The notes below the pieces were generated by a model that had not been told where the DNA came from, made no database searches, and saw only the letters and a list, made by a program, of their open reading frames with translations. A program made the translations under genes and the position numbers. From contig JAKAEZ010000001.1 of NCBI GenBank assembly GCA_021819825.1, positions 159,218 through 223,217 of the forward strand: DNA of 64,000 bases, in the 5' to 3' direction. This document shows, one piece after another, positions 1 through 64,000 of this stretch. Each line of letters opens with the position of its first letter. Positions within the stretch are counted from its first letter, which is position 1. This stretch comes from Planctomycetota bacterium. GTDB lineage: Bacteria; Planctomycetota; Phycisphaerae; WQYP01.

Positions 1-1488
1 ACCCCCGCCCATGGCCACGAATAATGCGGCGGTATCCTGGTAACGTTGGGCTTGCGCCGTTACCACTGCCAGGCGGGATTGCTGATATTGCACCTGAGCC
101 GTCAGCAACGTGGTGTAATCCACCGAGCCGGCCTTGTATTCCCAGCGTGCCAGCTTGTAAGCACGAAATGCCGATACATAAGCCTGTTGTTGGTATCTCA
201 ATGTTTGGGCATCATTTTGTACCGCACGCAGGGCATTGGCCACTTGGGCAAAATCATTGAGTATTGTGGACTGGTAATCCGCCACAACCGCCTTGAGTGC
301 GGCCTGGGCCGCCCGCTTATTGGCACGCAACGTACCACCGTCAAAAATTGTTTGCGTCAGGCTGCCGGCAATAGACCAGATTAAGCTCGAGGCATCAAAG
401 AAATTGGCGATTCGCCCATTTTCAAATCCGATATCCCCGGTAATCTGTATCAACGGATACATTTTTGCCACCGCTTCACCCACCTGCGCATCACCTGCCT
501 TTAGCTGCGCTTCGGCTGATAATATATCCGGCCGCTGATGGACCAGTGCGGACGGCAGAGATACCGGTAGTGTGGGCGGAAGATTTAATGAATTCAAATT
601 CAATACAGGAATATGGGCTTGAGATGGAATTCGCCCCAGCAAAATAGCCAACGCATGGCGCGCCGCTGCTAGAGACTGCTGCAACGGAGGCAATGTCGCC
701 TCTGTGGCGGCAACCTGGCTTTCCTGATTGACGACATCCAAGTATGTCACCGCACCAAGGTGGTATTGCTGCCGGACAATCTTGAGAATGTTTTGCTCAT
801 TGCGAACCAGTGACTGGGTGGTTTTTACTCTGGCTTCCAGTGAAGCCACCTCGATTGCGGTGGTCACCGTATTGCCTTCCAGCGTTAAATATGCTTCCTG
901 CAGAGCATAGCGTTGCTGATCTTCCTGTGCCTTGAAAGAGTGCATGACAATGCGGTTAAGACCAAATATATCCGGATCGTAACTGACCTGCAGATCGCCG
1001 GTATAAAGGGAAAATGTTCGTGTTGGACCGCCAAAGCCCGCACCGCTTTGTCTTTGCCGCTGAGCATTTGTACCCAGCGAAACCTGTGGAAAAAAAATTC
1101 CCTCCACAGACTTAAGGTTCTGGTGGGCTTCTTCCAGTGTGGCTTGAGACGCCGCCAGTGTGGGACTGTTTTTAATAGCCCGGTGTACCAGAGTATCAAT
1201 GGCGTTGGAGTTATAAAGTTTCCACCAGCGGGCCTCAACTTTTGCGCCATACGCGAATGCCTGTGCTCTACCGGCATGCCCCACTCCCGCGATGGCTTTA
1301 ATTTGCTTTGGCCCCCTGTGGGACGTGTACGATTTTACAACAGGTGCCGCGGGAACTTTTAATGGTGGCTCAAAAGAGCACCCCGCAGGAATCGCCAAAG
1401 CCGATACCATAAGCAACATGAACCGAAATTCCGACCTGCTGCGACGGAGGAACGATGGAAAATTTGCTTGGGTGGGAAACAGCTTCAT
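1..1488 (-). CDS. TolC/OprM-type outer membrane efflux lipoprotein, C-terminus cut by window edge
   Basis: The reading frame is open from an ATG at 1488 to the window edge (496 codons). It encodes the outer-membrane channel of a tripartite efflux or type I export system. The N-terminus has an arginine-rich stretch, a hydrophobic segment and a lipobox-like AIPAGC, so it is probably lipid-anchored (NodT/OprM branch). The body has the two-fold TolC repeat; the last visible part (RAYKLARWEYKAGSVDY, then ALFVAMGGG) is the typical C-terminal OEP repeat ending near the family's LGGGW. Only a few residues should be missing. An inner ATG at 1419 would give a shorter signal without positive charges, so 1488 is preferred. 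The pump and adaptor genes are probably beyond the left edge. Confidence 0.9.
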   Translation of the reverse strand, partial: MKLFPTQANFPSFLRRSRSEFRFMLLMVSALAIPAGCSFEPPLKVPAAPVVKSYTSHRGPKQIKAIAGVGHAGRAQAFAYGAKVEARWWKLYNSNAIDTLVHRAIKNSPTLAASQATLEEAHQNLKSVEGIFFPQVSLGTNAQRQRQSGAGFGGPTRTFSLYTGDLQVSYDPDIFGLNRIVMHSFKAQEDQQRYALQEAYLTLEGNTVTTAIEVASLEARVKTTQSLVRNEQNILKIVRQQYHLGAVTYLDVVNQESQVAATEATLPPLQQSLAAARHALAILLGRIPSQAHIPVLNLNSLNLPPTLPVSLPSALVHQRPDILSAEAQLKAGDAQVGEAVAKMYPLIQITGDIGFENGRIANFFDASSLIWSIAGSLTQTIFDGGTLRANKRAAQAALKAVVADYQSTILNDFAQVANALRAVQNDAQTLRYQQQAYVSAFRAYKLARWEYKAGSVDYTTLLTAQVQYQQSRLAVVTAQAQRYQDTAALFVAMGGG

Positions 1489-1553
1489 CCCCTTAACGAA
1501 TTACCCTGCCAACACCTAACTCCCCGGTACTTCCCGGAGAATCATTTGGCGGA

Positions 1554-1582
1554 AGTATAGTCGCGAAAGCGACAGAGGTCAA
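1554..1582 (-). promoter_or_regulatory. Sigma-70-type promoter for the efflux gene
   Basis: On the minus strand TTGACC (1577-1582) and TATACT (1554-1559) are separated by exactly 17 bases, about 65 bases before the efflux start codon. Otherwise I see no gene or clear site in the 461-bp gap between the two divergent genes (1489-1949). Confidence 0.6.
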
Positions 1583-1949
1583 ATTATCATTTGAAATCTC
1601 TATTTTGTGCCTTTGCCGTCATCGTAGACGCTAGAAAAATAAAGGGCAAGTTTCATAGCAACGGGAGAGCTTTGGGACACATTTTTTGCGAGTTTTGAGA
1701 TAATATCAAGCAGGATCAGCGAAGCAACTGCGATGCTCTTATCGGTCGATAATACAGATTGCGGGCAATATTGCCGATAATGATACTGGTGATGGTGTCC
1801 AGGTGCGGCTGTCGCCGATGCGCTATCGATAGTGGCGAGCAAGCCGCCGGCGGGAACCCCGGGTTCGCGTTACTGATGAGCGTGAGGTTGGCGGCTTTTC
1901 CATTAAGCCAGCGGATTGGAATAAAGAAGGGAATGAGGTTCATTCAGGC

Positions 1950-4900
1950 ATGAGCGATCCATTAACAGCCTTTATGCAACGGCTGAAACACCCAACGAAA
2001 TTTGCCATCGTAGGTTTTGCGCTTTTGCTGACCGTCGCGATTCCGCTTTATCAACTGTACGAATCACAGACCAGCAAAATACACACCGCGCAAATGGAAT
2101 CCACGTGGGCGCGCTACAGCCAGTCGATTATTAAGTTAATGACTTTGATCCAGGCGCATGAACAGGCCGTTGTCGCCGCGGATCGGCGTGAATTCCTACC
2201 CTCCGGAAAAAGGGCAACCACTGGTGATGAAATTGACTATCTGATAGTGAATATTGGGCGACAAAACCGAAATCTTTCCGGTGCACTACATGTGCACGGA
2301 TTATGGAAGGTCGTCATTAAGAACTGGTACAAGTTGAAATCAGCCGACAACACATTACCACCGCGGCTTTTAGTTCCACGATACACGGATGAATTATCGC
2401 ATATTTGGAATATCGCTTTGGTCGCCTCGGATTATGCCCAACTGCGGCATGATCACGATCCGTCGACGCTTGGCATGATACGCATTGTGCGCAAGCAAAT
2501 TCCTGATGCGCTTTCCGACGTTGGCAAGCTGCGCATGTTATTACTTGAAAATCCGCGAACGCTCACGCAGGCGCTGGCTCAAAGTAAACGCATCCGCAAC
2601 CTGATCGAGCGTCTTCACTGGGGAGATATAAGATCACTTCGGCACAACCTTCAATTGCCGGTGCAAACAAGTCCTGATTTCCTGACACTCATGACCTCTC
2701 ATATATCCCAGCTTTCGGTCCTTAGCCGAAATCTCATGCGGCTGTCGGACAAGCCGGGTATCCTCGACTCGGACACGCGGCTCCGACTACTTTTTGTTGC
2801 TGACAACATTGCGGAAAATATTTCCGGCACATCAACTCTGGCCATGCACTGGTTGCAAAATATGCTCACCGCCAGACTTGCAAACTTACGCTTCTGGCTG
2901 GCGGTCACGGTGGGCATGACCCTGACGATTGCCGCAATCATGGCGTTTTTATTTATTTCCATGTATCGGTCATTAATTGGCGCGATCATGGAACGCAGCA
3001 CAGCCGAGAGGCGGGTTCGCCAAATACGCGATTTGTATGATGCCCTTAGCCAGACCAACCGGCTCATCGCCCATCATTGCCGTCAGGAAGAACTATTTTC
3101 AGAGGTATGTCAGATTATTGTGAGGCTGGGGCATTTTGATCTCGCGGCAATTGTCACGTTGGATTCGACCACCAGCCATCTGGTACCGGTCGCCAGCGCC
3201 GGACCAGCAGTGAGCACGTACTTAAATCGCATCGTGTCGGCTGATGACAATTCGTTGCCCTCGGGCTGCCAGCCTATCGACAATTGCCTAACAACGGGCA
3301 AACCCGTCATCATTAATCGACTGGAGTTTTTGTCACCGTCGCGTGAATGGGAAATCCAAGCGGTTCAAGCGAACCTTAAATCAGCGGCCGCATTTCCCCT
3401 GGTCCGCCATGGCGCGGTCGTAGGTGCCCTGGCGATTTATTGTTCCGCGCAGGAAAGATTTGACGACCAATTCACTAATTTGCTGACGGAAATTTCCAAT
3501 GGAGTATCATTTGCCATCGAAGATAGAGCACGCGAAGATTTTCGCAAGGCTTCCGATCAGGCCCTGCGAGATTCTGAGCAGCGTTATCACGTGGTCATGG
3601 AGGCTGCCGGCGATGCGATTATTCTGTCGGAAAGTGATGGGCGGATTATTGAAGCCAACCGTCGGGCGCTGGATCAACTGGGATATACCCGCGAAGAGCT
3701 TTTGCGTATGCCCGCGACCGCCCTGTTCCCCAAAAATCAGCACTCAGAAATCTTAGCCAGATATGTCAAAATCCTGCTTACCGGCCGAACGGTGGATTCT
3801 AATGTCACCATTCTCCGCAAAGATCAACGCACTTTTCCGGCCGATGCCGTTGAATCGCGCGTGGACCTTCAAGGCCGTCATTTGATATTAAGCATTTTCC
3901 GGGATGTCAGCGAACGCAAGGCGGCGGAAGAACGCATACATTATCTGGCCTTTCATGACGCCCTGACGGGTTTGCCGAACCGCACGCTGCTAATCGACCG
4001 CATTGAACAGGCCATTCGGGAAGCGCAGCGCCGGGACAGCCTGGTGGGTATTCTCTTTCTGGATCTGGACAATTTCAAAACGGTCAACGATACCCTGGGT
4101 CACGATTTTGGCGACGAACTTCTGCAAGGTGCGGCCATGCGCATTCGCAGCGCATTGCGCGCCGAAGACACCCTAGCCCGATTGGGCGGTGATGAATTTA
4201 TTGTTCTGATAACTGATCCACAGTCACCGGCGGATGTGGCGGTGGTTTCCCAGAAAATTATCGACGCCATGAATGTCCCGTTTGTCATAGCGGGCCACAC
4301 CTTCCATATTACATGCAGCATCGGCATGAGCGTGTTCCCGCGGGATGGCAAGGACAGCGGCGTATTGCTGCGGACCGCAGATGAAGCGCTTTATGAAGTG
4401 AAGAAAGAGGGCCGTAATCGTGCGACATTCCATACCCCGGAAATGCACGAAGCGGCGGTTGAATCAATCCGGCTGGAAAATGACCTGCGCGAAGCGATCA
4501 GGCTGGATCAGTTCGTCCTGCATTATCAGCCGGTGATAAATCTTCAGACCGGGCGGATCGTCAGCGCTGAAGCCCTGATTCGCTGGCTGCATCCTGAACG
4601 CGGACTGATTTCTCCCTTGCGCTTTATTCCGTTGGCTGAAGAAAAAGGATTAATACTTATCCTGGGCGAATGGGTCATGCGCACCGCGTGCGAACAAAAT
4701 CGACAGTGGCAACTTGCGGGTCTTCCGGTGGTTCCAATTGCCGTAAATCTTTCCGCACTGCAATGCCGCGAGCCTTCACTGGAAAATACCGTTCGAACTA
4801 TCCTGAAGGAAACCGGCGTGGACCCGTCACTGCTGGAGTTGGAAATCACCGAAGGAACATTGATGCAGCAGACCGATGCGTTGCGCGATCGTATGCAGGA

Positions 4901-5291
4901 GATCAAGAAACTTGGCATTCGCTTTTCACTTGATGACTTTGGCACCGGCTACTCCAGTTTAAGTTACCTCACGCGTTTCCCGATTGACACTTTGAAGATA
5001 GATCGGTCCTTTATCCGCGATATGATGGATGACCCCAAAGACCTCGCCGTGGTGGACACCATTGTCGATTTGGCGGACAACCTGCAATTACGCACGATTG
5101 CCGAAGGCGTAGAAAAAATTGAACAAGTGACGCTGTTGAAACTGCTGGGTTGCCATGCTATGCAGGGTTATTACTTCAGCCCGCCGGTGCCGGCGGATCA
5201 ATTCGCGCAGTTTTTACTTACGGATCGGCGATTGGAGGATGTAACGCCAACACCCCATGCGCAGGGCGTATCTCCCGCGACCGTCGCGTAA
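1950..5291 (+). CDS. Membrane GAF-PAS-GGDEF-EAL cyclic-di-GMP signalling protein
   Basis: This 1113-residue protein probably makes and/or breaks cyclic di-GMP. Order of parts: membrane segment (about 18-34), a roughly 280-residue periplasmic sensor region, second membrane segment (about 312-337), GAF (about 365-525), PAS (about 550-665), GGDEF and EAL. The GGDEF site is intact (RLGGDEF, 746-750) and has an RxxD product-inhibition site (RAED) five residues before it. The EAL domain keeps EAL (874-876), ELEITEG, DDFGTGYSS and EGVE, so both activities are possible from sequence. The ATG at 1950 has GAGG about 11 bases upstream. It stands alone, with no linked effector, so its target process is unknown. 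Confidence 0.93.
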   Translation: MSDPLTAFMQRLKHPTKFAIVGFALLLTVAIPLYQLYESQTSKIHTAQMESTWARYSQSIIKLMTLIQAHEQAVVAADRREFLPSGKRATTGDEIDYLIVNIGRQNRNLSGALHVHGLWKVVIKNWYKLKSADNTLPPRLLVPRYTDELSHIWNIALVASDYAQLRHDHDPSTLGMIRIVRKQIPDALSDVGKLRMLLLENPRTLTQALAQSKRIRNLIERLHWGDIRSLRHNLQLPVQTSPDFLTLMTSHISQLSVLSRNLMRLSDKPGILDSDTRLRLLFVADNIAENISGTSTLAMHWLQNMLTARLANLRFWLAVTVGMTLTIAAIMAFLFISMYRSLIGAIMERSTAERRVRQIRDLYDALSQTNRLIAHHCRQEELFSEVCQIIVRLGHFDLAAIVTLDSTTSHLVPVASAGPAVSTYLNRIVSADDNSLPSGCQPIDNCLTTGKPVIINRLEFLSPSREWEIQAVQANLKSAAAFPLVRHGAVVGALAIYCSAQERFDDQFTNLLTEISNGVSFAIEDRAREDFRKASDQALRDSEQRYHVVMEAAGDAIILSESDGRIIEANRRALDQLGYTREELLRMPATALFPKNQHSEILARYVKILLTGRTVDSNVTILRKDQRTFPADAVESRVDLQGRHLILSIFRDVSERKAAEERIHYLAFHDALTGLPNRTLLIDRIEQAIREAQRRDSLVGILFLDLDNFKTVNDTLGHDFGDELLQGAAMRIRSALRAEDTLARLGGDEFIVLITDPQSPADVAVVSQKIIDAMNVPFVIAGHTFHITCSIGMSVFPRDGKDSGVLLRTADEALYEVKKEGRNRATFHTPEMHEAAVESIRLENDLREAIRLDQFVLHYQPVINLQTGRIVSAEALIRWLHPERGLISPLRFIPLAEEKGLILILGEWVMRTACEQNRQWQLAGLPVVPIAVNLSALQCREPSLENTVRTILKETGVDPSLLELEITEGTLMQQTDALRDRMQEIKKLGIRFSLDDFGTGYSSLSYLTRFPIDTLKIDRSFIRDMMDDPKDLAVVDTIVDLADNLQLRTIAEGVEKIEQVTLLKLLGCHAMQGYYFSPPVPADQFAQFLLTDRRLEDVTPTPHAQGVSPATVA

Positions 5292-5632
5292 GTGACGCCA
5301 CGGTGAGCGCAAGCACCGGCAAATCGCATTTAGTAGCCCCCGAAGCAGCGAGTCTGAACCTTTCCTGCGGGCGAGGAGCCTGTCCGAGGAAAAAGAAACA
5401 AAGCCGATCCATGGCGCGTTTATCAAAAGAGCCGCTATAATAGAACAAGGTTCGGGTGAGGGAGTTTCATTCGCGGCTCAAATGCTTGCCGTGTAAAGCG
5501 GACCTGATACGAAAAACAATGGGAATAACATTGTCTTTTTTGTTTGAATGATCGCATAAAAAAGCATCTTGTTGGTGCAGCCCATTTTTATGCTGTATCC
5601 GGGATTTTTGACATTTTTAAGGATGATACGCA
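5292..5632. other. Intergenic region without a gene
   Basis: I see no convincing gene in these 341 bp. At 5367-5382 there is a short match (GGAGCCTGTCCGAGG) to the dispersed inverted-repeat sequence seen at 19643 and 38791. At 5552-5598 a loose inverted repeat (GCATAAAAA / TTTTTATGC) lies shortly before the next gene and could be a leader hairpin. A lone TATAAT occurs near 5433 without a matching -35. Confidence 0.4.
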
Positions 5633-5938
5633 ATGGCTAAGAACATCGAAACCGACAATCCGCTTTATCTGGTGGCAACCGATCCAGTAAATCTGTGGCA
5701 GAATTGCCGCGGCAAGCCCGTCAATTCGTGGTTGACACGCTTTGATCGCTCCGTTGAAGTTCAGTTAATCCATAGCCGTGAACAGAAAAAAGTGACCTTT
5801 GAGCCTTTTGAGGGAGGCGAAAAGGAAAAGGGCCTGCGCATCAGCGCGACCGATCAGGCGTTTTGGACCAATCTGGTCAGCGGTGCCAGTGCCAAGGATC
5901 ACCGTCGCTTTCAGATTTCCTGCCGATTCACCGGTTGA
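5633..5938 (+). CDS. Small conserved-looking hypothetical protein
   Basis: I do not recognise this 101-residue protein. It starts at an ATG with AAGGA about 11 bases upstream and has no signal peptide or membrane segment. It is charged and soluble-looking (NPLYLVATDPVNLWQNCRG, then a basic C-terminus). It is the only plus-strand reading frame of the interval with a plausible ribosome-binding site, and it ends 26 bp before the convergent phosphatase gene. No function is offered. Confidence 0.6.
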   Translation: MAKNIETDNPLYLVATDPVNLWQNCRGKPVNSWLTRFDRSVEVQLIHSREQKKVTFEPFEGGEKEKGLRISATDQAFWTNLVSGASAKDHRRFQISCRFTG

Positions 5939-5964
5939 ATTCAGCGGGCGGCTCCATGGTTCGG

Positions 5965-6678
5965 TCACACCCAGAGTTTGGCGGGATTTTCAATGGTCAG
6001 TTGATCGACGATCTTTTCGCCGACCAGTGTCTGGGCGCGTTCTAAACCATGCAGCCGGGCACCGGCATGGGCAAACCGGTGGCAATCGGAACCGAGCATA
6101 AAATATCGCCCCTCTTGCAGAAAACGCTCCGCCAGAAGTCGTTGTGCTTCCGGCTCTGATCCGCCCAGAGGCCCCAAATTACCTTGGAACAACAGCCCGC
6201 GCTTCGCCAGTGTTTGAATAAGACTGGGATTTTCCCGCATCACCATCATACGTTCAGGGTGCGCTAAAATCACCGTAAATTCATTGGCCTGAAGCCAGTC
6301 AACACACCGATCGGCCCACGCAGGCCAGTCAGGCTCCCAGAGGTCCGCCAATACATAGCGTGTATTCATTCCAAAGGTGGGAACGCCGGAGGTATCTCTC
6401 CACCGGGCCATTTCCGGAGACAAACGCAATTCACCACCGGGCCGGAATTCCGCCGTTATTCCGGCGGTACGCATCTGTCGACGAAATTCGTCGATGGCCG
6501 CCAGCGTGGCCTCGGGGCGGATGTCGCACATATCAGTCGGGCCGGTGTGGGGGGTAAGAAAAAACCGGTTATACCCCTTTTCCATAAACGCTTTGATGCA
6601 CGGCACAGCGTCCGCATAGGTGCGACAACCATCATCCATGCCCGGCAGATAATGGTTATGTACATCAATTCGGCCCAT
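5965..6678 (-). CDS. PHP-type tyrosine-protein phosphatase (CpsB/YwqE-like)
   Basis: The 237-residue protein has the PHP metal-binding pattern: DVHNHYLPGMDDG at the N-terminus, FLTPHTG, a middle AHPER and a late GSDCHR. This is the arrangement of CpsB/CapC/YwqE manganese-dependent phosphatases, which dephosphorylate the tyrosine kinase of capsule or exopolysaccharide export. No kinase or polysaccharide export gene is next to it, so the substrate is inferred from the family only. The start at 6678 is chosen because AGGAAA lies seven bases upstream and the metal motif follows directly; an upstream in-frame start at 6729 would add 17 unlike residues. It lies 47 bp downstream of typA. Confidence 0.82.
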   Translation of the reverse strand: MGRIDVHNHYLPGMDDGCRTYADAVPCIKAFMEKGYNRFFLTPHTGPTDMCDIRPEATLAAIDEFRRQMRTAGITAEFRPGGELRLSPEMARWRDTSGVPTFGMNTRYVLADLWEPDWPAWADRCVDWLQANEFTVILAHPERMMVMRENPSLIQTLAKRGLLFQGNLGPLGGSEPEAQRLLAERFLQEGRYFMLGSDCHRFAHAGARLHGLERAQTLVGEKIVDQLTIENPAKLWV

Positions 6679-6725
6679 GGCTGATTTCCTGTGCTTCGAC
6701 CATAAACGCAGACGACGGCCCGATC

Positions 6726-8582
6726 TCAACCGGAAACCGCTTCCATTGCGGCATCCGACCGCCCCATGCGCTTGCGATCATTTTCTTTGAGATAGCGCTT
6801 GCGCAGGCGAATGGTCTGCGGCGTAATTTCAACAAGTTCATCATCTTCAATATATTCCAGCGCAATTTCCAGGGACATATCCCGGGGTGGCTTGAGGATG
6901 ATGTTTTTATCACTGGAAGTCGTGCGCATATTGGAAAGTTTCTTTTCGCGGCACACATTGACGGTGATGTCGGTGTCTTTATTGTATTCGCCGACGATCA
7001 TACCTTCATACACTTCGTCGCCGGGCTTCACGAACATCACGCCGCGATCCTGCAGGGTATCAAGGGCATAGGCATTGGTGGTGCCCAGTTCCATGCTGAC
7101 CATGACACCATTCTGCCGCCCCGGCAAGGCTCCGCGGATAAACTGATAATCATGAAACGTATGGTGCATCACGGCTTCGCCCTGCGTGGCATTTAGCAGT
7201 CGCGTCCGCAACCCGATTAAACCGCGTGCCGGAATGGTAAATTCCAGGTGAGTCATATTTCCTTTGGAGTCCATACGGACCAACTCGCCTCGGCGGTTAC
7301 CGATGGCTTCCATCACGGAGCCTACATGCTGCTGCGGAACATCAATCACCAGATTTTCCACCGGTTCGCACTTGTGACCGTTGAGTTCTTTGAAAATTAC
7401 TTTCGGTTTGCTAACTTGAAGTTCGTACCCTTCGCGGCGCATGTTCTCCAGCAACACGCCCAGATGCAGCAGCCCGCGACCGCTAACGCGCAGCGAATCA
7501 GCCGAGGACGTATCCTCCACGCGCAGCGCCACATTGCTTTGCAATTCCCGATACAGCCGATCGCGGACATTGCGGCTGGTGATAAATTTGCCTTCACGGC
7601 CGGCGAACGGTGAATCGTTGACGCTGAAAATCATGCTTAAAGTGGGTTCATCAACATCAATAAGGGGCAACGCCACAGGATGCTCCGCCGCCGCAATGGT
7701 ATCTCCAATATCGACATCTTCAATACCCACGACGGCACAGATATCTCCGGCTTCGACATGTTCGGCCTTTTCCCGGCCTAAACCCGCGAACAGATATAAT
7801 TCAGTGATATTATGCGATTCATTTTTGCCGTCGCGTTTTAATAGCGCAATTTTTTCGCCCTTACGCAGATAACCGTTGAAAACGCGGCCAATACCGATAC
7901 GACCAACGTATTCGTTGTAGTCAATATTTGTAATCTGCATCTGCAGCGGCTTTTCCAAATCGGCCACCGGTCCGGGAATTTTCTTGACAATGGTTTCCAT
8001 TAGCGGGCGCATATCCATATTGTTGTCGGCGGTCTCAAGCCGCGCAAAACCCGCACGACCCGAAGCATAAATGACAGGGAAATCAAGGGCATCATCATCC
8101 GCCTCCAGTTCCACAAACAGATCGAAGATTTCATTAAGCACTTCATCGGGCCGCGAATCCGGCCGGTCAATTTTATTGATCACCACAATGGGCTTGATGT
8201 GATAGTGAAAGGCCTTCTTGAGCACAAAACGGGTTTGCGGCATCGGGCCTTCAAAAGCATCGACCAAAAGCAGCACGCCATCGGCCATTTTCAGCACGCG
8301 CTCCACTTCCCCGCCAAAATCGGCGTGGCCGGGTGTGTCGATGATATTAATCTTCCGCATAACCCCCGCAGAATCGACATAGTTCATCGCCACATTCTTG
8401 GCCAGGATGGTAATGCCGCGTTCGCGTTCCAGCGGGTTATTGTCTAAAATCAGTGTGTCTTCCGACATTTGTCCCGTGCGAAACATGCCGGATTGCCGTA
8501 ACAATGCATCGACCAATGTGGTCTTACCGTGGTCAACGTGGGCGATAATGGCGATATTTCGTAATTCATCTCGGCGTTTCAT
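6726..8582 (-). CDS. typA: Ribosome-associated GTPase TypA/BipA
   Basis: This 618-residue translational GTPase binds the ribosome and helps assembly and adaptation to stress or cold. The G1 loop is HVDHGKTT near residue 16, G3 is [12 protein letters not shown] and G4 is [10 protein letters not shown]. Elongation factor domains II, III and V follow, and the TypA-specific C-terminal region is recognisable ([19 protein letters not shown], then [10 protein letters not shown]). The length matches the family. A promoter with a perfect -10 box sits about 115 bases upstream, so the mRNA has a sizeable leader with a possible hairpin at 8668-8686. Confidence 0.97.
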
Positions 8583-8702
8583 GATAGAAATTCCAATATT
8601 TCAAGGTATATCCGGCAGCTCTATGCCAGCCGCCGTCCAGTCCGCTTCGCGCGGTTACAGCGCTTATGTGACCCTCACGCGGTCACAATGCCAAAGACCC
8701 TC

Positions 8703-8732
8703 ATTATATCGCATTTCAGGGCAAATGACCAA
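8703..8732 (-). promoter_or_regulatory. Candidate promoter for typA
   Basis: On the minus strand a perfect TATAAT (8703-8708) follows TTGGTC (8727-8732) with an 18-base spacer. The -35 box lies inside the end of lipB and the -10 box just after its stop, so typA could be transcribed separately from lon-lipB. The -35 is weak. Confidence 0.5.
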
Positions 8733-9471
8733 GCAACGCGGATAATTCATGAATCAGGCGAATTTTCACGTATTCCCAGCTGGGGCAACGCTCGCCAAGC
8801 TCCGCCTGAAGCGAGGTCACCGGACGGGACAGCCCGCAGGGGTTTATCAAATCAAAGAAACTCAGATCCGTGGTTACATTCAACGCTAATCCATGCAGCG
8901 TAGTCCAGCGCCGCAACTTGATGCCGATGGCACACATCTTTGCCATCGCGTCCACGCCTCCCCGTGTGGATTTCACCCAAACACCGGTAGCTCCGGCTTC
9001 CCGTGTTGCGGATAATTCAAGTGCGGCCAACGTCTGAATCACCGCCTCTTCCAACAATCGCATGTAGTCATGTACTCGTAACTTGTAATGATTCAGAGGA
9101 ATGATCGGATAAAGTACCAGTTGCCCCGGACCATGGAAGGTAATATCCCCCCCACGATCGGTCGATTCCACCGCCACGCCCCGGGCGGCCAGTGTCTGCG
9201 CATCGGCCAGCAGGTGCTCTGAGGCGCCGGGATGCCGGCCAATGGTAATAACCGCCGGATGCTTCACAACCAGCAGCGCCCCGGCGGGATATAAGCCGTT
9301 AAGCACTTTTTCATGCCATTGCAATTGGACGCTCCACGCTGCGCGGTAGTCCAGGACGCCCAAGTCCACGGCAACCAGATCGGCAATCGGCGCGGGCGGC
9401 GCTGTGCGGCCACCCACGATTGTCGCGCGGTGATTTGCGCTGCCCATCGCGATGGAACTTTCGTGGCTCAT
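8716..9471 (-). CDS. lipB: Octanoyl-[acyl-carrier-protein]:protein octanoyltransferase
   Basis: LipB moves octanoyl groups from acyl carrier protein to lipoyl domains, the first step of lipoate synthesis. The 251-residue protein contains [25 protein letters not shown] and LINPCGL; the catalytic pair is Lys185 and Cys212. The ATG at 9471 overlaps the lon stop codon as ATGA, so translation is probably coupled to lon. The N-terminus carries about 30 extra residues before the core. No lipA is seen in the window. Confidence 0.95.
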
Positions 9472-12110
9472 CGCGACGGATTCTCCATGGCATGAAGTGC
9501 GGAGGCGGCGGCGCGTTTCGTCTTTTTATGGATTAATCCATTGCTTTTCGTCAGATTAGCGGATGGCGATTCCGAAGTGTTACCGTCTTTTAGTGCCGCG
9601 GCCAGGACTTCGCCAACCGTCTTAACAAACACAAACTTCAGATCTTTTTTCAACTGCTGCCGGACTTCCTGCAGATCCTTTTCATTGCGTTGCGGCAGGA
9701 TAACGGTTTTGATGCCGGCATGTTGCGCCGCGATGACTTTTTCCTTCACCCCGCCGATGGGTAATACCAGGCCGCGCAGGGTAATTTCCCCGGTCATAGC
9801 CACGTCAGGCCGCACCGCCTTATTGATGAACAGTGACGCCAATGCGGTGTACATGGCAACGCCGGCCGATGGTCCATCCTTGGGGACCGCCCCCGCCGGT
9901 ACATGTACATGCACATCGATATCACGGAAAATCGCCGGCGTTATCCCTAATTTTTCCGCGTTATTTTTCAGCAGCGAAAATGCGGCATGCGCCGATTCCC
10001 GCATCACGTCTCCAATTTGGCCGGTAAGCCTCAGCCGCCCCTTGCCGGGCATCCGCGTGGCTTCAACAAATAATATATCTCCCCCGGCGGGAGTGTACGC
10101 CAGGCCAGTGGCGACGCCTGGCGTTGCCGTGCGCAGAGCCACTTCACTTTCAAATATCAGCGGTCCAAGATATTTTGCCAGATCATCAATCTTCACAGTT
10201 ATTTTGCCCACTTTTACGGGGGGCAATTCACCCGCCTTCGACTGAATTTTAACGGCGGGTTTCTTGCCTTTTCCAACGGCTACGGGTTTCCCGGTCGCAC
10301 CAACGAGCGTTGCCGCGACGCCACGCATGACCGAGCCGATCATACGCTCCAGATTTCGCACCCCGGCTTCGCGGGTGTAGCGTTCGATAAGCGCTTCGAG
10401 CGTGGCGGCGGGAATTTCGCAGTCTTTGCGTGTAATGCCGTTCTCCTTGAGTTGGCGCGGCACCAGGTATTTTCGCGCGATCAGCAGTTTATCCTGCTGC
10501 GTATAACCCGGAATTTCAATAACCTCCATGCGGTCGCGCAGGGCGGGCGGAACCGGTTCCATATAATTGGCGGTGCAGATAAATATGATTTTGCTTAAGT
10601 CAAATGGAACACCCAGGTAATGGTCCTGAAAGCTGTTATTTTGCTGCGGGTCCAGGACTTCCAGCAGAGCCGCCGATGGATCACCCCGGAAATCCGCACC
10701 AAGTTTATCCACTTCATCAAGCATCATGACCGGATTGTTGGTGCCGACTTTCCGCAGTTCTTGAATAATACGGCCCGGCATGGAACCAACGTAGGTGCGG
10801 CGGTGGCCGCGAATGTCGGCTTCATCCCGCACGCCGCCGAGGCTCATGCGCACAAACTTTCGCCCCAATGATTCCGCGATGGACTTTCCCAGACTGGTCT
10901 TTCCGACGCCCGGCGGCCCAAGAAAGCAGAGAATGGGTCCGCGGCCCGAAGGATTGAGCTTGCGGACCGCCAGAAATTCAACGATGCGCTTTTTTATCTT
11001 TTCCAGATCATAATGATCGCGATCTAAAATCGCCCGCGCCCGATTAATATCCAGATCATCCTGCGTGGATTTACTCCAGGGCAACTCCGCAACTGTTTCC
11101 AGAAATGACCTTATAACGCCATATTCCGGCGACGCCTGCGGTACCGCCGCCAGGCGGGCCAATTCACGATCCGTCTCTTTTTTCACCACGTCCGGCACTT
11201 TGGCTTCGTCAATTCGCTTTTTTAGATCAGCGAGTTCCTGGCTTTGCTCATCAGCCTGTCCGAGTTCTTTTTGTATGGCCTTCAACTGCTCCTGAAGAAA
11301 ATAGTGCCGCTGATTTTTATCAATACTGGAGCGCACCTGCGATTGAAGTTTCTCTTCAAGCTCCAGAAGTTCTATTCGCGTTGCGAGCTTTTGACGGACC
11401 ATTAACAGACGCTTAATGACATCGGTTTCCTCCAGCAGCGCCAGTTTGTCCGCAACGGAGTCATGCAGATTAGCCGCCAGAAAATCCGCCAGCGTGGACG
11501 GAGAATCAATATCATCAAGAATCGTCGCCGCCTCATCGGGAATGTTGGGCGACAATTCAATCATTCGTTTGGCGGCCTGTCGGACGCTTCCCACCAGCAA
11601 TTCCGTTTCCGGCCCGACGTTTTCCGCGGCATCAGGCAGAGCTTCCACGCGGGCCTTCAGGTAGGGTTCCTGTTGTACAAACTCCAGGACGCGAAAACGC
11701 ACCAGACCATGGACAACAATGCTCTGCTGTCCATCCGCCGGGCGCAGCATTTTTAATACAATCGCCACAGTTCCCACCGCGTGCATGTCACCAGGCTGCG
11801 GGTTTTCCACGCTTTCGTTTTTCTGCGTGAGCACCCCGATAATTTTGTCGCCGGGCATCACATCATCCAGCAGGCGGCGGCTTTTATCGCGTCCTATACT
11901 CAGAGGTATGACCGCCCCGGGAAAGGCCACCGCATCGCGCACGGGCATGATGGCAATAATTTCCGGAATCCGCACCTGATGCAGCATAGGCCCAGTGACA
12001 TCCGCGGTTGTTACACCGGGCGCATCGGGCGCTGCGGGGCCTTTAGACCCTGACGGCTTATTTTCGCCTGACTTGGGGTCCGGTGATGATTGTGTCTTTT
12101 CTTCCGCCAT
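9468..12110 (-). CDS. lon: ATP-dependent endopeptidase Lon
   Basis: Lon degrades misfolded and regulatory proteins in the cytosol as a hexameric AAA+ serine protease. The 880-residue chain has the N-terminal LON substrate domain, a coiled-coil middle, Walker A GPPGVGKT (about 397-404), Walker B MMLDEVDKLG and the protease domain with Ser748 (KDGPSAG) and Lys791 (GGVKEK), 43 residues apart as in E. coli Lon. A lysine-rich insert of about 40 residues lies between the AAA and protease parts. The start at 12110 has AGGA five bases upstream; an in-frame ATG at 12158 has no such site. It follows an hsp20 gene and overlaps lipB. Confidence 0.97.
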   Translation of the reverse strand: MAEEKTQSSPDPKSGENKPSGSKGPAAPDAPGVTTADVTGPMLHQVRIPEIIAIMPVRDAVAFPGAVIPLSIGRDKSRRLLDDVMPGDKIIGVLTQKNESVENPQPGDMHAVGTVAIVLKMLRPADGQQSIVVHGLVRFRVLEFVQQEPYLKARVEALPDAAENVGPETELLVGSVRQAAKRMIELSPNIPDEAATILDDIDSPSTLADFLAANLHDSVADKLALLEETDVIKRLLMVRQKLATRIELLELEEKLQSQVRSSIDKNQRHYFLQEQLKAIQKELGQADEQSQELADLKKRIDEAKVPDVVKKETDRELARLAAVPQASPEYGVIRSFLETVAELPWSKSTQDDLDINRARAILDRDHYDLEKIKKRIVEFLAVRKLNPSGRGPILCFLGPPGVGKTSLGKSIAESLGRKFVRMSLGGVRDEADIRGHRRTYVGSMPGRIIQELRKVGTNNPVMMLDEVDKLGADFRGDPSAALLEVLDPQQNNSFQDHYLGVPFDLSKIIFICTANYMEPVPPALRDRMEVIEIPGYTQQDKLLIARKYLVPRQLKENGITRKDCEIPAATLEALIERYTREAGVRNLERMIGSVMRGVAATLVGATGKPVAVGKGKKPAVKIQSKAGELPPVKVGKITVKIDDLAKYLGPLIFESEVALRTATPGVATGLAYTPAGGDILFVEATRMPGKGRLRLTGQIGDVMRESAHAAFSLLKNNAEKLGITPAIFRDIDVHVHVPAGAVPKDGPSAGVAMYTALASLFINKAVRPDVAMTGEITLRGLVLPIGGVKEKVIAAQHAGIKTVILPQRNEKDLQEVRQQLKKDLKFVFVKTVGEVLAAALKDGNTSESPSANLTKSNGLIHKKTKRAAASALHAMENPSR

Positions 12111-12173
12111 AGATTCCTGCTTGTAATATCCGCTACTTTCACCATACATGAAGCGCAATTCTCGCTTCCATGC

Positions 12174-12590
12174 TCACCGCGCTTTTGGCAATGTAATCCA
12201 AAGCATTCCCGCATCGTAGTGGGCGGAAATTTTACTGTGATCCACATTGGCCGGCATTTCAATGCTCCTGCCGAAACAGCCATGATCAATTTCCATCAGA
12301 TGTACCGCAACCGCCTTTTCCTTACCGCTGGGCATAGGACAAATCCGATGCCCCCGGATGATCAGTTGATTGTCCGCGACGCTGATCTGAATGGCATTTT
12401 CATCCATCCCCGCCAAATCCGCACAAACCATAAAAGCACTATGCGTTTCGTATAAATTCACTTCCGGACGCCATGAATCCGTGGCCCAGGATTGGAACAT
12501 ACCTCGACTTATTACCGTATCGGCCAAAACTTTAGCCATGCGATTGAGCATGGCCGATTCCTCCAGACCTGCGAATTCAAGTTCACTCAC
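12174..12590 (-). CDS. Hsp20/alpha-crystallin-type small heat-shock protein
   Basis: The protein (138 residues from a GTG at 12590) has an alpha-crystallin-type core: WRPEVNLYETHSAFMVCADLAGMDENAIQISV, followed by RSIEMPANVDHSKISAHYDAGMLWITLPK. The last part is the usual 'GVL.ITLPK' end with M in place of V. Such proteins hold unfolding clients for refolding or degradation. The GTG is chosen because AAGGAG lies six bases upstream; an upstream TTG at 12626 lacks a site. It is 63 bp before lon in the same direction, which fits a stress operon. Confidence 0.88.
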   Translation of the reverse strand: MSELEFAGLEESAMLNRMAKVLADTVISRGMFQSWATDSWRPEVNLYETHSAFMVCADLAGMDENAIQISVADNQLIIRGHRICPMPSGKEKAVAVHLMEIDHGCFGRSIEMPANVDHSKISAHYDAGMLWITLPKAR

Positions 12591-12654
12591 GGTAGACTCC
12601 TTGGCAATGAGAGCGCCGCCGGACAATCCGTCCCACGGGTTGCGTATGGATACT

Positions 12655-12683
12655 ATTGTAGTTACTTAGCGCCGCTTGGCCAA
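12655..12683 (-). promoter_or_regulatory. Candidate promoter of the hsp20-lon-lipB operon
   Basis: On the minus strand TTGGCC (12678-12683) and TACAAT (12655-12660) are spaced by 17 bases, about 65 bases before the hsp20 GTG. It reads as a vegetative promoter; I see neither a CIRCE repeat nor a clear heat-shock sigma site. Confidence 0.45.
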
Positions 12684-12802
12684 TCCAAGGCTTTACCGGG
12701 GCTTAACCGGGGTTTTACCGTTCTGCGGTGTCGCCGGTACAACAGCGTAAAACTCATGGAATCGCCGCAAGTCCTTCAGCGGTTGCGGAAATTATTGAGG
12801 GG

Positions 12803-13363
12803 TTAAACTTCTGTGATTTCTTTGTGCTTGGCCTGCACAAGTTCATCCACTTTGGCTTCAAATTTTTTCAGCAGTTCCTGCACCGCCTCTTTGGCCTGTT
12901 TGGCCTGGTCCTCAGGAATTCCTGACTCTTTTTCATCCTGATCAATTTGTTTGTTGGCATCCCGACGCACATTGCGCATGGAAATTCGCGCGTGTTCCGC
13001 CGCTTCTTTTACTTTGCCCAGAAGCTGTTGGCGTCTTTCGCCGGATAACGGCGGCAGCACCAGACGAATCTGCTTGCCGTCGTTAATTGGGTTGATACCC
13101 AAGTTGGCAGCCTCAATGCCCTTGACAACATCTTTGATGGAGGCGGGATCAAAGGGTTTAATGAGAATGGATGTCGCATCCGGTGTGGTTAAGGACGCCA
13201 GTGAGCGTAAATCTGTTGGTGCCCCGTAATAATCCACTTTGATGAATTCCACCAGCGACGTACTGGCGCGGCCCGTGCGGAACCCACGCAACTCATGCCG
13301 CAGGTGCTCAATTCCTTTTTCCATGTGTTCTTCAGCGTTGAAAAGTATTTCGTCAATTGGCAT
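12803..13363 (-). CDS. frr: Ribosome recycling factor
   Basis: With EF-G, RRF splits the post-termination ribosome. The 186-residue length and motifs fit: HLRHELRGFRTGRAS at the start of the long helix, YYGAPTDLRSLASL, INDGKQIRLVLPPLSGERR and RNVRRDANKQ. The ATG at 13363 lies inside the end of pyrH (11-bp overlap) with GGAG eight bases upstream, so the two are translationally coupled. It is the last gene of the tsf-pyrH-frr operon. Confidence 0.98.
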   Translation of the reverse strand: MPIDEILFNAEEHMEKGIEHLRHELRGFRTGRASTSLVEFIKVDYYGAPTDLRSLASLTTPDATSILIKPFDPASIKDVVKGIEAANLGINPINDGKQIRLVLPPLSGERRQQLLGKVKEAAEHARISMRNVRRDANKQIDQDEKESGIPEDQAKQAKEAVQELLKKFEAKVDELVQAKHKEITEV

Positions 13364-14156
13364 TTTTTGACACTCCGGGATTCAGGGATATATTTTCAGC
13401 GCGCAAATGCGCAATGATGGGTTGGCCGTTGCCGTCGGTGTGGGTTATCAGCGTACCAATGGGTTCTCCGGATACAACCCGCATAATATTACCCGACTTT
13501 TTTAAATTAAAGACAATAATTGGAATCTTGCTTTCCATCGCCAAGCTGATGGCGGTCATATCCATAACCCGCAGATTATCCGTAATCACCTGCCGATAAG
13601 TTAATTCGGTGTAACATTTCGCGTTGGGATTTTTTTTTGGATCAGAATCATATACGCCATCCACCTTCGTGGCTTTTAACAGCACATCGGCCTGCAACTC
13701 CGTGGCCCGAAGAGCCGCGCAGGTGTCGGTGGTAAAAAAAGGATTACCAACGCCCGCCGCCAGGACAACCACGCGGCCTTTTTCCAGATGGCGCAGGACT
13801 TTTCTACGGATAAACGGTTCGGCAACCTGAATGACATTCAGGGCACTAGCCACCCGCGTGGGTCGCCCCAGGTGCTCCAGCACTTCCTGCAAAGCCATGG
13901 CGTTTATTACCGTAGCCAGCATGCCCATATAATCCGCGGTGGAACGCTGAATTTCACCGGATTTGGACAGCGCTTCGCCACGGATGAAATTTCCTCCACC
14001 GATCACCACGGCCACCTGAACGCCCAGTTGGGCTACTTCGGCAATTTGCCGCGCAATGGCGGTAAGTTCCGCCATATCAAAGCCAAAACCACCCTCGTGG
14101 CACAGGCCTTCGCCGGAAATTTTCAACAGAACGCGGCGGTAGCGCGGTTGGGTCAT
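13353..14156 (-). CDS. pyrH: UMP kinase
   Basis: PyrH phosphorylates UMP to UDP in pyrimidine nucleotide synthesis, as a hexamer regulated by GTP and UTP. The 267-residue amino acid kinase fold shows LLKISGE at the start, VVIGGGNFIRG, VLAAGVGNPFFTTDT and a DGVYDSDPKKNPNAK segment typical of bacterial UMP kinases. The C-terminus is about 25 residues longer than usual (after GTLITHTDG). It lies between tsf and frr in the standard order and overlaps frr. Confidence 0.98.
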   Translation of the reverse strand: MTQPRYRRVLLKISGEGLCHEGGFGFDMAELTAIARQIAEVAQLGVQVAVVIGGGNFIRGEALSKSGEIQRSTADYMGMLATVINAMALQEVLEHLGRPTRVASALNVIQVAEPFIRRKVLRHLEKGRVVVLAAGVGNPFFTTDTCAALRATELQADVLLKATKVDGVYDSDPKKNPNAKCYTELTYRQVITDNLRVMDMTAISLAMESKIPIIVFNLKKSGNIMRVVSGEPIGTLITHTDGNGQPIIAHLRAENISLNPGVSKNAN

Positions 14157-14186
14157 GTAAAACTCCAGCCAAACCAGATTAAAGTA

Positions 14187-15059
14187 TCAAACTTCGCCAA
14201 CTTTAAAGCGGGCGAATGCGATCACGCTTAGCGGAGCGGCCACGGCCTTGCTCGTTTCCGCCACCAGGTCGCTAATGCGCTTGTTTTCGTCTTTCACGAA
14301 TGGCTGCTCCAGCAGAACATTATCCGCGAAAAATTTATCCAACTTACCGGTGACAATTTTCTCAACAATATTGGCTGGCTTGCCCTTGATGCTTTCGGCG
14401 GCCAGTTCCTTTTCACGCTGCACCACGGCCGCATCTACCCCCTGGCGGTTCACCGCCAAGGGCACAAAAGGCATTCCCGCGGTGACATGCATGGCAATCT
14501 CGCCAATGAGTAAGCGAACGGCGTCATCAGAGCTGCCATCCACCTGTACCAGCGCACCGACTTTGGCATTGTGATGCACATATTTACCCACCAGGCCGTT
14601 GGTGGATGTATAGCGTGCCAGACCGGTGACAGCCATGTTCTCTTTGATGGAGCCGCCAACCAGCTCTTTGATGACAGCTTCCACCGTTCGCCCGGAGCCA
14701 TCCGGATATTTGATCGCGTTGAGCTGTGCGGGCGTGGAAACCTCATGCGCAAACGCCAGTTCCACCAGGTCATGCAGCAATTTCTGGAAAGCTTCATTGC
14801 GGGCGACAAAATCAGTCTGGCAACCCAGACGCACCATGACGCCCAATTTGCCGTCCTCGCTGATTTTTCCGCCGACCAAGCCCTCTTTCATCTCATTGGA
14901 CGTTTTGCTTTCCGCCCGGCCGGCCCCCCATTTACGCAGTAACTCCCCAGCCGCTTCCATATCGCCATTGGCCTCAACAAGAGCCTTTTTCGCATCCATC
15001 ATGCCGGCATTCGTCCGTGCCCGCAGTTCCATGACATCTTTTGCGCTGATTTCCGCCAT
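14187..15059 (-). CDS. tsf: Elongation factor Ts
   Basis: EF-Ts recharges EF-Tu by exchanging GDP for GTP. The 290-residue protein has the N-terminal UBA-like region (ISAKDVMELRARTNAGMMDAKKAL) and the TDFVARNEAF core that contacts EF-Tu. The start at 15059 has AAGGA eight bases upstream; a longer in-frame reading to 15173 is not supported. The usual partner rpsB is absent upstream: instead the gene is divergent from a cold-shock gene and has its own candidate promoter. Confidence 0.97.
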   Translation of the reverse strand: MAEISAKDVMELRARTNAGMMDAKKALVEANGDMEAAGELLRKWGAGRAESKTSNEMKEGLVGGKISEDGKLGVMVRLGCQTDFVARNEAFQKLLHDLVELAFAHEVSTPAQLNAIKYPDGSGRTVEAVIKELVGGSIKENMAVTGLARYTSTNGLVGKYVHHNAKVGALVQVDGSSDDAVRLLIGEIAMHVTAGMPFVPLAVNRQGVDAAVVQREKELAAESIKGKPANIVEKIVTGKLDKFFADNVLLEQPFVKDENKRISDLVAETSKAVAAPLSVIAFARFKVGEV

Positions 15060-15139
15060 TGTATTTTTCCTTCGGTGATCTAAACCAAAACAACCCGTTT
15101 CAAAAAGCCGGCGCATCAAAATTACGCCATAGCCCGGAA

Positions 15140-15168
15140 ATTTTACGCCGGTTCGATCAAAACGTCCA
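15140..15168 (-). promoter_or_regulatory. Candidate promoter of the tsf-pyrH-frr operon
   Basis: On the minus strand TGGACG (15163-15168) and TAAAAT (15140-15145) are 17 bases apart, about 80 bases before tsf. It is back to back with the cold-shock gene promoter. Confidence 0.45.
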
Positions 15169-15216
15169 CCCACGCTCGAATTCGGCTGGTTTTGATTTTT
15201 TTATGTCCTCTATTTC

Positions 15217-15245
15217 TTGACAAATGGCTGAAAACGTAACATAAT
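15217..15245 (+). promoter_or_regulatory. Strong promoter of the cold-shock gene
   Basis: A perfect TTGACA (15217-15222) and CATAAT (15240-15245) are spaced by 17 bases. Transcription would start near 15252, giving a leader of about 110 bases before the start codon, similar to the long leaders of cspA-type mRNAs. Confidence 0.7.
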
Positions 15246-15362
15246 TTGTTGCTTTGGCACAAATCCATATAGGATTTATAGCCGTTGCGTAATTAATTTG
15301 GTCTTTGTCGCTTGTTGTTTCGCTTTTATGCATGGCGAATGGTTTCGCCGGAGGTTACGACT

Positions 15363-15593
15363 ATGGCAACCGTAGTAGGCAAAATCAAATGGTTCAATGA
15401 TCGCAAAGGCTTCGGCTTTATCGTAGGGCCGGAGAACCAGGACATCTTTGTTCACCAGTCGGACATCATTGCCGAAGGCTATCGCTCGCTTGCGGATGGC
15501 GATACGGTTGAATATGAATGTCAGCCCGGCCCGAAAGGTATAAAAGCGGTAAGTGTGCGCCGGATACAGGCCGCAGTTGATCAGTCGGCGTAG
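15363..15593 (+). CDS. Cold-shock domain protein (CspA family)
   Basis: This 76-residue single-strand nucleic acid binding protein is a single cold-shock domain. It has GKIKWFNDRKGFGFI (RNP1) and DIFVHQSDI (RNP2), followed by DGDTVEYECQPGPKGIKAVSV. Such proteins melt RNA secondary structure and act as RNA chaperones. The start at 15363 has GGAGG eight bases upstream. A strong promoter and a long leader precede it. Confidence 0.95.
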   Translation: MATVVGKIKWFNDRKGFGFIVGPENQDIFVHQSDIIAEGYRSLADGDTVEYECQPGPKGIKAVSVRRIQAAVDQSA

Positions 15594-15954
15594 ACGCCCC
15601 AACGGAAATATGATCGTCTCCAACGCCGCCTACCAAAAAACCAGAGTAAATTTGCGATGCTTGCATCTTCAGTGCCCGTTGGTACTGATTCCAGCGGAAC
15701 TGCGCCGCTTTGAATTGTGCCACGCCCGCCACTACCGCATTTACATCGCCGGCTTTCATCTCCCGGCTTATAAACTGTTTGAGAATGGCGACGCGTTGCC
15801 TTTTCTCCACATGTGGCATTTTTGCGTTGCAGGACTTAGAATCCCATCGAGCGCTTTTAGTCGTGCGGGTTCGCTCCCCGTAACGGGCAGTAGCGGCACG
15901 GGGCCGTGAGAAAAGATGTTATGGCACGGACGTTTGTTTTGATAAAGGCATTGC
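15594..15954. other. Intergenic region without a convincing gene
   Basis: Open frames exist on both strands here, the longest on the minus strand (15466-15819), but that one runs into the cold-shock gene, has no ribosome-binding site and matches nothing I know. A GC-rich inverted stretch near 15876-15908 could end transcription or precede purA. The 361 bp are treated as non-coding. Confidence 0.4.
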
Positions 15955-17268
15955 ATGGAGCCTGAATTGGCCTTACCGGATTTACGTGGCAATACTTCCA
16001 TCGTCGGCCTGCAGTGGGGTGATGAGGGCAAAGGGAAGATTGTGGATCTTTTGACCCCACAATTTGATTTTGCCATTCGCTGGAATGGCGGCAGCAATGC
16101 CGGGCATTCGGTGAAAGTGGGCGATAAAAAATATGCCTTTCATTTAATTCCCAGCGGTATATTGCATCCGCAATGTACGTCGGTGTTAGCCAATGGCGTA
16201 GTTATTGATCCGGTGCAGCTTTTGCAGGAAATGGATCAATTGGTCAGCCAAGGTATTGCGGTGGAAAATAATCTGCGCATCAGCAGTCAGGCACATGTCG
16301 TGATGCCCTACCACAAATTACAGGATCAGCTTTCAGAACAGCGACTGGGAGACAACAAAATTGGTACGACCGCACGCGGCATCGGGCCTTGCTATGCCGA
16401 TAAAGCCGGGCGCTCCATGGCAATCCGTATGGCGGATTTACTGGATGAAACGCGACTAAGCGACAAATTGCAGCGTGTGACGGCGGAAAAAAATCTGCTG
16501 CTGAAAGGCGTTTATGGCGCTGCCGCTTTGGACTGGGTGTCAATGTTTGAACAATATCGCGGCTACGGGCAATTGTTGCAGCCTTATGTGTGTCACACAT
16601 CGGCGCTTTTGCATCGGGCGATGGACGATAACAAGCGGATGCTCTTTGAAGGTGCCAACGCCGTACTTTTAGATCTGGATCATGGCACCTTTCCATTTGT
16701 AACCAGCAGCAATTGCGGTACCGGGCTATCGGCAGGCACAGGCGTGCCGGCCCAGGCGGTACAAACGGTATTGGGTGTTGTTAAGGCCTATTGCAGCCGC
16801 GTGGGTTCCGGCCCCTTCCCTACCGAGCAGGATAATGCCATTGGCCAGCGCATCCGGGAGCGCGGGCATGAATTCGGTACGACGACGGGACGGCCCCGCC
16901 GTTGCGGCTTTCTGGACCTTGTGGCGTTGCGATATGCGGCACGCGTCTGCGGCGTGACGGGGCTGTGCATTATGCTGCTGGATGTGCTTTCGACCTTTGA
17001 TACGTTGCGCGTCTGCACAAGTTACAAAATCAACGGGCAGACCACCACCGAATTTCCCGCCGACGCGTATGAACTGGAGAAGGCCGAACCGGTTTATAAG
17101 GAATTGGCCGGTTGGCATGAAACGCTTGATGATGTCCGAGCACTGGCCGATTTACCGACGAATGCCCGGAACTATCTCGATACCATCGCACACTATGTCA
17201 ACGTGCCAATCCGAATTGTCAGTGTCGGGCCGGCCCGGCATCAAACGTTGATTTGTCCGGCGCGGTGA
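15955..17268 (+). CDS. purA: Adenylosuccinate synthetase
   Basis: PurA joins IMP and aspartate using GTP, the first step from IMP to AMP. The 437-residue protein shows the P-loop GLQWGDEGKGKIVDLL, NGGSNAGHSVKVG, GTTARGIGPCYADK, GANAVLLDLDHGTFPFVTSS and a TTGRPRRCGFLDL block, all family hallmarks. The ATG at 15955 has AAAGG seven bases upstream. It is a single gene unit followed 55 bp later by uppS in the same direction. Confidence 0.98.
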   Translation: MEPELALPDLRGNTSIVGLQWGDEGKGKIVDLLTPQFDFAIRWNGGSNAGHSVKVGDKKYAFHLIPSGILHPQCTSVLANGVVIDPVQLLQEMDQLVSQGIAVENNLRISSQAHVVMPYHKLQDQLSEQRLGDNKIGTTARGIGPCYADKAGRSMAIRMADLLDETRLSDKLQRVTAEKNLLLKGVYGAAALDWVSMFEQYRGYGQLLQPYVCHTSALLHRAMDDNKRMLFEGANAVLLDLDHGTFPFVTSSNCGTGLSAGTGVPAQAVQTVLGVVKAYCSRVGSGPFPTEQDNAIGQRIRERGHEFGTTTGRPRRCGFLDLVALRYAARVCGVTGLCIMLLDVLSTFDTLRVCTSYKINGQTTTEFPADAYELEKAEPVYKELAGWHETLDDVRALADLPTNARNYLDTIAHYVNVPIRIVSVGPARHQTLICPAR

Positions 17269-17323
17269 TTACCGCAATATAATATAAAAATGTTTTGGCG
17301 CAATGGATAATAGGCGGGGCGTG

Positions 17324-18079
17324 ATGAGCAATTCATCTTCAGATAAAGAATCGCAAAAGCGTGCTGATCCACAAATGCCGCGGCACGTTGCGGTGATTAT
17401 GGATGGCAACGGCCGCTGGGCCAGGCGGCGGGGAAAACCGCGCACCGAAGGCCACCGCGCGGGAGCCATTGCAGCGCGAGAAATTGTCGAACACGCGGCG
17501 CGCCTGGGCCTGAAACAACTCACGCTGTACAGCTTTTCCATTGAGAACTGGAGCCGCCCGGTGGATGAGGTCAACACCCTCATGCGGCTCTATATAGAAT
17601 ACCTCATCAGTGAACGTCCGGTGATGCTGAAGAATAACATCCGATTCCGCCAAATCGGCCGGCGGGATGGACTGCCGCCGGATGTTCTGGAAGAATTAGA
17701 CCAGACCATCGCCGCTTTGGATCATAATACGGGCATGACGTTGTGTCTGGCGGTCAATTATGGTTCGCGCGCGGAAATTGCGGACGCGGTGCGGGCGATA
17801 GCATCTAAAGTGCGGGCCGGCACGCTTGATATTGGTGCCATCACTGAACAAACCATTGCGGATCATCTCTATACGGCGGGCATGCCCGATCCGGACTTAT
17901 TGATTCGCACCGCGGGCGAAATGCGCGTGAGCAATTATTTGCTATGGCAAATCAGTTATGCGGAATTATTTGTCACGGATGTCTGCTGGCCTGATTTCAC
18001 CGCCGCCGAGTTTGATCGCGCACTGGCGGATTATGCCCGGCGCGAGCGCCGCTTCGGCGGATTAAACCCGGCAACATGA
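17324..18079 (+). CDS. uppS: Isoprenyl (undecaprenyl) diphosphate synthase
   Basis: This cis-prenyltransferase makes the C55 lipid carrier for cell wall and polysaccharide synthesis. Motifs are VIMDGNGRWA with catalytic Asp27, TEGHRAGA, TLYSFSIENW and a late TAGEMRVSNYLLWQISYAE. The family's usual R-S/T-x-x-E/D-x-R-x-SNF segment is kept with small changes. The start at 17324 is preferred because AGGCGGGG lies just upstream; an in-frame ATG at 17303 has nothing. In many bacteria uppS follows frr; here it is separated and on the other strand. The protein is about 251 residues, the normal size. Confidence 0.96.
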   Translation: MSNSSSDKESQKRADPQMPRHVAVIMDGNGRWARRRGKPRTEGHRAGAIAAREIVEHAARLGLKQLTLYSFSIENWSRPVDEVNTLMRLYIEYLISERPVMLKNNIRFRQIGRRDGLPPDVLEELDQTIAALDHNTGMTLCLAVNYGSRAEIADAVRAIASKVRAGTLDIGAITEQTIADHLYTAGMPDPDLLIRTAGEMRVSNYLLWQISYAELFVTDVCWPDFTAAEFDRALADYARRERRFGGLNPAT

Positions 18080-18086
18080 CGGCATT

Positions 18087-19511
18087 TTATTCCTCAACGC
18101 CATATTCTTTTATTTTGCGATAGAGCGTGCGCTCGCCGATACCCAGCAATTTTGCCGCGTGCTCGCGATTTCCGCCCACCATTTCCAATGTTTTCTGGAT
18201 GGCCTCTTTTTCCAGGTCTGCCAGACTTACACCCGCGAGGCTGGTAATGGCGGTTCCGGTATTGCCCGCTCCACTAAGGGTAATGGGTGCTAACGCCGTT
18301 GAAGAGACGGTTTCCACTGAATAATGTCCAAGAATTTCCGGCGGAATATCTTCGCTGGTCAGACGTGGGCCGGCCGCAAGTGCAATCATGTTTTCAATAA
18401 CATTTTCCAATTGTCGGATGTTTCCGGGCCAATTATACGAAATAAGAATATCACGCGCTTGATTATCCATGCCGTCAACAGCCTTATTCAGTCGCTGCGA
18501 ACTTTTCTTAATCATGTGGTTGATCAGCAGGGGAATATCTTCCCGCCGGTGCCGCAAGGGCGGCAGGATAATCGTCGCACCTTTGATACGAAAATATAAA
18601 TCATCTCTGAATTCGTGCTTGCGAACGGCCTCTTCCAAATCTTTATTGGTGGCGGCAATGAATCGGACATCCACATGTATGGGATCGTTGGTTCCCAGAC
18701 GAACCACCTGCCGGTCCTGCAATACCCGCAGCAGCTTGGCCTGCATGGTCAGGGGCATGTCACCAATTTCATCCATGAATAAAGTGCCGCCGTCCGCATA
18801 TTCAAACCGCCCCAGACGATCCGACCGGGCGTCGGTGAAGGCTCCGCGAACATGCCCAAACAATTCATCTTCCAAGGTACTGTCATTAAGGCCGGCACAG
18901 TTTAGCGCTACAAACCGCCCGGCCCGCCGGCGGGAATTCTGGTGCAAGGCGCGGGCAATAAGTTCTTTGCCTGTGCCGGATTCCCCCAGCACCAGAACAT
19001 TAATATCCGTTGGTCCGATTTGCCGCACCAGTTGCAAGGCCCGCTGCATGGATGGCGAGTTGCCGATAATGCCTTCCATGCCGTACCGCTCATCGAGAGC
19101 CAATTTGAAATTTTCATTCTGCCGCGCCATGACGACTTTTTCCGCGGCGCGCCGGATCTGGGCACGGATAAGATCCAGATCCAGCGGCTTTTCAATAAAA
19201 TCATAAGCGCCGTTACGCATGGCTTGAACGGCGGTGGAGACATCTCCATGCGCAGTGACAACAATGACCTGCGTTTCCGGACGCGTTTTGTGAACAAATT
19301 GCAGCAGCTCAAAACCATCCAATCGATCATCCATGCGCAAATCGGTGATGACAAGGTCGAATTCTCCTTCGACAAAATAGCGCTTGGCATCGACGAGGTT
19401 ATGTGCCTGTTTTACGCCATAACCGATGCGGGCGACGGCTTCGCTTAAGGCGTCCGCGTGGTCAATTTCATCATCCACAACCAATACACGAATTACGGGG
19501 TCTTTACTCAT
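18087..19511 (-). CDS. NtrC-family sigma-54-dependent response regulator
   Basis: The 474-residue protein has a receiver domain with the acidic pair at VVDDE and phospho-acceptor Asp57 (ITDLRM), a AAA+ domain with Walker A GESGTGKE (176-183), and a C-terminal Fis-type helix-turn-helix (GNREHAAKLLGIGERTLYRK). It would open sigma-54 promoters after phosphorylation. The sigma-54-contacting loop reads GAFTDA (223-228) instead of GAFTGA. No histidine kinase is adjacent, so it is an orphan regulator in this window. It converges on uppS with only 7 bp between the stop codons. Confidence 0.95.
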   Translation of the reverse strand: MSKDPVIRVLVVDDEIDHADALSEAVARIGYGVKQAHNLVDAKRYFVEGEFDLVITDLRMDDRLDGFELLQFVHKTRPETQVIVVTAHGDVSTAVQAMRNGAYDFIEKPLDLDLIRAQIRRAAEKVVMARQNENFKLALDERYGMEGIIGNSPSMQRALQLVRQIGPTDINVLVLGESGTGKELIARALHQNSRRRAGRFVALNCAGLNDSTLEDELFGHVRGAFTDARSDRLGRFEYADGGTLFMDEIGDMPLTMQAKLLRVLQDRQVVRLGTNDPIHVDVRFIAATNKDLEEAVRKHEFRDDLYFRIKGATIILPPLRHRREDIPLLINHMIKKSSQRLNKAVDGMDNQARDILISYNWPGNIRQLENVIENMIALAAGPRLTSEDIPPEILGHYSVETVSSTALAPITLSGAGNTGTAITSLAGVSLADLEKEAIQKTLEMVGGNREHAAKLLGIGERTLYRKIKEYGVEE

Positions 19512-19642
19512 GTGATAAAAGATAGCGGCTGTCGCGGATGCTTTCCAGTGCCGAGGGAAGGCGCGTTGGCCGGCGCATGGCCGTATTTCCCGGCAGGCTT
19601 GAAATAGCGCTATAGTCTGCGAAAAATTGCGGCACCAGGAGT

Positions 19643-19686
19643 CTGTCCGAGTAATCGCCGGGTTGCGACGGCCATTACTCGGACAG
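19643..19686. repeat. Short inverted-repeat element
   Basis: A perfect 13-bp inverted repeat, CTGTCCGAGTAAT (19643-19655) and its complement (19674-19686), encloses an 18-bp centre. Related half-copies are at 38791-38819 (reverse orientation) and, weaker, near 5367. It lies in a 391-bp gap (19512-19902) between divergent genes; I see nothing else there. Confidence 0.6.
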
Positions 19687-19902
19687 CCCCATAGAGCAAC
19701 ACCCCGCCCCTCGCGGCGATTTTGCTCGCGTACTACCGGAGCGTGTGAGAATTTTCCGAGTGAGGGTGTAAAGGAAAATAGGGGTGCGTCCGGCGTGGAT
19801 TGCGTTGCTCTTGTGCTGTTCTTGTTTTTATTTTCCGGCCTCCATACGTTACACTATTTATCAGGCGGTTTTTGTACTTGCTGTTTACGAGGGTTTTAGG
19901 CC

Positions 19903-20772
19903 ATGTCTGACTCTTCTTCCGGCGGCGTAAAAGTTATGGGGCTGATCATCGTGGCGGTGATTGTCATTGCTCTGGGTTTTTGGCTATTTCAAACCCCACC
20001 GGTCAGTCCGATTCTAAAATATCCCACCAGCCGCAGCGCCCTGGTGCGCCGATATATGAAATTGGTCGCGCAGGGGCGAACCAAAACCGATCAGGAGGCG
20101 TTTAAGCTGATTTCATGGCCCGTTCGGCAACAACATAAAAATCACCCCGGGCGCGTTTGGCAGACCATGGAAGATATGAACCAATATCTCACGGGACTAT
20201 TTGGTAAGAACTGGGGCAGTGAAGTAAAGATTGTTCCGCCATCGGATACCGCCAGTAATCAATATGTGGTTACCGTGCGAACCGAGAAATTTCACTTTAC
20301 CCTGGCACCGCAAAATAAATTGGCTTCTCCCACATTGGGTGGCACAGAGCATTGGGGAATTGCGGCCATTCGAGAATTTCCGTTTACCGGAGGAGCGCAG
20401 GCCCAACACGTTGCGGCTGTAACATCCGTACTCGGGGCGGTAAACCCTGGTGCGGCGGCTAACGTGGCAGGAATTGCCGCAGCGTACAGCGATGCAGACA
20501 ACGGCACCGCCTGGCAGATTAAAGAACGGTTGTTGCCGACGGTGGAAGACCCCCATGCAGCGGCATTACGGCAATGTATTTACCAATTATGGCCGGTAAG
20601 AAAAGATCCGACCGTCATATGGATGCTCAAAAAAATAAGTCGGGATCCGGCGTATGCCCCCAACATTCAAAATGATGCCAAGGCCGTGCTGTCCGGCCGT
20701 GTGTCCAATGCCATTCTCATTGGCAATCAGGTAACGCACATTCATACTCCCCTGCCGAAAGAACCGCAGTGA
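19903..20772 (+). CDS. Single-pass membrane protein of unknown function
   Basis: I do not recognise this 289-residue protein. It has one N-terminal membrane segment (about residues 11-30, VMGLIIVAVIVIALGFWLF), so the rest is probably outside the cytoplasmic membrane. A middle alanine- and glycine-rich stretch (VTSVLGAVNPGAAANVAGIAAAYS) separates two mixed alpha/beta parts. The C-terminal part (HAAALRQCIYQLWPVRKDPTVIWML) could be a short HEAT-like helical segment. It ends 1 bp before the convergent ribBA-like gene. No function is offered. Confidence 0.75.
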   Translation: MSDSSSGGVKVMGLIIVAVIVIALGFWLFQTPPVSPILKYPTSRSALVRRYMKLVAQGRTKTDQEAFKLISWPVRQQHKNHPGRVWQTMEDMNQYLTGLFGKNWGSEVKIVPPSDTASNQYVVTVRTEKFHFTLAPQNKLASPTLGGTEHWGIAAIREFPFTGGAQAQHVAAVTSVLGAVNPGAAANVAGIAAAYSDADNGTAWQIKERLLPTVEDPHAAALRQCIYQLWPVRKDPTVIWMLKKISRDPAYAPNIQNDAKAVLSGRVSNAILIGNQVTHIHTPLPKEPQ

Positions 20773-20773
20773 G

Positions 20774-21934
20774 TTATTGGGGCTTGATAGGCCGCTGCTC
20801 AACCACGGTAAGGTCAAAACCCTCAAGGCCGTGGAGTTTTTTGGGCCGATTGGTCAATATGATTAATTCCCGCAGGCCCAAGTCACGCAGGATTTGCGCC
20901 CCCATTCCGAAATCCCGCCGCCCCATGACACCGGAAGTTTCAGCGGAGTTGGCGGGCGCTTCAGATTTGCGCATTTCACGTAATCGGGCCAAAAGCGCCA
21001 GGCCACGCGACTCCTGCCGCAGATATACGACCGCTCCTTTACCGGCCTGTTGAATAATTCGTAAAGAGTTCTGCAGTTCGCTGCCACTGTCGGTAAAAGT
21101 TGCCGCAAAAACATCGCCCAGCAGATGTTCGGAATGCACGCGTACCAGAACCGGATCAGTTTGAATAACCGATTTGCCCGTGGCCGGGTCGATAGCGCCC
21201 ACCCCGCCAGTGGTAATAGCCAGGTGCAACAGCGGGTCATTGAGGGTTTCATACACATGCAGATCAAACGTACCGAAGGCGGTCTTCAGTTCCGTTGACT
21301 CAATGCGTTTTACCAGCGCATCACGCTGCAGACGGTATTGAATAATATCCGCATTGCTGCACATCAGCAGACCGTGTTTGCGGCAAAATTTCTCCAACTC
21401 CGGCAGCCGGGCCATGGTGCCGTCTTCCGACATAATTTCAATGATCACGCCGGCAGGATACAGTCCGGCCATTTTTGCCAGATCCACCGACCCTTCCGTT
21501 TGCCCCGCCCGCTCCAGCACACCGCCGGGTCTGGCGGTCAAAGGGTTAATGTGTCCCGGACGGCAGAGATCCTCCGGACCGCAGTTGGGATTAATCAGCG
21601 TCTGGATGGTCAGTGCACGTTCCGCCGCTGAAACACCCGTTGTAATTCCCAAGCGCGGATGAGCATCAACGGATACGGTAAATGCGGTGCCTAATGGCGC
21701 GGTGTTATAAGCGGCCTGCGGGTATAAGGCCAATCGTCGGCAGTCCTCGGGAGTCATGGCAACGCACAAAACGCCCCGCGCTTCTTTAAGCATAAAATTC
21801 ACAATCGCCGGTGTGATAAACTGCGCTGCACAGACTAAATCACCTTCGTTTTCACGATCTTCATCGTCCACTAGAACGATCAATTCACCGCGTTTTAACG
21901 CCGAGAGCACCTCTTGAATTGGAGCAAATTCCAT
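20774..21934 (-). CDS. 3,4-dihydroxy-2-butanone-4-phosphate synthase with degenerate GTP cyclohydrolase II domain (RibBA-like)
   Basis: The N-terminal half (about 1-205) is RibB, which makes the four-carbon riboflavin precursor from ribulose 5-phosphate; it has DDEDRENEGD (23-32), TTGVSAAERA and RPGHINPL. The GHTE histidine, a metal ligand in known RibB, reads Q (RAGQTE, Gln145). The C-terminal half is built like GTP cyclohydrolase II, but the three zinc cysteines of SECLTGDVFGSLRCDCG are His270, Thr281 and Ser283, and EGRGIGL reads ESRGLAL. The RibA half is therefore probably inactive or altered, as in the RibBX group. A palindrome lies about 80 bp upstream. The symbol is withheld because activity is uncertain. 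Confidence 0.85.
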   Translation of the reverse strand: MEFAPIQEVLSALKRGELIVLVDDEDRENEGDLVCAAQFITPAIVNFMLKEARGVLCVAMTPEDCRRLALYPQAAYNTAPLGTAFTVSVDAHPRLGITTGVSAAERALTIQTLINPNCGPEDLCRPGHINPLTARPGGVLERAGQTEGSVDLAKMAGLYPAGVIIEIMSEDGTMARLPELEKFCRKHGLLMCSNADIIQYRLQRDALVKRIESTELKTAFGTFDLHVYETLNDPLLHLAITTGGVGAIDPATGKSVIQTDPVLVRVHSEHLLGDVFAATFTDSGSELQNSLRIIQQAGKGAVVYLRQESRGLALLARLREMRKSEAPANSAETSGVMGRRDFGMGAQILRDLGLRELIILTNRPKKLHGLEGFDLTVVEQRPIKPQ

Positions 21935-22012
21935 TGTCAGATTATCTCCGCCGATAGTCCTTTAAATCCGCATCGGCATGCGGCATGTCGCCGGGCACGC
22001 GCATTGGCGTTA

Positions 22013-22027
22013 ACGTTATCATAACGT
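22013..22027. promoter_or_regulatory. 15-bp perfect palindrome upstream of the ribBA-like gene
   Basis: ACGTTAT-C-ATAACGT is a perfect inverted repeat around one central base, in the 180-bp gap upstream of the riboflavin gene. It has the form of a dimeric repressor operator. No FMN riboswitch is visible in this gap. Confidence 0.4.
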
Positions 22028-22048
22028 GATTTCAGCGTCTTAAAAGAA

Positions 22049-22084
22049 ATTGCCTGCCGAGGAGTCGTCTTCTCGGCAGGCAAT
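22049..22084 (-). terminator. Intrinsic terminator after the 187-residue membrane protein gene
   Basis: A perfect 13-bp stem (22049-22061 with 22072-22084) closes a 10-base loop. On the minus strand it is followed by TTTCTTTT, so it should end transcription of the gene that stops at 22115. Confidence 0.85.
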
Positions 22085-22114
22085 TATATTCTTCGAACAA
22101 GCCACGCCCAGCCC

Positions 22115-22678
22115 TTAGCTGGGGTTGCAGGCTTTAAGTTGACCCGTGGAACAGGCCGGCGGCGTGGCGATCTGCATTCCCTGTGGAGATTCCAACGGAT
22201 ACCACTTGGAGCCTTTCTTGGGGCTGCGTACCAGAATTCCGCCTCCTTGCATCGCCATTTGCATCATGGCAAAATTGGGCGGCTCGCCCTTGGTCTTCGG
22301 GTTACTCTGTTGGGCCTGAAGTTGCTCCATCGCTTTTTTTGCCTGAGCCGAGTATTTTTCCAAATAGGCCAGAGTCTTGTCTGAGCAGGATGAGCAGGAA
22401 TAGTATTCCGCCCAAACCAGTGTCGGTTTCCCTGTCTTGCCGATTAGCGGCGGATATTTGGATCGTGGCAGAACCTGAACGCTGCCATCTGAGGTGTCAT
22501 AGTAATAAGCTGTTGTGGGGCCGTAATTGGTGCTGTGGAACATCGTCTTGACGATAAATGCGATTGCCACAATAGCCACCACGGCCGCGATAATGCTCAT
22601 CACCGCGGAGTTTTCATTGATGGTGTTCCGAAGATTTGACGGTTTGAGCTTCTCTTTCCAGTTGTATGGGAGAATCAT
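22115..22678 (-). CDS. Small membrane-anchored protein with a CxxC motif, unknown function
   Basis: This 187-residue protein starts with NWKEKLKPSNLR, then has a membrane segment (about residues 28-46), and the remainder is predicted outside the membrane. The outer part has YYYDTSDGSVQVLPRSKYPP and AEYYSCSSCSD, a CxxC pair that could bind metal or form a disulfide. I recall similar short anchor proteins with a 'YYYD.ETG' segment in Phycisphaerae, but cannot confirm it. The ATG at 22678 is preferred over a GTG at 22687 because AGGAAGG is better spaced. A strong terminator follows. Confidence 0.75.
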   Translation of the reverse strand: MILPYNWKEKLKPSNLRNTINENSAVMSIIAAVVAIVAIAFIVKTMFHSTNYGPTTAYYYDTSDGSVQVLPRSKYPPLIGKTGKPTLVWAEYYSCSSCSDKTLAYLEKYSAQAKKAMEQLQAQQSNPKTKGEPPNFAMMQMAMQGGGILVRSPKKGSKWYPLESPQGMQIATPPACSTGQLKACNPS

Positions 22679-23042
22679 ATATAGCACCTTCCTAAAAAAA
22701 CGAAACCAATCACTTACACCAAACAGGCCAGAATAATTGGCCGAAATAAAGCTCTAATTCTCAACGCCGCGGAGTTGCCGGGCATGAATTAATATCCATC
22801 CCGATCTCGCACGTCATGACTTTAACACGTTTTTATAAAATTACAAGCTATCATCGGCCATACGGCGTCTACCACCTTTAGCACAACTTCGCATGAAGTC
22901 CGGAACGGCAACAGGCTATCGTTCCTATGCTGTGCATGTGCTCATGGAACCGGCGGAACGCCGGGGCAATAAGATCGCCATTTGCCATCACACCAAAGAA
23001 AAGTATAGTTTCTTTGGCGTGCCGAAAATTGGAGTTACGTCC

Positions 23043-24899
23043 ATGATGCGATTACATGTAATTATTTTGTCCGCAGTTCTTTTAGCGGCTTATTGCATGC
23101 GCCCCGGAAGCGCGTTGGCGGCGGCAACGGCCATTAGAACACCCCACCACTTTATTTTAACTAATGGCTTACTGCAAGTATCTATTGCTTTACCCGGCGG
23201 CGAGTCGGATGGGATATTTCTTCTGCGGGCCGGCCGAAAAATTCGATTAGCCCAGAGCATGTATTTTGACGCCAATGGCGGCCCCGACATAATTCCAGCA
23301 TCGCGTTTAAATCAGCAGACAAAAAAAGGCCATTTTGCCTTATTTCATCGGCATGATACCGTGCGAATCGTGCCGGCGGCCTTGCCCGGAGCCGCGGAAG
23401 TCGCGGTTACTGTGCGCCCCCACTTCTGGTTCCCCTTCCAGATCAAACTTCATTACATGCTCCCCGCCGGGCAGAGCGCCTTTTACGTCTGGGCCCAGGT
23501 TTCACATGCGGATTCAGCCCCGGCGGCAGGATTTGTGCAATGCCGATTTGTGATTCGAAATAGTCGCCAATTTACTCACGCAATCATTAACCACACTCGC
23601 ATGGGCCTGATGCCAAAAATGGATGTTGTGAAAAAATTAATGAATGTGACCTACCTGCTGCGAAACGGGCACATCTACACCAAATACGATAATTGCATCT
23701 TTGAAGCTCATCATTACCTGCATGGCGTGACCGGCCATGGCTTAGGATTGTGGATGATTTTTGCGTCTAACGAGTATCTCAACGGCGGACCGCTGCGCCA
23801 AAATTCAACCGTTTATATGCCCAATGTGATGATCGCGTTATTTCAATCAACGCATTATGGTGCCGGACCGGTACATGTAAACAAGGGACAGAAATGGTCT
23901 AAGTTTTATGGCCCATTTCTGATATATGTAAATCATGGTAAGTCCATGCGTGCCATGTATGCCAATGCCAAACACCGACAGATCATGGAGGCGGCGCATT
24001 GGCCATATAAATGGATACACAATGCGGATTATCCACTGGCCCGCGGATCTGTTTCGGGAGTTATCCAAACGCCGCACAACCGGCCGGTGGCCGGCGCATG
24101 GGTGGTGCTGGCAGCGCCCGGAAAACCCTGGGCCATGCAGGCGAACGGCTACGAATTCTGGACCAAAACCAATCGCCATGGCCAATTTCTCATTCAAAAA
24201 ATTCGTCCGGGAAATTATACGCTCTACGCCACGGGCGCAAATCATTTTGTCAGCTTCCAAAAGCGTGCGGTAACGGTTTCCGCCGGAAGAACCGAGGCCC
24301 TGGGCACGCTGGTCTGGAAACGCCGCATGAAAGGAACCATGCTGTGGGAAATTGGCACAGCGGACCGGTCAACGCGGCACTTCCGGCACGGAAAAAACAT
24401 CCGCCACTGGGGCAATTTCCGCTGGTATCCCAAAGAATTCCCCGATGATGTGAACTATACCATTGGAAAAAGTACTCCCGGTAAAGATTGGAACTTTGCC
24501 CAGTGGACCTGGTATTGCAAAAACCCCTGGTGGGCGATCCATTTTAATTTAGTCGCAAAGCCCACCGGAGTGGCCACGTTGACCCTGGGTATTGCCGCAT
24601 CCTGCCCCCCGCCCCACCATAAATTGTTGCATTTGCGAGTGATGGTAAATGGGCAAATTGTGCAAAATATCAGCCTGAAAAAATCCGGCATGGCGGTTTA
24701 TCGCAGCGGCGGACAAGACAGCGATTATCGCGTGCACTACGTCCGGTTCAACGCAAATATACTCAAAGCCGGAACCAACACGATCCATCTGGCGCTACAA
24801 GGCTCCACGAAATTTCCCAAATCAGCCACGGCCATCCAACACGGTAACGTCGGCGCAGTGATGTACGACGCCATCCGCCTAAGCGATTCCGCCCGATAG
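23043..24899 (+). CDS. Secreted rhamnogalacturonan lyase (polysaccharide lyase family 4)
   Basis: The 618-residue protein has a signal peptide (MMRLHVIILSAVLLAAYCM to SALAAA) and three PL4 domains: an N-terminal catalytic beta-sandwich, an FnIII-like domain (about 370-440, SGVIQTPHNRPVAGAWVVLA then GNYTLYA), and a C-terminal CBM-like domain opening with LWEIGTADRSTRHFRHG and containing EFPDDVNYTIGKS. PL4 enzymes cut the pectin backbone rhamnogalacturonan I by beta-elimination. I did not verify the catalytic Lys and His. The start at 23043 has GGAG eight bases upstream; the frame extends further up but without a site. No sugar uptake genes flank it. Confidence 0.85.
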   Translation: MMRLHVIILSAVLLAAYCMRPGSALAAATAIRTPHHFILTNGLLQVSIALPGGESDGIFLLRAGRKIRLAQSMYFDANGGPDIIPASRLNQQTKKGHFALFHRHDTVRIVPAALPGAAEVAVTVRPHFWFPFQIKLHYMLPAGQSAFYVWAQVSHADSAPAAGFVQCRFVIRNSRQFTHAIINHTRMGLMPKMDVVKKLMNVTYLLRNGHIYTKYDNCIFEAHHYLHGVTGHGLGLWMIFASNEYLNGGPLRQNSTVYMPNVMIALFQSTHYGAGPVHVNKGQKWSKFYGPFLIYVNHGKSMRAMYANAKHRQIMEAAHWPYKWIHNADYPLARGSVSGVIQTPHNRPVAGAWVVLAAPGKPWAMQANGYEFWTKTNRHGQFLIQKIRPGNYTLYATGANHFVSFQKRAVTVSAGRTEALGTLVWKRRMKGTMLWEIGTADRSTRHFRHGKNIRHWGNFRWYPKEFPDDVNYTIGKSTPGKDWNFAQWTWYCKNPWWAIHFNLVAKPTGVATLTLGIAASCPPPHHKLLHLRVMVNGQIVQNISLKKSGMAVYRSGGQDSDYRVHYVRFNANILKAGTNTIHLALQGSTKFPKSATAIQHGNVGAVMYDAIRLSDSAR

Positions 24900-25036
24900 A
24901 CCGCACGGTCGCACCGAGACAAACCCACTGCGCAACCACCGCAGCCGAATTAAAGCACCGTGCCTATGAAACATAAACAGCACGCAAGCAGCACGCTTTA
25001 AGTTTTTTTCATCTTGTGTTAAGCTAATCATTAAAT

Positions 25037-25111
<75 letters not shown>

Positions 25112-25135
25112 TTTTTTCGCCCGCAGGCGAAAAAA
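25112..25135. terminator. Hairpin directly after tRNA-Pro
   Basis: TTTTTTCGCC and GGCGAAAAAA form a 10-bp stem with a 4-base loop right behind the tRNA. The T and A runs lie within the stem, so it could stop transcription in either direction. A variant of this hairpin (TTTGGCC/GGCCAAA) follows the second copy of the tRNA end at 27155. Confidence 0.5.
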
Positions 25136-25173
25136 TAGAGCAGGTGTTTGGAGAGAGTAGGTAGTAGAGCAAA

Positions 25174-25443
25174 ATAAGGCCGTCGCATAACCCCATCGAA
25201 CACCGCTTGTTTCCGCATGTGACCCGGGACTGCCAAGGCGTAGTCTTCCAGACCACCGAGATCGTCAAAGGACTGATGGAAAAAACGACCACCCATACCA
25301 GCCTGCATGTGGCGGTGGACATTCTCAATAAGAGCTACGGAACCGGACTCCAATGCACTAAGGAAATCAAACGCGACATGAAAATCTGCTTCGATTCGTT
25401 CCTGCCCCAATGGAACCACCGAGCCGCACCTGCCACTCCTTAA
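25174..25443 (+). pseudogene. Remnant of an ISAzo13-type transposase (C-terminal end)
   Basis: The frame reads SHNPIEHRLFPHVTRDCQGV, then VKGLMEKTTTHTSLHVAV and ends FDSFLPQWNHRAAP. This matches my memory of the C-terminal end of ISAzo13-family transposases (NPIEHRLF, then LPQWNYRA). Only about 90 of the usual 400 or more residues remain, and the upstream sequence is not in frame with more transposase. The bases just after the stop (GGGAAGTTATTT) may be the old IS end. Confidence 0.75.
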
Positions 25444-25604
25444 ATCGGGAAGTTATTTCGGGCCCGTTCCTTCGCTTATCGGACGGATTGTGAGAAATCC
25501 TGAAATACCATGGGCAATTCTATTCCTAATGAGGTAATTCGCTTGTCTTCCCGGGGGTTTACGTTACTGGCGATCACGCTCGCGCCTCCGCCCTGCTCAG
25601 TTTT

Positions 25605-25659
25605 ACATGGCAGCTGTCATACATGGCAGCTTGACAAACGGCCATATCTGTTGTACCAT
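25605..25659 (+). promoter_or_regulatory. Promoter with direct-repeat operator for the PEP-CTERM gene
   Basis: TTGACA (25631-25636) and TACCAT (25654-25659) are 17 bases apart, about 67 bases before the start codon at 25726. Two copies of ACATGGCAGCT (25605-25615 and 25621-25631), 16 bp apart, abut the -35 box and could bind an activator or repressor. Confidence 0.55.
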
Positions 25660-25725
25660 TCCAGCGAAACGCTTGGTCTTCTATTGTAACTCAATTTTGG
25701 CTCCGATGAGAGAGGAATTCAGACT

Positions 25726-26988
25726 ATGGATATTGTAAATAATTCTGGAATCGGCGCGCGGCGGTATAGCCCATTCGGGCTGACCGTGGCAGCGGCCATT
25801 CTCCTCACGGCTACTTCCGGCCCAGCCTTCGCAAACGGGACACTCACAACACTGGCGTCGTTCGACCGTGCGAATGGAAGTTACCCTGAGGGGGGCGTGA
25901 TGCTATCGGGCGATACGGTTTATGGCACGGCGATGGGTGGGGGTGCGTATGGTGATGGTGCGATATTCTCCGTACCGACCACTGGTGGAAATCCAATGCT
26001 CATCGGCTCATTCAACGGTGTGAACGGTTCCGCGCCATACGGCAGCTTGGCGATGTCCGGTGGCTTTCTCTACGGGACAACCTATTCCGGCGGCAGCTAC
26101 CGCAGTGGCACGATATTTATAGACGGGCTCACTGGTGGTACTCCTGCGGCGACAGTGACATTTAACGGTACAAATGGAGATAGGCCCTATGCCGGCCTTA
26201 CGCTCTCCAATGGCATTTTCTATGGCACAACGTCGATGGGCGGCGGCGGTGCTTCCGATGGCATAGTGTACTCGATACCGGCGGCTGGGGCCCCAGTAAC
26301 GGTCCTAGCCACGATGCCTACCACCGCCGGCGGGCAAGGTCCACGCGCGGGTGTGATTGTCGTGGGCGATAATTTGTACGGTACAACGACTTCCGGCGGT
26401 GCCTACGGCGACGGTACCGTGTACTCCGTGCCGATTACCGGGGGCACCGCTATCGTGCTGGCCTCGTTCAATGGCACTAATGGTTTCATGCCCTATGGCG
26501 GCGTGATCGCCGTTGGAGACATGCTTTACGGAACAACCACTTCCGGCGGCACCAATAACGATGGTGTGTTGTTCTCCGTGCCAATTAGCGGAGGCAAGCC
26601 AACCACGCTGGTGTCGTTTAACGGCACCGATGGCCAAGACCCGTGGGGCGGCCTGGCTGTCTCAGGGGATACTCTTTACGGCACAACGGTATCGGGTGGT
26701 TCTCTCGGTTATGGCGAAGTGTTCTCCGAGCCGATTAGCGGCGGGACTCCGAGTGTTCTGGTCTCGTTTAATGGAACTGCCGGTGCATATCCGGTTGCCG
26801 GCGTGACCGTTGCCGGCAACACCCTTTATGGCACGACGGAAGAGGGCGGAACCAACAATCTCGGTACCGTGTACGAACTGACCATACCAGAGCCGACATC
26901 GGTGGAGCTTTTCGCCGCCGGAGCGGCAGCAATAACACTGTTGAGCCGCAAGCGGAATAAGTCGGCGGGGAATCGTGTGGGTCGATGA
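25726..26988 (+). CDS. PEP-CTERM-sorted protein of seven Gloeo/Verruco-type repeats
   Basis: The 420-residue exported protein has an N-terminal signal (hydrophobic segment ending PAFANG). Seven repeats of about 50 residues follow, each centred on LYGTT.SGG...DGTVFSVP, the pattern of the TIGR03803 repeat, which is propeller-like. The C-terminus is a PEP-CTERM signal: PEPTSVELFAAGAAAITLL followed by SRKRNK. It should be processed by an exosortase, which is not in this window, and displayed or released as an extracellular matrix component. It has its own promoter and lies between the tRNA and the duplicated tRNA end, so it may have arrived by transfer. Confidence 0.88.
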   Translation: MDIVNNSGIGARRYSPFGLTVAAAILLTATSGPAFANGTLTTLASFDRANGSYPEGGVMLSGDTVYGTAMGGGAYGDGAIFSVPTTGGNPMLIGSFNGVNGSAPYGSLAMSGGFLYGTTYSGGSYRSGTIFIDGLTGGTPAATVTFNGTNGDRPYAGLTLSNGIFYGTTSMGGGGASDGIVYSIPAAGAPVTVLATMPTTAGGQGPRAGVIVVGDNLYGTTTSGGAYGDGTVYSVPITGGTAIVLASFNGTNGFMPYGGVIAVGDMLYGTTTSGGTNNDGVLFSVPISGGKPTTLVSFNGTDGQDPWGGLAVSGDTLYGTTVSGGSLGYGEVFSEPISGGTPSVLVSFNGTAGAYPVAGVTVAGNTLYGTTEEGGTNNLGTVYELTIPEPTSVELFAAGAAAITLLSRKRNKSAGNRVGR

Positions 26989-28425
26989 GTTCGTCGGCCT
27001 GGAGGCCGTCGCCAAAACGATGTAGATACGTTCGAGAAGTTTCTCATATCGGCGATTGTGGCATAACAGCCCCCCCACCGTTCAGGGTCCACGGGCCGTC
27101 CCAAACGTAACCCAGGAATCTCCCTGTACCCACTGGCAAAAAGTTTTATCGGTGTCCTGTCGCCCCGGTTTGGCCGTAGGCCAAAATAGAGCAGATGAAA
27201 TTAGAACAGGAGATCAGGAGAGCAAATAGAGCTGGGACAAAAGAGGAGCTGCCGCCGAGACCCCACCATGTTCTGGTCGATTGGGATCTTTCGGTGCTAC
27301 GCCAAGTCGCCGGGGTAATTCAGGCCGGGACAAGGCCAGCCAGTCCAACCTGCGATAGGCCCAGCCCCTTTCGTTCGCGAATAATCTTGCGGGCCGAGCT
27401 GATCTTGGCGTACTCTATCGTGGGATAATGACCGTCCGTCCCCGGGGTTCGGCGACGCCGGCAGTTTACTATCTTGCTTGTGCCGGAATCACGGCGTGCC
27501 AGGGCGAGCTTGTCCTGCTCTTGTGACCGTGAGATTGACTTCCTGCGGGCGCGGCGGCACATGCAATGTGCCGGCTAACATCATGGATGGGGTCGCCCGG
27601 AAAAATTGGCACGGCCCTTCCTGCCCCGTGCCACGCGACAAGCTGCGGCGGCGGGGCCTGTGACAAATTCTGCCAGGCCTTTCGGGGCCAAAGCCTTAAC
27701 GTTTTAGCGCTGTTGCGCATTATCCCTCTTACTGCCACCCAATAGCCTTCCCGATAAATAGTTCAGACCTGCTGAACAATGTACTTTGACAAATGAATAA
27801 CATGCCGCCACAGTGATCGCGGAAAAGAGTCCTGAACGACAACCGGTACACACTGTTGCCACGCAACCCTGTTGCTCGTTGACCGTTGCAGCGCTTCCCT
27901 GTTCTCCTAACTCCTCGATTCTAAATGCTGGCGGCCACAGCCGCCCCAAAACATCTTGAGCATCTTGCGCACCTTGCACCAAACCCGCTAAAATCAACGC
28001 TCCCATCCACATGCTCAACTTGAGCACCTTACCCTCTAACTTGAGCATGTTGAGCACCGGTAGCCCGAAAACTCGCCTATAACCTGAAACCTCAACTGCG
28101 GCAGCCCCTACTGATCATGACTGAAACTACTTAACAATTCTGATAAATACTGTAAAGGCCTTTTCGATTCCGGATTCTGGATTGTTTGTCGCCCGTCGCC
28201 ATATTGATTCGCGATCCGTGAAATCCTGAAACATACCCCCCCATGATCGAAACGCCGCCACGTTGCAAAATCGGCCACAGGCCCATCGGCTGGACAGCCG
28301 CCGCGCGGCGCTTGCGTGGGGCGGCGAATGGTGGGATACTACTGAATTATCGCCACCGAGGTAGAAAGCCATCGGGTGTAGGCGGAGCTGTAGTAGATTT
28401 TTGAAGTAAGCTAAGGAGCACGTAA
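26989..28425. other. Long gene-free stretch
   Basis: About 1.4 kb without a gene I can support. Open frames on both strands lack ribosome-binding sites and recognisable domains. It contains the tRNA-end duplicate (27155-27196) and, at 28009-28058, repeated short palindromic words (GCTCAACTTGAGC, then AACTTGAGC and GTTGAGC). It looks like decayed sequence between accessory DNA and the rpsT operon. Confidence 0.5.
27155..27196 (+). repeat. Duplicate of the tRNA-Pro 3' end plus following hairpin
   Basis: TCCTGTCGCCCCG matches the last 13 bases of the tRNA-Pro stem (25098-25110). It is followed by a variant hairpin (TTTGGCC, GTA, GGCCAAA) and AAAATAGAGCAG, which is also found after the tRNA hairpin. 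This is what an attachment-site duplication at a tRNA would look like, though no integrase is present in the 2.06 kb between the copies. Confidence 0.55.
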
Positions 28426-28698
28426 GTGGCACATTCCCTCTCGGCCAAGAAACGAATTCGGCAGACCGCCAAGCGTCGTCTGCGCAACCGCGACCGTAAG
28501 AAAATCGTTCGCGTGGAAATCAAGAAAGTTACCAGCGCCCTGGCGAAGAAGGACGTGGCCGAAACACAGACGGCCGTTAAGGATGCCATTAAGATTCTCG
28601 ACCGCATGGCCTCACGCAAAACCCTGCACCCCAACACCGTGGCACGCCGCAAAAGCAGCATGATGCGCAAGCTCAATGCCCTGAAAACCGGTAAATGA
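28426..28698 (+). CDS. rpsT: 30S ribosomal protein S20
   Basis: S20 binds 16S rRNA early in small-subunit assembly. The 90-residue, very basic helical protein shows AHSLSAKKRIRQTAKRRLRN at the start and LHPNTVARRKSSMMRKLNAL at the end, both typical. It begins at a GTG with AAGGAG seven bases upstream; no ATG is available in frame. The stop overlaps the start of the next gene. Confidence 0.96.
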   Translation: MAHSLSAKKRIRQTAKRRLRNRDRKKIVRVEIKKVTSALAKKDVAETQTAVKDAIKILDRMASRKTLHPNTVARRKSSMMRKLNALKTGK

Positions 28699-29297
28699 AT
28701 GATGATCTTCCAGATCGGCCAATGCCCCCCCCGGCAACGGGACTGGAAGAAAGTTTTGTTTCGCGAGCGGGCTTAAAGTTAAGTGCTGCGCTAAGAAGTT
28801 TTTCACTGAGTGTCACCGGCCTTGTTGCCGCCGACCTGGGCAGCAACGTGGGTGGCTTTGTCGACTGCCTGCTGCGCAATGGCGCGGCAAAAGTCTATGC
28901 CATTGACACGGGTTACGGCGTACTGGCCTGGACACTTCGCAAGAATCCATGCGTCGTGGTCATGGAGCGCCAAAATGCTCTGCATACGCAACTGCCGGAA
29001 CCGGTGGATATTGTTACCATTGATACGGGCTGGACACGACAATCTAAAATTCTTCCCGCGGCTCGAACGCTTCTTAAGCCCACCGGCGTTATTGTTACAC
29101 TGATTAAACCCCATTACGAATCACAAATTGCGAAAATTCAGCGCGGCGTGCTGACGCCGGAACAGTCGCAGGCGGAATTATCCCATGTCATTGCCGACAT
29201 TCAACAAAACGGATGGTCGGTGGAAGGAATTGTCCCTAGTCCGATTGTTGGACAAAGCGGCAATAAGGAATATCTGGCGATGCTCAGGATGCGGTAA
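28695..29297 (+). CDS. TlyA-like rRNA methyltransferase without S4 domain
   Basis: The 200-residue SAM-dependent methyltransferase resembles TlyA/FtsJ-type 2'-O-methyltransferases: SRAGLKLSAALRSF, AADLGSNVGGFVDCLL (SAM site), VYAIDTGYGVLAWTLR, and LIKPHYE near the C-terminus. Typical TlyA enzymes carry an extra N-terminal S4 RNA-binding domain of about 60 residues, which is absent here. Its ATG overlaps the rpsT stop by four bases, so it is made together with S20, which supports a role in 16S or 23S rRNA modification. The exact target base cannot be told from sequence. Confidence 0.85.
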   Translation: MNDDLPDRPMPPPATGLEESFVSRAGLKLSAALRSFSLSVTGLVAADLGSNVGGFVDCLLRNGAAKVYAIDTGYGVLAWTLRKNPCVVVMERQNALHTQLPEPVDIVTIDTGWTRQSKILPAARTLLKPTGVIVTLIKPHYESQIAKIQRGVLTPEQSQAELSHVIADIQQNGWSVEGIVPSPIVGQSGNKEYLAMLRMR

Positions 29298-29307
29298 TGG
29301 CCGGCCC

Positions 29308-30312
29308 TTATTGAATATACAAATATTCCACGCGCGGCTTAAGCAACTCATAAATCAGATGGGGGCTAAGTTGCATTTTGGGCTGGCTTGCCGCAGCCTG
29401 CGCATTAATCAAATTCAGAAGACTCGCGGGCCGATGAAACTCAACGACCGTGGGATTATAAATGCCGGCCAGCTTAGCGGCCGCGTGATAGGCTGCGGAT
29501 AAATAGCCGATGTGATCCACAAGTCCCAATTTCAGCGCCTGCGCAGCGGGCCAGATTTTCCCGTTGGCCACCTGGGCTATGGGCACCTTCAGATGCGTGG
29601 ATCGGCCGGTCTGAACAATACTGATAAAACGGGCGGCGTCGGTATTGAGCATATCAATCAGATAGGCTTTTACCGCCGGTGTGTAACTGGAAAATGGTGA
29701 CCCGGCCTCTTTCCAGACCGCGGCCGAACTGGTGAGAAACTCCGGTGTAACGCCAATTTTTTTCATTAAATCTGTCACCTGGAACCCCGGCATCATAACG
29801 CCGATACTGCCCACGATGCTGGTCGGTTCCGCGAAAAGCTGCTGGCCGGCCATGGAGATGTAATAACCGCCGCTGGCATCCAAGGCTCCCATACTTACCA
29901 CAATGGATTTTCCATCGGAGCGAAGTCTTTGCAGAGCGTGGTAAATTTCGTCCGCGTCGGTCACGCCGCCACCGGGTGAATCCACCCGCACGACCACCGC
30001 CTTGATGGTTGTGTCGCGATCAATCGCCCGGAGTTGCGCCGTAACTGATTTTACCATTGCCCCATCCACCAGGCCGCTGATATGCACCAATGCAATCTGA
30101 TCCGAGCTGCCATGGCGGACAACCTTCATTTCCAATTGATCCGAGGGCATCAACCCGGTTTTCAGTGTTATAGTGCCCGCCAAAGCCAGAAATAACACCA
30201 CATTGGCCGCCAGCGAAAGCAAAAGCAGCACAATCAGAAGCGCTCTGAAAACAGGGTTGGGTCTAGGTGCGACGTTTTGATAAACAACTGTCGGCGGTGA
30301 TGATTGACTCAT
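29308..30312 (-). CDS. sppA: Signal peptide peptidase SppA (S49 family)
   Basis: SppA degrades leftover signal peptides in the membrane. The 334-residue protein has one N-terminal membrane segment (about 23-50) followed by one S49 domain. Motifs are VVRVDSPGGGVTDADEI, DASGGYYIS with nucleophile Ser147, and VWKEAGSPF with the probable general base Lys201. The domain ends in TGRSTHL and GLVDHIG. It is the short, single-domain form found in Gram-positive bacteria and many others. It converges on the methyltransferase gene with 10 bp between stops. Confidence 0.92.
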   Translation of the reverse strand: MSQSSPPTVVYQNVAPRPNPVFRALLIVLLLLSLAANVVLFLALAGTITLKTGLMPSDQLEMKVVRHGSSDQIALVHISGLVDGAMVKSVTAQLRAIDRDTTIKAVVVRVDSPGGGVTDADEIYHALQRLRSDGKSIVVSMGALDASGGYYISMAGQQLFAEPTSIVGSIGVMMPGFQVTDLMKKIGVTPEFLTSSAAVWKEAGSPFSSYTPAVKAYLIDMLNTDAARFISIVQTGRSTHLKVPIAQVANGKIWPAAQALKLGLVDHIGYLSAAYHAAAKLAGIYNPTVVEFHRPASLLNLINAQAAASQPKMQLSPHLIYELLKPRVEYLYIQ

Positions 30313-30392
30313 GGATAGACTCCGGAAGACTACTTTTATTATTTCCCGGCGCTGCGGGAAACAATTTTTCCATCGCGTTTACTGAATCGACT

Positions 30393-31148
30393 TTAAGTCA
30401 GATTCATCTTCATAATATTGTGCAGGGATTCGGCAATAATGTCGAGTGGAGAAGCGCCATAGCAATCATCCTGCTCCACAATGAGCCAGGGAATGTCGGC
30501 GGTCTTGGCGGCCCGGAAAATGGCCGACCAGTCTAAAATCCCCGCCCCGATCGGGGCGAACTTTTTTTCCGGCCCGGCGGCCATATCTTTTATGTGCAGA
30601 AGCCCAATGCGACCGGCATAACGCTTGATATATTCCACGGGATCTTCCCCGGCATACTGAATCCAGAATGTATCAGGCTCCCATTGGAGACTGCGCCCAT
30701 CAGCGGCGCGCAACAGGATATCAAGCCCCGTTACGCCATCATATTTTTTCATTTCAAAATCATGGTTATGGTAGCCCAGAATCATACCGCGCTCACGGGC
30801 GCGAGCGCCGGCATCGGACAAGAATCCGCCCAGGGCCATCCAGTCGTGGGCCGTCTGCCGCCGCTCGGGTGTGATATAGGGAATAGTAATGTGATCGACG
30901 CCAACTTCACTGTAATAATCCAGAACCGCGTCCAACTCTGATTCAATTTGCTCAAGGCCGACATGCACACCCACCACGCAGAGGCTCATGGTTTCCAAGC
31001 GGCTTTGCAGGTCTTCAGCCCGCATGATGCCGCGCACGTCCGTGAGTTCCACACCGGCGTAACCCAGAGCCGCAATTTTTCTCAACGTGCCCCAAAAGTC
31101 ACTGTTCATCTGATCGCGCAGGGTGTAGGTTTGGACAGCTAGACGCAT
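30393..31148 (-). CDS. Sugar phosphate isomerase/epimerase-like TIM barrel protein
   Basis: The 251-residue protein belongs to the xylose isomerase-like (AP endonuclease 2) superfamily. Strand motifs are LAVQTYTLRD, GYAGVELTDV, ILGYHNHDFEM, LQWEPDTFWI, LLHIKDM and a late WLIVEQDD; the Glu, His and Asp residues fit the metal site of this fold. Planctomycetes have many such genes in sugar and inositol metabolism; the substrate cannot be told. The start at 31148 has AAGGAG six bases upstream. It is single, 81 bp downstream (in genome order) of sppA. Confidence 0.85.
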   Translation of the reverse strand: MRLAVQTYTLRDQMNSDFWGTLRKIAALGYAGVELTDVRGIMRAEDLQSRLETMSLCVVGVHVGLEQIESELDAVLDYYSEVGVDHITIPYITPERRQTAHDWMALGGFLSDAGARARERGMILGYHNHDFEMKKYDGVTGLDILLRAADGRSLQWEPDTFWIQYAGEDPVEYIKRYAGRIGLLHIKDMAAGPEKKFAPIGAGILDWSAIFRAAKTADIPWLIVEQDDCYGASPLDIIAESLHNIMKMNLT

Positions 31149-31417
31149 GGAAAGCTCCTTAGCAGTGGGTTCAGCCAAACGACATCATACCGGATTTTAT
31201 CCGGAATTCCTCAACATCGGGACACGTATTTCCCACGATTTCGAATAAATTTGCGATTTGAATAAAATTTTTGTCCCTTGACCGGAGTTCCGGCGTATAG
31301 TTACCATGCGGATTCCAGTGCGCGTGTGCGAGGAAAAATGCGACGGCACAGGATTGCTTACTCAGGCGGAATATTGGAATTCCGCGGGTTTATGTTCGTC
31401 TGATCAGGTGATTTTTC

Positions 31418-33655
31418 ATGCAACAACGCACGCGATCTGGGGTTCAACCCTTTGGGGCCAGTAGGGGAATGCCGGCCGGACTTTTAGCCCTGGCGGCTCT
31501 GATATTTTTGACGAGTTGGGTGGCGAATACATCTCACCCAGCGGCGGCGGCACCGGCCACAACAATATTGACCGCCTCACCTGCCGAAAGCTACGCTGAG
31601 AAGGTTAGCGAGCTGATTCACTCCCAGAATCTGGCGGCGTTGGCGGCGTTATCTCCCGCGGCTCCGGCGACAACGGATGCGGCAATGATCAACCGCTGGC
31701 GGCAGGCTTATGTGACCACGATGGCAAAGGCGCGCGTGGCGAATCAGAAGTTTTATAAAAAATGGCTGGCCACCGGAAAAAAGGATTTTAAGGCGAAAAA
31801 GCTGATTCCCGCCTTTGAATATATGCTCACCGCCTACGGATTTTCAACGGATAAGACCGCGTTTAAAAAGCAACCCTGGGTCGGCACGCTGACGAAACAA
31901 ATTGCCGCCAAAGCGGCGCAGTTTGATAAGCAGCATCGCTGGCTGGAATCCTTACAGCTTTATAATCAGCTTAACACCATGTACCGCATTTCCCGGATAT
32001 ATCACCGTGATCTGCATCGGGTGATCCGCCGCACCATGTTGCTGGCGACTTACACACCCAAAGAATTTTTTGCCATGCAGGCCCAGTTGGCCAAAGATCA
32101 TGCCTTCAAAAAGCCCTCGACCACCCCCAAACCGAAAATCAAAGAGGAACAGCAAAATCACGCTCCGGTTTATTCGCGTTGGCAGCACACGGTAAAAGGC
32201 ATTCATCAGGATATGCTTGTGGAGTGTCTGGAACTTACCGAGCACGACTGGGTATTACCGATCACCTACAATACGCTGCTGACCGGCGGGTTGCATTTGG
32301 TAAAACTTATGGCCGATACGCCGATGCTGGGCGACACCTTTCCCGGTTTAAAGCAGACCGCCCGGCGCGATCAATTTGTCTCGGAAATCAACACGCTTCT
32401 TAAACGCACCGCTTCCAGCAAACCCATTGACTCTCTGGGCATGATTCGCCTGTGGAGTGAACTGGTGACAATGAACCAGAGCACTGTAAAATTGCCGTTG
32501 CCCGTGCTGATTAAAGAATTTACGGAAGGGTGCATGGAAAAGACCGACAAGTTCACCATGCCGTTCTGGCCCAGTCAGGTGCAGGGCTTCAACAAGGAAA
32601 TGGAGGGACAGTTTGGCGGCGTGGGCATACAGATCCGAATGGACAACGGCCTCCTGCAAGTGGTTTCCCCACTTAGCGGCACCCCCGCGTACAAAGCCGG
32701 GATTCAGGCCGGGGATGTTATTGTTACAGTCAACGGGCAAAACATGATGGGGCTGGGCATTAATACAGTGGTCCGCAAGATCATGGGAAAGCCGGGCACA
32801 AAAGTCGTTCTGGGCATTCGCCGGGGCACGGATCCCAAACTGCTGATTTTCCATCTTACGCGCGCGATCATTCATGTTCGTTCCATCAAGGGATTCGCCC
32901 GTAACCCCGCCACGGGAAAATGGCGATTTATGATTGACCCCAAGGAAGGCATTGCGTATGTCCGGGTAACACAGTTTCAGGCGGATACCGCACAGCAGTT
33001 AAAGAAAGTTCTCAAACGGTTACTCAAAGAACACATGCACGGATTAATTATTGACCTGCGCTATAACCCCGGCGGCTATCTGGATACCGCGGTGCGCATG
33101 TGCAATATGTTTATCAGTCAGGGAACCATCCTATCCACCCGTGGGCGCACGGCTCCGCCGGAGGCCTGGTCGGCCCAGGGTTCCCCGCTGATTCCACCGA
33201 ATATGCCGGTAATTCTGGTAGTCAATCAGGATAGTGCCAGTGCCTCGGAAATTTTCAGCGGGGCCATGCGGGATCACCACCGCGCCCTGATTGTCGGTCA
33301 CCGGACGTATGGCAAAGGCTGTGTACAAAATGTAATCCCCATCGGAGAACACGACACGGCAGAATTCAAACTCACGGAACAATATTATTATCTGCCGGAT
33401 GGCGAGTGCATTCAGCGGCAACCGTACGCCCGCGTATGGGGCGTAAAACCCAATGTCGCGGTCTGGTTTTCGCCGTTGCAACTGCAGGAACTGCAGGCAA
33501 CATGGTTGAATGATGACCTGATTGCCGGCCCCGGCAAAGCCGCGGCCAAGACCAGCCCCTTTGCGTTTAAGGTTCCGCCGCAAAAGGCGTTTGATACGCA
33601 ATTGGACACCGCGGAAATATTGATGAAGTTGCAACTATTAAAGTATTATCATTAA
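31418..33655 (+). CDS. Carboxy-terminal processing protease (S41, Tsp/CtpA type)
   Basis: The 745-residue exported protease has a signal peptide (hydrophobic stretch about 20-36, ending in an alanine-rich region). A roughly 350-residue N-terminal helical domain is followed by a PDZ domain (about 390-480, GVGIQIRMDNGLLQVVSPL, GIQAGDVIVTVNGQ). The S41 peptidase domain comes last, with LIIDLRYNPGGYLD, Ser608 (in QDSASASEIF) and Lys633 (YGKGCVQ), 25 residues apart as in Tsp. It would trim or degrade periplasmic proteins at their C-termini. A small membrane protein gene follows 39 bp later. Confidence 0.93.
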   Translation: MQQRTRSGVQPFGASRGMPAGLLALAALIFLTSWVANTSHPAAAAPATTILTASPAESYAEKVSELIHSQNLAALAALSPAAPATTDAAMINRWRQAYVTTMAKARVANQKFYKKWLATGKKDFKAKKLIPAFEYMLTAYGFSTDKTAFKKQPWVGTLTKQIAAKAAQFDKQHRWLESLQLYNQLNTMYRISRIYHRDLHRVIRRTMLLATYTPKEFFAMQAQLAKDHAFKKPSTTPKPKIKEEQQNHAPVYSRWQHTVKGIHQDMLVECLELTEHDWVLPITYNTLLTGGLHLVKLMADTPMLGDTFPGLKQTARRDQFVSEINTLLKRTASSKPIDSLGMIRLWSELVTMNQSTVKLPLPVLIKEFTEGCMEKTDKFTMPFWPSQVQGFNKEMEGQFGGVGIQIRMDNGLLQVVSPLSGTPAYKAGIQAGDVIVTVNGQNMMGLGINTVVRKIMGKPGTKVVLGIRRGTDPKLLIFHLTRAIIHVRSIKGFARNPATGKWRFMIDPKEGIAYVRVTQFQADTAQQLKKVLKRLLKEHMHGLIIDLRYNPGGYLDTAVRMCNMFISQGTILSTRGRTAPPEAWSAQGSPLIPPNMPVILVVNQDSASASEIFSGAMRDHHRALIVGHRTYGKGCVQNVIPIGEHDTAEFKLTEQYYYLPDGECIQRQPYARVWGVKPNVAVWFSPLQLQELQATWLNDDLIAGPGKAAAKTSPFAFKVPPQKAFDTQLDTAEILMKLQLLKYYH

Positions 33656-33694
33656 AGCCGCCGACATAATGGCGAAATAATGGAGTACGTGATT

Positions 33695-33931
33695 ATGAAT
33701 CGCAGACGCATAATTGGAAATATTCTCAGTTGGGCGATGGCCTTGCTGACAGCGGTTGCCACGCTCTATTTAAGCATCCACTATCTGGCCAAGCCCCACG
33801 GCTGGATTGACTGGATGGTACAACTTTCCGGCGCTGCCACAACTGCGATCATTATATTCTTTCTGACTTGGGGCCATTTTCAGAAAACGCCCGTCGCGCC
33901 GGCACCGCAGAAATCCTCGTCGGCCAGTTAG
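33695..33931 (+). CDS. Small two-helix membrane protein
   Basis: The 78-residue protein has two hydrophobic segments (about 8-27 and 44-62) and a proline- and serine-rich tail. I do not recognise it. The ATG at 33695 has GGAG nine bases upstream; an earlier in-frame ATG at 33680 has no site. It may be co-transcribed with the preceding protease. Confidence 0.6.
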   Translation: MNRRRIIGNILSWAMALLTAVATLYLSIHYLAKPHGWIDWMVQLSGAATTAIIIFFLTWGHFQKTPVAPAPQKSSSAS

Positions 33932-33989
33932 CCCCAGGCGCGGAACGCTGGGCAGGGGACAGGTGACAGGGTATTGGGGTAGGGAAGAC

Positions 33990-34346
33990 ACTCTGCCCTT
34001 GCGTGCGATTGGTACGCTCACGTATCGCGTCCCGCAGCTTCTTCAGGCTTTTCTTGCGTGGGAACTTGCGACCGCGTTCAAAGCGGTATCCCAGGAATTC
34101 AAACCTTTCCGTGGCCGCGTGGGCAATGCGTGTCTTTTCCGGGTGTAGCGTCAGTCCGGCTTGTGCCGTCCATTGCTGCACCTCGGCCAATGCCTTCTGG
34201 GCTTCTTCCTGCGTTTGACACAATATGACAAAGTCATCCGCATACCGCACCATCTCATATCCCTTCCGGACCATCAGGTTATCCAGATCATTGAGATAGA
34301 TGTTGCTTAACAACGGTGACAATACCGCCCCTTGCGGGGTGTCACG
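33990..34346 (-). pseudogene. Group II intron reverse transcriptase, internal fragment
   Basis: On the minus strand the frame reads TPQGAVLSPLLSNIYLNDLD, MVRYADDFVILC with the catalytic YADD, LTLHPEKTRIA, FEFLGYRF and RKKSLKKLRDAIRERTNRTQG. That is RT motifs 4 to 7 of an LtrA-type protein. A stop codon stands directly before the fragment, and similarity ends after RTNRTQG near 33990. The first palm motifs and the maturase and endonuclease parts are missing, so it is dead. Confidence 0.9.
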
Positions 34347-34355
34347 TCATATCCC

Positions 34356-34715
34356 GGTTTTGACCTCGTCTGTCTATTGTTTCGACCCTTCATCAGCGGT
34401 TCACTTTCGTTCGCCTTCGCGGACCTTATCCGACGCTTTATTGCCACACCTTTTCGCTCGACGTTCACCACGGCGGCTCTTAACCGTCGCAGCTCGAACT
34501 GATTTGCAGTCTGGTTCTGCCACCCGACTGCGAGAGACCTTCTCTCATCTTGAACACAACTGCTCCTTTCACACGGCCTGGCAATTTTTCCGGGCAGGCG
34601 GCGAAATCGACGGCATAAATGCCGGCGCTACGAGAATGTGTGGCCTTGGAAACTCGCACCGCAGCAGCTTGCCCGGATTTATTGCCACGCCCTTTTAGAA
34701 CGGCGCGCCGCAATC
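34356..34715 (-). other. Probable 5' RNA portion of the same group II intron remnant
   Basis: Directly upstream of the reverse transcriptase fragment on the minus strand lies about 360 bp that looks like group II intron RNA rather than a gene (for example GAACCGCTGATGAAGGGTCG near 34385-34405). The joint to the transcriptase fragment suggests a deletion removed the start of the reading frame. I recognise this by memory of intron sequences, not by folding. Confidence 0.5.
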
Positions 34716-34751
34716 CCGGTAAATCTGGGCAATTTGTGAGTTATAGCATAC

Positions 34752-35840
34752 TTAGCTGCGCCCATCAGCTTCGAGGCATGTCAGTGTTTCCTCAATGACG
34801 CTTACTCCGCTGGACCAGACAAAAAAGAACATGGCTTCGCGCATCCGTCGCTGGGCGGGATGCGACATCATCAATCCGCGGCCTTTGGCCAGTTCCAATG
34901 TCGCCGCTGTGCATCGCCAGCACAGGTCATTGCATTGTGCCCGCAAAATTGCCGGCTTAGAAGCGCTGTCCGCTTCCACCTTATCCGCTCCGTGTCTGTA
35001 CACCTCACGCGATAGCGCCGCGTGCTTCCGGCGCAGGCCGGCAACGGCGGCTTTACACCGCGCAGATCGCGTGGAGACCAGTTCCATCGCATCACGTAAA
35101 GCTCCCGCCGCAACCCCCAGCGGCAGAATACAGGTATTGAGAGAAAACCGCCGATACTTGTTGCGAACGGCCAACGCATTAGGACTGGGACCGGCTAAAA
35201 TATCCTCGGGCTTGATTGCAACTCCTTTAAGTTTAATAGCGACAGTATTGCCGGCATTGAGCACGGCGATAGGCTCGGGGGAAATTATCCGCACGCTTGG
35301 TTGCTTCATGCGGAGAATAAACAGGAGTTGATCACCCGTTTCGGTGCGAGCGCCGGCGATAATATAATCGCAGTGACCAGCGCCGGTCGACCAGGGAATA
35401 ATGCCAGAAATGCGCCATATCCCGCCGTGTTGCACCGCCACAACGCCTCCATTTTGATGCTGCCCGGATGTGGTTAATTGCGCAATTCCAATGCTAGCGA
35501 ATATCTGATTCCTGGCAAGCCGGGAGAGTATCTTTCGGCACTGCGGTCCGCTGGCGGGAGCGGTGGCGGCACAGATGAGAAATTCCAGCGCGGCATCACG
35601 CTGGGTAAGAATCAGGGCCGTCGTTAAACATACTGAGGCAAGCTGTTCATACCGTCGATGTAACTGTATCTGCGATAAGCCGGTTCCACCATACTGTTTT
35701 GGAACCGACCACGTCAACGCGCCACAGTTCGCCAGATCTTCAATATTTTTGCGCGGCCAGCGGCCCGCAATATCGATATCCTGCGCCCGCTGCGACAATC
35801 TCTCAAGTACTGCTGACCACGTGGCTGATGATGTATCCAT
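34752..35840 (-). CDS. Acyl-CoA dehydrogenase-like flavoprotein
   Basis: The 362-residue protein follows the acyl-CoA dehydrogenase fold: N-terminal helical part (VPKQYGGTGLSQIQLHRRYEQL), a beta domain with IGIAQLTTSGQHQNGG and WRISGIIPWSTGAGHCDYII, and a C-terminal four-helix domain. The catalytic glutamate is not obvious, and the C-terminal domain is short and cysteine- and arginine-rich. It could act on an unusual substrate or be a monooxygenase-type relative. The ATG at 35840 is used. It stands alone, next to the intron remnant. Confidence 0.75.
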   Translation of the reverse strand: MDTSSATWSAVLERLSQRAQDIDIAGRWPRKNIEDLANCGALTWSVPKQYGGTGLSQIQLHRRYEQLASVCLTTALILTQRDAALEFLICAATAPASGPQCRKILSRLARNQIFASIGIAQLTTSGQHQNGGVVAVQHGGIWRISGIIPWSTGAGHCDYIIAGARTETGDQLLFILRMKQPSVRIISPEPIAVLNAGNTVAIKLKGVAIKPEDILAGPSPNALAVRNKYRRFSLNTCILPLGVAAGALRDAMELVSTRSARCKAAVAGLRRKHAALSREVYRHGADKVEADSASKPAILRAQCNDLCWRCTAATLELAKGRGLMMSHPAQRRMREAMFFFVWSSGVSVIEETLTCLEADGRS

Positions 35841-36044
35841 CGTTGAATTGTAGGAGCGCTGCCAAAGAATCGCCAGCCTGCGAAGGTCTGTTTTTTGGCC
35901 CCATCAATCAGCGGCGACATCGAGAACATTCATTGGTCTTCGTCCACTGGTCTTACCGGTGCGGGACGCCGGAGGAAAAGTATGATCAGCGTGGCGGTAT
36001 CCGCCTAACTGCCACCCCGTAACCGCGCGCGGTCCACCATGTCG

Positions 36045-37373
36045 TCATCCGCCAACCACGTTCGGATGATCATCTAAGGTATGCTCTGCGTGCGGACCCG
36101 CGGAAGAATCGGCTGCGGGTGCCGCAGTGGTTCCGGCGACAAGTTTATTAGGCCGTTGAATTTTTGTTTTGCCGTTCAGGCACGCATCCATCTGACGCAA
36201 AGCCTGCTTGATACGCAATTCATTTTCCACCAGGGCGATGCGAACAAATCCTTCGCCGTTGTCGCCAAAGCCGCGACCCGGTGCCACCGCGACATCGGCT
36301 TGGTCCAGCAGTCGAAGAGAAAAATCAATGGTGCCTTGGCCGGCTAAATGTTTTTCTGAAACTTTGGCCCAGACAAACATGCTGGCGCGCGGGCACTGTA
36401 CATCCCATCCGATTTTCCGCAGGCCGGATACCAGAACATCCCGCCGCTTCTGATAAATTTCAGCTTGCTGACGGACAAATTCATCTCCGTTGCGCAAGGC
36501 CAGTATGCTGGCGATCTGTATGGGGGCAAAGTGGCCGTAGTCGTAATAACCTTTAATGGTTGATAGCGCCCGGACCATTTCACTGTTGCCGCAGCAGAAC
36601 CCCACACGCCAGCCGGCCATGTTGTAGGGCTTGCTCATGGTGGAGAATTCCACTCCCACTTCTTTGCCGCCGGCCGTGGCCAGAAACGACGGTGCCTGAT
36701 AACCGTCAAAGCAGGTTTCACCATACGCAAAATCACTAATTACCAACACATTGTATTGCCTGGCCAAGGCCACGGTCTGTTCATAAAACAGGCTATCCAC
36801 GGTCATAGCTGATGGATTGTGCGGATAATTAAGAATCAGCAGCTTGGGCCGAGGAAACAAGTTTTTCAGCACATGTTCAATACGCTGCAGAAACGCTTCA
36901 TCGTTTCCCAGTGGCACGCTGATCACATTACCACCGGCCAGAGCAACGGCATATACATGAATTGGATAGGCCGGATCACCCACCACCACGGTGTCCCCGG
37001 CCCCCAATAGAGCCAGCATCAAATGAGAGAAACCTTCTTTGGATCCGATGGTGGCGACCACTTCCGTTTCCGGATCCAGATCCACGCCATAGCGACGTTT
37101 GTATTTGCGGGCCACTTCGCGGCGCAGATTATACAAGCCGACGCTTACGGAGTAGCGATGATTGCGGGCATCATGGGCAGCCTCCGCGAGTTTATCAATG
37201 ACAAAAGGCGGTGATGGGTCAATAGGATTGCCCATGCCCAGATCAATCACGTCATGCCCCGCTTGTCTTTTGGCGGCTTTTAACGCGTTGATACGGGCGA
37301 ATAAATACGGGGGCAAACGCTTAATGCGCGTGGACACATCTATTGTAAAAGGTTTATCATTTCCGCCGGCCAT
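36045..37373 (-). CDS. Class I/II aminotransferase (AlaC/DapL-like)
   Basis: The 442-residue PLP enzyme has [37 protein letters not shown], the PHNPSA block and [20 protein letters not shown], in which the lysine binds PLP. It ends with [17 protein letters not shown] plus a 40-residue disordered tail. This is closest to the glutamate-pyruvate aminotransferase (AlaC/YfdZ) and LL-diaminopimelate aminotransferase group; the substrate is not certain. The start at 37373 has AGGAG seven bases upstream. Confidence 0.88.
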
Positions 37374-37536
37374 CGTCCGGCTCCTCTCGTAATGCAACGC
37401 TCGGAAGCCCGATCGCCTTTCAGCAGACCGCGGCTTCAGAGAGTTTTATGTATTATAACCTATCATTGCCTGACGAGACCATGCCGTCAGGCAATCCGCA
37501 CACCCCACGGTCCGCCGCACGAAAATATCAAACCAT

Positions 37537-38673
37537 TTACTTGGCCGATTTTCCCTGCGGCTTAGTCGCGGCGGGTGCCGGCGCGTTAGCCTGCTGCGCT
37601 TTTTGCTCATTGCGCAGAGCCTGGGCCTGCTCGGCATACGCTTCACGCAGAGCGGCGAATTCCTGATTTAAAATCGGATTGGCAATGGTAATTTTGGACT
37701 GCGCCACCAAACGGTTTAATTCAATTTGTCCCCATTGCAATTCGCCTTGATTTAACAGATCCGCCTTCAGACCGGCCCGCACTTTTGAAAGCGGCACGGT
37801 ACTGGCCGGGACTTTTTTCACCAACCACAGCAGATGCAGCGTGCCGTTAATGGGCACAGCGGCGGACAGCACATTAGGTTGAAGTTCTCTGGCGGTGTCC
37901 AAGAGAATTTGTGGAAGGGCTTTGTCTTCCAGGGGAATAACTTCCAGGCCGCCATTGGCAGCATTTTGCGTATTAATGCTGTGCTGCTGCGCTACCACCG
38001 CAGGATTTTCATGTTTGTCCATGATTAAATGGCGAACCGTTGCGGCGTCATCAAAGGAGTTAACCACAATATCCCGCACTTCCACCTTGGGGCCGAAGTT
38101 GGTTTTGTAAGCCAGCTTCACGTCGGCATCGGTGATATGCACATGTCCTTTGGCCAGAGCCAGCATATAGGTTGTTCGGGCCAGGGCCATGCGGAATTCC
38201 GCCAGCGATTCGCCCTTGCGGGCCAACAATTTTTCGAGGACAGGAATCCGTTGTTTGGCGGGAATGTGCTGGGCCGCGAGTTGATTGAGCACCCCTTGTT
38301 CGGCGGCATCAATCTGCGCGTTACCCACATGCAGGCCGGCCTTGACGCAAGCCTGCTTCAACACGGTGAGCTGAATCCATTTTTCCAGCAATCCCAGACC
38401 GTTGAGACGCAGCAGCGAATTGAGAAAATGTTCTTTGCTTAAAGCCACACCGTTGACCATGGCCACCGCCGGATTGCCCGGAGCCGGGGATCGCGGCATG
38501 AGCACATCCTGATTCAGCACAGGTAAATGTGCTTTTACTGGTTTAAGTCCCGTGGAGGGTGTGGTGGGAAGCGTTACCGCGGCGGAAATATTTCCGGCGA
38601 TGACACCCATAGAGATTCCAACCGCTAATGCGGTCGCCAATGAGAGTTTTCCGATGAGGTTCTGTCGCGTCAC
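37537..38673 (-). CDS. Exported parvulin/SurA-like peptidyl-prolyl isomerase
   Basis: The 378-residue protein has a signal peptide (QNLIGKLSLATALAVGISMG). A SurA-type N-terminal chaperone domain follows (VNGVALSKEHFLNSLLRL to ALAKGHVHITDADVKLAYKT), then a rotamase-like domain (VEVRDIVVNSFDDAATVRHL ... NGGLEVIPLEDKALPQI) and an alanine- and proline-rich tail. It probably assists folding of exported or outer membrane proteins. The GTG at 38673 has AGGAG six bases upstream; the frame extends to a TTG at 38736 without a site. It precedes, in genome order, the aminotransferase by 164 bp but is probably a separate unit. Confidence 0.8.
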   Translation of the reverse strand: MTRQNLIGKLSLATALAVGISMGVIAGNISAAVTLPTTPSTGLKPVKAHLPVLNQDVLMPRSPAPGNPAVAMVNGVALSKEHFLNSLLRLNGLGLLEKWIQLTVLKQACVKAGLHVGNAQIDAAEQGVLNQLAAQHIPAKQRIPVLEKLLARKGESLAEFRMALARTTYMLALAKGHVHITDADVKLAYKTNFGPKVEVRDIVVNSFDDAATVRHLIMDKHENPAVVAQQHSINTQNAANGGLEVIPLEDKALPQILLDTARELQPNVLSAAVPINGTLHLLWLVKKVPASTVPLSKVRAGLKADLLNQGELQWGQIELNRLVAQSKITIANPILNQEFAALREAYAEQAQALRNEQKAQQANAPAPAATKPQGKSAK

Positions 38674-38790
38674 GCGAATCTCCTGTAAAGGGTCATGGTT
38701 CAGTACGTCCAAACCAGTATTGTTATCGTACCGCAAGCTTTAGTTATACGCCAATAGGAACTGAAAAGTTTCAAATCGCCGATCACAGTA

Positions 38791-38819
38791 CCGGCCATTA
38801 CTCAGACAGCCTCCTGGCA
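38791..38819 (-). repeat. Half copy of the dispersed inverted-repeat sequence
   Basis: Read on the minus strand this is about 25 of 30 bases identical to the left side of the element at 19633-19661, including the CTGTCTGAGTAATGGCCGG core. It lies in a 457-bp gap (38674-39130) in which I see no gene and no clear promoter. Confidence 0.55.
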
Positions 38820-39130
38820 CTGTCAATCCTTCAAATGGCGAATGGTAGACCGCAATGCCTGAATTTTACCCGACAAAACCGCTTTTATGGGAGCCGAGGA
38901 AACTCTTTAATTTACCGGCATGAATCACCAAAGATTCTTCGGGCTTTTGCCGATACATATTGCCAGTGCTTGAGAGAATCAGATCGATCAGGCAGTGACT
39001 TATCGCCAAGCGTCCTATCAGCCAGCGCGGTAAGAACTTTGGTTTGACGTAGTTTTGTGTGTTCGATCGCTTTGCAGCGTTTTGAACAGTGTTTTTAGCC
39101 GCTTCGGCGGTATTTCGGGAGCCAGGGTAT

Positions 39131-39910
39131 ATGTTGTACGGTCATAACAATAACACGTTTCACAATCGTCGCGGCTTTACACTCATTGAGCTGCTGGTGG
39201 TCTTGACGATCATCGCTCTGATGATTTCGCTGCTGCTGCCGGCTTTAAGCCGGGCACGGGGTCTGGCCCAGCGCGTACAGTGCGCGACAAATTTGCGATC
39301 TATCGGGCAGGCCATCTTGATTTATGCCGCCAATAATAACAATCAATATCCCTGTAATTCCGCGCTGGCCAAAACCGGCTTTGGACTTCCGTTTCTTGCA
39401 ATGACCAACGGGCAGCAGCAGAACGGACAAGCGGCACCGGCGGGCCTGGGTTTGCTGTATACGACACAAATGATTGATAATACCACCATGTTCTATTGCC
39501 CCCAGCCCGGCTACTACGGCCCCTATTGCAGCGTGAACGGCCAATACCTGCCGACGCTGGTTAAAAACGGTGGAACCATTAACTGGGGCAGCGTAGCGTA
39601 TGGCTACTGCTATTACTATCAGATTCGGCAATCGCAGTTCGGCGGAAGTCCGGCGAATTTCAACCCCATTGAATTTACACAAACCCCGCAGGATTCCAGT
39701 TCCACTGTGTTGGCCAGTGATCTTACGGTTAATCTGGCAGGCAACTGGACTTGGCCTGGACCTTTGCCGGCATCTAATCACAGCTTGTCCGCCGGTGGGC
39801 AGCCGGATGGCGGAAACACGCTCTATAACGACGGATCAGTGAGCTGGAAAAATCTTGGTCAGATGCATGTCGGATACTCATGGCTGGGACTGATGAACTT
39901 CTACCAGTAA
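39131..39910 (+). CDS. Type IV prepilin-like (pseudopilin) protein
   Basis: The 259-residue protein has the prepilin cleavage and methylation site [20 protein letters not shown] followed by [11 protein letters not shown], the standard class III signal. The rest is a glycine-, asparagine- and tyrosine-rich head ending in [14 protein letters not shown], the X9-DG-type end of planctomycete DUF1559-like pseudopilins. It is probably cleaved by a prepilin peptidase and used in a type II secretion-like or pilus machine or at the cell surface. ATG 39131 is used because GGGAG is upstream; a start at 39089 is possible. Confidence 0.85.
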
Positions 39911-40024
39911 GATAGCGGGAACGCGGTACCGGGTATTTTGCCCCTCCGCCAGCGCTGAAAAGATAATGAGTACTTTGTCAAATCCGTAAATTAGAGTTGC
40001 CGAAAAGAACAGCATCGCGGCTGG

Positions 40025-40486
40025 TTATGGAACAGGCTTGTTTGCCCCCATCGTTCGAGCATCCGCGGGCACTGAAAAATTTATAACAGCCTCGGCGGGC
40101 AATTTCTTGATGCGTGTGATGACCATTCGGTCGATAATCCAATTCACTTTATAGGTAAAGGCTATTTTGTCGCCTGTAGCAATACCATGAAGTGTTACCC
40201 CAGTCGCCAACTGATACGGCATGGTCATGGCCATCATGGGTTCAATTTTTCCGCTCATACCAACCCAATGGGCAATAGGCGGTACTTTAATAGAAACAGA
40301 TTCCGGCGACTCCCCCGGTACCGGCAACGCTTTGACAATGCCACGCAGATGGTAGGTGTAGGTAATCCCTGATTGCGTTGTAGAGCTTTGGGTTTTACGG
40401 GAATGCTTGGAAGCGCAACCGCCCATCAGAAGCGTTGCCGCGACCAGGGCCGTGATAAATAATTCAGCAGGAGCGGACTTTTTCAT
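40025..40486 (-). CDS. CusF-like copper-binding lipoprotein
   Basis: The 153-residue protein starts with a lipoprotein signal (ALVAATLLMGGC) and continues as a small beta-barrel: YHLRGIVKALPVPGE..., SGKIEPMMAMTMPYQLA, GIATGDKIAFTYKV and ITRIKKL. This resembles CusF/PF11604 domains, in which a methionine cluster (MMAMTMPY) helps bind Cu(I). The usual histidine is not evident, so metal binding is inferred. The start at 40486 has AAAGGG eight bases upstream. Confidence 0.75.
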   Translation of the reverse strand: MKKSAPAELFITALVAATLLMGGCASKHSRKTQSSTTQSGITYTYHLRGIVKALPVPGESPESVSIKVPPIAHWVGMSGKIEPMMAMTMPYQLATGVTLHGIATGDKIAFTYKVNWIIDRMVITRIKKLPAEAVINFSVPADARTMGANKPVP

Positions 40487-40683
40487 AAAGAAACCCTTTT
40501 TCTGTTCAATCCGGCACAAGCCTAGCCGTTGAGCGATACAGACCCAACTGACGACAGCCAGAACAAATTATATTCATGATGAAGTTTTTTTCTTTTTTTT
40601 GCTTTATAATCTACGGTCAAACGATTAAAGTGCGGGTGCAGCGGACGGGTCCGCGCCACGATCAAGCATAGGAGATCAGCATC

Positions 40684-42165
40684 ATGGCGGAAAAACTCAA
40701 CGGCAATGTCACAGCGTTTCTCAGTGAGCCATTAGCACATTACATCGGCGGCAAGTGGTTGCATAGCGCCGATGGCGCTGTGGACAAGGTGATCAATCCA
40801 TCGGATGGCACAGTAATTGCGCAAGTTGCCATGGCGTCCGCCCATGAGGTGGATGCCGCCGCTAATGCCGCACATGGAGCTTTTCCAGCGTGGGCTGCGA
40901 CGCCGGCTAATCAGCGTAGCGTGCTGCTGCACCGATTGGCTGACAGCATTGAGAAGCACGCCAAAGATTTAGCTCAATTGGAATCTCTGGATGTGGGCAA
41001 GGCCATTGTTAATAGCGAGGCATTTGACATTCCGTTCGGCGTTGAGGGCATACGCTACTTTGCCGATCTGGCCCTGCATGCGCATTATGATATTCCCCTG
41101 GCGGTCAAACACATTGAAGCACGCATCCATCGGGTGCCTTACGGTGCCTGTGGCTTTATCTTCCCATGGAATTTTCCTTATGACCTGCTGATCTGGGGCA
41201 TCATGCCCGCGTTAGCGGCGGGCAATACGGTCGTGGTGAAACCGTCGGAAGTGACGCCGTTAAGTACGTTGTATGTATGCAAACTGGCGGCGGAAGTCGG
41301 CTTTCCGGCGGGCGTGATTAACGTGGTCAACGGCACCGGATCTCAGGCGGGAGCCATGCTCACTGCCCATCCATTGATCAAACGCATGTCTTTTACAGGC
41401 TCGCCGACGGTGGGCAAGATCATCGGCGAAACCTGCGGGCGGAATTTGGTGCCCTGCAAGCTGGAACTTGGCGGCAAGGGAGCTGCGGTTATTTTTGATG
41501 ACGTGGACATAGATGCAACGGCCCAACAGCTCGCGGCGGCCATTACACTCAATACGGGGCAGGTATGCTGCACAGCCACACGCTGGATTATCCATGAGAG
41601 AATTCATGACCAACTGTTAAGCAAAGCTGTGGAAATTCTGAAAAACACACGCATCGGCCCGGCCCTTGATCGCAACACGCAAATGGGGCCGCTGGTAAGT
41701 AAAGTCCAGTTAGAGCGGGTGAATCGATATGTGGAAAACGGAAAAAAGCAGGGCGCAGTGGCCATTCTGGAGCCGCAGACGTTGCGGATCAGTGGGCATG
41801 AAGGCGGTTATTACGTCAGCCCCAGTCTTCTGACCGGTTCAAGTGACAATGTATGCTGCCGTGAAGAAATCTTCGGTCCTAGCGCCTACGCCTTAAAATT
41901 CCGTGATGAAGATGCTGCGATTCAGCAGGTCAATAGCCTGTCTTATGGATTGGCCAATAGCGTGTGGAGCCGGGATTTACAACGCGCCAACCGCGTGGCG
42001 GAGCGGATGGTTGCCGGCAATAGCTGGATCAACGCGCACAATGTATTCGCGTATGGCCTGCCGTATGGCGGGGCTAATTTAAGCGGCATGGGCGGCGGCG
42101 TAAACAGCCCTGAGACGTTCCAGGATTATCTGCGCTCACAAACCATTGCCCGACCCCTGTCGTGA
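40684..42165 (+). CDS. Aldehyde dehydrogenase (NAD(P)+), betaine aldehyde dehydrogenase-like
   Basis: The 493-residue enzyme has IFPWNFPYDLLIWGIMPALA, the cofactor turn FTGSPTVGK, the general base in LELGGKGAAVIFDD, and catalytic Cys295 in NTGQVCCTATR, followed by ReSTE-type EEIFGPSAYALKF. It oxidises an aldehyde to the acid; similarity to BetB-like enzymes suggests amino- or hydroxy-aldehydes. AGGAGATC lies upstream and a perfect TATAAT at 40605-40610 without a good -35. It stands alone. Confidence 0.92.
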   Translation: MAEKLNGNVTAFLSEPLAHYIGGKWLHSADGAVDKVINPSDGTVIAQVAMASAHEVDAAANAAHGAFPAWAATPANQRSVLLHRLADSIEKHAKDLAQLESLDVGKAIVNSEAFDIPFGVEGIRYFADLALHAHYDIPLAVKHIEARIHRVPYGACGFIFPWNFPYDLLIWGIMPALAAGNTVVVKPSEVTPLSTLYVCKLAAEVGFPAGVINVVNGTGSQAGAMLTAHPLIKRMSFTGSPTVGKIIGETCGRNLVPCKLELGGKGAAVIFDDVDIDATAQQLAAAITLNTGQVCCTATRWIIHERIHDQLLSKAVEILKNTRIGPALDRNTQMGPLVSKVQLERVNRYVENGKKQGAVAILEPQTLRISGHEGGYYVSPSLLTGSSDNVCCREEIFGPSAYALKFRDEDAAIQQVNSLSYGLANSVWSRDLQRANRVAERMVAGNSWINAHNVFAYGLPYGGANLSGMGGGVNSPETFQDYLRSQTIARPLS

Positions 42166-42393
42166 AAGCCGGCCAAACTTTTGGCGATTAATTGCGCCGG
42201 CTCTTGGCACTATGCTGTTTGCAGTATTTCCCGGCGTGATTGTTGGCGGCGTGGGGGCGTGGCGGCATGGTGTTGTTGTTTTGCCCGATAGATATTACTA
42301 TTCCGGATAATCGTTTTACACGGTCGACCGGGAATTGCCGTCGGCCGCGATGGAATGTTGAATAGTGAGAACCCTTTACCAGGAAATAAAAGC

Positions 42394-43554
42394 ATGAAAG
42401 CCATCGTGCATCGTCAAGCTCTCGTTGAAGTACTCGCCTTAGCCTGCAGCGTGGTGCCCACGCGTTCACCCAAACCGGTCCTGTCATGCGTGCGGATCAG
42501 CACCGTGTCCAATGGCCGGGACAAAGCGGTTCGACTGGTCACAACCGATCTGGAAATGACCTTGGAGACCACGATTTCTCAGGTGGAAATAAGCCAGGAA
42601 GGCACGGTTCTGCTGCCGGCGGGAAAACTAAGCGAAATTGTCAACAACTCGCCGGATGAAACCATTACACTGGATACGGAAGGCGAAAAAGCGACGATCA
42701 AAGGATCGGACAGCACCTTTACGCTTCTGGGATTTAATCCCGAGGAGTTCCCCCCGGTCAGCGGCTTTGAAGGCGACCCCGATTTTTCCATCACCGCCGG
42801 CGCGTTGAAAGACATGCTTGATCGGACGCGCTTCGCGGCCGCGCGGGAAATGAGCCGCTACGCCATTAATGGCGTGTTGTTTGAACGCAAGGGTAAAAAA
42901 TTATCGCTCGTGGCTACCGATGGACATCGGTTGTCCCAAACCCGTGATGAAACCCATGGCGGGGAAAGCAAAGATGTATCGGCAGTGGTGCCAATCAAGG
43001 CGCTGGTATTGCTTGAACGGTTGCTGACCACCCGGGAAAGTACCGTTGAATTGCAATTCCGCGAGAACAAGATTTTCGGGCGCGTCATCCCGGCGGAGGT
43101 ACCGGCCGAAGGAGACAAGCCCAAGGCCGAGGTACAGCCCAGCGCCACATTCAGCGCGTTGCTGGTGGAGGGTGCATTTCCTCCATATCAGGATGTGATT
43201 CCCAAAGATTGCGACCGTAAGACCAGCTTGAATCGAGATCGGTTGCAAAGCGCGGTGCGCCGCGCCGCGTTGTTGACCAACGATGATTCGCGATCGGTAA
43301 GACTTAATTTTGCCGCGAAAGTACTGACTATTTCCGGCCGCTCGCCTGATGTAGGCGAAGCCAAGGTGGAAATGCCGATTGAGTTTTCCGGTGATTCTCT
43401 GGATGTAGGCTTTAATCCGCAATATCTCCTCGACGCTTTGAAAGTGGCCCCCACCGATGAAGTCACGCTGGAACTCAAATCCGCAGCCAAGCCGGGGCTG
43501 CTTCGCGCCGGCCCAAACTTTCTGTATGTCATAATGCCGGTTAATTTGGCGTAA
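42394..43554 (+). CDS. dnaN: DNA polymerase III beta sliding clamp
   Basis: The 386-residue clamp has the three repeated clamp domains: MKAIVHRQALVEVLALACSV, LVTTDLEMTLETTI, PAGKLSEIVNN, FAAAREMSRYAINGVLFE, LVATDGHRLSQT, and the C-terminal YVIMPVNLA. It tethers the replicative polymerase to DNA. The start at 42394 has AGGAA eight bases upstream. dnaA, recF and gyrB, which often follow dnaN at the origin, are not present in the window, so this is a separated dnaN. Confidence 0.97.
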   Translation: MKAIVHRQALVEVLALACSVVPTRSPKPVLSCVRISTVSNGRDKAVRLVTTDLEMTLETTISQVEISQEGTVLLPAGKLSEIVNNSPDETITLDTEGEKATIKGSDSTFTLLGFNPEEFPPVSGFEGDPDFSITAGALKDMLDRTRFAAAREMSRYAINGVLFERKGKKLSLVATDGHRLSQTRDETHGGESKDVSAVVPIKALVLLERLLTTRESTVELQFRENKIFGRVIPAEVPAEGDKPKAEVQPSATFSALLVEGAFPPYQDVIPKDCDRKTSLNRDRLQSAVRRAALLTNDDSRSVRLNFAAKVLTISGRSPDVGEAKVEMPIEFSGDSLDVGFNPQYLLDALKVAPTDEVTLELKSAAKPGLLRAGPNFLYVIMPVNLA

Positions 43555-43797
43555 GCGGTTTACCGGCGAACTAAAAGTGCTGACGGTTCACTTATGCGCA
43601 AGCCCGAGGCGAACGATCATCGCCGGTCCGGAGAAAGACCTTTGGGAGTCGGCTATCGCCTCGTTTACAGTTCGCGATTTTCCCGACATCCGCAGGCTGC
43701 CGGAATGACGTGCTCTTACGCCAACACCTATGGGGCCTGCTTGGGCAACCCGAACTGCGGTAAATGGCTGCCGGGATGGAGGCCCAAGGGGTAAAAA

Positions 43798-44022
43798 CTA
43801 GCTGTGTCCGCGTTTTGGTTCGGTGGATGAAATTTCTGGGCACACCTTCGCGAGGGATTCCTTTTTGAAGCTGCGTGTACTCTGGCCCATCTCGCGACAG
43901 GCTAGATCTAAATATGTCGCATTTATTAAATTCTCCGCTTGCGCCTTTTTCAGGGACTGCTGCAAGTGCGCCAGCCGCTTTTGCAATGCACCAATCTGAT
44001 CTTGTTCATCCGGCTTTTTCAT
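43798..44022 (-). CDS. Small coiled-coil protein, possibly a transposase OrfA remnant
   Basis: The 74-residue protein is mostly one coiled coil (IGALQKRLAHLQQSLKKAQA) followed by INATYLDLACREMGQSTRSFKKE. This resembles the C-terminal ends of IS3-type OrfA proteins as I remember them, but no OrfB follows. AGGTGG lies a few bases before the ATG at 44022. It could also be a stand-alone small gene. Confidence 0.4.
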   Translation of the reverse strand: MKKPDEQDQIGALQKRLAHLQQSLKKAQAENLINATYLDLACREMGQSTRSFKKESLAKVCPEISSTEPKRGHS

Positions 44023-44103
44023 TCGTACCACCTTTTCCTGTAAACGTATAACCTGTAACCTAACCCCCCTGCTGGCAACGTTCACACTCGGGCGGAGTTG
44101 CTT

Positions 44104-45213
44104 TTACGATTGGGTAGGCGGCAACGGTGGCGGCTGGAGGGGCAGAAGGGCTTTAATTTCATCCACGGTTTCCGCGGCAGCCCAGTTTGCCATGCCGTTT
44201 TTCCATACCAGGGTGCCGGGCTTGATGTCACCGGATTTTATTTTGCCGGCCAGTGTGGTCAGGTCAAACGGGCCGGCCTGTGTCCCATTAATGGCTACAA
44301 AATAGGAGGATGTTTTGGGCACGGGGGGTGGTGTGCCTACGGCGGAATTCATCGCTGATCCCATTTGATTGCCCATGACCATGCCCATGCCAACGCCGGC
44401 ACCCATTCCGGCCCCCATACCGGCGAATCCGGATGGATTGCTAGCGGCTTCAGGGATTGCGGTAGCAACCTGAAAACGGGTGTACTGATTCATGTCGCCA
44501 AGAACACCCATTTTGGTGCGGGTATCCATGGCCTGCTCGACTTCGGGCGGCAGAGAAATATTTTCAATATAGAAAAGCGTTAATTCTATTCCAAGTGTGG
44601 CCAGATCGGTCTTAATTTTTTCCAGGGCCAGCTTGCTTAGTTTGTCATAGTTACCCGCCAACTCCAAGGCGGGAATGTGCGATTCGCCGAGTGTATCAGT
44701 AAAGCGGCTGACAATTGTATCGCGAATTTGTCCGGAAACTTGAACCGTTTCCAGCGCGGGATTGGTGGCTATCTGCTGGCGCAGAAAGACGGCAGGATCG
44801 CTGACGTGCATGGCGTAGGTGCCAAAGCCGCGGATTCGCACGACACCAAATTCCGCATCGCGGAGCATAATCGGGTTGGGTGTACCCCATTTTAGATCGG
44901 TAAATTGCCGGGTGGCAATGAAGTACACTTCGGCTCTGAAGGGAGAGTCAAAGCCATACTTCCATCCTTTGAGAGTGGATAATATAGGCATATTTTCAGT
45001 GGAAAGGGTGTACATGCCGGGACCAAATACGTCGGCGAGTTTGCCTTCGTTGACAAATGCGGCGGTCTGCCCTTCGCGCACGGTCAACTTGGCTCCCATT
45101 TTAATTTCATTGTTATACCGCTCAAAGCGGAAGGCGAGAAAATCACTGCCGGCGGGTTCTGTCCATTGAATAATATCAATGAATTCACCACGAACTTTTT
45201 GGAATAGAGACAT
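44104..45213 (-). CDS. SPFH-domain protein with C-terminal GYF_2 domain
   Basis: The 369-residue protein begins with an SPFH/band 7-like 'virion core' domain (MSLFQKVRGEFIDIIQWTE, GAKLTVREGQTAAFVNEGKL, GIELTLFYIENISLPPEVEQ). A glycine/methionine-rich linker (about 265-310, GMGAGMGAGVGMGMVMG) leads to a C-terminal GYF_2 domain (SYFVAINGTQAGPFDLTTL ... WKNGMANWAAAETV). SPFH proteins form membrane-linked oligomers; GYF domains bind proline-rich peptides. The role here is unknown. The start has AGGAG eight bases upstream. Confidence 0.85.
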   Translation of the reverse strand: MSLFQKVRGEFIDIIQWTEPAGSDFLAFRFERYNNEIKMGAKLTVREGQTAAFVNEGKLADVFGPGMYTLSTENMPILSTLKGWKYGFDSPFRAEVYFIATRQFTDLKWGTPNPIMLRDAEFGVVRIRGFGTYAMHVSDPAVFLRQQIATNPALETVQVSGQIRDTIVSRFTDTLGESHIPALELAGNYDKLSKLALEKIKTDLATLGIELTLFYIENISLPPEVEQAMDTRTKMGVLGDMNQYTRFQVATAIPEAASNPSGFAGMGAGMGAGVGMGMVMGNQMGSAMNSAVGTPPPVPKTSSYFVAINGTQAGPFDLTTLAGKIKSGDIKPGTLVWKNGMANWAAAETVDEIKALLPLQPPPLPPTQS

Positions 45214-45364
45214 AATCTGTGCTCCTGAAAAAGTTGCATTCCCGTGGACCATCCGCGGTTGGGTTGACCACAAGATGTTGAAAGTCTAACGCGCCGTGGG
45301 GTCGGCCACAAATGCGATGGCCGATTCTACAGGTTACAGGTTGCGGGGCAAGAGCTATTTAAAC

Positions 45365-45398
45365 TTTGAAATTTCAAATTTGAGATTTGAGATTCCAG
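45365..45398. repeat. AT-rich palindromic repeat, copy 1
   Basis: The sequence contains TTTGAAATTTCAAATTTGAG and ends GATTCCAG. Its near-complement occurs at 52478-52510. It sits in the 302-bp gap between the SPFH gene and the transporter genes. Confidence 0.6.
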
Positions 45399-45515
45399 TC
45401 TTTAAGTCCTGATGAATCTTGAACGGTGTTGCTGTCAGGGGTTATGGATAATTTCATTGAATTACTACCCTAATAGGCCGGTGCACGTATACAATACGAG
45501 GGCGGATGAGTATCC

Positions 45516-46421
45516 GTGGCGACAAAGCGCCTGGGATTTTGGGCTTTTAGAGTAATTCCTATGGAACACAATCAGAGTTGGCCCATGCGGGCCGCCAACC
45601 CGATCATCGGATCTGTGGCAGCCATCGGTGCTTGGGCTATCCACGCCGTTCAGACAATGGGCGACTTTGGATGCTTTTTTCTTTCCATTGTCTACAGAAC
45701 ATTTACCGGCTTGAATCGCCGCACTATTCGCGAGCTGTTTATTCAGATGTATGAAATGGGCACGCTGTCGATTCCAGTGGTCATGCTGGGTGGTGGATTT
45801 ATTGGAGCGGTTCTGGCGGTGGAGGCTTATCCACAGTTTAAAGCGATCGGTGCGGGTAACCGTGTCGGATCGGTCATTGTTATCAGTGTGGTTAAACAGA
45901 TCGGCCCCGTGCTTACGGCGGTGATGCTTGCGGGACGCCTTGGCGGATCGATGACCGCGGAACTAGGGACCATGCGCGTCACAGAGCAAATTGACGCGCT
46001 GCGGGTTATGGCGGCCGATCCGGTGCGTACCTTGGTGGTGCCGCGGGTGCTGGCGTGCATTATTATGACTCCGGTACTGACCGTGTTTAGTGATTCGATC
46101 GGTATTTTGGGCGGCTGGCTTATTTCTGTCGGGGTTGAAGGCGTGCGAAATTATCCCTTCTGGCATTATGCTCAAACCGGCATGGATATGTTCACGGTTT
46201 ATGTCGGACTTATAAAGGCTTTTTTCTTCGGTTTGGTTATATCCACAATTGCCTGTTACAAAGGATTCCGTTGCGGTAACGGTGCCCAAGGCGTGGGCCG
46301 GGCCTGCACCGAAAGTTTTGTGGCCGGATTCTGCGTGATTCTGCTGGCCAATTTCATTCTAGCGGTGATGCTTAATAATATTTACGTCATGCTCTGGCCC
46401 AACCAACCCAGTATCCTGTGA
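45516..46421 (+). CDS. MlaE-type ABC transporter permease
   Basis: The 301-residue permease belongs to the MlaE family (phospholipid or mycobacterial MCE-type transport): YEMGTLSIPVVMLGGGFIGAV, GSVIVISVVKQIGPVLTAVM, GGSMTAELGTMRVTEQIDAL (the EQIDAL signature) and five or six membrane helices. It begins at GTG 45516 or ATG 45561; neither has a strong ribosome site. It overlaps the ATPase gene by four bases. It would move lipids between the membranes; an MCE (MlaD) protein is not next to it. Confidence 0.92.
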   Translation: MATKRLGFWAFRVIPMEHNQSWPMRAANPIIGSVAAIGAWAIHAVQTMGDFGCFFLSIVYRTFTGLNRRTIRELFIQMYEMGTLSIPVVMLGGGFIGAVLAVEAYPQFKAIGAGNRVGSVIVISVVKQIGPVLTAVMLAGRLGGSMTAELGTMRVTEQIDALRVMAADPVRTLVVPRVLACIIMTPVLTVFSDSIGILGGWLISVGVEGVRNYPFWHYAQTGMDMFTVYVGLIKAFFFGLVISTIACYKGFRCGNGAQGVGRACTESFVAGFCVILLANFILAVMLNNIYVMLWPNQPSIL

Positions 46422-47227
46422 GTCTATTGCTTATGTCCATAACGTCCGCGAATTCCTCTGATGTACCGGTGATTCGTTTTGAAAATGTTCATAAACGGTT
46501 TGGATCCCTGGTGGTACTTAACGGCGTGGATCTTGACATTCCGGCCGATCAGACGACTGTAGTCATCGGGCCATCGGGGACTGGTAAATCCGTGCTGCTG
46601 AAACATATTGTCGGATTGCTTAGACCGGATTCGGGGCACGTGTATTTTCATGGCCGGAGAATTGACAATCTCCCCGAAAAAGAATTCGAGCCAATTCGGA
46701 AGCGCTTTGGGTTTCTATTCCAGCAAAGCGCTCTGTTTGATTCCATGGATGTGGGAGAAAATATCGCCTTTCCACTGCGCCAGGAAGGGGGCATCAGTGA
46801 AACGCAGATCATTGAGACGATTCATGAAAAGCTGTCGATTGTCGGTTTGGCCGCCAGTGAAAGGAAAATGCCGGCGGATCTTTCCGGCGGCCAGCGCAAA
46901 CGTGTGGCGTTGGCCCGGGCGATGGCTATGAATCCCGAAGTACTGTTATATGATGAACCTACCACCGGCTTGGATCCCATTCGCGCGGATGTCATCAATG
47001 AGCTGATTCTGAAGTTGCAAAAACAGTTTAAAGTTACTGGGATTGTGGTGACCCATGATATGGCCAGCGCGTTTAAGGTAGCCGATCATATTGTGATGCT
47101 GCTGCATGGCAAAATTGTCTTTCGCGGTACAGCGGATGAAATACGCACGTGCCCTGATCCGGAAGTACAGCGATTTATTCAAGGGAGAGCCAGCGAGGCG
47201 GAACTAGGCGCATTGGACCGTTTGTAA
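46418..47227 (+). CDS. MlaF-type ABC transporter ATPase
   Basis: The 269-residue ATPase drives the MlaE-type permease. It has Walker A GPSGTGKS, signature LSGGQRKRVALARAMA, Walker B VLLYDEPTTGLDP and the H-loop VVTHD. The start is a GTG whose last bases overlap the permease stop (GTGA), so the two are coupled; an ATG at 46433 is an alternative. The usual third component, a periplasmic MCE protein, is missing downstream, where a glycosyltransferase follows after 85 bp. Confidence 0.95.
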   Translation: MSLLLMSITSANSSDVPVIRFENVHKRFGSLVVLNGVDLDIPADQTTVVIGPSGTGKSVLLKHIVGLLRPDSGHVYFHGRRIDNLPEKEFEPIRKRFGFLFQQSALFDSMDVGENIAFPLRQEGGISETQIIETIHEKLSIVGLAASERKMPADLSGGQRKRVALARAMAMNPEVLLYDEPTTGLDPIRADVINELILKLQKQFKVTGIVVTHDMASAFKVADHIVMLLHGKIVFRGTADEIRTCPDPEVQRFIQGRASEAELGALDRL

Positions 47228-47312
47228 CGGCATCAGGCACCAGCGGTTTCATCCAACGCCTCTGCCGCTGCGTATGAGATAGCAAAGGCGAGATTCCTGA
47301 GGAAAGGCATGT

Positions 47313-48605
47313 ATGCAGATAATCGGGCCGTTGATACTGTGCTTATGGCTGGCGGCGCTGGTGGGCATTTGGGTGCGCGTGAGTTATTCCAAGGCAATGC
47401 GTACGATGACCCGTTTCATTTGCGATGCCGATACCTCCCCGGCCGCTTTTGATTCACTTGTAACGCCTGATGATGCAGCGGCGGAGTATGTAAGCGATCC
47501 CGGGGTGTGGCCGAACGTGACGATTATCGCTCCCGGGCGCAATGAGGGGCATGTATTGCGCAACACGCTGGGGTCTTTGTGCGAACTGGATTATCCGAAT
47601 TACCAGGTCATCTTCGTGGATGACCAATCCACCGATGATACCGCGGAAATCTGTCGCGAACTTGTGGCCCGTTATGCGCATTTGCGGGTGCTCCATCATC
47701 ATCAAAGTCCACCAAAAGGCTGGGGTGGCAAGGTCTGGGCGATTCAACAGGCAGTGGGGCATATTGATGGCGAACTGGTACTGTTTACCGATTCCGATAT
47801 TCGACACCATCCAAAGTCGCTAAGAAAAATGGTTCAGCTTCAGCGGCATCGTAATATTGATATGCTCAGTTTGCTCCCCCGGATGGAAACCGGCGGCCTG
47901 ATTGAGCAATCGGTGATGCTTATGGCGCAGCATGCACTATTGACATTGGCACCGCTTTACAAGTCCAATGATCCGCAGAACCCATCACCTTTGACGGGGG
48001 GCGCTTATATGCTGTTTCGCACAAGTGCTTATAACTCCATGGGTGGCCATGCAGCTATCCACCGCCAATTGGTGGAAGATCTGGCACTGGGAACGCAGGC
48101 GAGAGCCAAGGGGCTGACAGTCTTTACGGTATGCACACGCGAATTGTTGAGCGGCCGCATGTACGAAGGATTAAGGGATACTTTTTGCGGACTGAAAAAA
48201 AATGCTTATGCGGGCTTGCGCTGCAACCCGATTATTGCGTTCTTGACCACGCTGGCGATCTTGCTGGGAGGCGTGTTGGTACCCGTGTATTTAATTTTTT
48301 CAATCCTAGCCATGGTGTTAGCGCCAACACCGGTATGGACGGTAGCGATCATAATGGCGTTGCTGGCCAACATCGCGTTTTTTTCGCATTTTGAACGGCT
48401 GCGTCGCGTCACATGTCAAAAGCCCGGATCGCCTTTATTTATGCCGGTTGGAATGCTGTTCTGCGTTGGCGTGCTCGGGGCGAGCATGTGGGATTATTAC
48501 ATTCGCGGCGGCAGCGTCTGGTCTGGCCGCGTTTACGCCCGCAAAGAGGTAAATCTCGACGCCACCATTCTCACGGGTAACCCCAACCCCGTAGAGAAAA
48601 CCTGA
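47313..48605 (+). CDS. Membrane-bound family 2 glycosyltransferase (HpnB/CrtQ-like)
   Basis: The 430-residue protein has an N-terminal membrane segment, a GT2 domain (VTIIAPGRNEG, VIFVDDQSTDDT, VLFTDSDIRHHP, RQLVEDLALG) and two or three C-terminal membrane helices (about 305-385). This arrangement is shared with the hopene-associated transferase HpnB and the carotenoid transferase CrtQ, both acting on C30 isoprenoids. Given the carotenoid genes 11 kb downstream, a role in carotenoid or hopanoid decoration is possible but unproven. GAGG lies upstream of the ATG. Confidence 0.85.
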   Translation: MQIIGPLILCLWLAALVGIWVRVSYSKAMRTMTRFICDADTSPAAFDSLVTPDDAAAEYVSDPGVWPNVTIIAPGRNEGHVLRNTLGSLCELDYPNYQVIFVDDQSTDDTAEICRELVARYAHLRVLHHHQSPPKGWGGKVWAIQQAVGHIDGELVLFTDSDIRHHPKSLRKMVQLQRHRNIDMLSLLPRMETGGLIEQSVMLMAQHALLTLAPLYKSNDPQNPSPLTGGAYMLFRTSAYNSMGGHAAIHRQLVEDLALGTQARAKGLTVFTVCTRELLSGRMYEGLRDTFCGLKKNAYAGLRCNPIIAFLTTLAILLGGVLVPVYLIFSILAMVLAPTPVWTVAIIMALLANIAFFSHFERLRRVTCQKPGSPLFMPVGMLFCVGVLGASMWDYYIRGGSVWSGRVYARKEVNLDATILTGNPNPVEKT

Positions 48606-48798
48606 TGCCCCCGTGACCCCGCAAAATAATAGCGATTCCACTGGCAATGAACTTTCACAACCGACAGAGGACTTTCTTGCGTTCCGCAGTCATCTTGGAT
48701 ATCGGCACGCAGCTTCTATCCGATGCGGTCACTTCCCGAATCGTGCCGGGCGTTCAGTTACCTGACCAATACTGACCAAAACTGCAAAAATCCCTCCG

Positions 48799-49785
48799 CT
48801 ATTGTCCCCCAATTTTTACTAACACTTTTCCCATCGGCCCCCGGGCCAGACGCTCAAAGGCCTGCGGCAACTGGTCAAATTCAAATACCGAATCGACCAA
48901 CGGGCGGTGGTCATGGATCTTTAGAAGCTTCAGCGCTTCACGCCATGCGGCTTGGGCTTCCTGGGCTGTAAAACTTCCAGCGGCAACGCCGCCGATCCGC
49001 AAACGTCGAAAGAAAAGACTGGCGGTGTTAAATTGCGGGACCGGACCAGCCAGCCGCCCCACCACGCTTAATTTTCCCCAGGCGCCCATCACGTCAAGGA
49101 GTTCAGAAAATTGTGCGCCACCAATATTTTCCACCACCAAGTCTACGCGTTTTCCCCCGAGAAGTTCCAGGAGTATTTTTCGCCATTGAGTGTCAGCGGG
49201 ATCAAGGACTATCGTCGCGCCGAGGTCAGAAAGCCGGCGTCGTTTTTCCTGGCTGCGGGAAAAGGCGATAACCGTGTGGCCCAAGGCGCGAGCTAATTGC
49301 ACGCCGGCAACGCCGACGCCACCGCTGGCACCGGTGATTAGCACGACGGAGGGAGGCAGGTTGCCCCATTGTGTAAGTGCCTGCCAAGCCGTCAGATACA
49401 CCAAGGACGCCCCCGCACATTGCTGTGGCGTCCATCCGTCCGGCAAGGCGGCGACGCTGTCGGCGGGAACGGCCACTTTCTGGGCAAATGTCCCGGCCTG
49501 TTCAACGCCTACCGGGCCGCGAATAATCAATGCGTGGTCTCCGGGCTTCCAAGTTGAAACGCCCGAACCGGTTTGCGTAATAAGCCCCATCGCATCGCGG
49601 CCCAGAATGTGCGGAAGCGCCGGTCGCGCTGGGTATTGCCCTTCCGCCAAATAACGATCCGCGGGATTTAATGCCGCGTACTGCACTTCCAGCACCACAT
49701 CCTGCGTACCGCACACCGGCTCCGCCGCATCGCCCAGATGCAGATTTTCCAAGCCGCCGAGTTTTTCCAACAACCATGCCTTCAT
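48799..49785 (-). CDS. Quinone oxidoreductase-like medium-chain dehydrogenase
   Basis: The 328-residue protein follows the zinc-free NADPH:quinone oxidoreductase type: MKAWLLEKLGGLENL, YAALNPADRYLAEGQYP, ILGRDAMGLI, the nucleotide-binding ITGASGGVGVAGVQLARALG, and a C-terminal GKVLVKIG. Zinc ligands are not evident. It reduces a quinone or an enone; the substrate is unknown. The start at 49785 has GGAG eight bases upstream; a second ATG at 49791 is too close. Confidence 0.9.
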   Translation of the reverse strand: MKAWLLEKLGGLENLHLGDAAEPVCGTQDVVLEVQYAALNPADRYLAEGQYPARPALPHILGRDAMGLITQTGSGVSTWKPGDHALIIRGPVGVEQAGTFAQKVAVPADSVAALPDGWTPQQCAGASLVYLTAWQALTQWGNLPPSVVLITGASGGVGVAGVQLARALGHTVIAFSRSQEKRRRLSDLGATIVLDPADTQWRKILLELLGGKRVDLVVENIGGAQFSELLDVMGAWGKLSVVGRLAGPVPQFNTASLFFRRLRIGGVAAGSFTAQEAQAAWREALKLLKIHDHRPLVDSVFEFDQLPQAFERLARGPMGKVLVKIGGQ

Positions 49786-49881
49786 AAACATTGCTCCAAA
49801 AAGAGACTATCTATTCTATGCGTCCGCAGTGCGTAAAATAGTGGTGTCTAGCCGCGGCGATTCCACAATGCCACGACACCT

Positions 49882-52422
49882 TTAATTTCCATTTCTCCGG
49901 TATCGCCGCAGCACGGGCTGCGCCTGCGCCGGATTTTCCGGCCAGGCGTGTTTAGGATATCGCGCCCGCAAATCTTTTCGTACCAGGGCGTAACTGCCGG
50001 ACCAGAAACCGGCTAAATCATGGGTTATTTGCACCGGACGATGGTTAGGACCGAGAATTTCCAGCAGCACCGGTACGCGACCACCGGCAATGCGGGGTGT
50101 ATCTTGAAAGCCAAACAAATCCTGCAGTCGCGCTGATAATACTGGCGTGCCATCGTCACGATAATCAAGCTCTGCGGAGCGGCCATTAGGCAGGGCCAGA
50201 TGAGACGGTGCCGCTTCAGCCAGTAAGCGTGCTACGGCGTAATCCAAATTTGATTCAATGGCCGCAGCCAAGCCGTCTCCAGCAATCAACTTCCGCAGTG
50301 CCGCCGGATTTAGCGAGCCGGATTCCAATAGCGACCGCAGGTCCGCGGGGTTAAGGTCACGGATATGTTGTTCCGGCATGGCTTTTCGCAACATGGCCAT
50401 TCGCGCTGCTAAACGGCGCAGGGCCGCATCGCGTTGCAGATATTCCGGCATTCGCTGCACGATATATGCAATTGCGACTTTCCGGAATTCTTCCGGATCA
50501 GGCTGGGAATCCACAAATTCCTCCAGCACCAGATCACGGTACAACACCCTGCGATGAGCCAATATCCGCCCGTCGGCAATCTCTATGCTTTTCTTCTCCC
50601 GGATGGATTCGGGATACATGTTTAACAGTTGCTGATAGGTTATAGCCGATGCAATATGCACCATCGCCTCGCCGGGGCTGTTAGACACGGAAATATCCAC
50701 CGCCACAAATAACGGAGCGCGAAGTACCACCGATCCCGGTCCCATACGTACCCCGCCCCCACCGACCATGACTGCCCGCGAAGCGTCGGTTTCCCTTCGG
50801 CGGCAAATGCGTTCCGGGTAAGCCCGCAGCAGCAATTCCCCAATCTCCGCAGAATTGGTGCTCCCGGCAATATGCGAAAAATCGATTTTAGCGTCAATCA
50901 GTCGCCCCAACTCATTGGCCACGGCACGAACCTGAGCGGCCCCCATTGCGTCGATCGTAACGGACGCACCATGAGCACCCTTCTCCGCCAAGGCCATGAC
51001 CCGGATCAAAACATCCGAATCCCCGACACCCGCCCCCCGCTGATCCTTGCGCGACGATACAATATCGCGCTGGGAAATTAATGCCGCCAGCAAAGCGCCC
51101 AAGGCATTTTTGCCACTGTGCATAGCCAAGAGAATCAGCCGCCCCAGACGCGGATGCAGCGGCAAGTCCAACATTTTTTTGCCAATCACCGTAAGCCGCA
51201 ATCCATCGGATATCGGCTCTAAGGCACCCAACTCCCGCAATAATTCCACCGCAGATTCCGTGCGGTGCGCCGGCGGGGATTCAAAGAATTCAAAGCCCTC
51301 GGGGCCATGCCGGTCCCAGGCATAGAGCGTTAGAATACTTTGCGCCAGATCAACTCGCTTGATTTCGGGAATCTCGAAATCTTTGAGGTGTTTGGTTTGT
51401 AATTCCGGCCATAGTCGGATGCATACCCCGGGTGCCGTGCGGCCGGCGCGGCCCATGCGTTGATCAGCAGACGCTTTGCTGATTTGGATTAAATCAAGTC
51501 GATCAACGCCGCGCTGTGCGTCAAGACTGGCCTGCCGCACCAGCCCGGAATCAATGACAACTTTTACGCCATCAATGGTTAAGGATGTTTCGGCGATATT
51601 GGTGGAAAATATAATTTTGCGTTGCGGGCACGCTTTGAGCACGTTGACCTGGGCCTCCAGCGGCATGGAACCATACAATGTGCGTATGGCGTAGTGCGCC
51701 GCCAGCGGCAAGGTCCTGGCGACGGCCGCACAGCGATTAATCTCCATTGCCCCCGGGAGAAATACGAGAATATGTCCGTTATTTTCCAGTTCCAGTGCCG
51801 CGCGCAGGGCAGACATGACACGATCTTCCAGTCGTCCCTCGCTTCCGGGGTGGTAGATTGTTTGCACCGGATAGAGCCGCCCCGGCACGCTTAGCACCGG
51901 TGCGTTATCCAGATACTGTGCGACTTTCTGCGCATCGAGCGTGGCGGACATGACCAAAATCAGCAGGTCCGGCCGAATCGTCCTTTGCACTTGCCGCAGC
52001 ATGGCCAAGGTCAGGTCGCTGTGAATACTGCGTTCATGAAACTCATCCAATATCACGGCACCAATATGTTCCAAGGAAGGGTCATCCAACAGTTGGCGAG
52101 CCAGAATTCCCTCGGTCATGATCCGCAAAGCTGTATCCGCACGGACCAGTTTCTCCATCCGCACCTGGTATCCGACCTGATGGCCAAGGGTCCAACCGCG
52201 TTCTTCAGCAATACGCGCGGCGACGGCCTTGGCCGCAACGCGCCGTGGCTGGAGGACGATAATACGTGGAGCGCCGGCGGAGAGAATTCCGGCCTCCAAG
52301 AGGGCGGGCGGAACACGCGTGGTTTTGCCCGCGCCGGGTTCCGCGGTAAGCACCAGCGCCTGCTGCCGCGAAAGCAAGGAGATAATTTGCGGCAAAAACG
52401 TATCTATGGGCAACACATTCAT
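49882..52422 (-). CDS. hrpB: ATP-dependent RNA helicase HrpB
   Basis: The 846-residue DEAH-type helicase has AEPGAGKTTRVPPALL (motif I), LDEFHERSIHSDL (motif II, DEFH), SATLD (III), VFLPGAMEINR, TNIAETSLTIDGV (V), QRMGRAGRTAPG (VI) and the HrpB-specific C-terminal region. HrpB function is little known; in some bacteria it affects mRNA processing. Start at 52422 or 52455. It is a single gene flanked on the start side by a repeat. Confidence 0.94.
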   Translation of the reverse strand: MNVLPIDTFLPQIISLLSRQQALVLTAEPGAGKTTRVPPALLEAGILSAGAPRIIVLQPRRVAAKAVAARIAEERGWTLGHQVGYQVRMEKLVRADTALRIMTEGILARQLLDDPSLEHIGAVILDEFHERSIHSDLTLAMLRQVQRTIRPDLLILVMSATLDAQKVAQYLDNAPVLSVPGRLYPVQTIYHPGSEGRLEDRVMSALRAALELENNGHILVFLPGAMEINRCAAVARTLPLAAHYAIRTLYGSMPLEAQVNVLKACPQRKIIFSTNIAETSLTIDGVKVVIDSGLVRQASLDAQRGVDRLDLIQISKASADQRMGRAGRTAPGVCIRLWPELQTKHLKDFEIPEIKRVDLAQSILTLYAWDRHGPEGFEFFESPPAHRTESAVELLRELGALEPISDGLRLTVIGKKMLDLPLHPRLGRLILLAMHSGKNALGALLAALISQRDIVSSRKDQRGAGVGDSDVLIRVMALAEKGAHGASVTIDAMGAAQVRAVANELGRLIDAKIDFSHIAGSTNSAEIGELLLRAYPERICRRRETDASRAVMVGGGGVRMGPGSVVLRAPLFVAVDISVSNSPGEAMVHIASAITYQQLLNMYPESIREKKSIEIADGRILAHRRVLYRDLVLEEFVDSQPDPEEFRKVAIAYIVQRMPEYLQRDAALRRLAARMAMLRKAMPEQHIRDLNPADLRSLLESGSLNPAALRKLIAGDGLAAAIESNLDYAVARLLAEAAPSHLALPNGRSAELDYRDDGTPVLSARLQDLFGFQDTPRIAGGRVPVLLEILGPNHRPVQITHDLAGFWSGSYALVRKDLRARYPKHAWPENPAQAQPVLRRYRRNGN

Positions 52423-52477
52423 GGCATGAATCTTACAGCACGATGTTGAACGCATCGAGAGGCGACGAATCTGGAAG

Positions 52478-52510
52478 CTGGAATCTCAAATTTGAAATTT
52501 CAAATTTGAG
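52478..52510. repeat. AT-rich palindromic repeat, copy 2
   Basis: Begins CTGGAATCTC and contains AAATTTGAAATTTCAAATTT, a near-complement of the copy at 45365-45398. It lies in the short gap between hrpB and the GH1 gene. Confidence 0.6.
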
Positions 52511-52540
52511 CTATCTCTGTCCACTGTCATCTTCGGCCCC

Positions 52541-53899
52541 TTAGCCCAGAGCGTTTCGGCGGATCACTTGCGAATAAAATTCGGCGCTTAATTTTGGGAT
52601 GCGTTCCATGGTCTGGTAATTGACGTAATGCAGACCGAAGCGTTTGCTATAGCCACAGGCCCATTCAAAATTATCCAACAGACTCCAGTGAAAGTATCCC
52701 TTGAGCGCATAGCCTTCGCTGACCGCCCGGTGCGCGCTGATGAGATGCTGCTGCAGATACATTACCCGGGCGGTATCCCATATTTTATTGTCCGCATCGG
52801 GTGCATCAGGATAGGCGCAGCCGTTTTCTGTAATAAAAATCGCCTTGACGTTCCACAGTTCGGCAACCAGACGCGGCCCCCAATAGGTAATTGAAGGCCC
52901 GATGGTCAGCCAGGGCATGTGCATGCGGGGATAATGCGGGCCGCATTCAACCTCACTGTATCCGCACGATTTGGTCGGATCATGGCGGATATACGTGGGG
53001 GCGTAAAGATTCAGCCCGACAAAATCGATCGGGGACGATATTGTTTTCATATCCTCCTCGGTGAAAACAGGAGCGTCGGCTCCCTGAGCTTCCAGATATG
53101 CCGGATGGTATGCACCTTCTAAAATCGGCGTGAGAAACATTCCGGAGCGTTCACGCAGAGCATTGCGCGTCGCGTTGATATGTTCGGGCGTTTCAAGTAT
53201 CGGCGCGCAATTAGGAATATTTTCCGCCAGGCCCACGCGACATTTGCTTGCGGCGTTGATGGCCTGAACGGCCATTCCATGACCGAGCACCGCGTGGTGC
53301 CGGGCCTGGTTCAATACTTTAACCGATGTTTGCTTGCCGGGGGCAAACGGCTCATCAGAAAAGCCATAACCTTTATCCAGGAAACAGACAAATTCATTGA
53401 TGGTAAATATCCCCTCCACGCGGTCGCCGAGATTTCGGGCCATAAATCCGGCATAGGACGCAAAATCCACCGCGCATTGCCGAGACTCCCATCCGCCATA
53501 TCGGTCTTCGAGTGTCTGTGGCAAGTCCCAATGCATCAGGGTCATCCAAGGCTGAATTCCCGCGGATCGCAGTTCATCCACCAGCCGTTTATAAAAATCC
53601 AGGCCCTTCTGATTGACTGCGCCGGTTCCTTCGGGAAATATTCTCGGCCATGAGGCGGAAAAGCGATACGCTTTGACGCCCAACGCCTTCATCAGCGCAA
53701 CATCCTGACGATACAGGTGATAATGATCGCAGGCCGTCGCACCAGATTGCCCGGCGAAAACCGCACCCGGACGAAGGCAAAAAGTATCCCAAACCGAGGG
53801 GCCCCGGCCATCCTCCGCCACAGCACCTTCGATCTGATAGGCTGCGGTTGCGACACCCCAAGTGAAATCCGCGGGAAAACGACAATAATCAACGGCCAT
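52541..53899 (-). CDS. Family 1 glycoside hydrolase (beta-glucosidase-like)
   Basis: The 452-residue enzyme is GH1: FPADFTWGVATAAYQIEGA, FSASWPRIFPEG, MTLMHWDLPQTLEDRYGGW, the nucleophile in FITENGCAY (Glu358) and FHWSLLDNFEWACGYSKRFG. The acid/base Glu169 stands in TINEF, where nearly all GH1 have TxNEP. It has no signal peptide, so it works in the cytosol on an imported beta-glycoside. The start at 53899 has only a weak site; 53926 would add nine residues. Confidence 0.92.
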   Translation of the reverse strand: MAVDYCRFPADFTWGVATAAYQIEGAVAEDGRGPSVWDTFCLRPGAVFAGQSGATACDHYHLYRQDVALMKALGVKAYRFSASWPRIFPEGTGAVNQKGLDFYKRLVDELRSAGIQPWMTLMHWDLPQTLEDRYGGWESRQCAVDFASYAGFMARNLGDRVEGIFTINEFVCFLDKGYGFSDEPFAPGKQTSVKVLNQARHHAVLGHGMAVQAINAASKCRVGLAENIPNCAPILETPEHINATRNALRERSGMFLTPILEGAYHPAYLEAQGADAPVFTEEDMKTISSPIDFVGLNLYAPTYIRHDPTKSCGYSEVECGPHYPRMHMPWLTIGPSITYWGPRLVAELWNVKAIFITENGCAYPDAPDADNKIWDTARVMYLQQHLISAHRAVSEGYALKGYFHWSLLDNFEWACGYSKRFGLHYVNYQTMERIPKLSAEFYSQVIRRNALG

Positions 53900-53950
53900 A
53901 TATAAAACCCAAGCTACACGCGCCACGCGCTTAATCGATAAGCGCGAATA

Positions 53951-54856
53951 TTACCCGGCTGCGGACTTTCTCACCAGTACACACCGGGGATGGGCTGCCG
54001 CGTCACGAATGATGCGGCTATCATGAAAGTCCTTCTGTGCCAGTAAAATATCTTGAACATCGGACGATTGGTCAAATGCCGTCTCCACAATGAGCGCTCC
54101 ATCGGGCAATAAATATTCCGGGGCGTGGGTCGCCAGGCGACGATAAAAAGCTAATCCATCCGCCCCCCCATTTAACGCCACCTTGGGTTCATGCTGGGAA
54201 ACCTCCGGCATAAGCTCGGCAATTTTATTGGCGACAATATACGGAGGATTGCAAACAATGGCATGAAATTTAACCGGGGGAGACATCGCGGCTACGGGTT
54301 CAAATAAATCCCCTGAAAGAAAGCGGATTCGGGCGGCAAGGTCATGCGCGGCCGCATTTTTTTCCGCAATCCGTAAAGCGGCAGGGCTGATATCCGATAC
54401 GGTGAGCCGAGCTGTGGGCAGGTTTTTAGCCAGCGCGATGGCGATACAGCCGCTACCGGTGCACATATCCAATATTTCCGGCGCTTCCCATGCAGGTGTC
54501 ATCCGGGCCAGCCGAATCACCTGCTCCACGATGGTTTCTGTATCCGGCCGGGGAATCAACACATCCGGGGTAACCGTAAACTCCAGAGAGTAGAACCAAG
54601 CCTTTCCAATCAGGTAGGCCACCGGCGTGTGATCTTTCCGCTTTTTAACCATTTCCCGGAAAACTGCAACGTGTTCGGCTGGAGGGATTTGTTCAAAACG
54701 CGTGTAAAGGGCCATGCGAGAGCAGTTAAGGCTATGGGCCAGTAACAGTTCCGCGGAAAGACGAGCTTCATCAATGCCGCTGCGCGTAAAATACGCCGTT
54801 GTCCACTGCAGCAGCTCGCCGATAGTCCATGCAACGGATTTCCGACTTACATCCAT
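53951..54856 (-). CDS. prmC: Peptide chain release factor glutamine N5-methyltransferase
   Basis: PrmC methylates the GGQ glutamine of release factors. The 301-residue protein has the N-terminal helical domain (LLLAHSLNCSRMALYTRFEQ), DMCTGSGCIAIALAK for SAM, and the NPPYI motif in AIVCNPPYIVANKIAEL followed by EPKVALNGGADGL. Its ATG directly follows the stop codon of the desaturase gene, so the two form an operon, an unusual partner because prmC normally follows prfA. Confidence 0.96.
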   Translation of the reverse strand: MDVSRKSVAWTIGELLQWTTAYFTRSGIDEARLSAELLLAHSLNCSRMALYTRFEQIPPAEHVAVFREMVKKRKDHTPVAYLIGKAWFYSLEFTVTPDVLIPRPDTETIVEQVIRLARMTPAWEAPEILDMCTGSGCIAIALAKNLPTARLTVSDISPAALRIAEKNAAAHDLAARIRFLSGDLFEPVAAMSPPVKFHAIVCNPPYIVANKIAELMPEVSQHEPKVALNGGADGLAFYRRLATHAPEYLLPDGALIVETAFDQSSDVQDILLAQKDFHDSRIIRDAAAHPRCVLVRKSAAG

Positions 54857-55855
54857 TTAAACCGCGCGCCCCTGAATCCAACTGAAGGTTACCGGCGGCA
54901 GACCTCTTTGAAAATCAGCAATGCGATCAGCGTGACTAAGGTACCGCTCCGCCTGCTTGCAGAGATACTCTTGCGCTTTTGCGGCGGCACCGGAAACCGA
55001 GCGCGAAGCGATGTCCCAGGTTTTGATCAGGTGCTCGATAATGGCGGCATAATCATGGACGGTATAAACCCCCATACGTTGGGCAACCACCGCAAAATGA
55101 TCAAACAAATCAGCATCTTTCCCATCGTACATCAACCGGCCCGGCATGGCGATAAGGCCGCGCATCATTTCCCGAAACGCCAAAATTCCGCCTTCCGGAT
55201 CAGCCTCCATCACTTTTCCGGTCATGATGGTATAAAACGCTTCATGGCGGGCCTCGTCACCGGAAATACGCAGGCAGATTTTGGCGAGGTTCGGATCGCC
55301 TTGTGCCGCGGCAACTTTGGCGACGTTGTTATGAGAAATCCGGGTAGCCCGTTCCTGAAATGACGTGTAAACCAAACCGTTATAAGGATCAGGATAAGCC
55401 CTGGGATTAAAACCATTGGCGATGAGATGATGAATGGTCACTTCAATGCTGCGCATATCCACCCGCCCCGTAAGCCGAAGATAGGCGTTCAGCAAATCTC
55501 CATGGCGGTTTTCCTCGGCACTCCAGGTGCGCATCCATTTTGCCCAGGGTTTTTGTGTTGTCCCCTCATAATCGCGAGCGATAAGATTCAGAGAAACAGA
55601 ATAACTTGGGAGAGCCTCTTCGGTGACCATGTCTCCGACGAGTACTACCAGAGTTTCATCGGACAGGCTTTGCGCGGGAGTGCGGAAATCCTGTACCTGC
55701 TGGTGCCAGTTGCAGGCCGACAAATCTGGTAAATAATCGGTCGGTTGCCACGCTTTATCCACGGGTGAAAGGTAACCGAGATTATCCTGGACAACATCCT
55801 GCATGTTGTGGAGAATGTCAAAATGATGCTCGTAATTGTTGGATTCAGTCGGCAT
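54857..55855 (-). CDS. Acyl-[acyl-carrier-protein] desaturase, plant-type soluble
   Basis: The 332-residue di-iron enzyme introduces a double bond into acyl-ACP. Iron ligands are visible as TEEALPSY, EENRHGDLL and GDEARHEAFY, the two E-x-x-H pairs of the family. The length is close to that of bacterial stearoyl-ACP desaturase relatives. It has GAGGAG seven bases before the ATG at 55855 and is coupled to prmC. It probably makes unsaturated membrane lipids. Confidence 0.93.
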   Translation of the reverse strand: MPTESNNYEHHFDILHNMQDVVQDNLGYLSPVDKAWQPTDYLPDLSACNWHQQVQDFRTPAQSLSDETLVVLVGDMVTEEALPSYSVSLNLIARDYEGTTQKPWAKWMRTWSAEENRHGDLLNAYLRLTGRVDMRSIEVTIHHLIANGFNPRAYPDPYNGLVYTSFQERATRISHNNVAKVAAAQGDPNLAKICLRISGDEARHEAFYTIMTGKVMEADPEGGILAFREMMRGLIAMPGRLMYDGKDADLFDHFAVVAQRMGVYTVHDYAAIIEHLIKTWDIASRSVSGAAAKAQEYLCKQAERYLSHADRIADFQRGLPPVTFSWIQGRAV

Positions 55856-56090
55856 GGGAAACTCCTCGATTAACAATCGTCGCACCACTTATCATCTACG
55901 ATAACACCAACCCTGCCGCAATGGGAAATAAAAACCGTTTGTCCGCAAACTAATTTGGCCATCGATCCGGCCCATGGCCACTTTTACGCGCGGTTGGTCG
56001 GACAGGCTCCCGGGGGCAAAATATAATTCGGTTTGCCAAGTATTTATAATTGGCGACAATTTAGCCACGGACCGGAAAGGCCTGACGACC

Positions 56091-57359
56091 ATGAATGCGA
56101 TTATCATTTCGATTGGCGATGAACTTACCTCGGGGCTAACCATTAACAGCAATGCCGCGTGGCTGGGGCGGCAACTCACAGAGTTGGGAATCAGTTGTCA
56201 GTTGCAACTGACTATTGGCGATAATCAATCGGCTATTGTTGCCGCCATCAGACAGAGCATTACGCAATGCGACATTCTGCTTATTTCCGGCGGATTAGGT
56301 CCCACCGAAGATGATCTCACACGCCGCGCTGTGGCTGAGGCGATGGGTGAGCCGCTGGTAATGGATCAGGTTGCCTTGAGCGACTTGGAGGCTTTTTTTC
56401 GGCGGATCAATCGGACCATGACGGAGAACAATCGGCTACAGGCGATGCGACCACTTAGCGCCTCGTGTGTCAAGAATTCATGTGGCACAGCACCGGGAAT
56501 TATGGTCCGCCTGAGCAACACGCAAATCTTTGTAATGCCAGGCGTGCCCAAGGAAATGAAGGCGATGTTTGAACTGTCCTACAAACCGTTGCTGCAAGCG
56601 GCGGCCGGCAACGTGGTGCGGCGGATCATGGCGCTTAATATCTGTGGTGCCGGCGAATCATGGATCGGCTCGCGTATTGCCGACCTCATGAAGCGCGGAG
56701 CAAATCCATCCGTCGGCACAACCGTTCACGACGGCATTGTTTCCGTTCGCATCTACGCCACGGGAAAGCCCGCGGAAGCCGGTGCGATGATAGAGGCAAT
56801 GGCCAACACGGTGCGTCACAGGCTGGGTGAACTGATTTTTTCAGCGGATCAGGTCGCTCTTGAAACCGTTGTTGTGCAGGCATTACTAAGCCAGGAGAGT
56901 ACCGTCACCACCGCGGAAAGCTGCACCGGCGGATGGATCGCGATGATGCTCACTAACGTTCCCGGCAGTTCCGCATGTTTCAAGCGGGGCTGGGTCACGT
57001 ACAGTGATGAAAGCAAATCGGCGGATATTGGTGTTGACCCTGAAGTCATTAAAAAATACGGAGCCGTCAGCCGGGAAGTGGCCGCCGCGATGGCGGAACA
57101 GGCCCGGAGCCGGGCGGAAGCACATTGGGCGATTGCGGTTACGGGCAATGCCGGTCCGGTCAGCGATGACCCGAAAAATCCCGTGGGGCTGGTGTATATC
57201 GGTATTGCCGGGCCGAACGGACATGGGGATATTTATGTACGGAACTGCCAATTTTCCGGCGACCGCCAGAGCATTCGCCTGCGGAGCAGTCAGATGGCGC
57301 TAACACTGCTTCGATTAAAACTGCTCGACCTTGATCCAGAGGCGGTCCTTCCGCCATGA
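56091..57359 (+). CDS. cinA: CinA-family protein (ADP-ribose pyrophosphatase and nicotinamide mononucleotide deamidase)
   Basis: The 422-residue protein has the N-terminal MoCF-like domain (IISIGDELTSGLTINSNAAWL, LLISGGLGPTEDDLTRRAVA, MPGVPKEMKAMF) and the C-terminal PncC deamidase domain (TTAESCTGGWIAMMLTNVPG, AVTGNAGP). It is thought to recycle pyridine nucleotides. The start at 56091 is chosen because the family begins MNAIIISIGDEL; AAAGG lies 11 bases upstream. It converges on the radical SAM gene with 8 bp between. Confidence 0.94.
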   Translation: MNAIIISIGDELTSGLTINSNAAWLGRQLTELGISCQLQLTIGDNQSAIVAAIRQSITQCDILLISGGLGPTEDDLTRRAVAEAMGEPLVMDQVALSDLEAFFRRINRTMTENNRLQAMRPLSASCVKNSCGTAPGIMVRLSNTQIFVMPGVPKEMKAMFELSYKPLLQAAAGNVVRRIMALNICGAGESWIGSRIADLMKRGANPSVGTTVHDGIVSVRIYATGKPAEAGAMIEAMANTVRHRLGELIFSADQVALETVVVQALLSQESTVTTAESCTGGWIAMMLTNVPGSSACFKRGWVTYSDESKSADIGVDPEVIKKYGAVSREVAAAMAEQARSRAEAHWAIAVTGNAGPVSDDPKNPVGLVYIGIAGPNGHGDIYVRNCQFSGDRQSIRLRSSQMALTLLRLKLLDLDPEAVLPP

Positions 57360-57367
57360 AACAACCG

Positions 57368-58564
57368 TCACCCGGCTTTTGATACCGCCGCACTGGGATG
57401 AACTTCCGGCATAATCGGAATGTGCACTCTGGTTTCAGCCGGATCATAGTGCGGGGAAATAGCGTATTGCACCGGGACACCGTCTTTGGTATGCAGAAGA
57501 TAATAACCGCCGCGATCAACCAGTTGCTCGTATGGGCCAATGACACATTTGCCCATGGGGGTCGGGATAGTCAGCAAAGGCACGCGCGTGCCGGGCGCGG
57601 ACGCCAGCTCCCGCAGAATATTCTGGCTTTCCGGCAACGTCAGGCGATGCTGGGGCAAGGTGCCATCCGGAAATGGATGAATCAGATAATACGGTTTGAA
57701 CACCACCGGACCGGAATCCATACGGTCATACATATCTGTAATTATTGAGGCATCATCGTTGATGCCTCGAAAAAGCGGATGCTGAGTCATCATCAGCGGG
57801 CGGCGGGAATCCGCCAGTTCCGTCAGCGCCAGCATCGCCTGGTGTAATTCGGTTGTGACTTCGCGCGGATGCACCACATGCAGAATATAAGACGACGGCG
57901 ATAATTTTTTCAATGCCTGATGCAAGGCCGTGTTACCAATTATCCGCTGTGGATACCAGACCGGCTCACGGGTGTGAATGGTAACGGTAATGCGACGCGC
58001 TACGGTTTTATTGAGCCTGTGCATCCGCAAGGCCACGTGCTCAAGCACGGCGGGTGGAACGGCCAAGGGATCACCGCCACTTAAAATAATCTCACGCAGT
58101 TCACTTCGCTTGGGCGACGTTTCCGCCTGATCAAACATGGCGTCAATTTCCTGATGCGATATTCGCCCCGGCGTAACATCCCTATTCTTCAAATAGCAGT
58201 ACCGGCACAGGCCACTGCAAAAATCCGTTACCCGCAGCAGCGCTTCATAACGGTATTTCTGAATCCACCGCGGATGATTCACAGCCCGATCAGCAAGTTG
58301 AAACGCATCCCAGCGTTCTTCACCGGTATCGCTTAGTTCCCCAGCATTAGGCAACGCCAGAACCCATAGCGGATCATTCACATCATTAAGCAGAATTTTT
58401 TCAGCATAAAATCGCGGCAACCGGAAGGTATACCGTTGGGCAATCGCCGTCATAGTCGCAGCCATCGCATCCGTAATGGTGGGCAGCACAGCGCGCAACT
58501 GGTCGATTGAGGTTATTAAATCCGCGGGTGCAGTATTTACAGGCGTTTCCAAGTCCGGCATCAT
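57368..58564 (-). CDS. KamA-family radical SAM protein (lysine 2,3-aminomutase-like)
   Basis: The 398-residue protein has the radical SAM cluster motif CSGLCRYC, the ILSGGDPLAVPP SAM region and a KamA-type C-terminal part (VFKPYYLIHPFPDGTLPQHR, ending near VPIMPE). The family includes lysine 2,3-aminomutase and the EF-P lysine mutase EpmB. No epmA is seen nearby, so the substrate is undetermined. ATG 58564 follows TAGGA; 58561 is an alternative. Confidence 0.88.
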   Translation of the reverse strand: MMPDLETPVNTAPADLITSIDQLRAVLPTITDAMAATMTAIAQRYTFRLPRFYAEKILLNDVNDPLWVLALPNAGELSDTGEERWDAFQLADRAVNHPRWIQKYRYEALLRVTDFCSGLCRYCYLKNRDVTPGRISHQEIDAMFDQAETSPKRSELREIILSGGDPLAVPPAVLEHVALRMHRLNKTVARRITVTIHTREPVWYPQRIIGNTALHQALKKLSPSSYILHVVHPREVTTELHQAMLALTELADSRRPLMMTQHPLFRGINDDASIITDMYDRMDSGPVVFKPYYLIHPFPDGTLPQHRLTLPESQNILRELASAPGTRVPLLTIPTPMGKCVIGPYEQLVDRGGYYLLHTKDGVPVQYAISPHYDPAETRVHIPIMPEVHPSAAVSKAG

Positions 58565-58689
58565 CAAATTCCTATCCTACTAACATAATCTTAACGCCAT
58601 GCGGATAAATCTCCAATGCGAGACACCGGATATTGTCGCTTTGGACATCGGATTTTTCGAATGGATGTGGGCAAAACTTTTGGCGCATG

Positions 58690-58963
58690 CTAGTGCCCTG
58701 TTTCGGCCATAATTACGGGTTGACGGAGGGCCAAGGGGTTGTGGGCGCGAAGCGAGGAGGATTGCGTATGGATGCATACGTTGACGACGAGCGACAAAGC
58801 CCGCGGCCCCTTGGCCCCCGCCCGAAGGGTTGGCCTTAAACCGGCCATCTGCGGCGTCGCGTCGGCTCAAGGGGTTTACGAACCCGGTTCTCGCCGCCGA
58901 CTCCTTGCATCTGGCCGGTTTAAGGCCAATCAACCCGTAATTATGGCCGGAACAGGGCACTAG
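58690..58963 (+). mobile_element. 274-bp MITE-like element with strongly folded core, copy 1
   Basis: The ends are 33-bp inverted repeats (58690-58722 and 58931-58963) with one mismatch; both outermost words are CTAG, possibly the target duplication. Inside, a first hairpin pairs 58728-58746 with 58799-58817 (19 bp, three G-U), with a 52-base loop holding a small hairpin (CGTATG/CATACG). A second stem pairs 58830-58847 with 58912-58929, 18 bp perfect. I see no reading frame worth calling in it. A direct copy starts at 63846. Confidence 0.85.
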
Positions 58964-59087
58964 CCCCTTTTCATCTTCTGGGTTATTTTTTGCGTAAAAG
59001 GTTGTCAGGCAGAGGCAACGGGGGCTGGTAGCCGCCCGGGAATTGCCTGCCTACAATACCTGGACTTCGTGGAGGCTTGATCGCTTT

Positions 59088-60674
59088 ATGGGCAAACAGA
59101 AGCGTGTGGTCATTATTGGCGCTGGACCGGGTGGGCTGTCCTCGGCCATGCTATTGGCCAAAGCAGGTCTGGACGTAACGATACTCGAACGGCAGGAGCG
59201 TGTCGGCGGGCGGACCAGCGCTATTGAAAGTGACGGATTCCGTTTTGATGCGGGACCGACATTTTTTCTATACCCGGAAATCCTCAAGGATATTTTTGCA
59301 GCGGCAGGGCATGATTTATTCCACGAAGTTCCGATGCGCCGACTGGATCCGCAATATCGCCTGACCTTTGCGGGACAGGGTGAAATTGTCGCCACGGGTG
59401 ATGTCGCCAAGATGCAGGCGGCCATGGCTGAATTAGCCCCTCGGGATGCGGAAAATCTGCCTCGCTTTCTGAGCGAAAATCGCAGCAAACTTGCGGCGTT
59501 TGCCCCCTGTTTGCAATCCCCGTTTTCCGGTTGGCGCGACGTAGTAACCAAGCGCATGATGAAATTACTGCCCATGCTGCGACCTTGGAATTCGCTGGAT
59601 CGCGAGTTGCAGCGTTATTTTTCTGACCCTCGGATTCGTCTGGCCTTCAGCTTTCAGGCCAAATATCTGGGCATGTCGCCGTTCCGCTGCCCGGGGTTAT
59701 TTTCCATCTTATCATTTCTCGAATACGAGCACGGCGTGTTTCATCCGTTAGGCGGGTGTGCACGCGTGAGTGAACGCATGGCTGAACTTCTGCAATCCTC
59801 CGGCGTGCGAATTAGTCTGGGCGAACCGGTGGAAGAGCTGATATTCAGCGGAACCGCGGTCAAAGCCGTTCGCACCAATCGGGCCACTTATCCCGCCGAC
59901 GCGGTTGTTATCAATGCGGATTTTGGTGCCAGCATTCCGCGGCTTATACCGGACGGGCTGCGCCGTCGATGGACCAATAAGCGTATCGAAAAAGCCCGCT
60001 ACTCCTGTTCTACCTTTATGATGTATCTGGGCATTGAGGGGCATTACCCCAATTTACTGCATCATAATATTTTTCTTGCCGAGGATTATCGCAAAAATCT
60101 TCAGGATATTGAAAAAGATCATCGGCTGTCGGAAGACCCGTCTTTTTATATCCAGAACGCGTGTGTCACCGATCCCGCTTTAGCACCGGCGGGTTGCAGC
60201 ACTTTGTATGTATTGACGCCGGTATCGCATCAACATAGTCATATCGACTGGAAATCAGCCAGGATTCCCTTCCGACGGCGAATGTTGCAGCAATTAGAGC
60301 GTTTCGGACTAAAAGATATTGAGTCCCGTATCCGCTTTGAACGTGTGGTGACGCCGGAAGATTGGCAGAATCGTATGGCTATATACCGGGGAGCAACGTT
60401 TAATCTGGCACACGACTTTAGGCAGATGCTGCACTTTCGCCCGCATAATCGCTTTGAGGAAACCGGCGGAATTTATCTGGTTGGCGGCGGCACGCACCCC
60501 GGAAGCGGCCTGCCGGTGATATATGAATCAGCGCGCATCAGTTCGCGATTGCTCCTGGAAGATTTAGGATTAAAATCTCAATGGGACCAACTGGCCGCTG
60601 CGATGACCATGAAAGAGTGTAGAATGGACTTGACGAAAAGCGCGCAATTGAATGCTGTTTCGGCGGCCGTGTGA
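59088..60674 (+). CDS. Carotenoid desaturase/oxygenase, CrtN/CrtP/CrtI type (first)
   Basis: The 528-residue flavoprotein has VVIIGAGPGGLSSAMLLAKA at the N-terminus (FAD), GGRTSAIESDGFRFDAGPTF, and the family C-terminus VGGGTHPGSGLPVIYESA. It belongs with phytoene and diapophytoene desaturases; CrtN-like desaturation of a C30 precursor is plausible. The start at 59088 has GGAGG eleven bases upstream. The aldehyde dehydrogenase gene follows 15 bp later, so it is the first gene of the carotenoid unit. Confidence 0.9.
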   Translation: MGKQKRVVIIGAGPGGLSSAMLLAKAGLDVTILERQERVGGRTSAIESDGFRFDAGPTFFLYPEILKDIFAAAGHDLFHEVPMRRLDPQYRLTFAGQGEIVATGDVAKMQAAMAELAPRDAENLPRFLSENRSKLAAFAPCLQSPFSGWRDVVTKRMMKLLPMLRPWNSLDRELQRYFSDPRIRLAFSFQAKYLGMSPFRCPGLFSILSFLEYEHGVFHPLGGCARVSERMAELLQSSGVRISLGEPVEELIFSGTAVKAVRTNRATYPADAVVINADFGASIPRLIPDGLRRRWTNKRIEKARYSCSTFMMYLGIEGHYPNLLHHNIFLAEDYRKNLQDIEKDHRLSEDPSFYIQNACVTDPALAPAGCSTLYVLTPVSHQHSHIDWKSARIPFRRRMLQQLERFGLKDIESRIRFERVVTPEDWQNRMAIYRGATFNLAHDFRQMLHFRPHNRFEETGGIYLVGGGTHPGSGLPVIYESARISSRLLLEDLGLKSQWDQLAAAMTMKECRMDLTKSAQLNAVSAAV

Positions 60675-60689
60675 GGGCATTGGTGATTT

Positions 60690-62213
60690 ATGGAACCTGT
60701 TGACCAACCATTTTCCGCCCGTCGTAACGCCACGCAACCGCTGGAACTTAGTGTGGCCCAGGCACGCGCCTCACAGATTCAGTGGAGCCGGCAAAGCATT
60801 GAGCATCGCCTGTATGCCATCGCAAAATTTCGCCAGAGCATGGCGGCGTCTCCCGCCCGCTTTATTCAAGCGTTATCCCATTTGCCCGACCGCACGGAGG
60901 TGCAAAGCATTGCCGCGGAAATTATTCCCTTGGCCAATGCCGCACGGTTTTTACAGCGCCGTGCGGAAAGAATTTTGCGCCCGCGCGTCCGCTCTCCCCT
61001 GCTTTCCGGCATTCGCATTACGGTGGATCATCGTCCGCACGGCCTGGTGCTGATTGTCGGTCCATCCAACTACCCGTTATTTCTTCCTGGCGTGCAGGTG
61101 CTTCAGGCTCTGGTGGCCGGCAACGCCGTACTGTTAAAACCCGGGACTGGGGGTACCAGCGCGGCCGTGGCGCTGGTGAGCCTGTTACGGACCAGCGGCA
61201 TTGATCCAACGTTAATTCATCTTCTGCCGGAAGACACCGAAGTGGTACATCACGCCATTGATCTGGGCGTAGATCAGTTAATTCTCACCGGATCGATTCC
61301 CGCGGGCCGAGCGATCGTGACTTCGATGGCCCAAAAGCCGCCGCATCCGGCAATTATGGAACTTTCCGGATCGGACGCGGTGTTTATATTGTCCAGCGCG
61401 GATTTGTATCGGGCGGTTGCGTTGCTGCAATTCGGCATGGAATTTAATGGCAGCGCCACATGCATTGCGCCGCGCCGGGTAATTATTGTGCGTTCCATGC
61501 TGGAGAAATTTGAGCACCTGCTGTTGCGCCGATTCTCCGATTGTAAGCCGGCTCCGCTAAACGAAGCGGCAACGCAAAAACTCCTGCCGCTGGTGCGCGA
61601 TGCGTTGGCACGCGGCGCACGGCTGGTGGTGGGAAAAATATCCGGCGACAAACCACTGGGGCCGCTGATTCTTATGCATACCACTTCCGAGATGCCTATT
61701 ATGTCCGCGGATGTGATGGCACCGGTGCTCTGTGTGCAGGTGGTAGCGGATACGCTGGAGGCGCTTACCGCTTATAACGCCTGCCCCATGCGACTTAGCG
61801 CTTCGATTTTTGGGGATGCGGTACCGGCACGCGCCCTGGCGCGCCGCATTGATGCGGGATGTATCGTCATCAATGATCTTATTGCGCCCACCGCTCATCC
61901 GGAGGTTCCCTTTACCGCGCGGGGCGAAAGCGGGTACGGCACAACGCGCGGGGCTGAGGGATTATTGGCCATGACCTGGCCCAATGTGGTCGTGGAACGC
62001 ACGGGCCGCACGCTGCCCCACCTGCGCAAGCCGGAGCGGCATGATCAGCAGATATTGCTGTTGGTACTCCGCCTGCTGCATGGCGCGGATGCGGCGGTTC
62101 GAATTCGTTCTTTAGCGGCGCTGCTGCGCATATTCATGGGCTTTGCCGGCCCCCTCAAGGAAAAAGATGAGGGTTCAATTAAATCACGAGAAAACAAATA
62201 TGACTCGCTTTAA
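60690..62213 (+). CDS. Aldehyde dehydrogenase in the carotenoid cluster (CrtNc/AldH-like)
   Basis: The 507-residue enzyme has LIVGPSNYPLFLPGVQVLQA, LTGSIPAGRAI, MELSGSDAVFIL and catalytic Cys258 in FNGSATCIAP. It would oxidise the terminal aldehyde of a C30 carotenoid to the acid, the step done by AldH/CrtNc in staphyloxanthin-type pathways. The roughly 60-residue tail after the core is longer than usual. Its position between two desaturase/oxygenase genes with short gaps supports this role. Confidence 0.85.
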   Translation: MEPVDQPFSARRNATQPLELSVAQARASQIQWSRQSIEHRLYAIAKFRQSMAASPARFIQALSHLPDRTEVQSIAAEIIPLANAARFLQRRAERILRPRVRSPLLSGIRITVDHRPHGLVLIVGPSNYPLFLPGVQVLQALVAGNAVLLKPGTGGTSAAVALVSLLRTSGIDPTLIHLLPEDTEVVHHAIDLGVDQLILTGSIPAGRAIVTSMAQKPPHPAIMELSGSDAVFILSSADLYRAVALLQFGMEFNGSATCIAPRRVIIVRSMLEKFEHLLLRRFSDCKPAPLNEAATQKLLPLVRDALARGARLVVGKISGDKPLGPLILMHTTSEMPIMSADVMAPVLCVQVVADTLEALTAYNACPMRLSASIFGDAVPARALARRIDAGCIVINDLIAPTAHPEVPFTARGESGYGTTRGAEGLLAMTWPNVVVERTGRTLPHLRKPERHDQQILLLVLRLLHGADAAVRIRSLAALLRIFMGFAGPLKEKDEGSIKSRENKYDSL

Positions 62214-62286
62214 TTCATGCCGGAATAGCGGCGAAGCTTAAGTGTGTTACCAAGCAAGTTTGTTCATTGAGGCTCATAGACATACC

Positions 62287-63837
62287 ATGTTGATGGCAGA
62301 TACAACCAAGCATCCCATTGGAATTATTGGCGGTGGATTAGGCGGATTGGCGGCGGCTTGTACGCTGGCGGGTCGCGGCCACCGCGTGATGCTCTTTGAA
62401 ACAAATCCCTGGTTGGGCGGTAAAGCGGCGGTGCATACTGACGGGAAATTCCGCTTTGATATGGGGCCGACAATTCTGCTTATGCCTTTTGTCCTGCGCC
62501 GCATATTTTCTGAAGCGGGTGTAAAACTTGAAGACGCTTTGGACCTGGTTCGCCTGGATCCGCAGTGGCGGTGCTTTTTTGATGACGGGGGCGTTTTGGA
62601 CCTCGTGGATCATCCGCAACGTATGGCCGCCAATCTCGCCGCTTTTGCCCCTGGACAAGCGGTGGATCAGGAATATGCTGAAATGTTGCGGCAATCGAAA
62701 CTCATGCGCAACACGTCGGATAAATATTTTTTCTGGAAATCCATCGGTTCCATCCGCGACACCTTTGATTTCAAAGGAAGCCTGCAGATTTCCGTCCTGC
62801 GGGATTTGATGAACATGAAACTCGGTCGCACGCTTCATGCCACCGTGCGTTCTGTGATCCATGAGCCGCGCATCGCTCAGATGGTGGATCACTTCACGCA
62901 ATATGTAGGCTCAGCTCCGGCACTTTCACCGGCGGTACTCATGGGCATCGCGGATATGCAAATCAGTGAAGGAATCTGGTACCCACGCGGCGGCACCCGC
63001 GCGGTGCCGGAAGCACTGGAGAAGATATCCCGCACGCTGGGCGTTGATATTCACACCGACTGCCCCGTGGCACGGATTAAGACAGATGGAAAACAGGTGG
63101 TTGCGGTGGTAACCGCCGATGGTAAGGAATTTCCCGTATCCGCCGTTATCAGTAACTCGGATGTGGTTTTGACGCATAAAGAGCTGTTGCCTGAAGCGCC
63201 TGCCCAAAAATTTGAGAAGCGCCGCCGGTACGAGCCGGCCTGCTCAGGGGTGGTATTGTATCTGGGCTTAAACAAGCGGTATGATCATCTAGCGCATCAT
63301 GATTTTGTATTTTCCCGCGATCCGGAACAGGAATTCCAAGACATCTATCAGCGTGGCATCCCCGCCGCCGACCCCACGTGCTATCTTTGCGCGCCGGCCG
63401 GCAGCGATGCGTCAGTAGCTCCCGGCGGCGGCGAGGCTTTATATATTCTGGTTCATACGCCCTACCTGCGTCCGGGACAGGACTGGAAAAAGATTCTTCC
63501 GGAATATCGCCGCGTTATATTTGACAAGCTGGCACGCACGGCGGGATTAAAAGATCTGGAATCTCGAATTGTTTGCCAGCGCGCATTGACCCCGGAAGAT
63601 ATCCGTGATCGCTATCATGTGTGGAACGGTGCTATCTACGGCCTGGCCAGTCATGGCCGATTTAATGGGGCCTTCAAACCGGCTAATCGAAGCCGTGATG
63701 TGCAAGGTTTATATTTCGCCGGTGGCTCGGCTCATCCGGGTCCTGGCATGCCGATGGCCCTGATGTCCGGCTGGATCGCAGCGGACGCATTGGATACGGA
63801 TATGTCGGGAGCGACCGCGACTGTCCCGCAGACGTGA
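62287..63837 (+). CDS. Carotenoid desaturase/oxygenase, CrtN/CrtP type (second)
   Basis: The 516-residue protein has GIIGGGLGGLAAACTLAGRG (FAD), GGKAAVHTDGKFRFDMGPT and FAGGSAHPGPGMPMALMSGW at the C-terminus. It is similar to the first desaturase in its parts but clearly diverged. By analogy with CrtN-CrtP pairs it may be the oxygenase that turns the end methyl into an aldehyde. The ATG at 62287 has only a weak ribosome site; 62293 is an alternative. The repeat element begins 9 bp after its stop. Confidence 0.88.
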   Translation: MLMADTTKHPIGIIGGGLGGLAAACTLAGRGHRVMLFETNPWLGGKAAVHTDGKFRFDMGPTILLMPFVLRRIFSEAGVKLEDALDLVRLDPQWRCFFDDGGVLDLVDHPQRMAANLAAFAPGQAVDQEYAEMLRQSKLMRNTSDKYFFWKSIGSIRDTFDFKGSLQISVLRDLMNMKLGRTLHATVRSVIHEPRIAQMVDHFTQYVGSAPALSPAVLMGIADMQISEGIWYPRGGTRAVPEALEKISRTLGVDIHTDCPVARIKTDGKQVVAVVTADGKEFPVSAVISNSDVVLTHKELLPEAPAQKFEKRRRYEPACSGVVLYLGLNKRYDHLAHHDFVFSRDPEQEFQDIYQRGIPAADPTCYLCAPAGSDASVAPGGGEALYILVHTPYLRPGQDWKKILPEYRRVIFDKLARTAGLKDLESRIVCQRALTPEDIRDRYHVWNGAIYGLASHGRFNGAFKPANRSRDVQGLYFAGGSAHPGPGMPMALMSGWIAADALDTDMSGATATVPQT

Positions 63838-63845
63838 CAGTCGCA

Positions 63846-64000
63846 CTAGTGCTCTGTCACGCCTAAATATTAGGATTTACGGAGGGCCAGGGGGCTGTGG
63901 GCGCGAAGCGAGGAGGATTGTGTATGGGAACATACATTGACGACGAGCGACAAAGCCCACGGCCCCCTGGCCCCCGCCCCGCGGGGTTGCCCGCAAACGC
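63846..64000 (+). repeat. Second copy of the folded repeat element, cut by window edge
   Basis: It begins CTAGTGCTCTG like copy 1. The stem pairs 63884-63902 with 63955-63973, and the tip hairpin is TGTATG/CATACA. The 36 bases around the tip (63903-63920 and 63937-63954) are identical to those in copy 1, whereas the outer part has diverged and the right half is outside the window. Confidence 0.85.

What the first reader, a model, noticed from the sequence alone, without database searches (positions are those of the whole stretch)
58728..63973. Compensatory base changes prove a conserved RNA-like stem in both element copies
Between the two copies, A58734-T58811 became G63890-C63967, and C58765-G58780 became T63921-A63936. 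T58739.G58806 became C63895-G63962, and T58742.G58803 became T63898-A63959. All keep pairing, and the G-T pairs only make sense as G-U in RNA read from this strand. The 36 loop bases flanking the tip are identical. Selection on structure plus an invariant loop suggests a protein-binding or guide-like RNA.
Basis: seen in the sequence. Interest (0 to 1): 0.85.

Follow-up and report, generated by a model that had tools for sequence, protein, structure and literature searches.

The report
Mobile repeat with G·A-stapled twin hairpins
The two look-alike stretches are copies of a short dispersed DNA repeat predicted to fold into two hairpins, one of them a design found in relatives across the window's bacterial phylum and likely stapled by unusual G·A pairs; the changes between the copies keep the pairing, and the fold likely serves the repeat's own spread rather than a host RNA gene.

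Summary
The four base changes are real, but two copies prove little. The copies are ~275-bp MITE-like repeats with CTAG ends and 34-bp inverted repeats (TIRs); this genome has 14 core matches. TIR and CTAG match an IS630-type element, G001:C10.

Inside lie two hairpins and a mini-hairpin, a predicted four-way junction. A model of hairpin 1 built from this family alone matches 25 of 397 class and 14 of 392 phylum-sampled genomes. A core pattern also occurs in MAGs titled Acidobacteria, Alphaproteobacteria and Eisenbacteria.

The "invariant loop" is not invariant and likely no loop: GAGGAGGA faces GACGACGA, giving G·A/A·G steps split by G-C pairs that swap to C-G elsewhere. In other families hairpin 2 is an inverted relative of hairpin 1. 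G·U tolerance points, moderately, to opposite strands for the two hairpins, on internal branches rather than in single copies.

Best reading: a propagation module of a non-autonomous transposon, probably as single-stranded DNA. RNA remains possible; no Rfam match or sigma-70-like promoter was found at copy A, and no transcript data were available.

The parts
58690..58963 (+). element copy A (274 bp from CTAG to CTAG), between a radical-SAM gene (-) and an amine-oxidoreductase gene (+)
   Evidence: 14 core matches in G000
58690..58723 (+). left terminal inverted repeat, begins CTAGTGCCCTGT
   Evidence: inverted repeat I1; TIR pattern 29 matches in G000, reversed-pattern control 1
58724..58820 (+). 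hairpin 1 (H1); G·U tolerance on the + strand in its inner stem 58735-58746/58799-58810
58754..58761 (+). 5' side of the inferred G·A helix, GAGGAGGA
58783..58790 (+). 3' side of the inferred G·A helix, GACGACGA
58764..58781 (+). tip stem-loop of H1 (GCGTATG...CATACGT)
58821..58829 (+). mini-hairpin CCC-GAA-GGG at the predicted four-way junction
58830..58929 (-). hairpin 2 (H2); in other families an inverted relative of H1; here the H1 model matches it only at chance level (9.9 bits, E 0.41)
   Evidence: homology in other families
58930..58963 (-). right terminal inverted repeat
63846..64000 (+). element copy B, TIR plus complete H1, cut by the contig end; begins 8 bp after the stop codon of ORF 62242-63837

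Best explanation
The two copies belong to a family of dispersed repeats with terminal inverted repeats and no transposase gene (MITEs) whose inside is predicted to fold as a single strand into two hairpins, and this fold is likely needed for the element's own propagation, probably as single-stranded DNA, rather than working as a host RNA. Shown: dispersed copies with TIRs; CTAG ends in this family and equal 3-bp flanks in most copies of two other families; covariation in the stems and in the H1 core; in other families, hairpin 2 as an inverted relative of hairpin 1. Inferred: the G·A pairs themselves. Inferred: a transposase matching the TIRs (IS630-type here) moves the element in trans. Inferred: on whichever strand becomes single (replication, excision or cruciform), the hairpin next to the 5' TIR folds best, so the element behaves the same in either orientation. 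Inferred: this structure then helps excision, end pairing or survival of the intermediate, perhaps by binding a shared host factor, because the module stays while TIRs and target sites change. Untested: any protein, any transposition event, and DNA against RNA.
For: Repeat with TIRs: 14 core matches in G000; 29 TIR matches against 1 for the reversed pattern. IS630-type element with the same TIR and CTAG end: G001:C10, DDE_3 E 6.6e-20, 378-aa ORF. Target duplications read off: equal 3-bp flanks in 10 of 13 f5 copies (one of the ten, L391, is a 100-bp form without the core) and 14 of 18 G680 copies (L342 and L352 share flanks), TTA or TAA in all of these but one. Module outlives TIR: R1, built from f1 only, matches f5 copies at E 1.7e-9 to 9.2e-7 and further families. 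Core covariation: 3:6 is G-C 35, C-G 7, other 3; 6:3 is G-C 30, C-G 10, A-T 2, other 3, of 45 rows; these columns were unpaired in the model. Core plus tip stem: score 0.590 against 0.151 shuffled (0 of 500), at most 0.077 slid. Inverted H2: R1 on the opposite strand in L269 (43.6 bits, E 3.2e-8) and L247 (30.3, E 7.1e-5), and weaker in L258 (23.5, E 0.0037). Selection in spreading lineages: internal branches H1 inner stem GU 9: AC 1, H2 outer stem GU 1: AC 8; terminal branches 21:13 and 17:15; Fisher p 0.0065. No orientation bias to flanking genes in 24 copies: ++ 6, -- 6, convergent 7, divergent 5. Same plan in 10 of 15 folded elements.
Against: The strand signal is moderate. Over all H2 stems one search gives GU 14: AC 21, p 0.31. 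Without a tree, shared states are 8:3 (H1 inner) and 5:8 (H2 outer). The TIR stem, meant as control, also leans GU on internal branches (8:2). The f5 and G680 sets (11 and 13 distinct copies) have too few changes to tell. In the covariation count two of five measures (pairs with a both-sided change, further pair types) were reached by 97 and 93 of 500 shuffles. The reverse complement of H1's own stem scores 16.6-16.9 bits with R1, so weak H2 scores (L290, 18.7) are background; in this window H2 scores 9.9. No autonomous element carrying the hairpins was found: the core pattern is absent from the IS630-type locus, and 60 TIR loci of f5 and G680 (1.5 kb flanks, not every match) showed no transposase-sized element. 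Nothing separates DNA from RNA: H1 folds better on + in 12 of 12 (RNA parameters) and 9 of 12 (DNA), H2 on - in only 7 and 8 of 12. Some tips are GGAA or UACG, loops known to stabilise RNA (recalled).
Confidence: 0.5

Rival explanations
1. A cis-acting RNA element: read-through transcripts entering from either side form the inward-reading hairpin first, which binds a host protein and protects, insulates or processes the mRNA. The inverted layout would make this work in either insertion orientation.
For: G·U pairs kept on the inward-reading strand; RNA parameters give the larger strand difference; stable fold, z -16.9.
Against: Terminal branches show no clear bias (21:13 and 17:15), as if single copies were not under selection. 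5 of 24 copies lie between divergent genes. No promoter or terminator match at copy A; no Rfam family.
Confidence: 0.25
2. A trans-acting RNA made by some copies that helps a transposase, like a guide or scaffold RNA.
For: Strand-specific folding and module conservation across families.
Against: A trans-acting RNA would relax constraint on the other copies, whereas internal branches as a whole look constrained. No variable guide-like segment: 12 of the 16 invariant columns of A1 lie in the core. No promoter match at copy A.
Confidence: 0.1
3. No selection on the hairpins: palindromes are kept by template switching or hairpin repair, which copies one arm onto the other, and the TIRs change together because one transposase must bind both.
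For: TIR stem shows symmetric G·T and A·C decay (18 against 23 events), as expected for DNA, and has the most both-sided changes (34 WC-to-WC events).
Against: Arm copying cannot make purine-purine G·A pairs or swap GAG/GAC sides; the core swaps G-C to C-G at two places with the G·A pairs kept. The same hairpin plan recurs in 10 of 15 folded elements of several families. Decay is not symmetric in the inner H1 stem (21:3).
Confidence: 0.12

Closest known systems
Miniature inverted-repeat transposable elements of bacteria (review PMC10969869, passages read)
   Same: Short, no transposase ORF, TIRs, target duplications, many copies, stable predicted fold, TIR shared with an IS
   Different: Conserved internal module with an inferred G·A helix and two hairpins, kept across different TIRs and target sites; the passages seen mention stem-loop transcripts only in general
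REP/REPIN doublets and GTAG/CGTC-tagged REPs (PMC3733652, passages read; PMC3116915, listing only)
   Same: Two inverted imperfect hairpins forming one mobile-type unit
   Different: REPs there are 20-40 bp palindromes tagged GTAG or CGTC at one end; here ~100-nt hairpins inside TIRs with CTAG or TWA target sites
IS630 / Tc1-mariner-type elements (CTAG preference recalled)
   Same: TIR and CTAG end shared with the f1 family
   Different: The hairpin core was not found in the IS630-type locus seen; f5 and G680 families have 3-bp TWA duplications instead
STAXI motif, a candidate single-stranded-DNA structure (PMC2864571, passages read)
   Same: Conserved secondary structure discussed as possibly acting as single-stranded DNA
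   Different: Repeated pseudoknots near DNA-handling genes, not a TIR-bounded repeat

Membership tests
MITE | terminal inverted repeats | tested here: met
   35-nt arms, 97% complementary; other families
MITE | no transposase gene; short | tested here: met
   274 bp; ORFs of at least 200 aa lie outside
MITE | target-site duplication | tested here: met
   equal 3-bp flanks in 10 of 13 f5 and 14 of 18 G680 copies (read off); in f1 the ends are CTAG, a palindrome, which cannot show the length
MITE | several dispersed copies | tested here: met
   14 core matches in G000
MITE of IS630 (f1 family) | TIR shared with an IS630-type element | tested here: met
   G001:C10, DDE_3 E 6.6e-20, 378-aa ORF, right TIR exact over 15 bases; its left TIR differs at some bases
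MITE of IS630 (f1 family) | mobilised by that transposase | not testable with these tools
   needs a transposition assay
REPIN / tagged REP | GTAG or CGTC tag beside a 20-40 bp palindrome | tested here: not met
   ~100-nt hairpins inside TIRs, by sequence and fold
REPIN / tagged REP | RAYT transposase in the genome | not tested
   no search made
Any Rfam RNA family | match to a covariance model | tested here: not met
   no gathering-level match over the element; at E up to 2 only one chance match, 15.4 bits against a cut-off of 142 (copy A)
IS110 bridge RNA or other guide RNA | variable guide segment and cognate recombinase | tested here: inconclusive
   core conserved rather than variable; no search for an IS110 recombinase was made

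The most novel reading that the evidence does not exclude
A portable single-strand module, two inverted hairpins built on a repeating G·A/A·G/G-C helix around a four-way junction, drives the spread of miniature transposons, moves from one TIR set and target-site type to another, and so lets non-autonomous elements exploit unrelated transposases across bacterial phyla.
Probability: 0.33. Interest if true: 0.87.

Novelty: new variant of a known kind. Interest (0 to 1): 0.72.

Why it matters
MITEs are usually seen as passive leftovers with only their ends under selection (recalled). Here the inside holds a core that covaries across families and stays while ends and target sites change. If confirmed, non-autonomous DNA elements depend on a folded strand, giving a direct test of how they outspread full transposons, and a natural set of tandem G·A helices for structural work.

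Tried and rejected
A small ORF with a Shine-Dalgarno-like GGAGG before ATG inside H1 was considered and dropped: the ATG context is lost in other families (alignments, by eye). A kissing interaction between the H1 loop (GCGAGGAG) and the H2 loop (CTCCTTGC) was considered; if H2 is an inverted relative of H1 the complementarity follows, so it is no separate evidence.

An autonomous element with the hairpins was sought in G006:C74 (L087): the 1.4 kb between H1 and H2 holds an insertion-sequence-like element with other inverted ends (its transposase type was not searched). In L048 and L050 the hairpin sits beside what look by eye like broken transposase pieces of other types; read as chance neighbours. 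One search found no transposase-sized element with the f5 or G680 TIRs in the 60 loci it was given (loci were returned for 30 of 46 matches and 30 of 48; 1.5 kb flanks).

Raw cell counts of G·U against A·C were replaced by tree-based events, since shared ancestry inflates cells. The inner/outer division of the H1 stem was set before the event count but after those cell counts.

Literature: eight searches; the titles and abstract starts listed describe no such element, but several listings were capped (20 of 51, 15 of 22, 15 of 40, 12 of 66, 10 of 278) and the library holds open-licence papers only.

Rows dropped: one search gave 88 pattern matches, some of them chance by eye; 37 were chosen for A1 and 32 (without f5) for A2. 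One search took 49 copies spanning the model out of 97 places and dropped one identical copy. H2 alignment A3 took 38 of 44. A4 keeps one evident chance match (L213:2232-2282, 18.7 bits) and two aberrant cores (L215, L243). In one search L256, L266 and L259 fit the core pattern poorly.
Full report
What was claimed and checked. The four base changes, the offset of 5156 and the identical loop sides are all in the sequence. Hairpin 1 (H1, 58724-58820) differs at 9 of 97 positions between the copies; six make up the four pair changes and three lie in the tip loop. Two both-sided changes are suggestive, no more, so I collected further copies.

What the thing is. Copy A runs from CTAG at 58690 to CTAG at 58963, with 34-bp terminal inverted repeats. 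Copy B begins at 63846 and runs off the contig. The genome (G000, 2.49 Mb, 68% complete) has 14 core matches at E 1.7e-28 or better and 29 TIR-start matches, against 1 for the reversed pattern. The same TIR and CTAG end bound a 378-aa IS630-type transposase ORF in a same-genus genome (G001:C10); the core pattern was not found in that locus. So the element is a MITE-type repeat, likely moved by an IS630-type enzyme in this family. A same-genus genome, G004, has a contig (C520, 10230 bp) equal in length to a record titled Planctomycetota bacterium, so the window is very likely planctomycete.

Covariation. On 31 distinct H1 sequences of this family the score is 0.250 against 0.170 +/- 0.011 for shuffles (0 of 500 as high) and at most 0.155 for slid partners. 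A covariance model, R1, built only from this family matched a second family (f5, genomes G031 and G049, other TIRs) at E 1.7e-9 to 9.2e-7. It matched 25 of 397 class genomes and 14 of 392 phylum-sampled genomes, own genome included in both; 12 candidates per genome were scored, so these are lower bounds. A core pattern scan of named genomes gave 63 stretches: 41 titled Planctomycetota, Planctomycetaceae, Phycisphaera or Phycisphaerales; 16 titled Actinomycetes (CSMAG), some of whose contigs equal G031 or G049 contigs in length; and 6 titled Acidobacteria/Acidobacteriota (2), Rhodospirillales (2), Alphaproteobacteria (1) and Eisenbacteria (1). Of those six, L302 and L313 fold into the plan below and L320 resembles L302; L335 has one hairpin only; L290 is cut by its contig; L316 was not folded. 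These are metagenome-assembled genomes, so the phylum labels are unverified.

The loop is likely a helix. R1 matches from 40 chosen loci were aligned (A4, 45 rows). The two sides of the 'loop' face each other as G·A, A·G, G-C, G·A, A·G, G-C, G·A, A·G. At the two Watson-Crick positions the rows read G-C 35, C-G 7, other 3, and G-C 30, C-G 10, A-T 2, other 3. In L213, L214 and L219 the GAG and GAC sides are exchanged; in L220 a G·A/A·G step is replaced by two A-T pairs; in L257 an outer one by G-C and C-G. These columns were unpaired in the model, so the fit does not favour them. Core plus tip stem (the tip, 7 of the 11 pairs, was in the model) score 0.590 against 0.151 +/- 0.017 shuffled (0 of 500) and at most 0.077 slid; two of the five measures were reached by 97 and 93 of 500 shuffles. 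That the G·A pairs form is inferred from this pattern.

Two hairpins, inverted. In L269 and L247 R1 also matches the second hairpin on the opposite strand (43.6 and 30.3 bits; E 3.2e-8, 7.1e-5), more weakly in L258 (23.5 bits, E 0.0037). Background: the reverse complement of H1's own stem scores 16.6-16.9 bits and a chance match 18.7, so L290 (18.7) and L166 (18.5) add little. In G680 a loose core pattern fits both strands in 15 of 18 copies. In the window H2 gives 9.9 bits, E 0.41, so here the relation rests on the other families. Folding 15 elements as RNA gave the same plan in 10: outer stem reaching position 29-34, H1 of 96-106 nt, mini-hairpin of 7-11 nt, H2 of 97-107 nt; L251 has a longer middle hairpin, and four folded otherwise.

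Which strand. In 48 full copies a tree-based count in the 12 H1 pairs next to the core gives 21 Watson-Crick to G·U events against 3 to A·C; the outer H1 pairs give 9:11, the tip stem 3:2, the TIR 18:23, all H1 33:16 (p 0.021), all H2 14:21 (p 0.31). With 92 H1 and 73 H2 copies, internal branches give 9:1 (H1 inner) and 1:8 (H2 outer), terminal branches 21:13 and 17:15; Fisher p 0.0065 for internal against terminal. So H1 seems to tolerate wobble on the + strand and H2 on the - strand, in lineages that kept copying. Against this: the TIR also leans 8:2 on internal branches, and a tree-free count is weaker (8:3 and 5:8). I call this moderate evidence.

Target sites. Read off, equal 3-bp flanks occur in 10 of 13 f5 copies (one of the ten lacks the core) and 14 of 18 G680 copies (two of these share the same flanks), TTA or TAA in all but one. 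The f1 family has CTAG at both ends. So the module sits on elements with different target sites, which suggests different transposases; for f5 and G680 none was found in the loci inspected.

How it likely works. Constraint on internal but not clearly on terminal branches points to a role in propagation; constraint in cis points away from a shared trans-acting RNA; no bias in gene orientation (++ 6, -- 6, convergent 7, divergent 5 of the 24 of 49 full-length copies with enough flank; crude ORF calls) fits a strand-symmetric design. I therefore favour a single-stranded DNA structure used during transposition or replication, at 0.5, with a cis-acting RNA as the main rival. No promoter or terminator match was found at copy A (sigma-70 consensus only) and no Rfam family fits; transcript data were not available.

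Known or not. Searches of the open-licence library listed no title or abstract start describing this element; several listings were capped. Passages of PMC3733652, PMC2864571 and PMC10969869 were read; those passages do not describe it.

Noticed in passing
window 34429-34546, - strand: Group II intron domain match RF01999, 91.3 bits.
   Followed up: no
window 59043-63837: Between the two element copies lie two amine-oxidoreductase-type flavoproteins (phytoene-desaturase-like by eye) around an aldehyde dehydrogenase.
   Followed up: partly
L087 (G006:C74) 90-1400: An insertion-sequence-like element with ends TAGGCGCTAACTTA sits between H1 and H2 of one copy.
   Followed up: partly
G000:C61:41307-41352 (L012) and G000:C60:48095-48203: TIR palindromes of 46 and 109 bp without the hairpin module, the first beside a full copy.
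   Followed up: partly
window 64000 and relatives' contig ends: Contigs often break inside this element, e.g. several TIRs about 110 bp from contig starts in G001.
   Followed up: no
L342 and L352 (G680): Two copies far apart in a one-contig genome share the same 8-bp flanks on both sides, as if a longer stretch was duplicated.
   Followed up: no
record titles, e.g. L282, L279: Records titled Actinomycetes bacterium CSMAG equal in contig length genomes that group here in the window's class (G031, G049), so the titles look mislabelled.
   Followed up: no
L060, L067 (G000:C15, C39): Another repeat start, CTAGTGCTCTGTCYGAGTAAT, shares the first 12 bases of the TIR but continues differently.
   Followed up: no
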